A DNA stretch of 45,753 nucleotides from a virus. The notes below the pieces were generated by a model. That model searched no databases, was not told the DNA's origin, and worked only from the letters and a program-made list of their open reading frames with translations. Shown here piece after piece: positions 1 through 45,753 of the stretch; position 1 is the stretch's first letter, and every line of letters begins with the position of its first letter. Location of the stretch: positions 1 through 45,753 of the IMG/VR virus record IMGVR_UViG_3300050119_000086; one strand, written 5' to 3'. Made by a program: the position numbers and the translations under genes.

Positions 1-1077
1 CAGATTATTGTTGTAAAAATTATACGTTCCTACGTATAGACAGTATTGAGAACCAACCCCGCCAGGACACCCGGCAGAAGGCGGTAGAGCGGCCCCCATG
101 TCTATGACGTTAGAGACATCCGTATCGTAAGATACGTTGTTCCACACGTTCGCCGTAGTTCCCTGAACGGGGGCGATCCACCAATTAACGACGCCCGAAG
201 CGAGATGGGCGCAGACATTGTTGTAAAAATTAAGTCCCTCGTCTACGTTATCCTCAAAACAGTTTGCATGGATGGACCCTGTGAAATCTGGCCCTATATT
301 CGTTATCAAGTTGTCATGGACGGATACAGGGCCATCAAGCACGATGCCGCCGCTCAAATTTTTGATGATATTGTTGTATACGATGCTTGGTCCGGTTGTC
401 ATTCCGGCGCAACCTGTTTTTCCGGAAACAACTGAATCGGTTCCATCCAGAACACTGTCATGCAGAGTAGTTCCTGTCGTACCGTTCGGAACTTGGGAAT
501 CGCCCTCTATGAATGCACAGTTTTCATCTGCTCCCGTGTAGGTGAATCCGTGCATGTAAAGATGGTCGTAAATTGCGCCAGTTCCACCAGTCTTAATCGC
601 GTCCAAATAGACAAGACCGTGCGTCGCATCGAAGTAACCACCAGTAAATTCAATATAGGACACATTCAATAGCAGGTTGTGGGCATCGAAGACATATCCA
701 CCGCTGACGGACACTCCACCTGCGTTCAGGATAGGTCGGTTCCATGCAGTCGAGCACCCTGTTACCGTGTTATCCCACCATGTCTGATCCAGACCACCAG
801 TATTTATTGCCGTAGTCTCCGCAACATACATAGGCACCCATGGAAGCGCAGCGGCAGGCCATGTTACGCACCCTTTAAGAATCCATTGGTCTGCGGTAGT
901 GGTTCCTGCGATAGTTGTACAGGTCGAAGCACATCCGACCATGCCGGGGGCATGCTTCAGAGGTAACAGTTTAGTCCCAGCATTCGTATCAAGACCATTA
1001 GTGTAGTCGATATAGTAGTTCGTGGCCCATAGAGGGGTTGCCGACAAGAAGAACAAACATAGTAGGACGTTCTTCAC
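1..1077 (-). CDS. Secreted right-handed beta-helix protein (fibre/lyase-like), 3' part beyond window
   Basis: The frame is open from a GTG at 1077 to the window edge (359 codons), so the C-terminus is missing. The GTG overlaps the stop of the upstream gene as GTGA. The N-terminus (MKNVLLCLFFLSATPLWA) is a Sec signal peptide with predicted cleavage after LWA. The mature protein begins TNYYIDYTNGLDTNAGT, an opening shared by many pectate-lyase-like parallel beta-helix proteins. Recurrent rung motifs such as NFYNNV, YNNIIKNLSGG and WNNVSYD follow. It is the last of five consecutive signal-peptide proteins coupled to the phage tail operon. A surface-glycan-binding or depolymerase role is inferred from fold type only; catalytic residues cannot be assigned. 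Confidence 0.75.
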   Translation of the reverse strand, partial: MKNVLLCLFFLSATPLWATNYYIDYTNGLDTNAGTKLLPLKHAPGMVGCASTCTTIAGTTTADQWILKGCVTWPAAALPWVPMYVAETTAINTGGLDQTWWDNTVTGCSTAWNRPILNAGGVSVSGGYVFDAHNLLLNVSYIEFTGGYFDATHGLVYLDAIKTGGTGAIYDHLYMHGFTYTGADENCAFIEGDSQVPNGTTGTTLHDSVLDGTDSVVSGKTGCAGMTTGPSIVYNNIIKNLSGGIVLDGPVSVHDNLITNIGPDFTGSIHANCFEDNVDEGLNFYNNVCAHLASGVVNWWIAPVQGTTANVWNNVSYDTDVSNVIDMGAALPPSAGCPGGVGSQYCLYVGTYNFYNNNL

Positions 1078-1829
1078 GGCGACACCTTAAACGCAGAGAA
1101 TGCCATGCTACCTTCTGCGGATGAAGACGCTGTGGCTGTACAGTCATAGGTTCCTATAGACGAAACTATATTAGTAATCATCGAAATGCTGGAAGTACTT
1201 GCCGAGCTAGCGTTGTCGAGTTGTTTTGTCCATCCGGAAGTTCCTGTAAAAGTTATGGTGGACGAGCCATCCACATCGGCCGAACAAATAAGCACATCGT
1301 TAGCATGGGCCGTTGTCGCCATGCCGCTGACCCAGGAAGTAGTCGCACCGAATCCGGTCTGGGCTGCATGGGTATCAAGTACAGAAGTGGTGTTCATCCC
1401 CGAAAGCTCGATTACGTTGACAGCCATTGGATTGCCGCATGCTCCGCAGTTACCGGTTACGCTTGTGACTCCGGCCCCGATGTTCGCGAAATAATCCATC
1501 CGGCAGTAACGGTTAGAACTATTCGTGCAGGCTGTGTTGTAAACGTTGGAATAAGTATTTGATCCGCTGTCTGTTGTGAGCGTGAGTTGGTTGGTTGGTC
1601 CTGTATCCCCGAAGACATCTACTACAAGAAGATCCCCTGCGAGCGTTGCGGTGATAACGCAGTTCGCGTTTCCATTTCCGGCGCATTTAACCGATTGAAC
1701 GATAGCCGCTCCACTGCCGCTTCCCGGATTAAGCGTAACCGATCCATTTAATGTCGCCGGTCCTACGACAGTCACCTGCCCATAGCAGAGCGGCGCGGCG
1801 AGAAGTAATAAGGCTACTAGTGTTCTCAT
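1074..1829 (-). CDS. Secreted beta-rich fibre-associated protein, paralogue of the next upstream gene
   Basis: A 251-residue protein with a signal peptide (MRTLVALLLLAAPLCYG, cleavage before Q). The mature part is rich in Ser, Thr, Gly and Ala, with several Cys pairs (CAGNGNANC, CGACG). Its pattern (a leader with C-N-C spacing, then LAGDLLVVDVFGD, a TDS-NTYSN turn and NVIELSGM) parallels the adjacent gene at 1843-2592, so the two look like a tandem duplication of one beta-sandwich domain. No enzymatic motif was recognised. It is co-directional with the tail genes, 13 bases after the preceding stop. An adhesin or fibre accessory role is inferred. Confidence 0.7.
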   Translation of the reverse strand: MRTLVALLLLAAPLCYGQVTVVGPATLNGSVTLNPGSGSGAAIVQSVKCAGNGNANCVITATLAGDLLVVDVFGDTGPTNQLTLTTDSGSNTYSNVYNTACTNSSNRYCRMDYFANIGAGVTSVTGNCGACGNPMAVNVIELSGMNTTSVLDTHAAQTGFGATTSWVSGMATTAHANDVLICSADVDGSSTITFTGTSGWTKQLDNASSASTSSISMITNIVSSIGTYDCTATASSSAEGSMAFSAFKVSP

Positions 1830-1842
1830 TTAGTTAACCACC

Positions 1843-2592
1843 TCATGGTCCTGGAGCGAAGGCTCCTACTTGTTGCCCATAAACTGCCGAAGCTGTCGGT
1901 TTAATAGCGACGGTCCCCGTGGCAAAGTATCCCGTGACGCTTCCATTCGTTATTGTAGGGGTAATTGATCCATGAGTGCTTTGTACTTGTCCCTGGATCG
2001 CCGCTCCGTACGTGCTCGATTGAACCAATATGGTACCCGTGCCGGCCGTGTAAGTAGCACCCGCTTGAGCCGTGTCTTCAAAATCAGAGAGGATAAAATC
2101 TCCATTCGTTGCGGTTGTTATATTGGCGGCGTTGATCGTGCTTCCAGACGTAATCGCACCAATGTTTGCCGTTGCGTGTCCATCAAGCGTGTTAGGAGAG
2201 CCAGATATTTCCACTGCTAGGATTGTTATTGAATTGTTGGTAGTCGTGTTGATCGTAGGAACGCACGCTGCCGTGGCCGATGCAGATCCCCATCCGTGAA
2301 GCATGGTGCCCTTGCTCGTTACGACGACTTGCGTATCTGTGGTGAACGTCACGTCAGCGCAGTTCGTGAAAGTAATGGTGGTACTTGTTCCATACACAGA
2401 AGCACTTACGAAAACGAAATGGCCGGCGGTGACGTTTGAACCAAAGGTACAGGTGGCTGAGGCACCGAACGAATTTGACCCGTGGCAACTCTGCACGCAG
2501 GTAAAAGCTCCGTATGCTGTATTGCTGCATTGAGCGATAACTGGAATGCAGAACATGAAAAACAACAGGAGCGTTCTTTTTAGGTGTCTCAT
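1843..2592 (-). CDS. Secreted beta-rich fibre-associated protein (tandem paralogue)
   Basis: A 249-residue protein beginning with a basic signal peptide (MRHLKRTLLLFFMFCIPVIA, cleavage before QCS). The start ATG overlaps the stop of the upstream gene by four bases (ATGA). The mature domain has Cys-bounded beta motifs (CVQSCHG, CTFGSNVTAGHFVFV) and a VEISGSPNTLDGHA segment that corresponds to IELSGMNTTSVLDTHA in the following gene, which is why I call them paralogues. There is no recognised catalytic signature. Its position within a run of fibre-like genes suggests host-surface interaction; this is inference. Confidence 0.7.
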   Translation of the reverse strand: MRHLKRTLLLFFMFCIPVIAQCSNTAYGAFTCVQSCHGSNSFGASATCTFGSNVTAGHFVFVSASVYGTSTTITFTNCADVTFTTDTQVVVTSKGTMLHGWGSASATAACVPTINTTTNNSITILAVEISGSPNTLDGHATANIGAITSGSTINAANITTATNGDFILSDFEDTAQAGATYTAGTGTILVQSSTYGAAIQGQVQSTHGSITPTITNGSVTGYFATGTVAIKPTASAVYGQQVGAFAPGP

Positions 2593-4790
2593 CGCGTGAC
2601 TCTACACTCAACGGAAAGAGCGCTTGGCGTGATGCTGGAGCCTGTGTTGTTTATTTGATAGACGTTGATCGTGTTGGATGATGGATACGGAATGATAGTC
2701 AGCATCGCGCCTGCTGCATAACCTGTTGTACTCGTAGGATCGCCCTCAAATCCACAGCTAATAACGTCGAATGGAGAAGAAGTTGCTACCCCCGTGCAGG
2801 TTCCTGTCGCTGCCGTCCCTTTCGCTCCCGAAGAAATTGCGCTCGTCCCCAAGGCTATCGAAACTTTACAGACCGTCTCTCCGGCTACAAAACCCGAGGA
2901 CGAATCTGTATAGACACCCGCAGCAGTAACTGGCACGGCCAGTGTTTCAGCGCTGGAAGTTAATCTACGCTTATATGAGGAACCATCCGGTTGAGTGTTT
3001 ATATATTCCGATATGGATGTAGCCGCTCTTGTACAAAGACCATTTGCCCCATCTTCGCAGATCGCACCATCGCCAAGGTTCGATGCTGGGCGATGGCTAG
3101 CTGTTGCAACCGTAGCCTGATAGCTTCCGTCAATCATCGTGATGATGTCGAGATTAGTAGATGCGGGGTTCTTGTCCCCAAGGTTAAGTACGCCCTTGAT
3201 GTTGCTCACCAGAGTTCCAAAATCCACCTGTGAAGGCATCAGCAATGCAGGCCAGTAGTTCGCAGTCCCGTTCAATCCTATTGAATTGTCCGCGATTGGG
3301 GAATAAGGAAAAATGTTGGCAGTAGTGCTCTTGTACCCTCCGAAATAGGTCACGTTCTTGATAGCCTGATTGAAAGAATTTACGCTGACATCCATTCCTA
3401 TCGTATCGGTTATGAGAGTTGCTGGGGACGTGGCCGAGCCCTCGTTTCCTGTAGCGGGTACGGATAGGACTCTCGCTCCTGGCCACAATGCAAGAAACGG
3501 ATAATAATTCGTGTTTGCAGGAACGGTGTAGGACGTCAAGGAGCCAGTCGGGACCGTATCTATGAACGTGCAGACATTGGTTCCGCAGGTCGCCTGAGTA
3601 TATCCGGTGGTTACCGCAATGTTGGCCGTGCCGCTGGGAGACACATAATCGCCTCCCGCAGTGGCTGTCAGGCGTATAAGAGCATAGGTGGTGGCAGTAC
3701 CGATCTTTGGCCACACGACATTTATAGAGTTTGTTCCGCTCAGTGTGGCATTACCTGCGCTTGCATATCCTGCACCCAAAGGAACGCTGCTGTTTCCGCT
3801 CAGGGTAGCCACAACCCAGTATTGATATAGAGTCGTGCCGGCAGTTCCGTTTGTCGTGAAATTCGGATAGCCTCCGCCGGTCTCTGGATTGGTATCGACG
3901 AGCCGTCCACCCTGCATAAGTATGTCCGCTTGGGATATATTCCCGAAAGGATTCGTGCATCCGCCTTCTCGGTATACATTCGTCAGCGTTACTGCCCCCT
4001 GCCCACCAACAGCGTTCGCTAGGATGGCATATTGAGAATAGGATTGAATAACCGTGTCTTCGACGCTGAGTGAGTTTCCACCGGCCCACAAGATCCCATT
4101 CCCACTGCACTGCATAGACAGATTCGATTTTGACACGTAGCCCACTGGAGCGTTGCTTCCTCCCAATCCACGAATAGCAGCTCCTACGAACGTCGATGTC
4201 TTGGTGATAACAGCGTTGTTCCCGCCGTTCGTGTCGATCCCTTTCATCTGTGCGGCTTGGTCATTGTCGATCTGAATGCCATAGTCGAATGTATAGGTAC
4301 TACTTGCGACGAATGAAATGTCCTCAATTTTAGAAACCTGCCCGTTGTCCTCGATGGCAGCAAAGCGTGTGCCTGCCGTTCCACTAGAAGGAGAAAAGGC
4401 GAATCCCTTAAAAGAAATATCGGTGTACATGCTCGCCGTGCCTGAATTGTTCAGAAACACACAAGCACTGCCTGTAACCGTGCATGTAAAAACGGCTCCA
4501 TAACCGGTCACTTCGATGTTGCTTTCGTTAACTAGAATTTCGGATGAGATCGTATACGCACCGGGAGGCACTATAACTTTTCCGTTCGGCCCTGCTGCCG
4601 TGATGGCCGCATTTATCCCGGCACTCGTTAGGGGATACGTATTACCGTCAACCAGGACGATGTTGTTGATATTTGTGGTGGTGACTTTTCCGAACTGGTA
4701 GTTCTGCGCGTGAACCGTTTGAACGCGTGCGACCTCTATCCCTACAAATATAAGTACAGCGATATAGATAAGAGCAAGTTCTCTTCGCAT
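2589..4790 (-). CDS. Secreted pectate-lyase-like beta-helix tail-fibre-type protein
   Basis: A 733-residue protein with a signal peptide over roughly residues 1-28 (hydrophobic core LALIYIAVLIFVGI, predicted cleavage after VHA). Residues about 45-330 look like a pectate-lyase-3-type beta-helix: an AGINAAITAAGPNGKVIVPPG opening, then NNSG, NGGN and GGN turns. The middle is low-complexity Gly/Thr/Ser with a fibronectin-like LIRLTATAGGDY stretch. The C-terminus (about 640-733) has Cys residues and beta strands typical of fibre tips. The ATG lies one base after the preceding TAA, so it is translationally coupled to the giant fibre gene. Depolymerase activity is possible but no catalytic residues are assigned. 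Confidence 0.75.
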   Translation of the reverse strand: MRRELALIYIAVLIFVGIEVARVQTVHAQNYQFGKVTTTNINNIVLVDGNTYPLTSAGINAAITAAGPNGKVIVPPGAYTISSEILVNESNIEVTGYGAVFTCTVTGSACVFLNNSGTASMYTDISFKGFAFSPSSGTAGTRFAAIEDNGQVSKIEDISFVASSTYTFDYGIQIDNDQAAQMKGIDTNGGNNAVITKTSTFVGAAIRGLGGSNAPVGYVSKSNLSMQCSGNGILWAGGNSLSVEDTVIQSYSQYAILANAVGGQGAVTLTNVYREGGCTNPFGNISQADILMQGGRLVDTNPETGGGYPNFTTNGTAGTTLYQYWVVATLSGNSSVPLGAGYASAGNATLSGTNSINVVWPKIGTATTYALIRLTATAGGDYVSPSGTANIAVTTGYTQATCGTNVCTFIDTVPTGSLTSYTVPANTNYYPFLALWPGARVLSVPATGNEGSATSPATLITDTIGMDVSVNSFNQAIKNVTYFGGYKSTTANIFPYSPIADNSIGLNGTANYWPALLMPSQVDFGTLVSNIKGVLNLGDKNPASTNLDIITMIDGSYQATVATASHRPASNLGDGAICEDGANGLCTRAATSISEYINTQPDGSSYKRRLTSSAETLAVPVTAAGVYTDSSSGFVAGETVCKVSIALGTSAISSGAKGTAATGTCTGVATSSPFDVISCGFEGDPTSTTGYAAGAMLTIIPYPSSNTINVYQINNTGSSITPSALSVECRVTR

Positions 4791-4791
4791 C

Positions 4792-7700
4792 TTAGTTCAC
4801 CACCAGATAGCTGTAACACGCTGGATTTGTTATCGGTGCCGCGGGCACCGTGATCGTGAAACTTGTGCCTCCCGTACGCGCGGTGACGGACGGAAGCGCT
4901 GCGGTCGTGTTGCAGGTGACTCCCAACTTAGTTCCCAACGAAGAATCGTACTGGATCGCAAGTTGCGAATTCGCGGACACTCCGGTAGTATCCACGACAA
5001 CTGAAGTAGCTGCTGCCGCCACGACGACGGACCCCGCCGTTGCGGAACCGCAGACCGCGGGAGACGCGCTGCTGGTGCAATTCCCCGAGAAGCCGGTAAC
5101 ACTACCCCACGTCATGGGCGATGATCCGCCGCCGCCAGATAAAAGAGCTTGTCCAGCGGTTCCTGCCGTGGTCGGAAAGTTGAAATTATAAGTTCCTGCC
5201 GCCGCTTGAGTCAGGAATGTGATAGCTCCAGAGGATGAGCCTCCAGCACATTGATATCCGCCACTCGCAACCGTACATCCAGCACCAATGGAAAGTGTTT
5301 CGGAAGTACTTACCGTGGTTCCATTATCCGTAATGCTTGAATTAGTCGGCGCTCCCCCTGCTCCACCGCCCTTAACCAAGATATTCGTATTCAGGATTCC
5401 GGAGCTTGTCAGTACCGTGATACTGCTGAAGTAGGGGACACCACCGGATATGGTGGTTCCCGCTACAGCCTGCGGGAAACTGATACCCCCGCCTCCTGCA
5501 AAACAGTTCACCGCTGAATTGAAGATCACGTCGCCACCGGAATCCTGGCAGAGCGCACCGGTGATGGTCCCGGTCGTCTGTAGTCCGGTAGCGATCACAT
5601 GGGCACTGAAAGTCTGGGCTGCGCTGAATGTCTGGGCCAAGTTCAGCTCGGCAATAGTTCCGGTATTAGCCGGGAACGTGGCCGTGTTCGTCCCGGCCAC
5701 AGCGGGGACGGAAAAAGTAAGCGTTCCGCTTGTCGAGCCCCCTGCGCACATATACCCGCCACTCGCGCATGGCGGCCCACCGGAGCCTACGATTAAATCT
5801 CCCGAAGAGTCGGACTTCGGTCCCAGAGTACCGAGCGTCGTGGCTGTTCCGGATGCGGTGTATCCCGCGAGCGTGTACTGAGGCTCGGCTGTGATCGTAC
5901 CGCTGCCGCCGCCGCCGCTTCTGACGATTCCAAAGTAGTTCGTGTTATCCGAATAAAGCGATACGCATTGGCCCGTCGTGAGCGCAAGCGATGATGCTCC
6001 GCCCGTGTATCCGGTGCCCGTGGAATAGCTGATCGTCGAAGTAGCAGGCGTGATCGTCGCCGTGCCCGCGCCGATGTTGCAGGACGCGTTCACCCAATTC
6101 GAAGCGAAGCCCGTTGAGCCAGCCTGCGGCAGCGTCACCGCGATGGAAGAGGCATTACTGAAAGTCACATAGGTAGCACGGTCGGCCCAGGTATTAGCGG
6201 CTCCGTAGGTATAGCTCGTGCCAGTCTGCGAATTCGGGGGGACACCCGGAAGAGATGCGGTCGGCGCGACAAGGGCACCCCCGGTGATGTTCATCGTATA
6301 TTGGTAAATCCCGTTCGCTACTGCGGGGCAGATACTTCCGAGTGTGGATGTTGTGGCCCAATCCGGAAGACAATATTGCGTGCCCGTTCCCGGCCCGCTG
6401 CCTGCGTTTGCAAGCACGAACGCATCGGTTGCCAGTTTTGTGGTGCTATCGCCAGTTGTCTGCGTGGTCGCCGTGGTTCCGTTTGGCAATGCAGGAGTGC
6501 CCGAAAGGTTCGCCGCTGTCCCCGTCGTGTTCTGATTGAACGTCGGGAAGCTCGTCATGTTCGCCGCGCTAATCGTCGGCGCCGTCTGGTAGCTTGGCGC
6601 GCCGGCCCCTCCCGCAGCAGGTCCAGCGAACACGGAATTCTGAGCGGCATTTGTCAGCGAAAAGGAAAGTGCCGGAGTGCTGGTTGCCGTGGCTACGCTT
6701 GTCGTAAAGAGTGGCGAGAGAGTGCCGGCGCTGAAATTTGTAACTGAGCCAGTTCCCGTAGGGATCGCGCACGCTCCAGCGCCATTGAGATAGCTCGATG
6801 AATTGCACGTGCCAGTCCAGAGACCGTAAATTGTAGATGAAGTGATCGAAGCTGTCGTGACCGCGGTAAGCTGTCCCGCCGCGTTGTAGGTAATCACGGG
6901 CACCGAGGTCGCGCTGCCAGTCGGACCAGCGGCGGTGATTACTCCGCCTTCCGCTACTTGGTTCGTAGCGGTTCCGAACGTAGGAGTTACAGTCCCGGCC
7001 GTCACGCTTAATCCTGTCCCTACTTCCATAACTCCTAGCGCCCCCGTTGTGGCTGTTGGGAGATAAGTGGCCGCTACGGTGCCGCTGGTTATCTGAGAAC
7101 CGGCAAATGCTAGACTGCTGACTGCTTCATTTCCGAGAGTCCCGCCATTGTTGTAGAGCACATAGGCTGTCGTGCCGGAAGCTACGGTTGTCGTTCCTAC
7201 GGTGATCGTCCCTGCCGATGCGCTGATCGTGCAAGTAGAACCTAGCGTGCAAGTCTGCCCGTTGACCGTCGTGGCCGCATTCGCAAGCGCAGAATTTGGA
7301 ACAGCCTCATAGGTGATTGTATTGGTGCCGGTAACGACTGGAACCGTGTTGGTCGATGGTCCCGAAGGAAAGCTGACTCCATTCACCGCTGCAACGGTCG
7401 GTGTCGCGGTCGTTACGGTTGTAAGCTGACCTGCGGCATTGTATGTAATGACCGGGATAGCAGTAGCACTGCCCGTTGGACCTGCTGCGGTGATGGTGCC
7501 GCCTAGCACCACATCGCCGGATGCCGTTCCCGTTGCAAGAGAGGTCGTCCATGCCGATCCGTTCGATACGGCGATTCCCGAGCCGGGATAGACCTGAGAA
7601 GTTAAGCAAGTGGAGCATCCGATTGCTCCTGCCGCGCTGATGGTTACTGGCGAGGTCCCGCTAAGCCCTGCGGTGCCTACTGAAGCGATGGGGATCGCGG

Positions 7701-10596
7701 CCGGTATCTGGGCAACCGGGACAGTCCCCGAGTTTATCTCAGACCCCGCAATGCTCTTGTTCGTGAGCGTCTGCGTGTCGGTGGTGCCAACAATCGTTCC
7801 CACGGGCGCCGCGACCGAGGATGTGAGAGTGGTAGAGCTTCCCGCGATGGGTATTTGCCCGGTGGTCAGGCCCGATATGCCGCTAGACCCGCCGGACCCA
7901 TTTGAGGCCGCCGTAATCGAACCGTCTGCAGCGACCGTTAGGTTCGTGTTCGTGTAGCTTCCGGGTGTGACTGCGGTCGAAGCGATGTTTGCGTGGGGCA
8001 GCAGGCCGGTCACAATCGTTGATCCGCCAGCCAAGTTGATCGCGCCTACCGTGATGTCTGCGCCACCGTTCCCCAGAACGGGAATCCCTGCCGTGAGTGC
8101 CCCGGCTGTATGCGTCACGGTTCCAGTGGACGTTCCGCAGGTTATCTCTGGAGGAAATATGTCTACTGGATAGATTCCGGCCGCGACATTTGTTTCTAGT
8201 ACGCGCCCCACAACCTGCCCCCCAGAGGTTGGACATGTAGCAGAACCAGAATCGCGTCCTTCACCGTCCGCTATGATGCTGATTTGAATATAATCACCGG
8301 CCGTCGTTGGCCCATCTATGCCCAATGAACCCTTAAATGCCGACTGAATCGTAGCGTTTCCGGTGATGCCAGCACCCGCCACAACAATACCGACAGCTCC
8401 TCCTAGGGCACCTGCTGGCGTTATTACGGCAGTCGAAGGAGCACCGGTCAGAGATGCGAGCTTGTATATCGCCGTCCCGGTTGTAGCCGCATTTGCTATC
8501 GCAAAAAAGCTCTCCGGACAGCCGGTGATCGTCAATGTTCCGGCACTCGTAGCGCAAACCGGAGCTGCTACAGTACTCCCAAGAGTTGGCAGTTGGAGAC
8601 CGGCAGGCTTGAGACGCATCTGCTCAACGCAGGGAGCGGTGGTAGCCGAGATGCACCAGTATTGCTCGGCATCGGAAGAGCCGACATATTCAACGCCCCA
8701 GGCGGCAGTAGCATTGAACGACTGAAAGAAAATGTTAGGACCTAGACCATTCACGTTGTTGTTCTGCTGATATAGAAATAGTCCGCTGGGTAGAACAGCG
8801 GCCGGGTTGTAAGCTCGCGGGTCGTCGAAGGTCCATTTTATGACGGGAGGAGTGGTGTTCTCCACCGAGGTTGCGTCCTGCGTCAGCGTGTTTACGAATG
8901 CTCCCGCAATGGAGTCGGTAGAATAAGCGCCGTTAACCGAAACTTGTCCCGAATAGTAGACGGAAGCTCCGCTTGCCACGGCGAAGCGCGTAAAATTGGC
9001 GGAGCATCCCGTGCATTCATTCGACCATAGTAGGTTGGAATTAGCATAGAAGGACACGTCCGCAAAATTAAATAGCGTGGAGCCGGCGGTCATATTGGAG
9101 GAACCTTCCCAATCGTTGCCGCTGATGAACGGCGATCCGCTTGAACCGTTTTCAGCGTCAAATCCGTACTGGCTCGGACCCACGGTCATTCGGATCGAGT
9201 ACATGGAATTGTATTCGTATGAGCTGCTCCCGCCGCCAACTGTCATACGAATCCCTTTCGTGTTGCCGTCCTGCACGGGGCCACCAGTGCTTCCGTGGAT
9301 GCCGAACTCCAGGTGGAAAAGGGTATTGCGCTCGAACCAGCCGTTCGTATTGTTCAGCCAGAGCGCCGTGCCCCCGTTGGCTCCTGTCCCTTGGAAGTTG
9401 TCGAAGTCTAGATCGCTGAATATTCCTCCGACGCGGTCTCCTCCCTCCATGCCAACTTGGTTGGGATAGGAGGCGGATGTTCCCTGGCCCACGAGAGTGA
9501 ACCCGGAGATCGTTCCTGCGGGGGATATCACGAATGGGTTCACCCGCGTATCCCAGCAGGGACCGTTGACTTGGCAATTTATGAACAGGGACTGAGCTCC
9601 AGGACCGATAACGCTCACGTAGGGACTGTTGATTACGACTTCCGTGGTCTGCGTTACCGAGTAACCCGCGCATCCCGCGAAGCTGATTACGCCGTTCGCA
9701 TAGCCTCCAGTAGTAGGGAGGCTCGCGTATGCGGCGTTGAGCCACGCGCCAATGTCCGATCCGGCCCAGTTCGCTACGTTCGCGCAGTCCACCTGCCGTA
9801 CCGTCTCGAACGAAGGAATTGTTTCGTTTCCGGTGGCAACAGTGTAGGTGTGGCGCGGGTCTCCCGCGATGCCTGCTGAACCTCCGTAGGCAATCTCAGT
9901 GCTGGACACGCCTCCGAGCAGAAAGGATTCCCATGCTGAGCCGTTATAGAACTGCGGAACTTCTGAAACATTAGAGATATCTCCGGCAACCGGCACCGTG
10001 GGCGCCGCGCCCGCTGGAAGATTGAATCCGGCGGAACTCGTCGTGCTTGCGGCCGTCGTGGCCTTTCCAGGGAAAACAAACGGACTGCAGATCGAAAGCG
10101 CTGGCGTCGTGCTAGGACTCGCTACGCAAATCTGAGAGCTCGCTCCAGTGACATCGGTGACGGTTCCGCTTGCGCTGCCCGCCGCCGTTGCGCGCCCCGC
10201 TTCGGTCCACACGGAACCGATCAGTGTCAGCGTGATCGATATGGCACCCCCTGAATTGCAGGTGAAAGGAGACGCCAGTGCGATGTTCGCGGAGTATGAA
10301 GAAAGCGCGGTAAACGTATCTCCCGACGCACAGATTATTCGAATCGTCTGGCCCGTAAATCCGTTTAAGAAATTGGTGATGATCGTCGCTGTGGTATTCG
10401 CAGTAATGTAGTTCGCGGGAGGCCCGCTCGTTGGCGTCGATCCGACGGTAGGCGTCGTTCCGGCCTGGAGAGTTACATAGCCCCCATTGCAAGGAATATT
10501 CGATGCGCAGTAGAAGTTCGTCGTTTGTGCCTTTACGGCTCCTGACATGAGAAGAAGAGCCAGTAATGGGAAGAAAACTTTAGTTATATTTTTCAT
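4792..10596 (-). CDS. Giant tail-fibre protein (1934 aa) with N-terminal signal peptide
   Basis: The protein starts with a convincing signal peptide ([23 protein letters not shown], cleavage before Q). Residues about 260-640 form a beta-helix, starting near [20 protein letters not shown]. The rest is Gly/Thr/Ser/Ala-rich fibre shaft with hallmark phage-fibre motifs: [14 protein letters not shown] near residue 945, [10 protein letters not shown] twice near 1054 and 1237, and [12 protein letters not shown] near 1389. Two CAGG(S/T)-type repeats lie near the C-terminus. Paired cysteines recur (CTLGSTC, CSTC). The start is six bases after the stop of the true tail-fibre gene. Fibre motifs and a Sec signal in one reading frame are unusual, because tails normally assemble in the cytoplasm. 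Confidence 0.85.
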
Positions 10597-10602
10597 AAGT
10601 CG

Positions 10603-11382
10603 TTACGTCGTTGTATTGATCAAGCACTCCAGAGCGACCTTGAGGGTGTACCCTCCCGGCCCTCCAGAAGCTCCTGCTAAAGTAGTTCCAAAGCTGATCG
10701 CCTGCGCCCCTTCGCAATCGAAGACTTGGGAATATTGGATGTAGCCGCCGACCGTGTTCAGGTTGACCGTCGTAGTTGCCATGGTTATTCCAACCCCGCC
10801 GCCGCTCGTAGCCGTGCAATATGCCTGCAGCGTCCCGGCAGTCCATCCTGCTGCTACGATTTCCGCTTGAAACGTGACGCGGTAAAGTCCGTTAACCATT
10901 GGGTCGGTATAAAGAACGGTGGGGCCAACCGCTGCGGTCTGACCGTAAAGCTTTACGTGCTCGATTACCGGGTCGAGTTCTTGCAACCAGGTGGCGCCAT
11001 ACGGAATTGTGTTGGGATTGACCGTATTGTTATCGACGAGCGAACGCCAGTACCCTAGACCTCCGGCCATCAGTACGCGCGCGCCCTGTGGGTACCCGCC
11101 TATAGCCGTAGAAAAGGCTGATTTATATGGGAATCCCCCTCCGGCGCAAACCCAAACGTCGATTGCCGACATTTGGTACAGGCCGCCATTCATGTCCGCT
11201 TTTGCCGGCGGCACTCCTCCAGACGTAACAGGTGTCGCGCATAGCGGCGGAAAACCGTCCGTCCACGAAGCCGCGCCCGGTGTCACCCCGATTTGAGATG
11301 GAACCGGGATAGGACTCGTTTTTAAGGAATCCCCATTGCCCCAGGGGAGGACAAGTTGAGTCGGTGCGCTAGCTAACAGCAT
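10603..11382 (-). CDS. Tail fibre / baseplate-attached receptor-binding protein
   Basis: A 259-residue protein without a signal peptide. The N-terminal part (LPWGNGDSL, then PPLCATPVTSGGVPPAKADMNG, AGGGFPYKSAFSTAIGGYP) matches the conserved N-terminal segment of many phage tail fibres that dock on the baseplate. The PP-x-x-DMNG and GGYP-x-GARVL elements are the recognisable parts. A C-terminal beta domain (about 140-259) probably forms a knob. It overlaps the DUF2612 baseplate gene by 14 bases and precedes the giant fibre. It may be the adaptor that links the baseplate to the longer fibre. Confidence 0.8.
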   Translation of the reverse strand: MLLASAPTQLVLPWGNGDSLKTSPIPVPSQIGVTPGAASWTDGFPPLCATPVTSGGVPPAKADMNGGLYQMSAIDVWVCAGGGFPYKSAFSTAIGGYPQGARVLMAGGLGYWRSLVDNNTVNPNTIPYGATWLQELDPVIEHVKLYGQTAAVGPTVLYTDPMVNGLYRVTFQAEIVAAGWTAGTLQAYCTATSGGGVGITMATTTVNLNTVGGYIQYSQVFDCEGAQAISFGTTLAGASGGPGGYTLKVALECLINTTT

Positions 11383-12220
11383 AAGGTTGTCCCGCTTGCA
11401 AGAATGGCTCCTGATTGAATGGTGCAGCCCATGTCGCTCCCATTTCCTTGAATCCGAACACCGGAATGTTCGTGGTCACAACCCATCCCCCAACACCTGC
11501 GGGCCTGAGAAAAACACCGGTTTCCGTGATGATATCGATCTCGAATGGCTCAAGAGGAAATTCGAACATGTAACGGATTTCCATGTTTCCGAGATCGTTT
11601 ACGTAGCACCTGCCCCGACCAGCCATCCAGTTTTGCAGGAGAATATTGATTGCCGGAGAAGTCGCAACCGAGATGTTACTGAGCGCCTTTAGTAGAATAA
11701 ATTCCCGAAATTGCGTGTCGGTGAGAATAGTCGCCGGACTGGTCGGGATCGTGCGCGACACTCCGACGATTCTTCCCCAAATATCCAGACCGAATCCCTG
11801 CGCCGTTGCGACGTTCCAAATCCAGGCATAGAAATTATCGATGTCCAGACTGGGATCGATCGCAGAATTGAAATTCCGAATAAGCGCGAGCAGCGTTGGG
11901 CTGTTCGCATACTGAGAAATGACGGTCTGCTGCCAGAGCCTAAGTTTCGCAGAGGGAAAGGTTACGATTTCTTCTTCGACGACGGTGAGCAACCACCAAG
12001 GATCGACTAAAACAGTCGTCGGATAGTCTCTGGTGCCAGACGGAACGGTTTCAAACTCTCCAGTAGTCGTGATGGTCAGTTGCCACGATGCACCGCTCGA
12101 ATCGTTCAGATAAACGCCGACAACCGTGCCGCTGGCTCCCGGTGTGGCGCGTAGTTCTCCAAGGACATCAACCCAGACTGTCCAGAGGACCCCGTTCGAA
12201 TCTTCGAGAATTATCGGCAT
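11369..12220 (-). CDS. Baseplate wedge protein, DUF2612 family (gpI-like position)
   Basis: A 283-residue protein. The central region has the DUF2612 signature: LLALIRNFNSAIDPSLDIDNFYAW, then a WNVATAQGFGLDIWGRIVGVSR core around residues 125-155, and FREFILLKALSN. DUF2612 proteins sit after baseplate protein J and before tail fibres in many myoviruses, in the place of P2 gpI or T4 gp53. They contribute to the baseplate wedge. The C-terminus (PVFGFKEMGATWAAPFNQ) is family-typical. The start is one base after the J-like gene stop. Confidence 0.85.
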   Translation of the reverse strand: MPIILEDSNGVLWTVWVDVLGELRATPGASGTVVGVYLNDSSGASWQLTITTTGEFETVPSGTRDYPTTVLVDPWWLLTVVEEEIVTFPSAKLRLWQQTVISQYANSPTLLALIRNFNSAIDPSLDIDNFYAWIWNVATAQGFGLDIWGRIVGVSRTIPTSPATILTDTQFREFILLKALSNISVATSPAINILLQNWMAGRGRCYVNDLGNMEIRYMFEFPLEPFEIDIITETGVFLRPAGVGGWVVTTNIPVFGFKEMGATWAAPFNQEPFLQAGQPYAVS

Positions 12221-12221
12221 T

Positions 12222-13445
12222 TCACGTTGCCACCGTGATATTGCTCGCGTTCAAAGTAGGCTGCTGATCGATCCCTATCTGCGCATCAAATCCGCTTGGA
12301 GAAGGTGCGAGCCCTACGAGAATGCTGACGAGTGTCGCACCCGTGCCGATAAGCACGCTAAGAACCGCCGCATAATAACTACTAGCGGTGATCAGCGAAG
12401 CGATGCCCGCGGGGTTGTTGTCGTTCTCTCCGTTGAATTGCGCGATGATTGCAGCCTGGATCAATGCCGCAAGTCCGCTCGGGAGCGTCGTAAGAGTGAC
12501 GGCAAAATAAACCGCCGCAGTCCCAGGGACAATGAAGCTCACCGGATAGCTGGGCGGAGGACTGCTGTATCCATTCGTATCGGTAACGGTTACGGTTTCA
12601 AGGCTGCCTTCGCCGGCGGCCGTTTGGTACGAGCAACCGGAGTCTTTGAATTTCCAGATGGCTTGAGCGATGGCTGGCGCTTCGCCGCCAAGGACCGCGA
12701 CATAAATCGAGTGCGCGGCCAACGGATAATTTGTCGATCCATAATTCACCGTGTTTCCGGAAGGATTGTCGATCACGTAACAATTGAGCACGCCAGGGAC
12801 AGCGGCGACGGCGGCGAAAATCGCATCCGGGGTTCCATGACTGTTCGCGGCCACCGAGTTCTGTCGGCGCAACTCGAAGGCTTGCGAGCTTTCTACGTAG
12901 TTTCCCAATGTTCCCGCGCCTGGATTAGTGATCGTGTCCCAGCCGGAAATGGCCTGATAAATCTGCGTGAGCGTTCCTGTAGCGCAAGGAATCGGTCCTG
13001 TAACGAGATTTGCCCATTCGCTTGTTACCGTTCCGCCGGAACCAATGGTCACGGCATCGAGCAATTGGTATGTATTCCCCGACGTGTCCAGCGCAAGAGC
13101 CCCTGCGGGGATCACCGTTCCAGAAATTCCGCCAAGCGTGCAAATCACAACCGTGGATACGGCTGGATCCCTCGTCATGAAGTACAGGCGTCCAATCGCG
13201 TCCTGGAAGCGCCCCTGCGCGTATTGCGGATCGACCTGATTGGCGATGTAGGCTATCTCACTGTTTTTCTCGGCAACGATCGCCGCCTCGCTCGAGGCGA
13301 GCTGCCCTTGCGGAGTCGATAGGCCGGGATTTACGCCGCCGCCGAAAGCGGTGTCGATGTCGCTCTGCGCGCCAGAAAGAATCGCCGCATCCGTGGGAAG
13401 GATGACTCCTTCATCTGTCCATGTGATCGGCGGAATGCTGCTCAA
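12222..13445 (-). CDS. Baseplate J-like protein
   Basis: A 407-residue protein with baseplate J features: an N-terminal helix with PQGQLASSEAAIVAEKNSEIAY, then DAIGRLYFMTRDPA, a beta domain (GTVIPAGALALDTSGNTY) and FELRRQNSVAANSHGTPDAI near the middle. The C-terminal half has VYFAVTLTTLP and AIIAQFNGEND. J-like proteins (P2 gpJ, T4 gp6) form the wedge ring that triggers sheath contraction. The start overlaps the preceding gp25-like stop as ATGA, matching the order W-like, J-like, I-like. Confidence 0.92.
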   Translation of the reverse strand: MSSIPPITWTDEGVILPTDAAILSGAQSDIDTAFGGGVNPGLSTPQGQLASSEAAIVAEKNSEIAYIANQVDPQYAQGRFQDAIGRLYFMTRDPAVSTVVICTLGGISGTVIPAGALALDTSGNTYQLLDAVTIGSGGTVTSEWANLVTGPIPCATGTLTQIYQAISGWDTITNPGAGTLGNYVESSQAFELRRQNSVAANSHGTPDAIFAAVAAVPGVLNCYVIDNPSGNTVNYGSTNYPLAAHSIYVAVLGGEAPAIAQAIWKFKDSGCSYQTAAGEGSLETVTVTDTNGYSSPPPSYPVSFIVPGTAAVYFAVTLTTLPSGLAALIQAAIIAQFNGENDNNPAGIASLITASSYYAAVLSVLIGTGATLVSILVGLAPSPSGFDAQIGIDQQPTLNASNITVAT

Positions 13446-13807
13446 AAGTTCACCGTTGTGCTCGTTCCTTCATCGTTCGTGAATTGCACTTGTCCGTGGA
13501 CTTCCCGATCGGCAAATGAAGTAATGATCGTATTTGCTGCGACCACTCCCGGAACTGTCAACGCTGCCTGACTCATGTATTGCGCAAGCTGCGACCACGA
13601 GGGAGGCTGCCCCAATATCTCCGTCCAGTAAGGGACGCCTTGAGTCGTATCGAACCACAATTCTCCTAGAAACAACTTGATGGCCGACGCCACATCCTGA
13701 GCGACCGCATAGGGAGGGTCCGCGAGCGCGATATTTCCGCTGGAATCCAAAACCAGATCCCAGGCTTCCGTATCGAGGAGCAGTGTCGAAAGAGTCGTGG
13801 CGCTCAT
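13442..13807 (-). CDS. Baseplate protein, gp25/W-like
   Basis: A 121-residue protein matching the gp25-like family in length and pattern: AWDLVLDSSGNIALADPPYAVAQDV at the N-terminus, FLGELWFDTTQGVPYW in the middle (the conserved GE-x-x-D-x-x-x-GVPY core) and a C-terminal beta segment ending TSTTVNF. In contractile tails this protein joins the baseplate wedge to the first sheath ring. It overlaps the spike gene upstream and the J gene downstream by four bases each. Confidence 0.9.
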   Translation of the reverse strand: MSATTLSTLLLDTEAWDLVLDSSGNIALADPPYAVAQDVASAIKLFLGELWFDTTQGVPYWTEILGQPPSWSQLAQYMSQAALTVPGVVAANTIITSFADREVHGQVQFTNDEGTSTTVNF

Positions 13808-14445
13808 AACGGTGGCCCCGTATCGCCTCCGCCTGTCGTGACACCGGGATGTATGTGCGTTTCCACGCTGATCCCCGCAAAGATTCCGTCTCCGGTTCCT
13901 CCGGTTGTTCCGCTAACCGTCAAGTTTCCTTGTATGGCTACGGTCGGCGCCTGGAGCGTGATCTGATTGGGTGAAACGACATTGATGCCGTCAGAGAGAA
14001 ATTGAACGTACTGGGTGGGAACTCCGTTCAACAGGCCGCCCAAGTAGAGACCATCCGAGAAATCGTAGGTTCTAAACGTCGCGGGATTAGCCTGCTTTTT
14101 CGTGGCTATAACCGCGCTGATATCGCGGCTCGCGAAGACGGCGATGCCGATGTCTCCGGGCTGCGGATCGATAATTACGGCGTTCGCGCCGCCCTGGATT
14201 CGCATATACGGCAAGTTGACGAGCTGGCCTTCCTGGATTCCTATGCCGGCCGAGTTTTGCTGATTCACTAGAATGAGCACGTCTACGGATCCGACGGCAG
14301 AAACGCCGCCATCGTTCGTGCAAGAAACGACCTTCACCAGCGTGGCCGTCTGCATCTTCGCCAGCGCCTGCCGAATGGCGAAACTGACGTTGTTGAATTC
14401 TCCCCAAAGATTCGGGATCTGAAGCATGCCGACAGGGATACTCAT
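13804..14445 (-). CDS. Baseplate central spike (gpV / Gp138-like) protein
   Basis: I choose the ATG at 14445 because it overlaps the upstream stop as ATGA, and an upstream-extended N-terminus looks like out-of-frame sequence. The product is about 213 residues. The N-terminal OB-like part (VDVLILVNQQNSAGIGIQEG, then IDPQPGDIGIAVFASRDIS) resembles Gp138/gpV spikes. The middle is a short beta shaft (ITLQAPTVAIQGNLTVSG). The C-terminus carries ETHIHPGVTTGGGDTGPPL; the H-x-H motif is the metal-binding tip pattern of P2 gpV-type needles. It would pierce the outer membrane on contraction. Confidence 0.88.
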   Translation of the reverse strand: MSIPVGMLQIPNLWGEFNNVSFAIRQALAKMQTATLVKVVSCTNDGGVSAVGSVDVLILVNQQNSAGIGIQEGQLVNLPYMRIQGGANAVIIDPQPGDIGIAVFASRDISAVIATKKQANPATFRTYDFSDGLYLGGLLNGVPTQYVQFLSDGINVVSPNQITLQAPTVAIQGNLTVSGTTGGTGDGIFAGISVETHIHPGVTTGGGDTGPPL

Positions 14446-15368
14446 AGACCCGCCGCCGTTGCTGCTGCTGCAAGCGATCCCAGCGCGCTCGCGGTATAGA
14501 CACTGTTGACCGTGGACTTCCACTGTCCACCGGTAGTTTGACTCTCGAGCTGGTGCGCCATCTGCACAACCATCCACGTCCCATTCGCCTTCGGGATGGC
14601 TGACTGCACCTCGACGGTGCCTCCAAACAGAATCGCGGGGTTAAAAAGCGCGTCGAATTGCACGCCGTAGCCGTTGAAGATCGGATAGCCCATTAGGCCC
14701 GTCTCTGCGGAAACGACTGGCACGGATTGAGTTTGGCGAGGGTTGTTGAGTGGAGTGATGGCAAGGGTGTTGCTCGCGGGATCGAAGAAGTAGAGGAAAT
14801 TGTAGGTCTGCGCCATCGTCCGCACTTGATCTACGTAACTACCCGAAATAGTTTGGCCGGCCCTTACGGTTCCCGTCACGCCGTTGTTCTCGAAATTCAC
14901 ACCCAAGCTCGCGGCAAGCTGCTGCATCACGGTTGCGATAGTTGTTGCGGCCGTGAGGGTCGTGCGAGTGGGGCTAGGAGAGGTTATCTGCCCGAGATAG
15001 TTGTTCTGCGCTTCGACTGTTAAATAGACTTCTGGCATTCCCGCGTAAATGCCCCAGGCGTTCACAATGTTCCCTTGAAACACGAGCGTTTCCTGGGCCC
15101 CGTCGATGGCATAGACATCCGCCGTGTTTTTGGCGAATGTCGGGTCCCATTTCGTCGTGGTTACTGAGTTCATGTCGCTTGCAGTCATGCCGTAGATGTT
15201 CGCCCGCAGCGTGCTCAGGACCGCACCGCCGGCGTTGTTGATGTTCACTGACGCGCGGAGTCCTTCCAGGGTAAGAACGCTTCCGCCTGACGAAAATGAC
15301 CCAATCGCCAGCGTGAATACGAACTTCAGCCGCTTTTTGTTTTGGAAGGAACTAAGCGGCGATGTCAT
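14442..15368 (-). CDS. Baseplate hub protein (gpD/gp27-like)
   Basis: A 308-residue protein starting MTSPLSSFQNKKRLKFVFTL. Features shared with phage baseplate hub proteins: an N-terminal beta domain with LEGLRASVNINNAGGAV, a middle AATTIATVMQQLAASLGVNFENNG segment and SGSYVDQVRTMAQTYNFLYFFDP, followed by GYPIFNGYGVQFDALFNPAI. These hubs receive the spike and sit under the tube. It lies between the plug gene and the spike gene, the usual position. The start overlaps the plug stop by 17 bases. Confidence 0.85.
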   Translation of the reverse strand: MTSPLSSFQNKKRLKFVFTLAIGSFSSGGSVLTLEGLRASVNINNAGGAVLSTLRANIYGMTASDMNSVTTTKWDPTFAKNTADVYAIDGAQETLVFQGNIVNAWGIYAGMPEVYLTVEAQNNYLGQITSPSPTRTTLTAATTIATVMQQLAASLGVNFENNGVTGTVRAGQTISGSYVDQVRTMAQTYNFLYFFDPASNTLAITPLNNPRQTQSVPVVSAETGLMGYPIFNGYGVQFDALFNPAILFGGTVEVQSAIPKANGTWMVVQMAHQLESQTTGGQWKSTVNSVYTASALGSLAAAATAAGL

Positions 15369-15672
15369 AAGTCGCTAAGTCCTCCGCGGTCAGATATAAA
15401 AGCAGCCACCTGGTTCCCAATCCGGAATATTCAGGATCTTCGGTGCCCTGCGTGTCTAAGAAAACCAGCCATCCGGTAAAACCAAGATAAGAAGTCGGCA
15501 CAAGACTGACGAGATTCTTCACTTGGACGGCGTATGCGATCGGCGAACCGCTCAGCGCCAGATCGAAGAACATGCACTGCGACTTAACGTAGACGGATAT
15601 GGCGCACTGCTGGCCGTTCAGCACGACCTGTGATGTCTGAGAAGGAACCGGCTGCAAGGGGATCTGTTGCAT
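15352..15672 (-). CDS. Baseplate plug / hub-associated protein (Pam3 gp18-like)
   Basis: I place the start at 15672, where ATG shares one base with the upstream stop (TGATG). The product is 106 residues and begins MQQIPLQPVPSQTSQVVLNG. Sequence features (IPL-x-PVPSQ, GQQCAISVYVKSQ, MFFDLALSG, YLGFTGWLVFLDTQG, EDPEYSGLGTRWLLLYLT) match the small baseplate plug family found in myoviruses next to the hub. It probably seals the tube end at the hub. The longer upstream-extended form is an out-of-frame shadow of the preceding gene. Confidence 0.82.
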   Translation of the reverse strand: MQQIPLQPVPSQTSQVVLNGQQCAISVYVKSQCMFFDLALSGSPIAYAVQVKNLVSLVPTSYLGFTGWLVFLDTQGTEDPEYSGLGTRWLLLYLTAEDLATYDIAA

Positions 15673-16370
15673 CAGTTGACCCCCAGAGGGTTCACGATTT
15701 GAGAGAGTGCCGACTGAGGGGGCGCCGAAGGCTGCGTCAAACCGCTGTTGACCGGCGGTGCCGCACTTGGAGATTGCGGAGAATCTATGGGCGATGCCGC
15801 GGATATCTGGCCATACGACGGTGACACCTGCAGGATCTGCTTGAGAGATATCTCGACCAGAAGCATCGTCGCTCCTCGCCACGCCGTGCGCTGATACGAA
15901 TAACTCTCGATGCTGTGGCTCAGGTAGCTCGCATCCGGTGTCACCACGTCATATAAATTCGTGGAGATGGTTGCCGCATCCAAGGCCGAAAGAAAGGCGT
16001 ACCGCTCCGTCTCCGAACCGCTCAGCGCGAACGTGACAATCGGATTCGCGGGCTGCCATACTTTGTTGAACGACGCGAAGGCCGCGCCCTCTCCGCTCTT
16101 ATTCGCTTCAATCGGAAAATCGCTGACCTGCATTTGTCGAACGTAGTAAAGAGAAAAGAAAGAAAGCGTCCCGCCGTCGACGGGAGTATAGAGAGCCGCG
16201 CCCGACGATGAATCGTAAATTCCCCACTCCTCCGCGTAAGGCACCGTCTGTACCGCTTGATTCGTGGGGCTGGCAAGAGAAACGGAAATGGCCGGCGATC
16301 CCGGCGCGGTTCGCGGAATCGACGGCACGCCCGGATAGTTAGGCACGTTGGGATAGGGTATGAGCGTCAT
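15672..16370 (-). CDS. Baseplate/tail protein downstream of tape measure
   Basis: The start ATG at 16370 overlaps the tape-measure stop as ATGA; the product is 232 residues. The N-terminus is Pro-rich (YPNVPNYPGVPSIPRTAPGSP). The core has EEWGIYDSSSGAALYTPVDGG, then FPIEANKSGEGAAFASFNKV and LSHSIESYSYQRTAWRGATMLLVEISLKQI. The tail is Ser/Pro/Gln-rich. An inner-baseplate or LysM-less tail-tube initiator role fits its position between tape measure and plug. I recognise the pattern from related phages only as an uncharacterised baseplate protein. Confidence 0.72.
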   Translation of the reverse strand: MTLIPYPNVPNYPGVPSIPRTAPGSPAISVSLASPTNQAVQTVPYAEEWGIYDSSSGAALYTPVDGGTLSFFSLYYVRQMQVSDFPIEANKSGEGAAFASFNKVWQPANPIVTFALSGSETERYAFLSALDAATISTNLYDVVTPDASYLSHSIESYSYQRTAWRGATMLLVEISLKQILQVSPSYGQISAASPIDSPQSPSAAPPVNSGLTQPSAPPQSALSQIVNPLGVN

Positions 16371-18049
16371 TGGCTCGCGCCGTTTGCCGGCGTCCCCCAC
16401 GACAAGAAGTCAGTGCCGCGCTGTATCGATTCGAAAAATCCCTTCGCGTCGGTCGCTTGCGTGTGGACGTTCAAATTGGCGATGTTGATGGTCTTGCTGT
16501 TGTTTGCTGCGGCCGGCGCGGCGGAAAGACCGCCGGCATGCGCTACCGTGGCGGCATATCCAGATAGAGCGGGACCTTTAAGGCCGGAATATTTAGCCAT
16601 TGCCGACTGCAAATCCATCCCGGCATAGCTCTTTTCTAGAAGCGCATACAGGGCACTCATCCCTGTCCCTATATCGGGGAATACTGCGATGTGTTTGCCG
16701 CCCTGCGCCACAATCGATCCCGTCGCGCCGTGCGCGCGTGCAAATGGTCCGTCTTCGATGTCTCCCGGATTGTTGGCTCGTTGCGGAATGTTTGGAGACG
16801 CGCCCTTGTAGCCCTCGGCGGATGCAATCCCGCCCGCGAGTTTCTGAATGTTCCCAGGAACGATTTTTATTCCGGTAATGGCGCTGAACGCCCGCCCAGC
16901 GTCCTGCACGATGTCTTTGGCGATATCTTTTGGACTGATGCCGTGGGCCGAAAGCCATTTTCCGAATCTGCCGGTCGCCTTCTCGATCTTGTCTCCCAGC
17001 CAGTCAAATGCGTCTCCGGCGTCACGAACCATTTTTGCGAAACCGCCCCAATCGAACTCGCTTATTCCTCCCTTGGACCACGTTTTATAGTCGTCGATAA
17101 GCAACAGGAGTCCGCTGACGAGTGCCGTAATCCCTGCCGCGACTCCAACTATCGGGGAAGTAAGTAAGGCTAGCGCTGCGCCGAACGCCGCCGTAGCCAA
17201 GACTGCCTCGCCAACGATTCTCGCCAGCCCTTCGTGCTGCTGAATCCAAGCGCCGATATCTTTAAGCTTCTGAAAAAATGTCTCGAGGGACGGCGTTGCT
17301 TCTTGGAGCAGGTCATATCCGATCTTCGTGAATTGCGCTCCAAGATCGGTCAGCGCCGCTTTCATGGCCAGAGCGCTATTCACCTCGGCATTCGTCGGTG
17401 CCCACTTCGTTGCGCGGTTCCGCGCCTGATCGATCGCCGCAGTTCCTTGCAGGATGAGGTTGATGGTTCCCTCATCGGGAATAAACATCGCCAGCCAGTT
17501 ATGTATCGACGCACGATTCGCGCCGAGACCCGAAGCGTTCTGCGCATAATTCGCCAGGTCGCGCAGGATGGCGGTAGGATCGCGCGGACCGTTCGGGCCA
17601 GCCAAGGCAATGCGCATCTTTGCAAAAAATGGAATGAGCCGGGATTCTCCGAGGAAAGCTAAGTTCGAGCTTTCTTGGGACAGCATCTTGAGCGTGCCCT
17701 GCACGCCTTGCGCAGTTCCGCCCAACTCTTCAGAGGCAGTGCTCCACGCGAAAATGCTTTGTGCGCTGATGCCCAGGTTTCTGGAAAGAAGAGCGATCTG
17801 CGTATTGGTGTCGATGGTGTCGCGAATGAATTCTTTAAGCGCCACCGTGCCGCCGAGTAGAGCTAAGAACGCGCCGAGCTTTACGGAAAATTCGGATAAT
17901 CCAGCCGCTGCGTGTCTTGACGACTCCTCGACCCCCAGCGCGCTTTCGTCAAGGTCCTTGAGTTTCTTCGTGGCGGCCGGAGCTTTCGATTCGACATCCT
18001 TGGAGTCGAGCCCAAGCTTAACAATTAGCTCATCAATAATTGTGGCCAA
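16367..18049 (-). CDS. Tail tape-measure protein with lytic-transglycosylase-like domain
   Basis: The start codon is TTG at 18049 with a good ribosome site (AAGGAG, 8-base spacing). The product is 560 residues. The N-terminal 60 residues are helical and charged. Hydrophobic segments occur near residues 60-75 and 290-340 (VLATAAFGAALALL, VAAGITALVSGLLLLI). Residues about 415-500 contain SAEGYKGASPNIPQRANNPGDI and YALLEKSYAGMDLQSAMAKYSG, the pattern of a soluble lytic or muramidase-like domain carried by tape measures to open peptidoglycan. At about 1.5 angstrom per residue, the protein implies a tail of roughly 84 nm. Confidence 0.9.
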   Translation of the reverse strand: MATIIDELIVKLGLDSKDVESKAPAATKKLKDLDESALGVEESSRHAAAGLSEFSVKLGAFLALLGGTVALKEFIRDTIDTNTQIALLSRNLGISAQSIFAWSTASEELGGTAQGVQGTLKMLSQESSNLAFLGESRLIPFFAKMRIALAGPNGPRDPTAILRDLANYAQNASGLGANRASIHNWLAMFIPDEGTINLILQGTAAIDQARNRATKWAPTNAEVNSALAMKAALTDLGAQFTKIGYDLLQEATPSLETFFQKLKDIGAWIQQHEGLARIVGEAVLATAAFGAALALLTSPIVGVAAGITALVSGLLLLIDDYKTWSKGGISEFDWGGFAKMVRDAGDAFDWLGDKIEKATGRFGKWLSAHGISPKDIAKDIVQDAGRAFSAITGIKIVPGNIQKLAGGIASAEGYKGASPNIPQRANNPGDIEDGPFARAHGATGSIVAQGGKHIAVFPDIGTGMSALYALLEKSYAGMDLQSAMAKYSGLKGPALSGYAATVAHAGGLSAAPAAANNSKTINIANLNVHTQATDAKGFFESIQRGTDFLSWGTPANGASQ

Positions 18050-18052
18050 GAC

Positions 18053-18298
18053 TCAATCTCCTTTCGGGCGTTGGTTATAGGAGTCGACTACGATCACTTC
18101 CAGCATGTCGTAGACGTCCTCCACCCCGTAGATCGTCTGCATCTCATACAGCGTCGCTAGGCCCCGCGATGCGACTATTCCGATGGCTTGTGGGACGTTC
18201 GCGTAGGCGACGGCTTTTCCGCCGCCGGAGTCTTGCCGCCCAAATTGGATAGGCCTCCGGCGGTAGAAAAATCTATGTGGAGCTTCAGCACCTGCCAC
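18053..18298 (-). CDS. Tail assembly chaperone, -1 frameshift extension (second frame)
   Basis: This frame overlaps the end of the first chaperone frame. Its first 28 or so residues read as out-of-frame noise. From AVAYANVPQAIGIVASRGLATLYE onward it looks like a genuine conserved C-terminus, ending VVDSYNQRPKGD. The sensible product is therefore a -1 frameshift fusion (about 199 residues) made at the GGAAAAG heptamer at 18214-18220, like lambda G-GT. A stand-alone GTG start at 18298 is the alternative. The gene ends three bases before the tape-measure TTG, the classic position. Confidence 0.65.
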   Translation of the reverse strand: MAGAEAPHRFFYRRRPIQFGRQDSGGGKAVAYANVPQAIGIVASRGLATLYEMQTIYGVEDVYDMLEVIVVDSYNQRPKGD

Positions 18299-18651
18299 TT
18301 GAGCGCCAGCCTGGTTCTAATTTCCTCGATATCCGTTTCCACGAGCGCGCGCTTCACTTGCGGACGCCGTGGATCTGGCATCACCTGAATGCATTTCATG
18401 AGTTCGTCCAGGAGCGGACCGGCTTCCTTGTAAGGAAGCGCGAACAGTTTCTTGAGACCGATCTCTGCGAGTCCCGCCATGCCATCGTTCAGGACTCCAT
18501 CGGGTACTTCCACGTCGGCTGCACCAAGTGCGAGGAGCGCACGAATGGCCCACGCTTCCGCCTCCGATGCTGGCCACTCAGTGAGCAAAAATGTCTTATT
18601 CTTGTCGCGGCCTTCGTCAGTTACGGTGAAATTCTCGGTTTTGCGCGCCAT
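18175..18651 (-). CDS. Tail assembly chaperone (first frame)
   Basis: A 158-residue protein starting MARKTENFTVTDEGRDKNKTF, typical of tail chaperones in this phage group (LTEWPASEAEAWAIRALLALG, then a helical middle with KKLFALPYKEAGPLLDELM). It sits between the tail tube and the tape measure. Its last 12 or so codons after the slippery site (PSPTRTSHKPSE) are unstructured, as expected for the short unshifted product. It would coat the tape measure while the tube polymerises. Confidence 0.85.
   Translation of the reverse strand: MARKTENFTVTDEGRDKNKTFLLTEWPASEAEAWAIRALLALGAADVEVPDGVLNDGMAGLAEIGLKKLFALPYKEAGPLLDELMKCIQVMPDPRRPQVKRALVETDIEEIRTRLALKWQVLKLHIDFSTAGGLSNLGGKTPAAEKPSPTRTSHKPSE
18214..18220 (-). 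promoter_or_regulatory. Candidate -1 ribosomal frameshift slippery site (GGAAAAG)
   Basis: On the minus strand, zero-frame codons GAA AAG can slip back to GGA AAA. The A-site re-pairing (AAG to AAA) is perfect; the P-site re-pairing is imperfect. It lies inside the overlap of the two chaperone frames, exactly where the second frame begins to look coding. Confidence 0.5.
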
Positions 18652-18659
18652 TCAGCACC

Positions 18660-19127
18660 TTACTGGAGAGAGGCTTGGACCAACTGCCATTCCACGACAA
18701 ATTCCATAGCCTGGAGAACTTTGGCTGCATCCGTGATCGACTTGACGGCCGTGAGTATGCCCCGAGTCATCACATAGGACTGGCCCGTTGCGGGAAGATC
18801 GATCGTCCCGTTAAGCCAATACACGTCGCGGATCGAAGCCATCGCTTGCCAGATGGTTTGGAAAATCTGGATGCTTGGAGAGTCGGCCTGTAGAGAGAAC
18901 GTTTGCTTTACGGTCTTGAAGATATAGCCGGCCGTCATGCGACCATCGACGCCGATTTGTGTCTCGGCGAGATCGAGCATGTCCGTGTTCCATGCCTTTT
19001 CGGCGGAATAGCCTTGGAGCTGCACCGGCTGGTTGTACACTCCCGGACAAGTGAGCGTGACAACGGAATTAGCCGATGTGATCGTGCTCGGGCCCCCAGT
19101 TAGGGGATTCGTAAAACCCAGTCCCAT
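18660..19127 (-). CDS. Tail tube protein, DUF3277 family
   Basis: A 155-residue protein preceded by AAGGAG. It shows the DUF3277 pattern: LTCPGVYNQPVQLQGYSAEKAW, then IGVDGRMTAGYIFKTVKQTFSLQADSPS and VEWQLVQASL at the C-terminus. DUF3277 proteins follow DUF3383 sheaths in myoviruses and form the inner tube through which DNA passes. Size and position after the sheath agree. Confidence 0.9.
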   Translation of the reverse strand: MGLGFTNPLTGGPSTITSANSVVTLTCPGVYNQPVQLQGYSAEKAWNTDMLDLAETQIGVDGRMTAGYIFKTVKQTFSLQADSPSIQIFQTIWQAMASIRDVYWLNGTIDLPATGQSYVMTRGILTAVKSITDAAKVLQAMEFVVEWQLVQASLQ

Positions 19128-19142
19128 GAGATCTCCTTATAG

Positions 19143-20669
19143 CTACAGAATGTCGATAGAGGCCATGTTGATCTGCTGAACCGCCCCACCGTCGGTGAAC
19201 CACAAATTGATAATGGGTGTTTGTCGCGCAGCGCGTGCCGTTGCACCCGGATCTAGAATTTGCAGGTAGTATCCGTTCGTCTGGATGACGGTCGAGACGG
19301 ACAAGCCAGCCGCGGCGTTCACCTCCGCAGCCTGTGCGCTTGAAAGCACGACTCCTGTTTCAATCGCTCCGAAGATCAGCGCGCTTGCGATAACGCCCTG
19401 CAGCGAGGCGCGAATGAGCCCGTAGCCGAAAGGATCGTAGGGGATGCTGTTGATCGTCGTATAGAGCGTCAGCAATGCCTGCTGCAACGCCGCGTTCAGC
19501 CAAATTTGATCGATGAACTGATCTGCCCACGGAAACTCACCCGGCATGTTGCCATTACTGAAAAATACGAAATTCGACGTGCGCGAAGCGAATGCGGCAT
19601 AGCAGTTGTATCCGTTCGCGAGCAAATTCTGATAGGTCTGTTGATTTGCGCAGTTCGGAACGACCGCGGCGGACTGTGAGCCTTTGCTGGCAAATGTGAT
19701 TCGGCCATTCGCCGCGTTGAAATTAATCGCCGCAACCATACCCTGGAAAAAGGCTGCGATGTTCAGGTTGAGCGCAGCGAGCGTTCTTCCGGAAGGGACC
19801 GCCGCCGGATCGCCCCCGATACACATAACGCTTTCGTAGCCGGCGGCCATCGCAACGACTCCGAAAGGTTCTGTAGCGTTCTGAACGCAGGCTTGCGTGT
19901 CGCTGTCCCAGATAACCCCAAGGTAGTAATCGTCCTGATCGTCGAGCCATGCGGCGAGAGCTTCTTTGTCCGCAAGGTCCGGTTCGGTGAGGTAGCTGAC
20001 CGTGGCCCAGTTCTGATTGACGAACACGGCATTATTCATGGCGCTGGCGTACGTATCGACAGCGGCGCCCTGCGAAAGCGTTGCTCCGGTAGCCGCAGTC
20101 AAATTCAGGCCGGCCGCGAGGGTTCCAGTGCAGTCCGTCATCGTGGCCGTAGCGCCGGTTGCCGTGCTGGTGAAAACGAACGCGCTTTGAATCGAATCCC
20201 ACGCAAGAGTGAAAGTCGGACTCGTGAATCCAGCTAGAATGATCGTGGCCGCGTTGCTAAAGCTGCTGGCCCCAGTCAGGACGATCGAAGCAGAAGTGAA
20301 TTGGGTCCCGGCAACCGTAAGGATCAGCGTGCCGCTCAGGGCCTGCAGTTCGGTAAGCGTGAGAGATGCCAGCGATCCCGACTGCAACCATCCAGATCGC
20401 GCGGACGCGTTGTAAGGCGCAAACAGGATCGTCCGAGGCTGAATGGTCTGTCCGTTGAACCCGGCAAAATAAATTTGCGCGTATGCATATTCCGCGGAAG
20501 ACGGACCGAAGAAGTTAGAGACTGCCGTCGCACTCGCGAATTGCAGCACCGTCCCCGTCGGCATCAGCAGGCTCTGTGTCAGCACCAGGCCGTTCATCAC
20601 CAGTCCGAGTCCTCCAGGAGACAGGACGCCGGGTGTGACGCTAACTATTTGCGATGCAGGAATAGTCAC
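19143..20669 (-). CDS. Tail sheath protein, DUF3383 family
   Basis: A 508-residue protein with DUF3383 features: MTIPASQIVSVTPGVL, AVSNFFGPSSAEYAYAQIYF near residues 48-68, then a large insertion domain rich in Thr/Ala (about 100-200), LADKEALAAWLDDQDDYYLGV, and a C-terminal half with FSNGNMPGEFPWADQFIDQIWL. The contractile sheath surrounds the tube. The start overlaps the terminator gene stop by four bases. Confidence 0.93.
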   Translation of the reverse strand: MTIPASQIVSVTPGVLSPGGLGLVMNGLVLTQSLLMPTGTVLQFASATAVSNFFGPSSAEYAYAQIYFAGFNGQTIQPRTILFAPYNASARSGWLQSGSLASLTLTELQALSGTLILTVAGTQFTSASIVLTGASSFSNAATIILAGFTSPTFTLAWDSIQSAFVFTSTATGATATMTDCTGTLAAGLNLTAATGATLSQGAAVDTYASAMNNAVFVNQNWATVSYLTEPDLADKEALAAWLDDQDDYYLGVIWDSDTQACVQNATEPFGVVAMAAGYESVMCIGGDPAAVPSGRTLAALNLNIAAFFQGMVAAINFNAANGRITFASKGSQSAAVVPNCANQQTYQNLLANGYNCYAAFASRTSNFVFFSNGNMPGEFPWADQFIDQIWLNAALQQALLTLYTTINSIPYDPFGYGLIRASLQGVIASALIFGAIETGVVLSSAQAAEVNAAAGLSVSTVIQTNGYYLQILDPGATARAARQTPIINLWFTDGGAVQQINMASIDIL

Positions 20670-21193
20670 GAAGTCACCTCTTGAACGTTATCAACGATGT
20701 TCATTTTCAGTACGTCCGCCGACTGCTGAGGCACGATCACGACTGGACTGAATTGCAGCGAGCACGAGAGCACCCAGCGGCGCTCATACTGTTGCTCGCC
20801 GGTAATCAAAGGAGCTTGAATTCCATCGTCGGTATAAAGAGGCGCGATGCCGACTGGGAACTGGGAGGTAGCATAAGGCGTGCGGAAAACGCCTTTTATC
20901 ATTGAGCACCAATCGCCGGACTGCGGCCCATAGAAGTCCGCTTGGATGACGATGCGTTTCGGTCCAATGATGTTGCGCTGCTGGTTGACCTGGTCGTACC
21001 AGTTGCTCGGATATTCCAAGTCACACTGCAGAATCTCGGTAAGCTCGACAAATGAGCCATTCGGGGGCGGGACCCGGTTAACTTGCCCGCGAATGATCTG
21101 CGCAGCTCCCACGAAGGGCTGAATGAACGCACCTAATGCGTCGATAACCGAATCGATGACGATCGATGGAACGTATTCGGTAGGCGCGGTCAC
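20666..21193 (-). CDS. Neck/tail terminator protein (gp12/LIC_12616-like)
   Basis: I choose the GTG at 21193: it forms a GTGA overlap with the upstream stop and follows an AGGAG site, while the ATG-initiated longer forms would overlap the neighbour by up to 50 bases. The 175-residue product begins MTAPTEYVPSIVIDSVIDAL. Typical terminator motifs are GQVNRVPPPNGSFVELTEI, IQADFYGPQSGDWCSMIKG, TDDGIQAPLITGEQQYERRW and VVIVPQQSADVL. It would cap the tail tube and join it to the neck. Confidence 0.82.
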   Translation of the reverse strand: MTAPTEYVPSIVIDSVIDALGAFIQPFVGAAQIIRGQVNRVPPPNGSFVELTEILQCDLEYPSNWYDQVNQQRNIIGPKRIVIQADFYGPQSGDWCSMIKGVFRTPYATSQFPVGIAPLYTDDGIQAPLITGEQQYERRWVLSCSLQFSPVVIVPQQSADVLKMNIVDNVQEVTS

Positions 21194-21567
21194 GAGGTCG
21201 GCTCCTGGAGAACGATCATCGCGCTTGACCATGTGGCCCATTGCTCAAGCGTCTTAACGACGAGCCACGTTTGCGAACCGATATTCACGATATCGCCGCC
21301 CTTGCTTTCGGGGCGGATTACACCGTTAAGTTGTCCGCGCAGATATATTTTGCGTATCACGCCCTGGAGGTTCATTCCTTCCGCCTGCCGCAATTCGGAA
21401 CTAGAAAGTTCTTGCACCTGCGCATATCCGCTTACTGCTGCAGCGTAAGTGGGTACCTGCCTCAAACCGGAACCTGAATTCGTGTATCCGGACGAGGCCA
21501 GCACGGACACCAATATGTTCGGATTCACGGAATCCGAAACCGGATTGGCTAGTCCTTGAAGATCCAT
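21190..21567 (-). CDS. Head-tail joining protein (uncharacterised connector)
   Basis: I start at the ATG at 21567 (TGATG overlap); a GTG at 21570 is the alternative. The 125-residue product ends LVVKTLEQWATWSSAMIVLQ. Recognisable elements are SSELRQAEGMNLQGVIRKIYLRGQ and RPESKGGDIVNIGSQTWLV, a beta-barrel-like pattern seen in proteins between DUF4054 connectors and tail terminators of related phages. The connector/head-completion role comes mainly from gene order. Confidence 0.7.
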   Translation of the reverse strand: MDLQGLANPVSDSVNPNILVSVLASSGYTNSGSGLRQVPTYAAAVSGYAQVQELSSSELRQAEGMNLQGVIRKIYLRGQLNGVIRPESKGGDIVNIGSQTWLVVKTLEQWATWSSAMIVLQEPTS

Positions 21568-22079
21568 CACGCGACCCGGAAGTCCACTGAACGCAGCATG
21601 TCCCCTGTATCGATTAGCGGTTTAGCAAATCCCTTGCGCCGGATCGTGCTTGCCGCCAGCGGTGGAGTCGTGAAATCGTTGATGCTCTGGACCAACTCCC
21701 CTTTAATTTCCTCGCCCATCAATGCAAGGGCCTTCGTCCCATCGCTCTTGTTCACAATCAATGCCTGACCTAAGTGATCTCCCCATTCGGGAGATTCTTT
21801 GGAGATCATGCTGCGAAAGAATGGCCGCGGCGGTGCTCCTCCCGCCCGTTCAGGTTCGCGCCTTTCGCCCTCAGCAATTGCCTCTGCGCTGGGATCGGGG
21901 CCTAGTTTTCTGCCCTTGTGACCGAATTCGTTCCAGAAAGCCACAGACGCAACCGGAGTTCCGTCGGGATATGTGGCTCCTGCCAGAAATCCGACCGACA
22001 CCGAGCCGTTGCCGATTTTGCGCGCGATCTCTTTCAGCTTCGCCTCGACCGCAGCGCTGAGTCTTAGTTGGGTAGCCAT
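21567..22079 (-). CDS. Tail completion / virion morphogenesis protein (HK97 gp10-like)
   Basis: The ATG at 22079 gives a 170-residue product; upstream extension reads into the preceding gene's other frame. The N-terminus MATQLRLSAAVEAKLKEIARK leads to VSVGFLAGATYPDGTPVASVAFWNEFG, then PPRPFFRSMISKESPEWG, a combination typical of the gp10/virion morphogenesis superfamily. The C-terminus STIRRKGFAKPLIDTGDMLRS is also family-typical. The AIAEGERREPERAGGAPPRP segment is encoded by a 76-bp stretch repeated exactly in the gene at 22528-23049; here it sits in its expected context. Confidence 0.82.
   Translation of the reverse strand: MATQLRLSAAVEAKLKEIARKIGNGSVSVGFLAGATYPDGTPVASVAFWNEFGHKGRKLGPDPSAEAIAEGERREPERAGGAPPRPFFRSMISKESPEWGDHLGQALIVNKSDGTKALALMGEEIKGELVQSINDFTTPPLAASTIRRKGFAKPLIDTGDMLRSVDFRVA
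21809..21884. repeat. 76-bp exact direct repeat, copy 1
   Basis: Identical base for base to 22845-22920, 1036 bases apart and in the same reading frame of two different genes. This copy encodes AIAEGERREPERAGGAPPRPFF within the gp10-like gene, where the PPRPFFRS part is native. Confidence 0.95.
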
Positions 22080-22528
22080 TGGTATCCAAGTCGCGTTCCG
22101 GTAAATCCCTCGACGCGCGTGGGCTGAGGAGAATAGATCGCTCCCCGATAGCACGTCGTGGCCTGCCAGAACGCTGCGCCATACTGCGATTGCCGGAACC
22201 AAGGACCACTGCCGGCGGTCGGCTCCGTATCTTCGAACGACGCACTCACGCTGCCTTCTGACGCCTGGGAAACACGCCCTACGGGCCGCGGCTGGCCATC
22301 AGCGGTAAGAGCTCCGCCGAGAAATGCAATGTGCGCCGTGAGCATGTTGAGCAGCACGAGACGTACCACGAGATTACGGACGATGCTGCAAGGCGTATTG
22401 TTTAGATAAAGCTGGGCCTCATAAAAATAGGCCTGGAGAGTACCAGTGCTGACACTGGTGAATTCAGGGTAGCGCGCGAGAAACATGGCCGAGTTGAATA
22501 CTGCGACACCAGGGCAGGCGGGATTCAT
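22064..22528 (-). CDS. Head-tail connector, DUF4054 family
   Basis: A 154-residue protein with the DUF4054 pattern: FLARYPEFTSVSTGTLQAYF, then LYLNNTPCSIV, LVLLNMLTAHIAFLGG near residues 60-75, RPVGRVSQASEGSVSASFE and a C-terminal SGPWFRQSQYGAAFWQAT. DUF4054 proteins are neck adaptors resembling HK97 gp6/SPP1 gp15. The start shares one base with the preceding stop (TGATG). Confidence 0.9.
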   Translation of the reverse strand: MNPACPGVAVFNSAMFLARYPEFTSVSTGTLQAYFYEAQLYLNNTPCSIVRNLVVRLVLLNMLTAHIAFLGGALTADGQPRPVGRVSQASEGSVSASFEDTEPTAGSGPWFRQSQYGAAFWQATTCYRGAIYSPQPTRVEGFTGTRLGYQWLPN

Positions 22529-23049
22529 CAGACTTCCGCCTTTTCGACTCCTAGCGCCTGTTGCGGCATTTGTTCGAAGCCGGTTTTTTCTTTCTGCAAT
22601 TCTTTCGCTTTAGAGGTCGCCTCAGCTTCGGAGCGCGCCTCGAAAATTACCTGCGAAGTGAGAAGAGGACTTTTCGCGTAAGCCGCTTTCCATTCTGCCC
22701 AGAAATCGGCATCGACTAGGGTGACAGCAAAGCTCGATCCGATGATCTTGCTGCTGGCCACGCCGTCGATCTTTACCTGTATTTTTCGGTCCCTCGGGAG
22801 CTGAAGGAGCAGGCCGGAAGGTAGGCGGCAACCAATCAGGACTTTGCTGCGAAAGAATGGCCGCGGCGGTGCTCCTCCCGCCCGTTCAGGTTCGCGCCTT
22901 TCGCCCTCAGCAATTGCCTCCTCTTTGGCAGTCGCCTCAACTTCCGTGCGCGCCTCGAAAATTACTGGAGGAGCCGGCATATCGGCATCCACCGCGATGA
23001 TCTTGCTGCTGGCCACGCCGTCGATCAGGATTTTCTCTTTTGGTGCCAT
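22528..23049 (-). CDS. Head-associated protein with mosaic, partly duplicated N-terminal extension
   Basis: A 173-residue protein. From about residue 69 (KVLIGCRLPSGLLLQLP) it resembles an uncharacterised family found after the major capsid gene in related phages, continuing IDGVASSKIIG, LVDADFWAEWKAAYAKSP and IFEARSEAEATSKAKEL. Residues 1-68 look assembled from copies. IDGVASSKII (32-bp exact DNA repeat), a VDAD piece and VIFEARTEVEATAKE repeat its own body with deletions; then come 25 residues copied from the gp10-like gene (76-bp exact repeat). The start is one base after the capsid stop. Function unknown. The extension could be a recent rearrangement or an assembly artefact. Confidence 0.75.
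   Translation of the reverse strand: MAPKEKILIDGVASSKIIAVDADMPAPPVIFEARTEVEATAKEEAIAEGERREPERAGGAPPRPFFRSKVLIGCRLPSGLLLQLPRDRKIQVKIDGVASSKIIGSSFAVTLVDADFWAEWKAAYAKSPLLTSQVIFEARSEAEATSKAKELQKEKTGFEQMPQQALGVEKAEV
22740..22771. repeat. 32-bp exact direct repeat within one gene, copy 1
   Basis: Identical to 22995-23026, 255 bases away and in frame. Both copies encode DGVASSKII in the gene at 22528-23049. This copy lies in the native-looking body. Confidence 0.93.
22845..22920. repeat. 76-bp exact direct repeat, copy 2
   Basis: Second copy of 21809-21884, in the same frame, ending exactly where the native body of its host gene resumes at residue 69. The N-terminal extension of this gene therefore carries sequence from a neighbour. 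Confidence 0.95.
22995..23026. repeat. 32-bp exact direct repeat within one gene, copy 2
   Basis: Partner of 22740-22771, near the start codon of the same gene, forming part of the duplicated N-terminal extension. Confidence 0.93.
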
Positions 23050-23050
23050 T

Positions 23051-24103
23051 TTAGACCCCCAACATCTGAGCGATCAGGAAAGGCCGGAAGATGATGGTGC
23101 CCCAAGTTCCCTGGCTCTTTTTCTGCTCAAAGCTCGAAGCTTTGATGATGATCGGGTGGGAGCGCAACTTTTCCGTGAAAGCTGTCGTCGCCGTGCGCTG
23201 TCCCATCATTTCATCGGCAATGAGTTGGATGAGGTTCCCGGAAGTCAGCGCGTATTCGGGAGCCGTCACGACCTTCATCTTCGGGAAGTTCTTTTTGAGC
23301 ATGTCCATCACGTTCACGTTGTAGGTGCTGGTGAGCGTCAAATAGACTTGCGATTCGGGAGACATCGCCAGAGTCATCGGCGATTCCATATCGAGTTCGA
23401 CCAGGCCATTAGCCTGAGAAACAAGCTGGCCATACAGCGCCTTGATGTCTCCGTATACGGCGAGACCGCCGCTCCCGTCGCTAAGGGCAGCCTTCTGAGC
23501 CCAGGTTGTCTCGCTCTCCCATACGACCGGTGCGATGGAAGCCGGAAGCGTTGGATCGTTGAGCAAGCCGTAATTGGCGAGTCCGTTGACGCCGAAGAAA
23601 TATGATTTATTTTGGAATTTATTGAGCGTGAGAATCGACGCGATGTTCATGCGATTGGCCCAGTCGATGCGCGCGAGGCCCATCTTTTCTAGTTCGCGCT
23701 CGCCCCACTGCGTGATGACCTGGTAGGTGTAGGACTGGCGCTGAACCCAGTTGACGTTCGCGCCCGCTACTCCGGTTTGCGAATAGTCACCATAGGAGCT
23801 TACCTGGCCGGTCGATTCGACCACCGGGAACATGGCCGTCTCAAGCGTCCAATCTCCCTTCTTGGTTTCCTCTCCTACGATTTCGGTGGCCTTCATCGGA
23901 GACAAAAGAATCTCGATCACCTTCGGGTCGATGTAGGTCGAGAGAAAAGCGGGAATGCCGGAGTTGGACATAGTGATGAGTTCCGGCTGCGCGTCCATCG
24001 CGAGCTGACCGTTGCGCTCCCTTTCGGAGAGCTGCAACCGCGAGTCCGTCCCCATGAAATGCACGCCCCACTTCTGCATAATTGATTGAAGCAACGGATC
24101 CAT
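23051..24103 (-). CDS. Major capsid protein, DUF2184 / PF09950-like
   Basis: A 350-residue protein. After a 34-residue leader the conserved segment begins LAMDAQPELITMSNSGIPAF, then STYIDPKVIEILLSPMKATE and GDWTLETAMFPVVESTGQVS with YGDYSQTGVAGANVNW. This is the recognisable pattern of the DUF2184-type major capsid family. The C-terminal half has SPESQVYLTLTSTYNVNVMD and ends FRPFLIAQMLGV. It follows the cement-like gene by one base. The AMDA junction may be a maturation cleavage site. Confidence 0.93.
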   Translation of the reverse strand: MDPLLQSIMQKWGVHFMGTDSRLQLSERERNGQLAMDAQPELITMSNSGIPAFLSTYIDPKVIEILLSPMKATEIVGEETKKGDWTLETAMFPVVESTGQVSSYGDYSQTGVAGANVNWVQRQSYTYQVITQWGERELEKMGLARIDWANRMNIASILTLNKFQNKSYFFGVNGLANYGLLNDPTLPASIAPVVWESETTWAQKAALSDGSGGLAVYGDIKALYGQLVSQANGLVELDMESPMTLAMSPESQVYLTLTSTYNVNVMDMLKKNFPKMKVVTAPEYALTSGNLIQLIADEMMGQRTATTAFTEKLRSHPIIIKASSFEQKKSQGTWGTIIFRPFLIAQMLGV

Positions 24104-24104
24104 G

Positions 24105-25076
24105 TCAGACTCCCCAGCTCGAGATTTGTGTCAGTTGGCCGACTGCGGCCGCCGTCTTCGCTACCCAACCGGTAAGAATTCCGGCCACTGCGGTCACGGT
24201 TGTCGAGGCGGCATAAGCCGTCGCCGGAATGTCCAGCGTGTAAACTCCGATTCCGCCTGTCGCGCCAGATACTTGCGAGAGGATCGTCGCTCCGCTTGGG
24301 ATACCCGTACCAGTTACCGAAACGCCAGGTGCCAAGGTACCGCTTGAGACCGCAGTGACATCCAGAAAGGTTCCGAAGGACGTTACGGTTGCGGCGCTCG
24401 TGGTATTGGCCGCGCTGAGAATGTAGGTTCCGGCTCCGCCAGTTGTTCCGCTGAGCTGCGAAAGAATCGTGGTGCCGGCAGTGATGCCCGTACCGCTCAC
24501 CGTATCGCCGATACTGATCAGCCCGGTGACGGCGGTGACGACGAGTTCGGTGCTCGGCGTTCCGGCGCTGGCCGTGAAGGTCGAACCAATCAAACCGGTT
24601 ACGCTTCCGCCAGTCGGCAGTGCCCCAACGAACAACGCACCGTCGGAATATCGTGCGTAGCAGGCAGAACCGTAAACAGCGGCATTGCCGCCCGTGATCA
24701 GATCGAAGAAGTCTCCCTCGACCATGAGCGTTACCGGGAATCCTGGAGGGATCAGCACTCCAGCGGCCTGCAAATAATTGACCAAGAGCCCTTGCTGGTC
24801 TCGATGCACGAAGCCGGTAGGCTTGACGTTTCCGGTCGCGAAGTTGTTGACGGTAATGCCGTCAGCTTCTACCCACGCGAAATTGCCAACGGTTACACCA
24901 TTCGGACCTGCGATGAGAGCGCCTACAGGATTACCGTTGGCATCAAAACCAGTTGTCAGGGCCGTCGCGCGCGGATTAGCGCTCGCGAAATCGCCCTCGA
25001 CTCCCATGGGGTTGTACTGGTTTACGCTTCCCTGAAAACTGCCGATATTGTTTCCACTCGGTGCTGTCGGAGGCAT
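24105..25076 (-). CDS. Capsid decoration / structural cement protein (gp24-like)
   Basis: A 323-residue protein. The N-terminal 150 residues match the structural cement family: QYNPMGVEGDFASANPRATAL, GPNGVTVGNFAWVEADG, then VKPTGFVHRDQQGL and VTLMVEGDFFDLITGGNA. The C-terminal half is two tandem low-complexity Thr/Gly/Ala units, each with SGTTGGAGTYILS or SGATGGIGVYTLD, typical of add-on immunoglobulin-like surface repeats. It is likely displayed on the capsid exterior. It lies between protease/scaffold and major capsid genes, as expected. Confidence 0.85.
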   Translation of the reverse strand: MPPTAPSGNNIGSFQGSVNQYNPMGVEGDFASANPRATALTTGFDANGNPVGALIAGPNGVTVGNFAWVEADGITVNNFATGNVKPTGFVHRDQQGLLVNYLQAAGVLIPPGFPVTLMVEGDFFDLITGGNAAVYGSACYARYSDGALFVGALPTGGSVTGLIGSTFTASAGTPSTELVVTAVTGLISIGDTVSGTGITAGTTILSQLSGTTGGAGTYILSAANTTSAATVTSFGTFLDVTAVSSGTLAPGVSVTGTGIPSGATILSQVSGATGGIGVYTLDIPATAYAASTTVTAVAGILTGWVAKTAAAVGQLTQISSWGV

Positions 25077-25090
25077 TTATCGTATCTCCC

Positions 25091-26383
25091 TTACAGAGTC
25101 CTGATTTCACGCATTGCGTTAGGAAACTTTTCTTTCATGTCGTTGCTTGAATCGAAAGCCGGTCGCGCGGGAGCCTTCTGCTTAGAGGCCGATACCGCGA
25201 GATTGAAGAGCGCTCGCATAGCGGGCACTCCCTTGACGTCCTTGCGCTCCACCTTCAGTTGGTCGAGAGCGAATCCGTAGATATCCTCAGCCGAGTCTTG
25301 CGCCAGGACATCGCCAACTACAGGACGCACAGCCCGACGGGCCTCGTCCGATTCCCTGAGTTCCGTACGAAGCTTGGTTTCAAATGCATCCATTGCGGTC
25401 TTCATGCGCTTGTCCTCTGCGTCTTTTTTCTCTTTCTCTTCGGCTGACTTCATTTCGGCATCCTTCGCGGCTTTTTCAGAGGCTGCCTTTTCGTCAGCGG
25501 CGGTTTTGCAACCGTCAGCATGCGCTTGGCCGTCCTTGGAGCCGCAGAAGCCGCAATCCTTCGCGGTCTTGTCGTCCGGTTCCTTCGCTACGGGCTCCTC
25601 TTTCTTCTCTTCTGGCTCAGCAGCATCTTTGGCGGCGGCCATTGCTGCCAGCGTGGGAGGCCCTGGCATGTCCGCATCCATGGCGAGAAGCTTTGGCTCG
25701 AGCGCTTTGGCATCGAAAGTTTTCGGTGTGGCTCCGATTACGAGCGGTTTCAACGCGGCGTCTTTGGCTAGCTTCGGAGAGATCGCGCAGAGGATGGCGT
25801 AAATCGCCTTACCGAATTTAGTTTCCTTCATGTCTGTCTCCAGTCTGCTGTCTGCGGCCATCACATCCGAACCGGCCCGGCCCGATTCCACCAAGGCCAC
25901 GTGATTCCCCGAAATGTTGCGCATCACCCCGTCGTATGTCTGTCCTTCGAACACTCCCGGCGTCATATCCGCCGTGTAGTGATACGAAGAGGAAAGTTCC
26001 CTCACCGTGTCCGTTTCGATTCCCGCGATTGCATCCACGTCCCACACGCTGAGATCGGCGATCAGGTACGGGGATTCGAATTCCACGTCCGATCCGATCG
26101 TTCCCGCAACGTGCTCCTGATTCGGATTTTCGGCGCTCACCGGAATATGTTTGAACATCAACGGAACGCGCGCAAATGAGGAGGCCGCTTTCTTCAGTTC
26201 GTCCGGATCGCGCAGCAAGTAGTAAATGCGATTGGGGTCTAGTCCTAATGTGTCCGCATCGGGGATCTCCCTGCCGTAGTACGGATTGACCGTGGCTTTC
26301 GAAATCCGCGTGCGCAGAATATGCAGGCGTCCGTCCGAGTCGTACTGACGGTTCTTGAGTGCGGCATCCGAGGCGAGTGCCAT
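25091..26383 (-). CDS. Prohead protease-scaffold fusion, DUF2213 family
   Basis: A 430-residue protein. Residues 1-180 are DUF2213-like protease: [23 protein letters not shown] with candidate His79, ELSSSYHY with candidate Ser131-133, and [16 protein letters not shown] with His161. From about 250 the chain is Ala/Glu/Lys-rich and helical, as for a scaffold. The boundary holds [11 protein letters not shown] (about 233-243), resembling the capsid LAMDAQP site. A Cys277-x2-Cys280-x7-His288-x3-Cys292 cluster inside the scaffold looks like a zinc knuckle, which is unusual. No good ribosome site precedes the ATG. Confidence 0.88.
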
Positions 26384-26468
26384 ATGTCATGATTCGTACC
26401 GGAAGCTAGCAGGGTTTTCGAAACAACAATGAAGGATTTTAGGTATGGACCATTGATTTTGCGGGGAA

Positions 26469-26500
26469 TACCCGGCAAACTACCGGTGTTTTACCGGGTA
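26469..26500. other. Perfect 7-bp inverted repeat (hairpin or operator)
   Basis: Arms TACCCGG and CCGGGTA enclose a loop that itself contains TACCGG. There is no T tract on either side, so a Rho-independent terminator is unlikely. A protein-binding site or RNA structure controlling the downstream capsid genes is possible. Confidence 0.4.
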
Positions 26501-26522
26501 AAGCCACGGTATCGATTTATGA

Positions 26523-26690
26523 GAAAAGCCAATTAAAGCCGCCATTTCAGATAGAAAACGCGTCGATTTATTTTTGAGCGTTACTGCTTTGCGGCTTATT
26601 TCCTGTCTGGCGAACAATCTGGGAGTGGGAAAGGTTCACGTGGTGGAGCTTGCGGTGCGGGACATGGCCAAGAAACGAGGCGTGAAGTGA
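26523..26690 (+). pseudogene. Ribbon-helix-helix-like small protein, no canonical start
   Basis: A plus-strand frame open for 55 codons inside a minus-strand operon. It ends ANNLGVGKVHVVELAVRDMAK then KRGVK and stop. Upstream is SDRKRVDLFLSVTALRLISC. The pattern beta strand, helix with LANNLGVGK, helix VVELAVRDMAK is what small ribbon-helix-helix DNA-binding proteins show. No ATG or GTG is in frame; a TTG at 26574 or a rare ATT would be needed, so this may be a truncated remnant of a repressor or moron gene. Confidence 0.4.
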
Positions 26691-26708
26691 CGGCGAAACT
26701 TATGGAGG

Positions 26709-27560
26709 CTAATTGATCTTCTCAGTCGGAGTCCACGGCAAAACGCTTCTGCCGGTGCACCGACAGTTTATTTCCTCGCCAGGGAAAATCCAATTCTTCA
26801 CCGCTGAATCGTACATCCCCTTTTCCACCTTGTAGCTCTTTCCATTCATCGCCACATGCGTCGGTCGAGGTTCTTTGCCTGCGTGCGAGTGCATCCAGAT
26901 CGCTTCGCTAATTCCCAATTCCTTCTGACGCGCACGCTGCACAACTGCATTCGCCTTGTTACTTTGGTCTCTGGCGATCAGAATGGCGCGATTCTTTGCT
27001 TTTGGGTAAAGCGTTTTGATTTCTCGCGTCATCGTTTGCAAGTCCCGTCCCGCTGCATAGCTGCGCATCACGATGCCTTCGACCTGCTGTAAATACTGCG
27101 CGGGGATCGATCGAATCAGGCCGACATTTTCCGCGAGTGAAGCTTCGAACGCATCTCGTACCGCTGGCGTCATCGTAAATTCGATGCTCCAGCCGGCATC
27201 ACGCAGCGCTTGGCGCATGGCGTTGTCGGTTCCGCGAAAGGAATTACTGACGAAACTCGCGGCAACTTTCTCGGATATTTCCGCAAAACGTTTTTCCCAG
27301 CGCTCCGCAATTTTGCCAAGCTCTCCACGCATGGCGACAGATGGAGGCTCTCCTCCCGGCGGGTCCGGCATCTCGTATGGCTTAACGGGGATCGTTGCAT
27401 CTTGAGCGAGTACGGGAGGATCGGAGCGTCGTTGTGCCGTCAGCCAAAACTCAACGCTTGCAACCATTTCGGCGATCTCGGAAAGCAACGCGCGGCGATA
27501 GCGCGCTGCCGTTCCAGCGTTGGCATGGACGGCGCGAGTTATGATTCTATGCAGTGCCAC
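26709..27560 (-). CDS. Head morphogenesis protein, Mu gpF-like
   Basis: A 283-residue protein. The C-terminal third carries the gpF/SPP1 gp7 signature: ILIARDQSNKANAVVQRARQ, GISEAIWMHSHAGKEPRPTH, then MNGKSYKVEKGMYDSAV and IFPGEEINCRC with the conserved Cys pair, ending TGRSVLPW. The N-terminal part is helical. These minor head proteins bind the portal and may enter the host with the DNA. It overlaps the portal gene by 14 bases. Confidence 0.93.
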   Translation of the reverse strand: MALHRIITRAVHANAGTAARYRRALLSEIAEMVASVEFWLTAQRRSDPPVLAQDATIPVKPYEMPDPPGGEPPSVAMRGELGKIAERWEKRFAEISEKVAASFVSNSFRGTDNAMRQALRDAGWSIEFTMTPAVRDAFEASLAENVGLIRSIPAQYLQQVEGIVMRSYAAGRDLQTMTREIKTLYPKAKNRAILIARDQSNKANAVVQRARQKELGISEAIWMHSHAGKEPRPTHVAMNGKSYKVEKGMYDSAVKNWIFPGEEINCRCTGRSVLPWTPTEKIN

Positions 27561-28992
27561 GTGTGAGCGAGCTTTCTAATTCTTCCTCTGCCGGCAGTTC
27601 TATTTCGCGTTCGACATCGATTCCTTGGTAGCCGCTCTCGGGATCCCGTGCCAGACGTTCGCGTTCTTCTTGCGCATCGAGCACGCCGCGGTCGATGTAA
27701 TTTCCAGCCCTGACGCTGTCGTTGACCTTAATCTCGGCGAGGTCTTTGTCGGACATTTGATAGAGCGGATTGAATTCAAACGTGATGTCCATATCGATCT
27801 CGCCGTACATGGAAAGTTGCACTATTTTCAGAATCGTCTCGATCGGCGCGCGGTAATACGCTTCTTGTTGCGCTGCAATCCAGTCGTACCAGACTCTTAT
27901 TTCTCCTTCGCTGGAGGCGTTGAGGCCGGCCGGGGAGATTCCGGTGAGTATCATCGCGGGCATGCGACTCACCGAACACATCTGTTCCTGAGCCTGCGCT
28001 TGCAATTCGCTGAGGCCGCCAATAGGAACTGAGAGTTGCTCCAATTCTTCGCGCTCTTTGTCGAGAGCCATGACACCCTTGTTGCTGCGCGTTGCCGTGA
28101 AAAGCTTGATGCGAGAAAATAGATCCGTTCCGTCATCTCCGCCGGTCAGAACTTGATCCATCGAAGTCTTGAGCACGATGATCGAAAAATTGTTGATGAG
28201 GTCCGAGACGCTTTGCCGGGTACGCAACCAGTTGTTCACGTAGGGCTCGGCTAACTGGCTGAGGCTGATGCCGGAAAAATTGAATGCCGGCTTGAGGATG
28301 TCCGGCACCCAGCGCGTGATGACTATAAGCATGCGGCTTGCATGCCACTTCTGGCCCATTACCCACCAGCTGGAAGGTTTGTAAAAGTCCTGTTTCGACG
28401 GATCAAGCGCGTTGTACATCAGCGGAGTTGTCCAGATCGGCTCAACCACACGGAAGTTTTCGAGACTTCCTTTTTTGATCGTTCTTGGATCGAGAATCAG
28501 CGGCATAGATACATCGTGGCCCTTGAGGTCTATGAGTATTTGGCCGCTGCCGTAGAACGCGTCCTGCTCGGCGGCTAAGCGAATCACCTGCTGCACGCCA
28601 AGGCGCGCTAGTTCCTTGGTAATCTCGGTTATTTTCTTTTTTGTGCTCTCGCCCGCCGTCTCGCTGCTATTGAGCGTAATCCATTCACGCGTCAATTCGA
28701 TTCCGAGTCCCGAGGCCATATTGCGATACTCGGCTCGTAACGCGAGCATCATGAGAAAAGGGTAGCCCGGAAATCCTCCTATATCTCCGCCCGCGTACAT
28801 TGAACCAGCGGCCAGCGCATAACTATATGGAGCTTCGTCCATCGCAACTTGCGGTTTCTCGTTTTTGGGAACGACTCCTGGAAATAATTCGGGAGGCTTG
28901 ATCGGCCAGCGTGTCGGCTTGACGTCCTCTGCGAGCGCTTTGAATACAGACCGAGATAAGCCGTCTTTTCGGAGAGCGGGTTTCTTTTTCAC
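27547..28992 (-). CDS. Portal protein, DUF1073 family
   Basis: A 481-residue protein. DUF1073 hallmarks: GGFPGYPFLMMLALRAEYRNMASG near residues 70-95, then ELTREWITLNS, FYGSGQILIDLKG, SWWVMGQKWHASRMLIVI and a C-terminal ISPAGLNASSEGEIRVWYDW with QEAYYRAPIETILKIVQLS. This family forms the dodecameric DNA gateway. The N-terminal 50 residues end in VAMDEAP, resembling the AMD sites in capsid and protease. The start overlaps the terminase stop as ATGA. Confidence 0.93.
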   Translation of the reverse strand: MKKKPALRKDGLSRSVFKALAEDVKPTRWPIKPPELFPGVVPKNEKPQVAMDEAPYSYALAAGSMYAGGDIGGFPGYPFLMMLALRAEYRNMASGLGIELTREWITLNSSETAGESTKKKITEITKELARLGVQQVIRLAAEQDAFYGSGQILIDLKGHDVSMPLILDPRTIKKGSLENFRVVEPIWTTPLMYNALDPSKQDFYKPSSWWVMGQKWHASRMLIVITRWVPDILKPAFNFSGISLSQLAEPYVNNWLRTRQSVSDLINNFSIIVLKTSMDQVLTGGDDGTDLFSRIKLFTATRSNKGVMALDKEREELEQLSVPIGGLSELQAQAQEQMCSVSRMPAMILTGISPAGLNASSEGEIRVWYDWIAAQQEAYYRAPIETILKIVQLSMYGEIDMDITFEFNPLYQMSDKDLAEIKVNDSVRAGNYIDRGVLDAQEERERLARDPESGYQGIDVEREIELPAEEELESSLTRGTA

Positions 28993-30434
28993 TGTCTTCC
29001 CATCGCCTTTTCGATTGCGGCCTGCGTAACCTTCAACCTACCGTATAGCGGATAAAGCCTGCGTAACGCTTGGGTCATGGCATCCACCTGATCGTCATTT
29101 GCCGCCGCGGGGAATGATAACACCTCATTCAAAAAAGAGCGCATCCACGGCGTAATCTGCGGAAACGGCAGAAAAACATTCTTGGCTTCCCAAATCCAAG
29201 TAACTGCGTGGGCTCGCGCTAACTTTGATCCGTCCGGCTCGATCGGAATCAATCCAGGAACTTGAGATTTTAGAACGTCGATTACGGCTGGGCCGTTGGC
29301 TTTATCCTCGATCAGGATTTCGGATGTTTGCGGCCAGCTCTTGCGTAATTCGATCACGCTTTGAACCGTCGCGCTGAAACTCATCCGATCGCGCACCTGG
29401 TCGAGTAAATAGCAGTTCGCTCCGAACTTACCCCAAACTTGCCCCACCACAAAGTCCGTCCCATCTGTGTCTTTGAACGTGCAATCCCAAGAATTAATAA
29501 CCTTGTCAAAGCGCTCCGGCAAATCCTTGGGAGCGTAATGCTGAAGTCCCTCGGTCTTGAAAACATTTCCGCCCAGCGGTTGCGGCGATTGCTGATACAG
29601 CGCAGACCACCAATAGTCGCTTTGCAACGCTTTCTGCTGAAGCAAGAAGTCGAGGCTGCGGAATTCCGGACATAGCGGGCCAAGCGGCAGATCGGGGTTG
29701 TACCCGGTTTCGTTTGGATCGTTTATCGCGGGAAATCGCAGATGAGTCAGCCGCGGGTTGCCCCCAAAATGGCCCAGGATGCGAGCAGGGAGGTCGTCCT
29801 GAGCCCAACTGGTCGCCATGACGATTTGCCCCGACCGTTCGCTCAGCCGCGTGGAAAACACGCTCTGAAACCAATTCCACTGACTTTCCTTCACCGTTTC
29901 GCTGAGAGCGTCTTTTGCATCCCGAGTAGGATCGTCGATGATCCCACAGTCCAATGAGCGTCCAGTCAGCCCAGCTCCGATGCCGACGGCCAGATAGCTT
30001 CCCGTACCGCCCGGTGCCGTGAACTCACCGATTCGGCTCACCGCAAATTTGTCAGTGGCGGCCGGCGCAGGAAACAACCATTGATGCTCAGGTGAGGCGA
30101 GTACGCGCCGAACGTCTTGCGCCATCGAATTCGCCAATTCGTCCGAATAGCTGGCTGCGCCGATGCGCCATTCGGGATGTTTACCAAGCAGGAATGCAGG
30201 AAGCTTGCGTGAAACTATTTCCGATTTCCCGGTTTGCGGCGGAGATTGCAACACCAAAATCGGTCGCTTACCGGATTCTATATCGAGTATGAATCGATCC
30301 AGGGCTGCGCAGACGGTATCGGAAAACAGTGAGCGCGTGTACGCGGGAAAAGTGAATTGAATATAATCGGCGAGATGACTGGTAGCGTTGTAACCGCGGA
30401 GAAACTCTGCCTCTTTTTCAGCGAGCGTCAGCAT
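28989..30434 (-). CDS. terL: Terminase large subunit
   Basis: A 481-residue protein with the full terminase layout: Walker A SPPQTGKS (64-71), Walker B DCGIIDDP (162-169), coupling motif ATSW (207-210), and a C-terminal RNase H-like nuclease with candidate acids D317 in SWDCTF, E376 in LIEDKANG and D447/D448/D451 in NDDQVDAM. It cuts concatemers and drives DNA through the portal. The gene starts inside the end of the small-subunit-like gene (17-base overlap), the expected order. Confidence 0.96.
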   Translation of the reverse strand: MLTLAEKEAEFLRGYNATSHLADYIQFTFPAYTRSLFSDTVCAALDRFILDIESGKRPILVLQSPPQTGKSEIVSRKLPAFLLGKHPEWRIGAASYSDELANSMAQDVRRVLASPEHQWLFPAPAATDKFAVSRIGEFTAPGGTGSYLAVGIGAGLTGRSLDCGIIDDPTRDAKDALSETVKESQWNWFQSVFSTRLSERSGQIVMATSWAQDDLPARILGHFGGNPRLTHLRFPAINDPNETGYNPDLPLGPLCPEFRSLDFLLQQKALQSDYWWSALYQQSPQPLGGNVFKTEGLQHYAPKDLPERFDKVINSWDCTFKDTDGTDFVVGQVWGKFGANCYLLDQVRDRMSFSATVQSVIELRKSWPQTSEILIEDKANGPAVIDVLKSQVPGLIPIEPDGSKLARAHAVTWIWEAKNVFLPFPQITPWMRSFLNEVLSFPAAANDDQVDAMTQALRRLYPLYGRLKVTQAAIEKAMGRQ

Positions 30435-30891
30435 TTCTGTTGCGCTCTTGCAGAATCTCTGCGGCCAATTCGGCTAGAGATGTTGCTTTAAACTCTACGA
30501 GAATCGGGCCACCGTTCGGGCCACTCGACTCCGACTTATCGCGCTGGTTAAGATATTGCTTTCCGAGCCACACTAGCATGGTCTTGTCCCCGGTCATCGC
30601 GAGCGAGAATTGCTTCGTGCGTAGACTCACAAATCCCTTTTGTCTCTTTTCCGCGAAATAGTCCGCAAAACCGCAACCCTTCTCCCGCTGAATTGCCCGC
30701 TGAAGCGTGTCTACGCTGATTCCAAGTTGGGATGAAATCTCCTTCTCCGTGCACTGGCAACGACAGAGGTTCTCGACTTGCTCCCAATCGATTATGAGTT
30801 CCGGGCGCCCGCCTTTAGGACCGCTCGGCTTAGTCTTGCGAGTGCGCTTTTTCTTGGACAGAGAAGCCCTGGATTTGTTTTTCTGTTTCAT
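30418..30891 (-). CDS. Terminase small subunit-like protein with helix-turn-helix
   Basis: The start at 30891 (MKQKNKSRASLSKKKRTRKT) gives 157 residues; longer forms run into the neighbouring gene. After a very basic N-terminus there is a helix-turn-helix (CTEKEISSQLGISVDTLQRAI), then FADYFAEKRQKGFVSLRTKQFSLAMTGDKTMLVWLGKQYLNQRD, a pattern seen in phage small terminases. The C-terminus overlaps the terL start. It probably recognises the packaging site. No strong ribosome site precedes this ATG, so the start is not certain. Confidence 0.8.
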   Translation of the reverse strand: MKQKNKSRASLSKKKRTRKTKPSGPKGGRPELIIDWEQVENLCRCQCTEKEISSQLGISVDTLQRAIQREKGCGFADYFAEKRQKGFVSLRTKQFSLAMTGDKTMLVWLGKQYLNQRDKSESSGPNGGPILVEFKATSLAELAAEILQERNRNADAR

Positions 30892-30923
30892 CGCGTTTTC
30901 ATTATGCGCGCCCACTTGCCGAT

Positions 30924-31340
30924 TTACTTCTTGTCCTGTGGTACAGGTTTCGAAGCGGTTGCTGGAGCTTGCGGCACGGCGATGAATGCCGGGTCGTTTT
31001 CTTGCGTGCATCCCGGCACGCCCCGTTGAAGCAAAGAGCAAATAACCCACTGCTTCGAATCGACGCCCTGCTGAGCCTCGGTGGTTTCTTTCCCTAGTAG
31101 GGCGCGAGTATCGGCAATCTGTTTTTGGATATCCGCGAACTGCGTCTGAAGCGATTGCGCCTGCGTTTGTATGTACTGAGCCTGACTACCGAGTTCGAGG
31201 AGCTTGTTTTCGAGCGGAAGTATTTTCAGCTTTTGTTCCGCGCTGACGGTCGGCGGAGTATCCGTTTTTTTCGCTTGCTGGGCGAATAGCGGCAAAGAGG
31301 CGAAAAGAGTTAAAACAAGAATCCCATATCCGATTTTCAT
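30924..31340 (-). CDS. Small secreted coiled-coil protein
   Basis: A 138-residue protein with a good ribosome site (AGGAG). A signal peptide (MKIGYGILVLTLFASLPLFA, cleavage before QQ) is followed by a helical Gln/Leu-rich segment (LENKLLELGSQAQYIQTQAQ, then SLQTQFADIQKQI) with a heptad pattern, one Cys pair (CSLLQRGVPGC) and a Pro/Ala tail. It lies just before the terminase genes. A spanin-like or superinfection-exclusion role is conceivable, but there is no lipobox or membrane anchor beyond the signal peptide. Function unknown. Confidence 0.75.
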   Translation of the reverse strand: MKIGYGILVLTLFASLPLFAQQAKKTDTPPTVSAEQKLKILPLENKLLELGSQAQYIQTQAQSLQTQFADIQKQIADTRALLGKETTEAQQGVDSKQWVICSLLQRGVPGCTQENDPAFIAVPQAPATASKPVPQDKK

Positions 31341-31421
31341 GTAAGTCTCCTGTGTGATTTTAACGCTACTAAATATGGCAAAACTTTGCTCATCGTCCCC
31401 TCCATAAGAACCGAGCGCTGG

Positions 31422-32108
31422 TCATGGCTTCTCCAACTCGCGGCGATGATGCATATCCCAATAAATCGGGTCAAGTGGGCGCTTCTGAATTACATGCTTG
31501 AACTCATCCGACCGCGCAGCCCGTTCACGCCGGGCAACAAACTCGGCCAGCTCTGTAGCTATCGCTCGCCAGTCGTAGTTGACGCCAGCCAGCCAATGTT
31601 TTTTGCATAGCTCGCGTATGAAATCCTCTGACGTCCCGCCGCTCTCATTCGGTTCCTTCGCGGTTGGCGCGGTATTTCCTAATGAGAAGTCTACGACGCT
31701 GCGGACATGTCCAATCCAATCCTCTACTGTCGCGTACTGCATCGCACAATTGCAGAGATATGGAAACTCCCTCGACGAGTCGTCATTTCTGACACGGTGA
31801 TGTTTCATCAATGTGTCTTGCCAATACTTATGCACTTGGTCCTGCGGCGGCGTGCCCCCAGGTTCCACGATTCCATTTTGCTCTAGCCATTCCATCTGCG
31901 TCTGCGGTATCGGCTGCGGCGGCGTGCCCGCGTTCATCTTGGCTGCCTCGTATAAACATGAGCAATTGGGACAATGTGGCGGCGCAGACATCTTGGCTGC
32001 GAGGGCGTCCCGTACAGCCTCCAACTCATAGGTTGCCTCACTAGGGCCATATTTACTGCGCCACTTCGCAATCAGCTCATCAATCGCCTTCAGGTCGTCG
32101 GTGGTCAT
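31422..32108 (-). CDS. Hypothetical protein with a CxxC pair
   Basis: A 228-residue protein preceded by GGAGG. It begins MTTDDLKAIDELIAKWRSKYG and has an N-terminal helix, a CPNCSC cluster near residue 46 and a second cluster CNCAM near 120. Two similar AGTPPQ/GGTPPQ segments are encoded by a repeated GCGGCGTGCCC. The C-terminus is charged and helical (IATELAEFVARRERAARSDE). I do not recognise a family. Position between RusA and the terminases fits a late-early phage accessory gene. Confidence 0.65.
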   Translation of the reverse strand: MTTDDLKAIDELIAKWRSKYGPSEATYELEAVRDALAAKMSAPPHCPNCSCLYEAAKMNAGTPPQPIPQTQMEWLEQNGIVEPGGTPPQDQVHKYWQDTLMKHHRVRNDDSSREFPYLCNCAMQYATVEDWIGHVRSVVDFSLGNTAPTAKEPNESGGTSEDFIRELCKKHWLAGVNYDWRAIATELAEFVARRERAARSDEFKHVIQKRPLDPIYWDMHHRRELEKP

Positions 32109-32123
32109 GTCTTTTCCTCCGTC

Positions 32124-32582
32124 TTATGCGAAAAGTCCCAGGCTTTCCCTGTGAATCAAAACTGCTTCGTTATTTGTGGCCACTGTGATTTCCACTCGTT
32201 CAGGAATTCCGTAGTGCTTCGAGGCGATTAGATCGCAGACCTGGGAGTCGTCCTCGAAAATCACACCGGTCATGCTGTCGAATATGAGTCGGGCGAGCTT
32301 GTCGCAATCGGGCTTAACGGTAGGTCGTGTGACTTTCTTCGGCTTACTAGCCGGACGCGCGAGATAGAATTCCATTCGAACTGTGACTGCTTCGCCGCGT
32401 GGAATTATTTCTCCGCCGTTTTCTTTAGCCGCGTCAATAGCCGTCCGCGTGACTTCTTGGCGCCATGGCTTTTGCTTTTTGTTGTCGGATGTGAGTACTG
32501 CGCGGTTCCAGCCTTTCGGTATGAAAGATTTCATAGAGCCCTGTGGGATTGGAGTTCCGAAGACTACGAAAGAAAGTTTCAT
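32124..32582 (-). CDS. RusA-family Holliday junction resolvase
   Basis: The ATG at 32582 overlaps the upstream stop as ATGA, giving 152 residues. RusA features: an N-terminal beta strand (MKLSFVVFGTPIPQGSMK), a basic middle with ARPASKPKKVTRPTVKPD and the acidic catalytic set KPDCDKLARLIFDSMTGVIFE with DDSQVCDL (Asp92, Asp94, Asp102, Asp111/112). It resolves four-way junctions arising in phage replication and recombination, before packaging. It is coupled to the replication-type gene upstream. Confidence 0.92.
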   Translation of the reverse strand: MKLSFVVFGTPIPQGSMKSFIPKGWNRAVLTSDNKKQKPWRQEVTRTAIDAAKENGGEIIPRGEAVTVRMEFYLARPASKPKKVTRPTVKPDCDKLARLIFDSMTGVIFEDDSQVCDLIASKHYGIPERVEITVATNNEAVLIHRESLGLFA

Positions 32583-33139
32583 GCTCTTTTCCCGCGTTGC
32601 GATTCCCACCAATCGAGAGCTTTAGTTTTCAATTCTTCCTGCCGCCGTTGTAGCTCTTCGTCACTGATTTCGATGGTGAACTGCCGCCTTTTATCTGAAT
32701 GCAGTTTGGAGATTTCTTCTCTTGATTTTTTGATTGCGGCTTTCGCTACTTCGATATCGGTAGGGGCAAAATTAACTCGCTTCCTAATTTCAGTGAAGAA
32801 TTCCTTGGCTTCTTGTGGAGTAATTGTCGCTTCCTGTAACGCACGTATTTCAACCGCGTGAGATTCAAACCTGCGATCTTGAAGGTACCCGCGAACCTGT
32901 CCCGCTGTCGGACGAAAATCTTTTGGGTGTCTCTTGAACGTCTCAGAGAATGCGATATCAAGTTCGCGTGGTGTCAGATCCTCCAGACCGACTCGGTAGC
33001 CGATTGTGGCCATGCTCGTCATCTCGGGAATCGGGTAGTGATCCGCGAGAGCCAGCAGCCACTGTCCGAGATAATCCGAAGCTGGAGGCAATCGCAGCGG
33101 CGTGTCGATCAGTGCGCTGTTCTGCTTTTGATTTTTCAT
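32579..33139 (-). CDS. Replication-associated protein, helicase-loader-like (tentative)
   Basis: A 186-residue protein with a good ribosome site (AAGGAA). The N-terminal half has WLLALADHYPIPEMTSMATI, then LTPRELDIAFSETFKRHPKDF and RPTAGQVRGYLQDRR, which resembles small phage proteins encoded next to DUF1376 replication genes. The C-terminal half is charged and helical (EISKLHSDKRRQ, EELQRRQEELKTKALDWW). It overlaps the DUF1376 gene by 182 bases. A loader or replisome-accessory role is inferred only from context. Confidence 0.6.
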   Translation of the reverse strand: MKNQKQNSALIDTPLRLPPASDYLGQWLLALADHYPIPEMTSMATIGYRVGLEDLTPRELDIAFSETFKRHPKDFRPTAGQVRGYLQDRRFESHAVEIRALQEATITPQEAKEFFTEIRKRVNFAPTDIEVAKAAIKKSREEISKLHSDKRRQFTIEISDEELQRRQEELKTKALDWWESQRGKRA

Positions 33140-33671
33140 TTGGTTTTTCCTTTCGGATTGGGTGGGGAGAAGTTTTTAGAGTGTCGCGGCCCTTACTAGA
33201 AGCTCCCCCTCCCTTACCCAAGGGAACTTCAACTACAAGCTCACCGTCTGGTGTCTGGTTGTCTGGTTGTCTGGGATTAGCATGCCTCCGAGCATTGCTT
33301 GGAGCATTGCTTGGGGCATTGCTTGGAGCATGGCTATTCCAACGACTTTGCCATGCGGACCTACTCTTCTTTCTCCTTGAATCTGCGAAACTTAACTCCT
33401 CTTCGAAGCGTTTATTTGTCCATCCTAAATGAGTTGATATAAAGTGCTTCTTAAGGACTCTTTTTACCGCATCTTTTTCCGACGATTTACGACTAGAATT
33501 GCCATGTTTTTCCTGCACTTTACAGGCACGGAAAGCACACTCTAGGTTTGGTATCGGGAGCTCAGTTGAATATAGTTCGTCGAGTAAGAGGGCGTAGGCG
33601 CCGTGCTCTTCTAGGGTCAATCCTGAAGTGGAACGCGAGTAGTCACCTGGAAATCTTCGATAGTAGTTCAA
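32958..33671 (-). CDS. DUF1376 (YdaU-like) replication protein
   Basis: A 237-residue protein beginning MNYYRRFPGDYSRSTSGLTLEEHGAYALLLD, the DUF1376 opening. This family of winged-helix-like phage proteins sits where replication initiators do. A linker holds PSNAPSNAPSN encoded by three 12-bp repeats. The last 60 residues lie entirely over the next gene in another frame and look unstructured, so the functional protein may end near residue 175. Whether the long overlap is real or due to an indel cannot be told by eye. Confidence 0.75.
   Translation of the reverse strand: MNYYRRFPGDYSRSTSGLTLEEHGAYALLLDELYSTELPIPNLECAFRACKVQEKHGNSSRKSSEKDAVKRVLKKHFISTHLGWTNKRFEEELSFADSRRKKSRSAWQSRWNSHAPSNAPSNAPSNARRHANPRQPDNQTPDGELVVEVPLGKGGGASSKGRDTLKTSPHPIRKEKPNEKSKAEQRTDRHAAAIASSFGLSRTVAAGSRGSLPDSRDDEHGHNRLPSRSGGSDTTRT
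33291..33326. repeat. 12-bp tandem repeat, three copies (AGCATTGCTTGG)
   Basis: Three adjacent near-identical units inside the DUF1376 gene encode repeated SNAP units in its linker, with a degenerate fourth copy (AGCATGGCTATT) following. It is a likely site of length variation. Confidence 0.85.
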
Positions 33672-33714
33672 GCTCAGTTTCCCCTCAGAAACCGATCACT
33701 TCCGGTGCTAGTTT

Positions 33715-33993
33715 TTACCCACGGCAGAATCGACACGCCCACACTTTTGCGAGACCGAGTTCGCCATTCACCGGCACCATGCGCGTGACGCCGCACAGGC
33801 GCGATTGGTAGCTGCCAGGCCGTCCACAGAAGAAGCAAATACGGCCAAGCACCCTAATGCGATACCAGCGGTTGTAGCGCCTCACGTTGGCCCTGTGCGC
33901 CATTTTCCATTTAGAGGTAACCTGGCGCCGATGTTCGCGCACTCCTGGACGTGCAATGTGGCGTCGCTGACGATCGCTTGCCTTTAGGCGCAT
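33715..33993 (-). CDS. Small zinc-ribbon protein
   Basis: I start at the ATG at 33993 (AGGTG ribosome site), giving 92 residues; an upstream-extended form would run through the preceding genes. The protein has a very basic N-terminal half (MRLKASDRQRRH, RANVRRYNRWYRIRVLG) and two CxxC pairs (ICFFCGRP and ACRFCRG) 30 residues apart, a zinc-ribbon arrangement. The histidine of an HNH core is not evident. It may be a nucleic-acid-binding protein or a decayed HNH nuclease. Confidence 0.68.
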   Translation of the reverse strand: MRLKASDRQRRHIARPGVREHRRQVTSKWKMAHRANVRRYNRWYRIRVLGRICFFCGRPGSYQSRLCGVTRMVPVNGELGLAKVWACRFCRG

Positions 33994-34007
33994 CCGCACC
34001 TGTTGAG

Positions 34008-34100
34008 TCAATTTCGTGCCTTCTTCGCCTCGAGATACGCCCGCAGCGCAATCGCCTTGGTCCAGTCGTGCGCGATCGGCTTGAGGCGCAGAATCTTCAT
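34008..34100 (-). CDS. Very small protein (30 aa) coupled to the metallopeptidase
   Basis: An ATG at 34100 overlaps the native-frame stop of the metallopeptidase (ATGA) and encodes MKILRLKPIAHDWTKAIAL followed by RAYLEAKKARN. It can also be read as the continuation of the metallopeptidase's first frame, but the intervening residues there look out of frame. I treat it as a separate small gene; function unknown. Confidence 0.45.
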   Translation of the reverse strand: MKILRLKPIAHDWTKAIALRAYLEAKKARN

Positions 34101-34622
34101 TGAGTTCTGACCGAAACCGTGGTCTTGTCCTCTTCGAAAAGGGGATTCTTGGATCGTTGCCTGAGAGCCTTCGCAAATTCTTCCAGGTCCGATTTGTAGC
34201 AGCCGTGACGCTTCTACTACCTCGCGGAATTCTTCAATGTCGTGCTTCCGTACGCGCCAGACTTGCCGGCCTTTTTCGTCCTCTTTGGGCTCGCCCAACC
34301 GGTCTAGAGAAAAGGACGCATGGCAAAGTTCGTGATCCATCAGCGCGAGACGCTGTTCATCGTCAAAGTCGTCCCAATATTCTTTGTTGAGAACGATGAC
34401 GAAATCGAACGAGATGAATTCCCGGTGCAGGTCGGAGATTTTAACGCACCTTCCTAGAACGATATGGCCGTCAACGTCAGCCTTTAGGGCCTTGCGCCAA
34501 GCTAGCCCCACTTCAGCGTGCCGTAGTTCTTCATGCCACTTGAGCGCCTTGTTGAGCACGGACCATGCAGCATCGTTCTTACCTACGATTTGAAAATTGA
34601 CTTTCTTCGGCTTTGGTTCCAT
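34097..34622 (-). pseudogene. Putative phage metallopeptidase, interrupted by a +1 frameshift
   Basis: The N-terminal 135 residues match the phage metallopeptidase family: DFVIVLNKEYWDDFDDEQRLA, then the zinc motif DHELCH (HELCH at 97-101), and VRKHDIEEFREVVE. At 34211 one extra base breaks the frame. In the next frame the family-typical C-terminus is intact (RHGCYKSDLEEFAKALRQ, then RSKNPLFEEDKTTVSVRTQ) and ends in a TGA at 34097 that overlaps the next ATG. This is a real mutation, a sequencing indel or a programmed shift. The undisturbed first frame instead runs on to 34008. Confidence 0.72.
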
Positions 34623-34777
34623 TGGTGCCTCCTCAGTTGAATTTGCTGCTCACACTGGTGCTGATCCTCCACGAGATGCCAAACGCCGCAATCCAAGCAC
34701 AAAATGAGACGACCTTCTGCGATAAGGATACCGATGCGAATATCGTCCCAGATGCGCTCTTGAAGCAGAGCGTTCAC
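34583..34777 (-). CDS. Small zinc-binding-like protein
   Basis: A 64-residue protein whose ATG overlaps the ATPase stop as ATGA. It carries CLDCGVWHLVEDQHQC, two Cys, a His and a distal Cys in a spacing fit for one zinc ion. The C-terminus is basic. It overlaps the metallopeptidase start by 40 bases. Function unknown; small zinc proteins recur in this region. Confidence 0.6.
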   Translation of the reverse strand: MNALLQERIWDDIRIGILIAEGRLILCLDCGVWHLVEDQHQCEQQIQLRRHQWNQSRRKSIFKS

Positions 34778-36741
34778 GCCGCCACCGCCTTCCGGTGTCC
34801 AAGATCAATGAACTTTACGCCAGGAGGAAGATCGGTCGGTGCCTCTTTGTCCGTCGTGGATAAAACGATACATTGGTCGAGTTCCGATCCAAGTAGCATC
34901 GCTGTGAGGGCACCGCGGCTTTCGTTGTCGAGGACGTCGGCTCGGTCGATGACTACAAATTTCAGGCCGGTTGCCATCGCGAGCGCAATCTGGAACGCGA
35001 CTCCGAAGCGGAATTGCTCGGACTCGCTCAGTTGCCGCAGGGAACGCCACTGCCCGCCATCGGACTCGGCCACATTGAAGCTGTAGGGTTCAAGAGTGAA
35101 GTTCGCCACGTATCCAAACTGATTGAGACTCCGATTCACGGCAATCGTGAACGGCGCAATCTTGTCTCCAATGAGCGTGGCCTTGATCCCATTCGGACCG
35201 AAGAATTCGATCAGTCGCGCCAGCACTTCCAGCTTGGCCTCTAATGCGGCTTTCTTGCCCTTCCATTGGTCGTAGGAGTCGCGCAGGCGCTGGAGTTCGC
35301 CCACCTGTGCCAGAACCTCCTCGCCCTTGCCGATGCGCGTATTCAGCTCGTCAATCTTCCCGGCCAGTTCGCTTGTGTCGGGGATCGCCGGGTCGGTTAC
35401 CTCTCGTAGTTCCCGATCGATCTTGCTGGCCTCGATCACGGCGAGCCGGTCAGCCTTCACGCGCTCCTCGGCCGCGGCATAGTCTCCGACGGATAAGATC
35501 TGCGCCGTGATCTTGCTCAGGTCGGCCTGCAGCTTCCCCATTTCCGGCGTTGACGGTGGCACGAGGATTCCGCGGAATTCGTCAAGTTCTCCCGTTGCGG
35601 CCTTCAGGACGTTCTCAAGCATGGCCAGTTCGCTCTTGAGTGCGGAGACGATCTTGGCCTTGTCCTTTGCAGCCAATTCCCGATGGCAGGTCGGGCAGTC
35701 GGCCCCGATGGCCTCAATGGTTTTGATCACTGCTTTTGTTTCGGCGACTTTGGCCTTTGCGCTCGCAACGTTCCCTTCCGCGGTCGCAATCTTGATCATG
35801 CGCGCCGTGTTCTCTGCGTTCAGCATGGCGGTAATCTGGGTGCGAACCTCTTTCTCGCGCGCCCTTAGCGCTTCCGCTTTTTCCTTCCGGTCCGCAACCT
35901 TCTGGAACGTTTCGGCCTCGTCCGTAGTGAGCTTGCGCTTCTCGGCTTCCGTCTTGCGCTTGGTGAGCGATTCGCGCTTCTCGCCGACGGACCGCAGTAC
36001 TGATTGATAGCGTTCGTCGGACCGGGCCCGCTCCGATGTCAGTCGCGTCAGTTCGCTGCGCAGATCGTCGAGGCGCTTCCACGTAGCTTTGTAATCAGGG
36101 GCATCGTCGGGGATTTCCGGAGCTTCTACCACGCCGAGGGCCTTAATATCGCGATTCGTTTCGGTGCGCGCGTCGTAGAAGCGTTTGTACCCGGAATCGA
36201 TCTCGGATATCGATCCTAGTTCCCCGGTCCATACGGCGAAGGCCACATGGTCAATCGCCTTTGCATCCTGCACAATGCTTTGCGTGGCAATGATCTTTTC
36301 GGAGGCCAAAACTTGGGCGAGAAGCTGCTTTTGGCCCTTCTCATCCATTGAGAGGAAACGCGAGCTGTTCAGTACCGCCGATAGCACGTCAGGAGTAACG
36401 CCTAACCCCTCGTAAATCTTCTCCTGCATGGCCATCAGCGGACCGGACTTGCCGCCCACGTCGAGCACGTGGCTCTTTGCGCCCTTCGTACGCTCAATGA
36501 GCGTCTTGCCAATCTGCCCGGAGACGTAGAATTCGCGCGCGCCAATGCGGATCAGGTCTTCGGCCTGGGCGCCGCGCTCGTCGGTGAACTGGCATTTTCC
36601 TGTCAGCAGGAAGGCTATCGCCGCCGCGATCGAAGTCTTGCCGACGGCATTCGGACCAGTGATGAAGGTGAATCGGTCGAAGGCGATCTTCGTGTCGTGG
36701 TGAGAGCGGAAATTCTTGAGTGTTAAATTTTCTATTCGCAT
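34774..36741 (-). CDS. RAD50/SbcC-like AAA ATPase
   Basis: A 655-residue protein. Walker A GPNAVGKTS (29-37), coiled-coil arms (about 185-345 and 365-510), a zinc-hook-like CPTC (349-352), ABC signature LRQLSESEQFR (568-578) and Walker B KFVVIDRADVLD (594-605). The residue after the Walker B Asp is Arg where SbcC/RAD50 normally have Glu. No Mre11/SbcD-like nuclease is adjacent; the Cas4-like nuclease lies one small gene upstream. A role in phage recombination or end processing is inferred. Confidence 0.9.
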   Translation of the reverse strand: MRIENLTLKNFRSHHDTKIAFDRFTFITGPNAVGKTSIAAAIAFLLTGKCQFTDERGAQAEDLIRIGAREFYVSGQIGKTLIERTKGAKSHVLDVGGKSGPLMAMQEKIYEGLGVTPDVLSAVLNSSRFLSMDEKGQKQLLAQVLASEKIIATQSIVQDAKAIDHVAFAVWTGELGSISEIDSGYKRFYDARTETNRDIKALGVVEAPEIPDDAPDYKATWKRLDDLRSELTRLTSERARSDERYQSVLRSVGEKRESLTKRKTEAEKRKLTTDEAETFQKVADRKEKAEALRAREKEVRTQITAMLNAENTARMIKIATAEGNVASAKAKVAETKAVIKTIEAIGADCPTCHRELAAKDKAKIVSALKSELAMLENVLKAATGELDEFRGILVPPSTPEMGKLQADLSKITAQILSVGDYAAAEERVKADRLAVIEASKIDRELREVTDPAIPDTSELAGKIDELNTRIGKGEEVLAQVGELQRLRDSYDQWKGKKAALEAKLEVLARLIEFFGPNGIKATLIGDKIAPFTIAVNRSLNQFGYVANFTLEPYSFNVAESDGGQWRSLRQLSESEQFRFGVAFQIALAMATGLKFVVIDRADVLDNESRGALTAMLLGSELDQCIVLSTTDKEAPTDLPPGVKFIDLGHRKAVAA

Positions 36742-36941
36742 TGAGACACTCCTTCTGTGAAGAGCAAGAATCTTCCGTGCCGAACATCGATAAGTCTGGC
36801 ACGCACTTCCATCAAGTCCCTTTCGGTTTCCCTGCGGTCTCTAATTTCCCAGCACAGCGGGCAAAACTTCTTATCGGAAGATTCGAATGCGATATTCTGG
36901 TGATAGGTGTTTGGATAATGGCCATCACACGTTTGGAGCAT
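36732..36941 (-). CDS. Small protein with CxxC, between nuclease and ATPase
   Basis: A 69-residue protein (MLQTCDGHYPNTYHQNIAFE) with FCPLCWEI in the middle and a helical charged segment (RRETERDLMEVRARLIDVR). Together with the Cys and His near the N-terminus it could bind one zinc. It starts directly at the end of the Cas4-like gene and overlaps the ATPase start by 10 bases, so the three form one coupled unit. Confidence 0.65.
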   Translation of the reverse strand: MLQTCDGHYPNTYHQNIAFESSDKKFCPLCWEIRDRRETERDLMEVRARLIDVRHGRFLLFTEGVSQCE

Positions 36942-38135
36942 TTATTCCTCCTCTTCCTTTTCGCCGGGCCTGCCTATCGTGAGGCGAGTGATGACGTTGA
37001 TCTGCGCAACCTCTTCCATCGCAGTTTTTAGCACTGCTCGTTTTTGAGCTTTAAGCGGTGAGCTGAGGCCCGAAACCGTTAGCTTCTCAGACAGGTCGCG
37101 ATCGCCTGGATGGGCCTCGAACCAGCGGTTAAGAATTACGAACGATGCTCCCAAGGGGAAGCTCTTGCGGTCCTGCCGGCGAAACTCGGCCGTGTAGCGC
37201 ACGTCGTTTGCGTCGCGGTACTCGACTACGCCACCTTCTAGCAGCCAGTCCTTGACCACCTGGTCGTTGTGCTTCTTGGCCGCATTCATCCACACCGCGA
37301 GCGCCACGCGTTCAGCCGGCGTCAGGGTTCCGTAGGCGTTCACCTTCCGCATGGGGCAGCCGCTCAAAAGCAAAGGGCACCATGTACACTGCCGGCCAGG
37401 TGTGGCCTTCAGCTTATCGGGTTCCTCGGAATGAAGACTGACTTGGCGCGACCGCTCCCAATCGGCCAGCTTCTTCAGCTTCGGAATATCGTCGCGCGTC
37501 CAAACCACCTCGCGCTGCGCGTCGCCATAGCGCACGAACGAAAGCATGAATGTAATCTTCTGAATTTGTGGATTTAGGAGGAAAAGAAGCAAGGGATACA
37601 TCTTGGACTGGAACGTGTCCGCATCAACGATCTGCCAATACGATTTGAAATCTATGATGGTCGCTTCCGTTTCTGATTCCATGATGATGACGTCCATCGT
37701 GCCGTGGTAAGCCGCGTCCTTGACCCTGCGCTTATCAGATCGGTCGCTCTGGCCATGAACCTCAAGGATTTGGAAGTCATCGTCGATCGCCACATAGACT
37801 TCGGTGTCATAGATTTTTTCAGAGTCGTAAAAGTTTGCGGCGGTAAATCGGTCAAGAACTTCTTTCGCCTCCGGACTCGCATCAGCGGAAAGCTCGGCCA
37901 TTTTCTTGTAGTCGGTTTGTTGCTTGGTTATGCGAAGTGCGTCCATATACTCAGCTAGGATTTTGTGAATCTCCTTTCCCCTGCGCGCAGGTTCGGTTTC
38001 GAATTCGATTCCTTCAACGTGGCGCGCCCAGTAAAGCAAACTGCAGCCCATGTCTCCTTGGATGGATTGCGACAGTGGCGGAATTAAAGATTTCGCCTGC
38101 GTTCCCTTGCCCGTTCTATGTAGCACGTTCTGCAT
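36942..38135 (-). CDS. Cas4-like PD-(D/E)XK exonuclease with Fe-S-type cysteines
   Basis: A 397-residue protein with a strong ribosome site (GGGAGG, six bases before the ATG) that lies inside the HNH gene. Core motifs: RRGKEIHKIL with His57, HGTMDVII with Asp148, IIDFKSY with Asp162 and Lys164. Cys31 in GCSLLYW plus C250, C253 and C260 in CTWCPLLLSGC match the four-cysteine iron-sulphur pattern of Cas4/AddB-type nucleases. It is probably the recombination exonuclease partner of the RAD50-like ATPase. Confidence 0.88.
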   Translation of the reverse strand: MQNVLHRTGKGTQAKSLIPPLSQSIQGDMGCSLLYWARHVEGIEFETEPARRGKEIHKILAEYMDALRITKQQTDYKKMAELSADASPEAKEVLDRFTAANFYDSEKIYDTEVYVAIDDDFQILEVHGQSDRSDKRRVKDAAYHGTMDVIIMESETEATIIDFKSYWQIVDADTFQSKMYPLLLFLLNPQIQKITFMLSFVRYGDAQREVVWTRDDIPKLKKLADWERSRQVSLHSEEPDKLKATPGRQCTWCPLLLSGCPMRKVNAYGTLTPAERVALAVWMNAAKKHNDQVVKDWLLEGGVVEYRDANDVRYTAEFRRQDRKSFPLGASFVILNRWFEAHPGDRDLSEKLTVSGLSSPLKAQKRAVLKTAMEEVAQINVITRLTIGRPGEKEEEE

Positions 38136-38539
38136 TGCCGTCCTCCCGGTCGCTTAGGTCCATAGAGCCAAGTATTTTCTGGCGTAAATTCGTGGCCATT
38201 TTTACAGTGAGTCTTGACTACGTTTCTCGCGGCAACAGTTTCTCCCCGGAGAATATTCGTTCGATTAGTAACGGCTTCTAAGTGCGCCGGATTGACGCAT
38301 CTTCGGTTCCGGCAAACGTGGTCAATGTAATTGCGCTCAAATGGTATTTGCCCATTTGCTAGTTCGTAAGAAAGACGATGCGCGAGAACAACCTTTCGTG
38401 GAGGCGTCATCGTTATCTCGCCATAGCCTTGAACGGTCACTGCGCCAATCCAGATCCAACATCCTTCTGACTTCTGGACCTTGGACCAGAATCGTTCAAT
38501 GAACTTTTCGCGAGTCGGCGGTTTTCGACCTGGTTTCAC
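38084..38539 (-). CDS. HNH homing endonuclease
   Basis: A 151-residue protein with AGGAG before the ATG. It has a KFIERFWSKVQ opening, CWIWIGAVTVQGYGEI, LAHRLSYELANGQIP and YIDHVCRNRRCVNPAHLEAVT, the HNH core, followed by a Cys-rich DNA-binding tail (HCKNGHEFTPENT, GRQCRTC). This is the common free-standing HNH of phages. It sits between the RDF-like gene and the Cas4-like gene, overlapping the latter by 52 bases, as expected for a mobile intron-less homing gene. Confidence 0.9.
   Translation of the reverse strand: MKPGRKPPTREKFIERFWSKVQKSEGCWIWIGAVTVQGYGEITMTPPRKVVLAHRLSYELANGQIPFERNYIDHVCRNRRCVNPAHLEAVTNRTNILRGETVAARNVVKTHCKNGHEFTPENTWLYGPKRPGGRQCRTCYIERARERRRNL
38142..38146 (-). promoter_or_regulatory. 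Ribosome binding site of the Cas4-like gene, inside the HNH gene
   Basis: GGAGG six bases before the ATG at 38135. It supports that start codon even though it overlaps the HNH coding region by 52 bases. Confidence 0.7.
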
Positions 38540-38548
38540 ATCCCACTC

Positions 38549-39769
<1,221 letters not shown>

Positions 39770-39780
39770 GATTTATCTCC

Positions 39781-39915
39781 TTACCCTTTCGCTAAAAACA
39801 AAGTCACCGCTGCTACTGCGGCCGTGTACAGAAAAACAAAAAGCAATGTGAGAGAAACATCCCAAAACGAAGCCCACTTGCGCCGAATCTCCATCTCTTT
39901 CTGGAATTGGGTCAT
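39781..39915 (-). CDS. Small single-span membrane protein
   Basis: The ATG at 39915 overlaps the upstream stop as ATGA, giving 44 residues: a charged N-terminus (MTQFQKEMEIRRKWASFWD) then one transmembrane helix (VSLTLLFVFLYTAAVAAVTLF) and LAKG. The positive-inside rule puts the N-terminus in the cytoplasm. Function unknown. Confidence 0.65.
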   Translation of the reverse strand: MTQFQKEMEIRRKWASFWDVSLTLLFVFLYTAAVAAVTLFLAKG

Positions 39916-40103
39916 ATGCGCGAACCCGTCGTCCGGTTCAGAATCTTGGCGACACACAGAAGCGCCTTGCTTCCGCAAATCGGGCACTCAACGTCTTTCA
40001 CGGGCCTAGCTATGCACGTGCAGTCCTCGCACAAATATGCGTAGGCCAGCGGCACGGACTCAGGTGCCTCCACCAGTACAGTTCCCATGCTCATCTCACG
40101 CAC
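39912..40103 (-). CDS. Small zinc-ribbon protein
   Basis: A 63-residue protein with two CxxC pairs, CEDCTC and CPICGS, about 15 residues apart, the layout of a zinc ribbon. ATG codons also lie at the fifth and seventh residue positions, so the exact start is uncertain. It is coupled on both sides to other tiny genes. Confidence 0.6.
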   Translation of the reverse strand: MREMSMGTVLVEAPESVPLAYAYLCEDCTCIARPVKDVECPICGSKALLCVAKILNRTTGSRI

Positions 40104-40317
40104 TCGCTTTCTGCGCCACTCCGGACGCCTGTAGGAATCTCATGCGCGCGATCGCTCGGGCGGTCGGCAGGAAACGGAAATAACCTTCCTGGAGCAGCAA
40201 TTCGCGTTCTTCGTGGGTGACGTGGAGCCCCTGCTCCCACTTCAATAGGGCCTCATCCGCTGCGCGAGCCCTCGCTGGAATGGTTGCGGTGTTCATGCCA
40301 TAAGCTGTTCTGGTCAT
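40096..40317 (-). CDS. Small hypothetical protein
   Basis: The ATG at 40317 overlaps the upstream stop as ATGA, giving 73 residues. It begins MTRTAYGMNTATIPARARAA and is helical and charged (EALLKWEQGLHVTHEERELL, then YFRFLPTARAIARMRF). No family recognised. Confidence 0.55.
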   Translation of the reverse strand: MTRTAYGMNTATIPARARAADEALLKWEQGLHVTHEERELLLQEGYFRFLPTARAIARMRFLQASGVAQKASA

Positions 40318-40484
40318 GACAGCCACCAAAAGGCCACAATCACCAAGCCGATAATTGCCGCGCACGTGAACCCAGCCCAAAATCCGGAGATCCAGCCGCG
40401 GCCGTAAGACCCGTACTGATACTCGATCCGCTGCACGCCACGCACGATGTCTTCTTCGGTCAATCCCTGCTCAAGATGCTGCAT
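40314..40484 (-). CDS. Small single-span membrane protein
   Basis: A 56-residue protein from an ATG that shares one base with the preceding stop (TGATG). A soluble N-terminus (MQHLEQGLTEEDIVRGVQRI) precedes a C-terminal hydrophobic helix (FWAGFTCAAIIGLVIVAFWW). Function unknown. Confidence 0.6.
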   Translation of the reverse strand: MQHLEQGLTEEDIVRGVQRIEYQYGSYGRGWISGFWAGFTCAAIIGLVIVAFWWLS

Positions 40485-40714
40485 CACGCCACCGCCTTTT
40501 TCTCCGCTTGCATGTCGCGGTAGAGTTCCCTGCCGAGTGAATGCCAAACGGACAGCAACCCTCCCGTACGGGTAAGGTCTGGCTTCATTTTCCCGAATAT
40601 GAATTCGTCCTCGGTACGTCCCGCTTCGAGCGCCCCCTCGGCCTGAACGCGCAGATATTCGATTTGCTCGAAGGTCACTTTGCGCCTGTCGTTTCCGCTT
40701 CGTCTCTCGTTCAT
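40484..40714 (-). CDS. Small hypothetical protein
   Basis: A 76-residue protein starting MNERRSGNDRRKVTFEQIEY from an ATG overlapping the pentapeptide-repeat gene stop (ATGA). It is helical and charged with RVQAEGALEAGRTEDEFIF and LLSVWHSLGRELYRDMQAEK. No family recognised. Confidence 0.55.
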   Translation of the reverse strand: MNERRSGNDRRKVTFEQIEYLRVQAEGALEAGRTEDEFIFGKMKPDLTRTGGLLSVWHSLGRELYRDMQAEKKAVA

Positions 40715-41463
40715 GCGGATACCTCCGATTCTTTTTTCTGTGTCCACAACAGGCGTGCCACTTTTGCTACGTGCGCTACGTGCAGTTTGTAGATCTCAAT
40801 GTCGAGATGGGAGTAGCCGTTGTCTTTGCCGATCTTCTCTGCCTCAACTTCCCACTCTTCGAATGTTTTAAGATGGCAACCGATCCGCAATTTCCCGTCC
40901 TGCGTCGTGCTTAATGAGTGCTTGTGCCCAAATATCTGAATGGGAAATTTGTCTATTCCTTTGGCCCCGGACAAGTTGGCCCCGGACAAGTAGGCCCCGG
41001 ACAAGTTGGCCCTGGACAAGTTGGCCCTGAACAAGTTGGCCCCGGACAAGTTGGCCCTGGACAAGCTGGCCCTGAACAAGTTGGCCCTGAACAAGTAGGC
41101 CCCGGACAAGTTGGCCCTGGACAAGCTGGCCCTGAACAAGTAGGCCCCGGACAAGTTGGCCCCGGACAAGTCGGCCCCGGACAAGTTGGCCCCGGACAAG
41201 TAGGCCCCGGACAAGTTGGCCCCGGACAAGTAGGCCCCGGACAAGTTGGCCCCGGACAAGTAGGCCCTGAACAAGCTGGCCCCGGACTTACTTGCCTCGA
41301 TGACACATTCCCTGACCGTTTCTACGTGAGCGGAAAATAAAACCTTTCCGGTAACCCAAGACTTGATTTCGAAACTGGATGGGGCAGACGTGGGGTCTTG
41401 GGGAAGAACGCCCGCCCCATCCTTTCCGCAGACTGCGGACTCGTTGAAATTCGGTGTGCTCAT
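40711..41463 (-). CDS. Pentapeptide-repeat protein
   Basis: A 250-residue protein. A globular N-terminus (about 1-65) is followed by about 22 pentapeptides of the A(N/Y/S/D)L(S/F)(G/R) type, then a C-terminal domain (HLKTFEEWEVEAEKIGKDN, then IEIYKLHVAHVAKVARLLW). The repeats should form a right-handed quadrilateral helix, a fold that can mimic DNA and inhibit gyrase in QnrB/MfpA-type proteins. It heads the early operon. A gyrase or host-defence target is inference only. Confidence 0.85.
   Translation of the reverse strand: MSTPNFNESAVCGKDGAGVLPQDPTSAPSSFEIKSWVTGKVLFSAHVETVRECVIEASKSGASLFRAYLSGANLSGAYLSGANLSGAYLSGANLSGADLSGANLSGAYLFRASLSRANLSGAYLFRANLFRASLSRANLSGANLFRANLSRANLSGAYLSGANLSGAKGIDKFPIQIFGHKHSLSTTQDGKLRIGCHLKTFEEWEVEAEKIGKDNGYSHLDIEIYKLHVAHVAKVARLLWTQKKESEVSA
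40961..41288. repeat. 15-bp tandem repeat array, about 22 units
   Basis: Near-identical 15-base units (minus strand GC-x-A-x-CTT-GTCCGGGG style, seen on plus as GGCCCCGGACAAG) encode the pentapeptide repeats. Because the units are so alike, other frames also stay open and give collagen-like GPGQV or PGPT runs; those are artefacts. Confidence 0.92.
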
Positions 41464-41632
41464 GCCGCGATCATCCTTTCCACAAGATCAACTGCGGACC
41501 CGTGTAAGTAGTCATACCTCTCCTAACCTGGTAACCGGTTGTGTATAAATCGAGCAATTACTGCTTATTGCAAGTCAGAAATTAATCGTTAAACTGTGCG
41601 CGTCCGTCCCCGCGGAAAGGCCTCCCAGGCCC
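41464..41632. promoter_or_regulatory. Divergent control region with operator-like palindromes
   Basis: This 169-base gap separates the leftward early operon from a rightward small gene. It contains AACCTGGTAACCGGTT (41525-41540; AACC/GGTT arms and an imperfect GGTAACC core), a plus-strand TATAAA (41544-41549) and GCAATTACTGCTTATTGC (41554-41571; imperfect inverted repeat). No good -35 hexamer for either direction was found, so promoter positions are tentative. Confidence 0.45.
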
Positions 41633-41974
41633 ATGAAATTCCGCAATGAAACGCCAGCGCAAATTCCCCTTGAATATTTATTGGAGTGCTCGAAATCTTC
41701 TCTGAACTCATTCCTATTGGCGCAACTGAATAAATCCGCAAACAGCCGCAAGGAAATGAAAGACGTGATGGCAGAGTGGATCGAAGCGTGGGCGCTCGCG
41801 CTGTTCGCCGAATGGCTTATCGTGCGTGGCGAAGAGTTGGTTGCGCTCGCGGCTTCATCCGTGGGGACGATCGTTGAACCGGAGCTACCTAATGAGAGAG
41901 CCGTAGAGACGAAAAGGAAACACGAATTGTGGCGATCCGAGCAGGGCTTCAGAAAAGCCAGACGCGCCGGATAG
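41633..41974 (+). CDS. Small hypothetical protein, helical
   Basis: A plus-strand 113-residue frame from MKFRNETPAQIPLEYLLECS. The middle is strongly helical with NKSANSRKEMKDVMAEWIEA and WALALFAEWLIVRGEELVAL, giving amphipathic or partly hydrophobic helices; the C-terminus is basic (KHELWRSEQGFRKARRAG). A Ser-rich minus-strand frame spans the same bases but looks like its antisense. It is transcribed divergently from the early operon. Function unknown; a regulator or moron is likely. Confidence 0.55.
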   Translation: MKFRNETPAQIPLEYLLECSKSSLNSFLLAQLNKSANSRKEMKDVMAEWIEAWALALFAEWLIVRGEELVALAASSVGTIVEPELPNERAVETKRKHELWRSEQGFRKARRAG

Positions 41975-42111
41975 TCCGAAGAAAACTTGCGAGTAAGTGA
42001 GGATTCGCGACAACTGCGCGCAGTCTGTATGTTATTGATACAGAAAGACTTAATGAATATTATGTTGCATACCTTGGGCGCAAAATGGCTTGTATTTGAG
42101 GCAGACATAAA

Positions 42112-42300
42112 TTAGGCTGCCTTTCCGTTAGATGTATCGGCCTCGCGATGTAGTAACTGGCGGATTAGTTCGCTTAGAGTGGTATAGCGGGACTCTGCGA
42201 GCTTTTCGAATTTACGCTTTTCCGCTTCAGTAACACGTATCGGAGGAATGCGTGCTTCCCGTTCCTTCACCGAACTCCGTTCCTGTTGGGCTGCTGCCAT
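42112..42300 (-). CDS. Ribbon-helix-helix (Arc/MetJ-type) regulator
   Basis: A 62-residue protein from the ATG at 42300. The core RIPPIRVTEAEKRKFEKLAES is followed by RYTTLSELIRQLLHREAD, matching the strand-helix-helix of Arc-like repressors. A -10/-35 pair (42308-42313 and 42331-42336) places its transcript start about at the ATG, so it may be leaderless. It likely controls the divergent plus-strand gene or the early operon. Confidence 0.7.
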   Translation of the reverse strand: MAAAQQERSSVKEREARIPPIRVTEAEKRKFEKLAESRYTTLSELIRQLLHREADTSNGKAA

Positions 42301-42307
42301 GTTCCAG

Positions 42308-42336
42308 AGGATAAGCGTCGCATATGCGTTAGTCAA
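42308..42336 (-). promoter_or_regulatory. Sigma70-type promoter for the ribbon-helix-helix gene
   Basis: Minus strand: -35 TTGACT, 17-base spacer and -10 TATCCT. The -10 ends eight bases before the ATG at 42300, so the mRNA should begin at or within two bases of the start codon. Confidence 0.5.
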
Positions 42337-42372
42337 GCGTTATTTTCAGAATCTTTCCGTGGAAAAAAGAGA

Positions 42373-43041
42373 ATGCTCGACAACTTTAGACCGAAGAATT
42401 TTGAGGAACTAATGACTGCACCGCCCGCTCAGGAGCTGCTCTGCAAGGTCTGCGAGCGTGGCGGGCTGGAAAGCAAAAATGTCTTCCGGATGAGCGGGCC
42501 CGCGGTGGCGATTGGTTACATCCTGCTCGTGCCGTCGATAATCGGTATTCTGATATGCGCCGTCCTGATAATCGTCGCTCTGATCCATGGAAGTTCTCCT
42601 TCGGCGAGCGGCAATGTTCCAGTTCAAGAAAACGTCGATGGGGGCACCAGACGTTGGTGCATAAATTCTCTTGCTCCTCCAAATCTATCCGACCAGCAAG
42701 CGGCCCAGTACTGCGAATGCTGGTCATCGCTTTTAGACCATGACTACATAGGTCGAGACGCCATCGTAAAGTGCATGGACCAACTGAGCCAGGGAACGAT
42801 CGCCGCAATCGACCCCGAAACCCTTTCTCAGTATTCCAGCCTCAGGGGGCATCCCCAAGCTTATCCCCAAGCTCCACAGAAAGATGCGCCTCTCGGTATA
42901 TCCGAGAACTTGTGGTGGTACGGAGTGACTGTCATTGTGGGAATTTGTTTTTTCGTAAGCGGCCTATTGGGTTGGCTGCTGGTGATGAAAAAGAAGATAC
43001 TCCAGTGCTCTATCTGCGGCGCGACGATCTCCGCTTCCTGA
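42373..43041 (+). CDS. Membrane protein with terminal zinc motifs (moron candidate)
   Basis: I start at the ATG at 42373 (AAAGAGA before it), giving 222 residues. It has CKVCERGG near residue 24 and CSICGATI at the end, a hydrophobic helix (VAIGYILLVPSIIGILICAV) near 45-70, a Cys-rich extracytoplasmic domain (CINSLAPPNLSDQQAAQYCECW) and a second helix near 190-215 (WWYGVTVIVGICFFVSGLLG). Both termini with CxxC lie on the cytoplasmic side. It is on the opposite strand from the virion genes. A lysogenic conversion or superinfection exclusion role is inference. Confidence 0.65.
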   Translation: MLDNFRPKNFEELMTAPPAQELLCKVCERGGLESKNVFRMSGPAVAIGYILLVPSIIGILICAVLIIVALIHGSSPSASGNVPVQENVDGGTRRWCINSLAPPNLSDQQAAQYCECWSSLLDHDYIGRDAIVKCMDQLSQGTIAAIDPETLSQYSSLRGHPQAYPQAPQKDAPLGISENLWWYGVTVIVGICFFVSGLLGWLLVMKKKILQCSICGATISAS

Positions 43042-43428
43042 TTTCTCATGCCAACGCTGGCTGAAGATGGTGTGATGAGAGGTGTGAAGCGAAAGCTGGA
43101 AACAAGGAAGTGAAGAGCCATTGCGGACCTGCCAGGAAGGCGTCTACTACAGCGTAAGGAGTGGCCAATGCTGCGATTTGACATTTTCGAGCAGGTGAAG
43201 GGCAAGCGGGTCAGGTAGCTTAGAAGCCTCAGATCATCGTCGTTCAGGCAGGATTTTTCCTTCCGGTATTCAATCAGCAGAATCAGTACGAAGCGCAGCG
43301 CGGCTGGATTGTCTACTACCATAGCAGTAAGAAGGGCGCTTCCCCTCTCGTTGAGCGCCCCTCGCGTCAAGTTTCCTGGTCGCTTCCCTCCCTTCTTTCC
43401 CGCGCGGAATAGTACGCGGAATTCCTCA
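43042..43428. other. 387-base gap between the plus-strand membrane gene and the lysis cluster
   Basis: No convincing gene was seen. It holds the hairpin at 43334-43360 and a 16-residue plus-strand frame after AAGGAG (MLRFDIFEQVKGKRVR). A long minus-strand frame from 43322 overlaps the membrane gene antisense and was not accepted. Confidence 0.55.
43334..43360 (-). terminator. Hairpin terminator at the end of the lysis cluster
   Basis: GGGCGCT and AGCGCCC (7 bp, perfect) enclose a 13-base loop. On the minus strand the stem is followed by TTCTT. It lies about 70 bases after the last minus-strand gene and would separate the lysis cluster from the regulatory segment. Confidence 0.55.
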
Positions 43429-43623
43429 CTAGCTCCGCAGCTCCCGGCCTTCGCGCTTGGCGGACTCGATCTGCGCGTCCCTGAATTCGCTTTTGATAAG
43501 CCGGTAGATAGCCGGGCAGATGCGCATGACCGCGGACCGCGCGATGCGGGCGTTGTCCGGGCTGAATCCCTCCAGGTCGACGAAGGTCAGCAACGCCTCT
43601 TTGAGCTTATCCGGGGTGATCAG
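43429..43623 (-). CDS. Small helical protein with probable CTG start
   Basis: A 64-residue product begins at CTG (43623), which overlaps the upstream stop as CTGA and has GGAGG five bases before it. No ATG lies nearby in frame; the only canonical alternative is a GTG at 43689 without a ribosome site. The protein (ITPDKLKEALLTFVDLEG, FSPDNARIARSAVMRICPAI, then YRLIKSEFRDAQIESAKREG) is helical. It is coupled to the cell-wall hydrolase. Function unknown. Confidence 0.6.
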   Translation of the reverse strand: MITPDKLKEALLTFVDLEGFSPDNARIARSAVMRICPAIYRLIKSEFRDAQIESAKREGRELRS

Positions 43624-44045
43624 AACGCCCTCCAGAAGCGCAGGCGGTCGATGTTGACCACGTGCACCGAGGTCCCGTCGAGCGCCCACTTCGGCGGGCG
43701 GGCGTCGAGCGACGAATCGTAATAATGAGTGGCCCCCTGAACGGTGTCAGCGATCGTGTCGTGGTACACAGCATCGGCAATCGTAAGGCATTCAGGCCAG
43801 GCCTGGTCTACCGATGGTGGGAACTTCGTCGCGTTAGGATCCCCCACATTGAAACTCGAGTACTGCATCGGGCATGTGATTACACCGAGAAAGTCTTTCC
43901 CCCACCATCGCGGGCGCCGGACTCTGTTTCTGATTGAGCACGCTTGCCCCGTGCGCGCCTCGAGCGAGCACCCGCGGCTCTCGCGCCAATTACACAGCGC
44001 CAGCAAGCATACGTTCCAGCTCGCGATTATGTCGGCGAGGACCAT
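43620..44045 (-). CDS. SleB/CwlJ-like cell-wall hydrolase (endolysin)
   Basis: A 141-residue protein. The LCNWRESRGCSLEARTGQAC segment with Glu22 matches the catalytic WRE-x-RG of SleB-type hydrolases, followed by SIRNRVRRP, GVITCPMQYSSFNVGD and AWPECLTIADAVYHD, then ATHYYDSSL. These enzymes cut the glycan strand of peptidoglycan. A weak hydrophobic N-terminus (VLADIIASWNVCLLAL) could act as a membrane anchor. It shares one base with the preceding stop (TGATG). Confidence 0.82.
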   Translation of the reverse strand: MVLADIIASWNVCLLALCNWRESRGCSLEARTGQACSIRNRVRRPRWWGKDFLGVITCPMQYSSFNVGDPNATKFPPSVDQAWPECLTIADAVYHDTIADTVQGATHYYDSSLDARPPKWALDGTSVHVVNIDRLRFWRAF

Positions 44046-44305
44046 TATTCTTGCGCTCCAAGCTGTACGATCTGGGCCACGATGGCCAGTTTTTCCCGGT
44101 CGATGTGCTCACCGAGGGCCCTTAGGGTCTCGAGCCTCTCCATGAATAGATCGCGCTTCACATCCTCGAATATAGCGGCCTCGAGGTCGCTTTGGCTGAC
44201 GTGCAGAACATCGTTATAGCGATACGTATTCTGCATGGTCCGATAGGTCTGCATGGCCCGTCGGGCAAGCCGCTGCGCTGCGGCCCTTGCGCGGCTGTCA
44301 TCCAT
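44045..44305 (-). CDS. Small helical protein upstream of endolysin
   Basis: An 86-residue protein beginning MDDSRARAAAQRLARRAMQ. It is charged and helical throughout (TYRYNDVLHVSQSDLEAAIF, then EDVKRDLFMERLETLRALGE). It starts inside the end of the small membrane gene and ends at the endolysin start. Function unknown. Confidence 0.65.
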   Translation of the reverse strand: MDDSRARAAAQRLARRAMQTYRTMQNTYRYNDVLHVSQSDLEAAIFEDVKRDLFMERLETLRALGEHIDREKLAIVAQIVQLGAQE

Positions 44306-44459
44306 TGGGGAGATTCTTCTTTCTGGCCAACGTGCGATGCACGTCCTCGATCTTCATCAGCCCTCGGCACCTCGCGCAGTACTGTGCGTGCCAGATCAAG
44401 TAGCCGACGAGAATGCCCACCGAGCACGCACCCGCCAAAAGTACGGAATCTAGCAACAC
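44298..44459 (-). CDS. Small membrane protein (53 aa)
   Basis: A GTG at 44459 with AAGGAG at seven-base spacing starts MLLDSVLLAGACSVGILVGY, then LIWHAQYCARCRGLM and a basic C-terminus KIEDVHRTLARKKNLPNG. One transmembrane helix (about 3-22) precedes a CARC pair and a cytoplasmic-looking tail. The stop overlaps the next ATG by eight bases. A holin-like or spanin-like lysis role is possible from context; there is no direct evidence. Confidence 0.68.
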   Translation of the reverse strand: MLLDSVLLAGACSVGILVGYLIWHAQYCARCRGLMKIEDVHRTLARKKNLPNG

Positions 44460-44471
44460 GCAAGGCTCCTT

Positions 44472-44678
44472 TTACCTTTTCGCATTTACCGATTGTACCG
44501 GCAGCGTCGCGCGGCACCATCCTTGCCACGACGAACTGAGCCGGCAGGGATTGCTGGTCCCGTAGTAGACGTTAAGGCGTCGCCACGAGCCCTTTATCTG
44601 CAACTGCGCGCAGCCGGCTAGGAAGATGGCGGCGATGGCGGCGCCGAAAACATGGCCTTGAATACCGGATAGACACAT
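44472..44678 (-). CDS. Putative small lipoprotein
   Basis: A 68-residue frame whose N-terminal hydrophobic stretch ends in a lipobox (AAIAAIFLAGC). The mature part CAQLQIKGSWRRLNVYYGTS would be about 46 residues. It overlaps the preceding gene by 61 bases and has no good ribosome site, so the start is uncertain. Its location in the lysis cluster is compatible with an outer-membrane spanin, though it is not Pro-rich like Rz1. Confidence 0.5.
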   Translation of the reverse strand: MCLSGIQGHVFGAAIAAIFLAGCAQLQIKGSWRRLNVYYGTSNPCRLSSSWQGWCRATLPVQSVNAKR

Positions 44679-44809
44679 TCTGCGAATTCGCTCTGTGTGA
44701 ATGATTTTCCCTCGCTGCCGATCTTCACTTGGAACGTGGTCGAGCCGCCGAACATGCCCTCTGAGGCAATGACGGTCATATCGTTGAAACTGATCGTTTT
44801 AGATGGCAT
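44618..44809 (-). CDS. Small hypothetical protein
   Basis: A 63-residue protein with a strong ribosome site (GGAGG). It has a beta-rich start (MPSKTISFNDMTVIASEGMF, FQVKIGSEGKSFT) and a C-terminal Pro/Ser run (FSAPPSPPSS). No family recognised. Confidence 0.65.
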   Translation of the reverse strand: MPSKTISFNDMTVIASEGMFGGSTTFQVKIGSEGKSFTQSEFAECVYPVFKAMFSAPPSPPSS

Positions 44810-44821
44810 TTCTGCCCTCCT

Positions 44822-44980
44822 TTAGAGTCTGAAGACTTGGGCTCCGAGCAGCCACACAAACACGAACAGCCCGCACCCGAACATGATTCGACCAATCTCG
44901 GAAATTTTGGTGTTCGTTGCGAAGGCGTAAATCAGCAATCCGGCTACTGCGATAAGTAATGCAAACGGGCTAATAGCCAT
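44822..44980 (-). CDS. Small two-span membrane protein, holin candidate
   Basis: An ATG with AGGAGA before it encodes 52 residues: ISPFALLIAVAGLLIYAFAT, then NTKISEIGRIMFGCGLF and VFVWLLGAQVFRL. Two hydrophobic segments flank a short KISEIGR loop, a pattern common in small phage membrane proteins of unknown role. It lies in the lysis cluster, so holin function is a plausible inference. Confidence 0.72.
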   Translation of the reverse strand: MAISPFALLIAVAGLLIYAFATNTKISEIGRIMFGCGLFVFVWLLGAQVFRL

Positions 44981-44990
44981 TGATTCTCCT

Positions 44991-45143
44991 TTACCTCAAA
45001 GCTCCGAGCAGGTACAGAACGAGCACGATGATGAGCACCGTGCCGAAGATGCCTCCTCCCCAAAAAGGGCCGCCGCGGCTGTATCCGTAGAATCCGCCGC
45101 CACCGCCGAACAGCAGCACGAGGACGATTATGAGCAGTAACAT
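44991..45143 (-). CDS. Small Gly-rich two-span membrane protein (DUF3309-like)
   Basis: An ATG at 45143 with AGGAG before it encodes 50 residues: MLLLIIVLVLLFGGGGGFYG, then YSRGGPFWGGGIFGTVLIIV and LVLYLLGALR. Two hydrophobic helices flank a Gly-rich loop, resembling small DUF3309-type proteins of bacteria and phages. The upstream-extended form is spurious. A lysis or membrane-stress role is unproven. Confidence 0.72.
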   Translation of the reverse strand: MLLLIIVLVLLFGGGGGFYGYSRGGPFWGGGIFGTVLIIVLVLYLLGALR

Positions 45144-45153
45144 GAGCTCTCCT

Positions 45154-45597
45154 TTAGGCCGCAGCCGGAGCGGTCCCTGCCGTGGTTGTGCTCGGCAGGT
45201 TGGTAAGCGCGGCATCCATTTCGTTGACGATCAGGTTAACCGCTGCTGTCACGCCTGCGGATGTGGAGCTGTTCTTTACCTCTGCCATCGCCAGCAGGCT
45301 TGCGAGGTTCGTCTTGACGCTATTCAGCGCCGATGCCACCGCAGCCGCCGACGTGCTGCCGGCCGGCACCGTAGCACCAGAAACGACCGTGCTAACCGTG
45401 GCGAGGTCGGCTTCGACCGTGCCGATGATCCCTGAGACGAGCGGAGCGACGGCCGGGTCCATGAGGCCGATAATCGTCTCAACGATGGGCGCAACGTAGG
45501 TGATGACGCCCTGGACCTGCTTTTCCCACGTGGTACTGCCAAACAGCTTCTTGAGGGTGCTGCCGATCTTGTCGAAGAAGGTTCCAATTGCACTCAT
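45154..45597 (-). CDS. Hypothetical phage protein with amphipathic N-terminus
   Basis: A 147-residue protein with AAGGAG before the ATG. The N-terminus MSAIGTFFDKIGSTLKKLFG is amphipathic; the middle is helical and Val/Ala/Ile-rich (VITYVAPIVETIIGLM, APLVSGIIGTVEADLATV), and the C-terminus is Thr/Ala-rich. It may associate with membranes. No family recognised; it is commonly placed among phage lysis-adjacent genes. Confidence 0.65.
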   Translation of the reverse strand: MSAIGTFFDKIGSTLKKLFGSTTWEKQVQGVITYVAPIVETIIGLMDPAVAPLVSGIIGTVEADLATVSTVVSGATVPAGSTSAAAVASALNSVKTNLASLLAMAEVKNSSTSAGVTAAVNLIVNEMDAALTNLPSTTTAGTAPAAA

Positions 45598-45618
45598 TTT
45601 CTGTTACTCCTTTGCCGC

Positions 45619-45753
45619 TTATAGCGGTCGGTATTTTCTGAGGAAAACTTCTTTGGGGTTGATGTAAATGTAGCCGTCCTGCTGAATTACCCAATAGTCG
45701 CCCACCGCCGGATCAATTCGCGATGTCATGCCTGGATCCGCTTGCACGATCTC
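45619..45753 (-). CDS. Small phage protein, 5' end may lie outside the window
   Basis: A frame open from the window edge to a TAA at 45619 (44 residues visible): EIVQADPGMTSRIDPAVGDY, then WVIQQDGYIYINPKEVFLRK and YRPL. The GDYW and DGYIYINPKEVF pattern recurs in short phage proteins near lysis genes. A start at the internal Met (MTSRIDP) is also possible. Function unknown. Confidence 0.6.
   Translation of the reverse strand, partial: EIVQADPGMTSRIDPAVGDYWVIQQDGYIYINPKEVFLRKYRPL

Follow-up and report, generated by a model that had tools for sequence, protein, structure and literature searches.

Five consecutive genes at the end of a myovirus contig encode proteins that begin with predicted Sec signal peptides (SPs), and judged from their sequences these fibre- and spike-type proteins are very probably exported and folded with disulfide bonds. 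The observation of five exported-looking genes holds up and is even stronger than originally described. A preliminary description of this DNA had called them exported, cysteine-paired, fibre-like and coupled to the baseplate operon, and this core claim finds support both in independent statistics and in the recurrence of the design in other phages. In textbook assembly, every tail fibre of a tailed phage joins the virion inside the reducing cytoplasm; recurrence of SP-bearing fibres in cultured phages challenges the view of tailed phages as built wholly in this compartment. A literature search retrieved no description of Sec-exported fibres in tailed phages apart from the notes in GenBank records of the Bcep781 group.

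Tail module and organization of the five genes

The window analysed here, 45,753 bases long, covers an entire IMG/VR contig. According to Pfam and PHROG searches it encodes TerL, portal, head protease, tail sheath, tape measure, baseplate J, a DUF2612 protein and a short phrog_12796 fibre, and its source phage is a myovirus. Both the contractile tail and the true tail fibre gene reported ahead of the five were recovered, as a phrog_205 sheath and an SP-less phrog_12796 fibre, respectively (Table 1). The DUF2612 protein also matches phrog_587 "head and packaging". This label looks misleading, because the position of the gene points to a fibre-attachment baseplate protein.

The five genes come after the fibre gene on the same strand, from 10596 to 1, and are nearly gapless. 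Gene 1 is separated from the fibre gene by 6 nt; further spacings are 1 nt, a 4-nt overlap, 13 nt and a 4-nt overlap, in agreement with the one to thirteen bases or stop/start overlaps described previously. Since gene 5 runs off the contig end, five is a minimum number. Location in the late operon after baseplate genes, which is expected of tail fibres and tailspikes, was found for all five. Elsewhere in the window, a small lipoprotein-like ORF (MCLSGIQGHVFGAAIAAIFLAGCAQ...) occupies positions 44472-44678 of the minus strand.

Table 1. Tail genes, the five SP-bearing genes and their parts in the window (^, predicted cleavage)
Feature	Position	Strand	Remark
Tail sheath (contractile tail)	19143..20669	-	phrog_205
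Baseplate J	12222..13445	-	PF04865; phrog_6
DUF2612 protein, probable fibre-attachment baseplate protein	11369..12220	-	PF11041, 2.4e-40; role by position
First tail fibre, without SP (cytoplasmic-type)	10603..11382	-	phrog_12796 baseplate-docking N-domain, 3e-32
Gene 1, SP-bearing fibre-like protein, 1934 aa	4792..10596	-	38 mature Cys in 19 close sequential pairs
Gene 1 signal peptide, 23 residues	10528..10596	-	^QTT
Gene 1 repeated fibre domain, aa 1000-1243	6868..7599	-	common to 26 other viral loci
Gene 1, aa 1699-1766	5299..5502	-	57.7% identity to SP-bearing tail fiber gp13 of cultured Acidobacteriota phage Tunturi_2
Gene 2, SP-bearing protein, 733 aa	2589..4790	-	N-terminus pectate-lyase-like by eye; 12 mature Cys; orphan
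Gene 2 putative signal peptide, long c-region	4707..4790	-	MRRELALIYIAVLIFVGIEVARVQTVHA^QNY; read from sequence, missed by rule
Gene 3, SP-bearing protein, 249 aa	1843..2592	-	6 mature Cys; orphan
Gene 3 signal peptide	2533..2592	-	MRHLKRTLLLFFMFCIPVIA^QCS
Gene 4, SP-bearing protein, 251 aa	1074..1829	-	8 mature Cys; orphan
Gene 4 signal peptide	1779..1829	-	MRTLVALLLLAAPLCYG^QVT
Gene 5, SP-bearing protein, at least 359 aa (contig end)	1..1077	-	beta-helix-like by eye; 10 mature Cys so far
Gene 5 signal peptide, GTG start	1024..1077	-	MKNVLLCLFFLSATPLWA^TNY

All five products had been regarded as fibre-like. This clearly applies to gene 1: the classic fibre motifs noted in one product were located in its 1934-aa protein, which contains TQTLTNKSI and two copies of a 10-residue fibre motif. 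It fits the others unevenly: on visual inspection, genes 2 and 5 resemble beta-helix spikes, and genes 3 and 4 (about 250 aa) are without recognised relatives. Pfam and PHROG searches gave no match for any of the five proteins, Pfam revealed no recognised glycoside-hydrolase or catalytic family among them, and PDB sequence searches with genes 1 and 2 gave no match. Relatives of genes 2, 3 and 4 were not found where searched. The AlphaFold model of gene 2 was of low confidence (pLDDT 36) and was set aside.

Signal peptides and cysteines

Signal peptides were called by a rule-based scan of N-terminal properties, eight E. coli leaders serving as positive controls. Judged by n-region charge, hydrophobic core and small residues at -3/-1 near residues 17-28, leaders are clear in four of the five genes and borderline in gene 2. 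When about 50 non-overlapping ORFs of the window were scanned, the rule returned genes 1, 3, 4 and 5 together with one false-looking hit. Cleavage is predicted before Q in four of the five leaders. The initial reading of a signal peptide on every product, mostly cleaved before Q, thus stands, with four textbook leaders and a less typical one on gene 2.

The background rate was estimated from ORFs located upstream of the fibre in 77 dereplicated related loci. There, signal peptides were called in 3 of 242 ORFs of at least 300 aa and in 4 of 347 ORFs of 150-299 aa (about 1%); just downstream of the fibre, 22 of 66 large ORFs carry one. Because the upstream background is this low, five SP-bearing genes in a row are far beyond chance. 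Further, nine close relatives of the window have leaders that vary in sequence but not in their properties, and an invariant SGxxPPPPP follows closely on each of them.

Exported, disulfide-bonded proteins of E. coli and B. pseudomallei have been described to prefer even numbers of cysteines (PMC7678975). Parity was determined, after cleavage and for Cys-containing proteins only, in a sample of 797 dereplicated proteins from related phage and prophage loci. Even counts were found in 57 of 64 SP-bearing proteins (89%) versus 258 of 594 SP-less ones (43%; Fisher p=4.6e-13), and in 45 of 50 SP-bearing proteins once these were restricted by hand to fibre-region genes. The mature products of the window's four complete genes all have even counts, as does the cut gene 5 (Table 1). 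Cysteine content in a curated fibre set amounts to 1.65% with and 0.66% without signal peptide (p=2.5e-7); the window's five proteins reach 2.15%, compared with 0.55% for the remaining late and replication genes of the window. A raw comparison of SP-bearing and SP-less downstream ORFs proved uninformative since spurious ORFs were mixed in, and the curated fibre set and parity test were used instead.

Cysteines of gene 1 are arranged in consecutive close pairs, with a mean of 15 residues within and 89 between pairs (p<5e-5, two nulls). Significant consecutive pairing was also detected in Tunturi_2 gp12, gp14 and gp17, in L018, L054, L055, L056 (L and G numbers denote loci and contigs) and in Bcep781 gp49, and it is seen in most of the other large SP-bearing fibres tested; genes 3-5 are too small for a decisive pairing test. 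The predictor uses N-terminal properties only, which makes parity and pairing independent lines of evidence. Parity statistics and the pairing in gene 1 both bear out the earlier remark that repeated cysteine pairs fit folding outside the cytoplasm.

Recurrence in other phages and exchange of signal peptides

The same arrangement, for which a search in other phages had been proposed, recurs in soil phages, in prophages, in Tunturi_1/2 and in Bcep781/Bcep1. Among J-family relatives, large SP-bearing genes following the fibre were found in soil phages and in prophages of Rhizobium, Bradyrhizobium, Methylobacterium and Paraburkholderia, and were absent from Achromobacter, Burkholderia and Bordetella prophages of this family. 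The J tree implies at least five changes in the SP state of the second fibre. A second sample comprised contigs carrying the repeated fibre domain of gene 1 (25 loci). The domain-bearing ORF has a signal peptide in 19 of them (two near-copies, one or two weak), and runs of SP-bearing genes reach five in L140 and four in L128. In the former, a soil contig, two genes of the run (L140:2322-12733) have odd cysteine numbers, possibly reflecting inter-chain bonds. Matches to virion fibres in sequence or fold were obtained for the SP-bearing relatives L055, L096, L049 and Bcep781 gp49.

In the phrog_12796 family, signal peptides occur in L055, L096, L047, L052 and L107, set exactly before the usual N-terminus; the former start methionine is still visible behind them in L096 and L052. 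A cysteine pair in the docking domain is present in three of five SP-bearing members versus none of 80 SP-less ones. In the second-fibre family, SP-bearing L098 aligns with its SP-less sister L064 from the first mature residue on; the second fibre of L064 contains no cysteine and has a stop codon just upstream. Judged by these alignments, the predicted signal peptide is a module that ordinary fibre genes acquire or lose at their 5' end, the same family occurring with and without it. Two loci with exported fibres, L056 and L107, are labelled as Patescibacteria MAG REEB45 yet carry myovirus late genes, and the binning may be wrong.

The docking domain was modelled with a mean pLDDT of 73. Its best fold match in PDB is the baseplate-bound fibre of Pa193, a weak one (E 0.02), and its similarity to AP22-like tail fibres reaches E values down to 4e-9. 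In Pa193, the fibre N-terminus and loops contact baseplate gp46 (PMC11042391). AP22-like and Pa193-type baseplate fibres (phrog_12796) include the first fibre of the window as well as the SP-bearing first fibres of L055 and L096; known members are made without signal peptide, unlike the latter two. A single copy of the family, SP-bearing, was found in each of G001 (60 kb), G002 (66 kb) and a Bradyrhizobium genome. In G001 and G002, both of which may be incomplete contigs, every recognisable fibre bears a signal peptide and no other fibre-like ORF was recognised.

Among cultured phages, Tunturi_1 and Tunturi_2, phages of Acidobacteriota (Tunturiibacter), possess five SP-bearing fibre- or spike-type CDS (gp12-gp17) in one late block before the endolysin. 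Like the window proteins, these are Cys-rich with even counts, and Tunturi_2 gp13 shares a 68-aa stretch with gene 1. In contrast to the window phage, both have podovirus morphology and unrelated head and tail genes. The Tunturi paper (PMC11924767) does not mention signal peptides and contains no virion proteome or N-terminal sequence of an SP-bearing fibre, nor was one found for any other phage. No SP-bearing fibre was detected in Tunturi_3 and Tunturi_4 (both scanned over 1-50000) or among Tunturi_5 fibres. In Tunturi_5, a long fibre gene is followed by four tandem related genes of 281-285 aa without signal peptide (L117:33318-36736).

The second cultured group consists of Bcep781 gp49, Bcep43 gp48 and Bcep1 gp51 (Naesvirus, Burkholderia). 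As in the window, these are cysteine-paired myovirus tail fibre genes with a signal peptide (MNMKKNKHVLFGVLLTACGLPAFA^QF), annotated in GenBank as "possible tail fiber; possible signal peptide domain". They differ in that each phage has one such gene, located elsewhere in the tail operon, and they have no sequence similarity to the window's five. Bcep781 gp49 and Bcep1 gp51 have the signal peptide and an adaptor in common and their C-terminal parts swapped, a pattern expected of virion host-range fibres.

A host-specific export route, one of the explanations offered initially, is disfavoured by these comparisons. Tunturi_2 and Tunturi_3 both grow on strain X5P2, the former with and the latter without SP-bearing fibres, and sister phages L098 and L064 differ in the same way. 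A need for export dictated by the host was rejected on the ground of the Tunturi comparison. As for the window phage, the 68-aa match to Tunturi and cleavage before Q would lead us to guess at an Acidobacteriota host.

Export and proposed return to the virion

Besides the host-specific route, the preliminary description had named secreted depolymerases or decoys and fibres that attach to virions after lysis, without ranking them. Attachment after lysis fits best, because SP-bearing relatives keep the baseplate-docking domain. The host Sec machinery would export five late tail-fibre- and tailspike-type proteins during infection, a step that is strongly supported. Signal peptidase I would remove the leaders, and folding of the proteins would take place under the oxidising conditions of the periplasm, with local disulfides joining consecutive cysteines along the shaft, as sequence statistics strongly suggest. 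The contractile virion, its docking proteins and the SP-less fibre would meanwhile be assembled in the cytoplasm. Lysis would mix the compartments, and we infer that the exported fibres and spikes then dock on the baseplate as a last, spontaneous step of assembly. The likely gain would be stable disulfide-laced adhesins and depolymerases unable to mature in a reducing cytoplasm.

Periplasmic export and disulfide folding followed by joining to virions at lysis is, as a whole, a reading that we consider evenly balanced. Late docking is chemically plausible, since complete particles can still acquire P22 tailspikes and T4 long fibres in vitro; to our knowledge, post-lysis docking in vivo is not known for any myovirus. 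However, for a structure housed in the periplasm, a trimer with chains of 1934 aa would be very long, and genes 2-5 are without relatives tying them to virions. In a wider and tentative form, contractile and short-tailed phages may share a general unrecognised maturation route, in which receptor-binding fibres are exported via Sec, acquire periplasmic disulfides and are loaded only at lysis, signal peptides being swapped on and off as an evolutionary module. If export, oxidation and addition at lysis are true, views of fibre stability, host range and recombinant expression change, and the Cys richness of many soil-phage fibres is explained. Cultured Tunturi_1/2 and Bcep781 make the idea directly testable.

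Because the window phage keeps an SP-less fibre, its exported proteins need not be virion parts and may include non-virion enzymes. Taken further, all of them would be secreted depolymerases or lectins. Having left the cell or been set free by lysis, these would degrade surface polysaccharide, prevent re-adsorption to debris or serve as decoys, and the virion would use the SP-less fibre only. We consider this unlikely, yet it is the main rival of docking at lysis. It agrees with the SP-less first fibre kept in many relatives as well, with the pectate-lyase or beta-helix domains of several SP-bearing proteins (L049, L112) and with the accessory-like, orphan character of genes 2-5. It does not explain why in five loci the signal peptide sits on the baseplate-docking family itself; G001, G002 and the Bradyrhizobium genome contain no other copy of that family, and the adaptor with swapped tips in Bcep781/Bcep1 is a layout expected of virion fibres. 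In viromes, SP-bearing fibre or spike genes may be misread as secreted auxiliary metabolic enzymes, or vice versa.

Display on the surface of the infected cell or lysogen, with fibres anchored outside as adhesins or in superinfection exclusion, is improbable. It has a parallel in the MAT fibres of Bdellovibrio, which, like the window proteins, are phage-tail-fibre-like trimers with a Sec signal peptide (PMC10769870). The MAT superfamily has a conserved beta-rich domain of about 130 aa right after the signal peptide and often a C-terminal S74 domain (PMC10769870). Unlike the window genes, MAT genes are located on bacterial chromosomes, their products are shown on the cell surface and many contain S74, which Pfam did not detect in any of the five proteins. 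Moreover, no anchor, autotransporter barrel or sorting domain was found by Pfam, and the five genes sit in a late structural operon.

Equally hard to reconcile with the data is assembly coupled to the membrane, in which the leader would either guide the fibre to the inner membrane, the site of tail docking ahead of lysis, or remain in the membrane as an anchor. Filamentous phage pIII, a receptor-binding protein of a non-tailed phage with signal peptide and disulfides, is inserted into the inner membrane and assembled during extrusion. The long c-region of the gene 2 leader could serve as an anchor, but in most leaders the residues at -3 and -1 are small and Q occupies +1, and cysteine parity and pairing imply full translocation. 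Finally, that the hydrophobic N-termini are no export signals and arose by chance or from wrong start codons can practically be dismissed: the prediction is rule-based and gene 2 atypical, but the leader-plus-cleavage pattern is kept in nine relatives, the background is about 1% and cysteine parity opposes it.

In the cultured temperate Acetobacter phage phiAO1, an SP-bearing fibre-like protein of 820 aa (BCZ75793.1; L108:13342-15804) and, in the late region, a gene annotated as catalase (L108:6180-8303) were observed.
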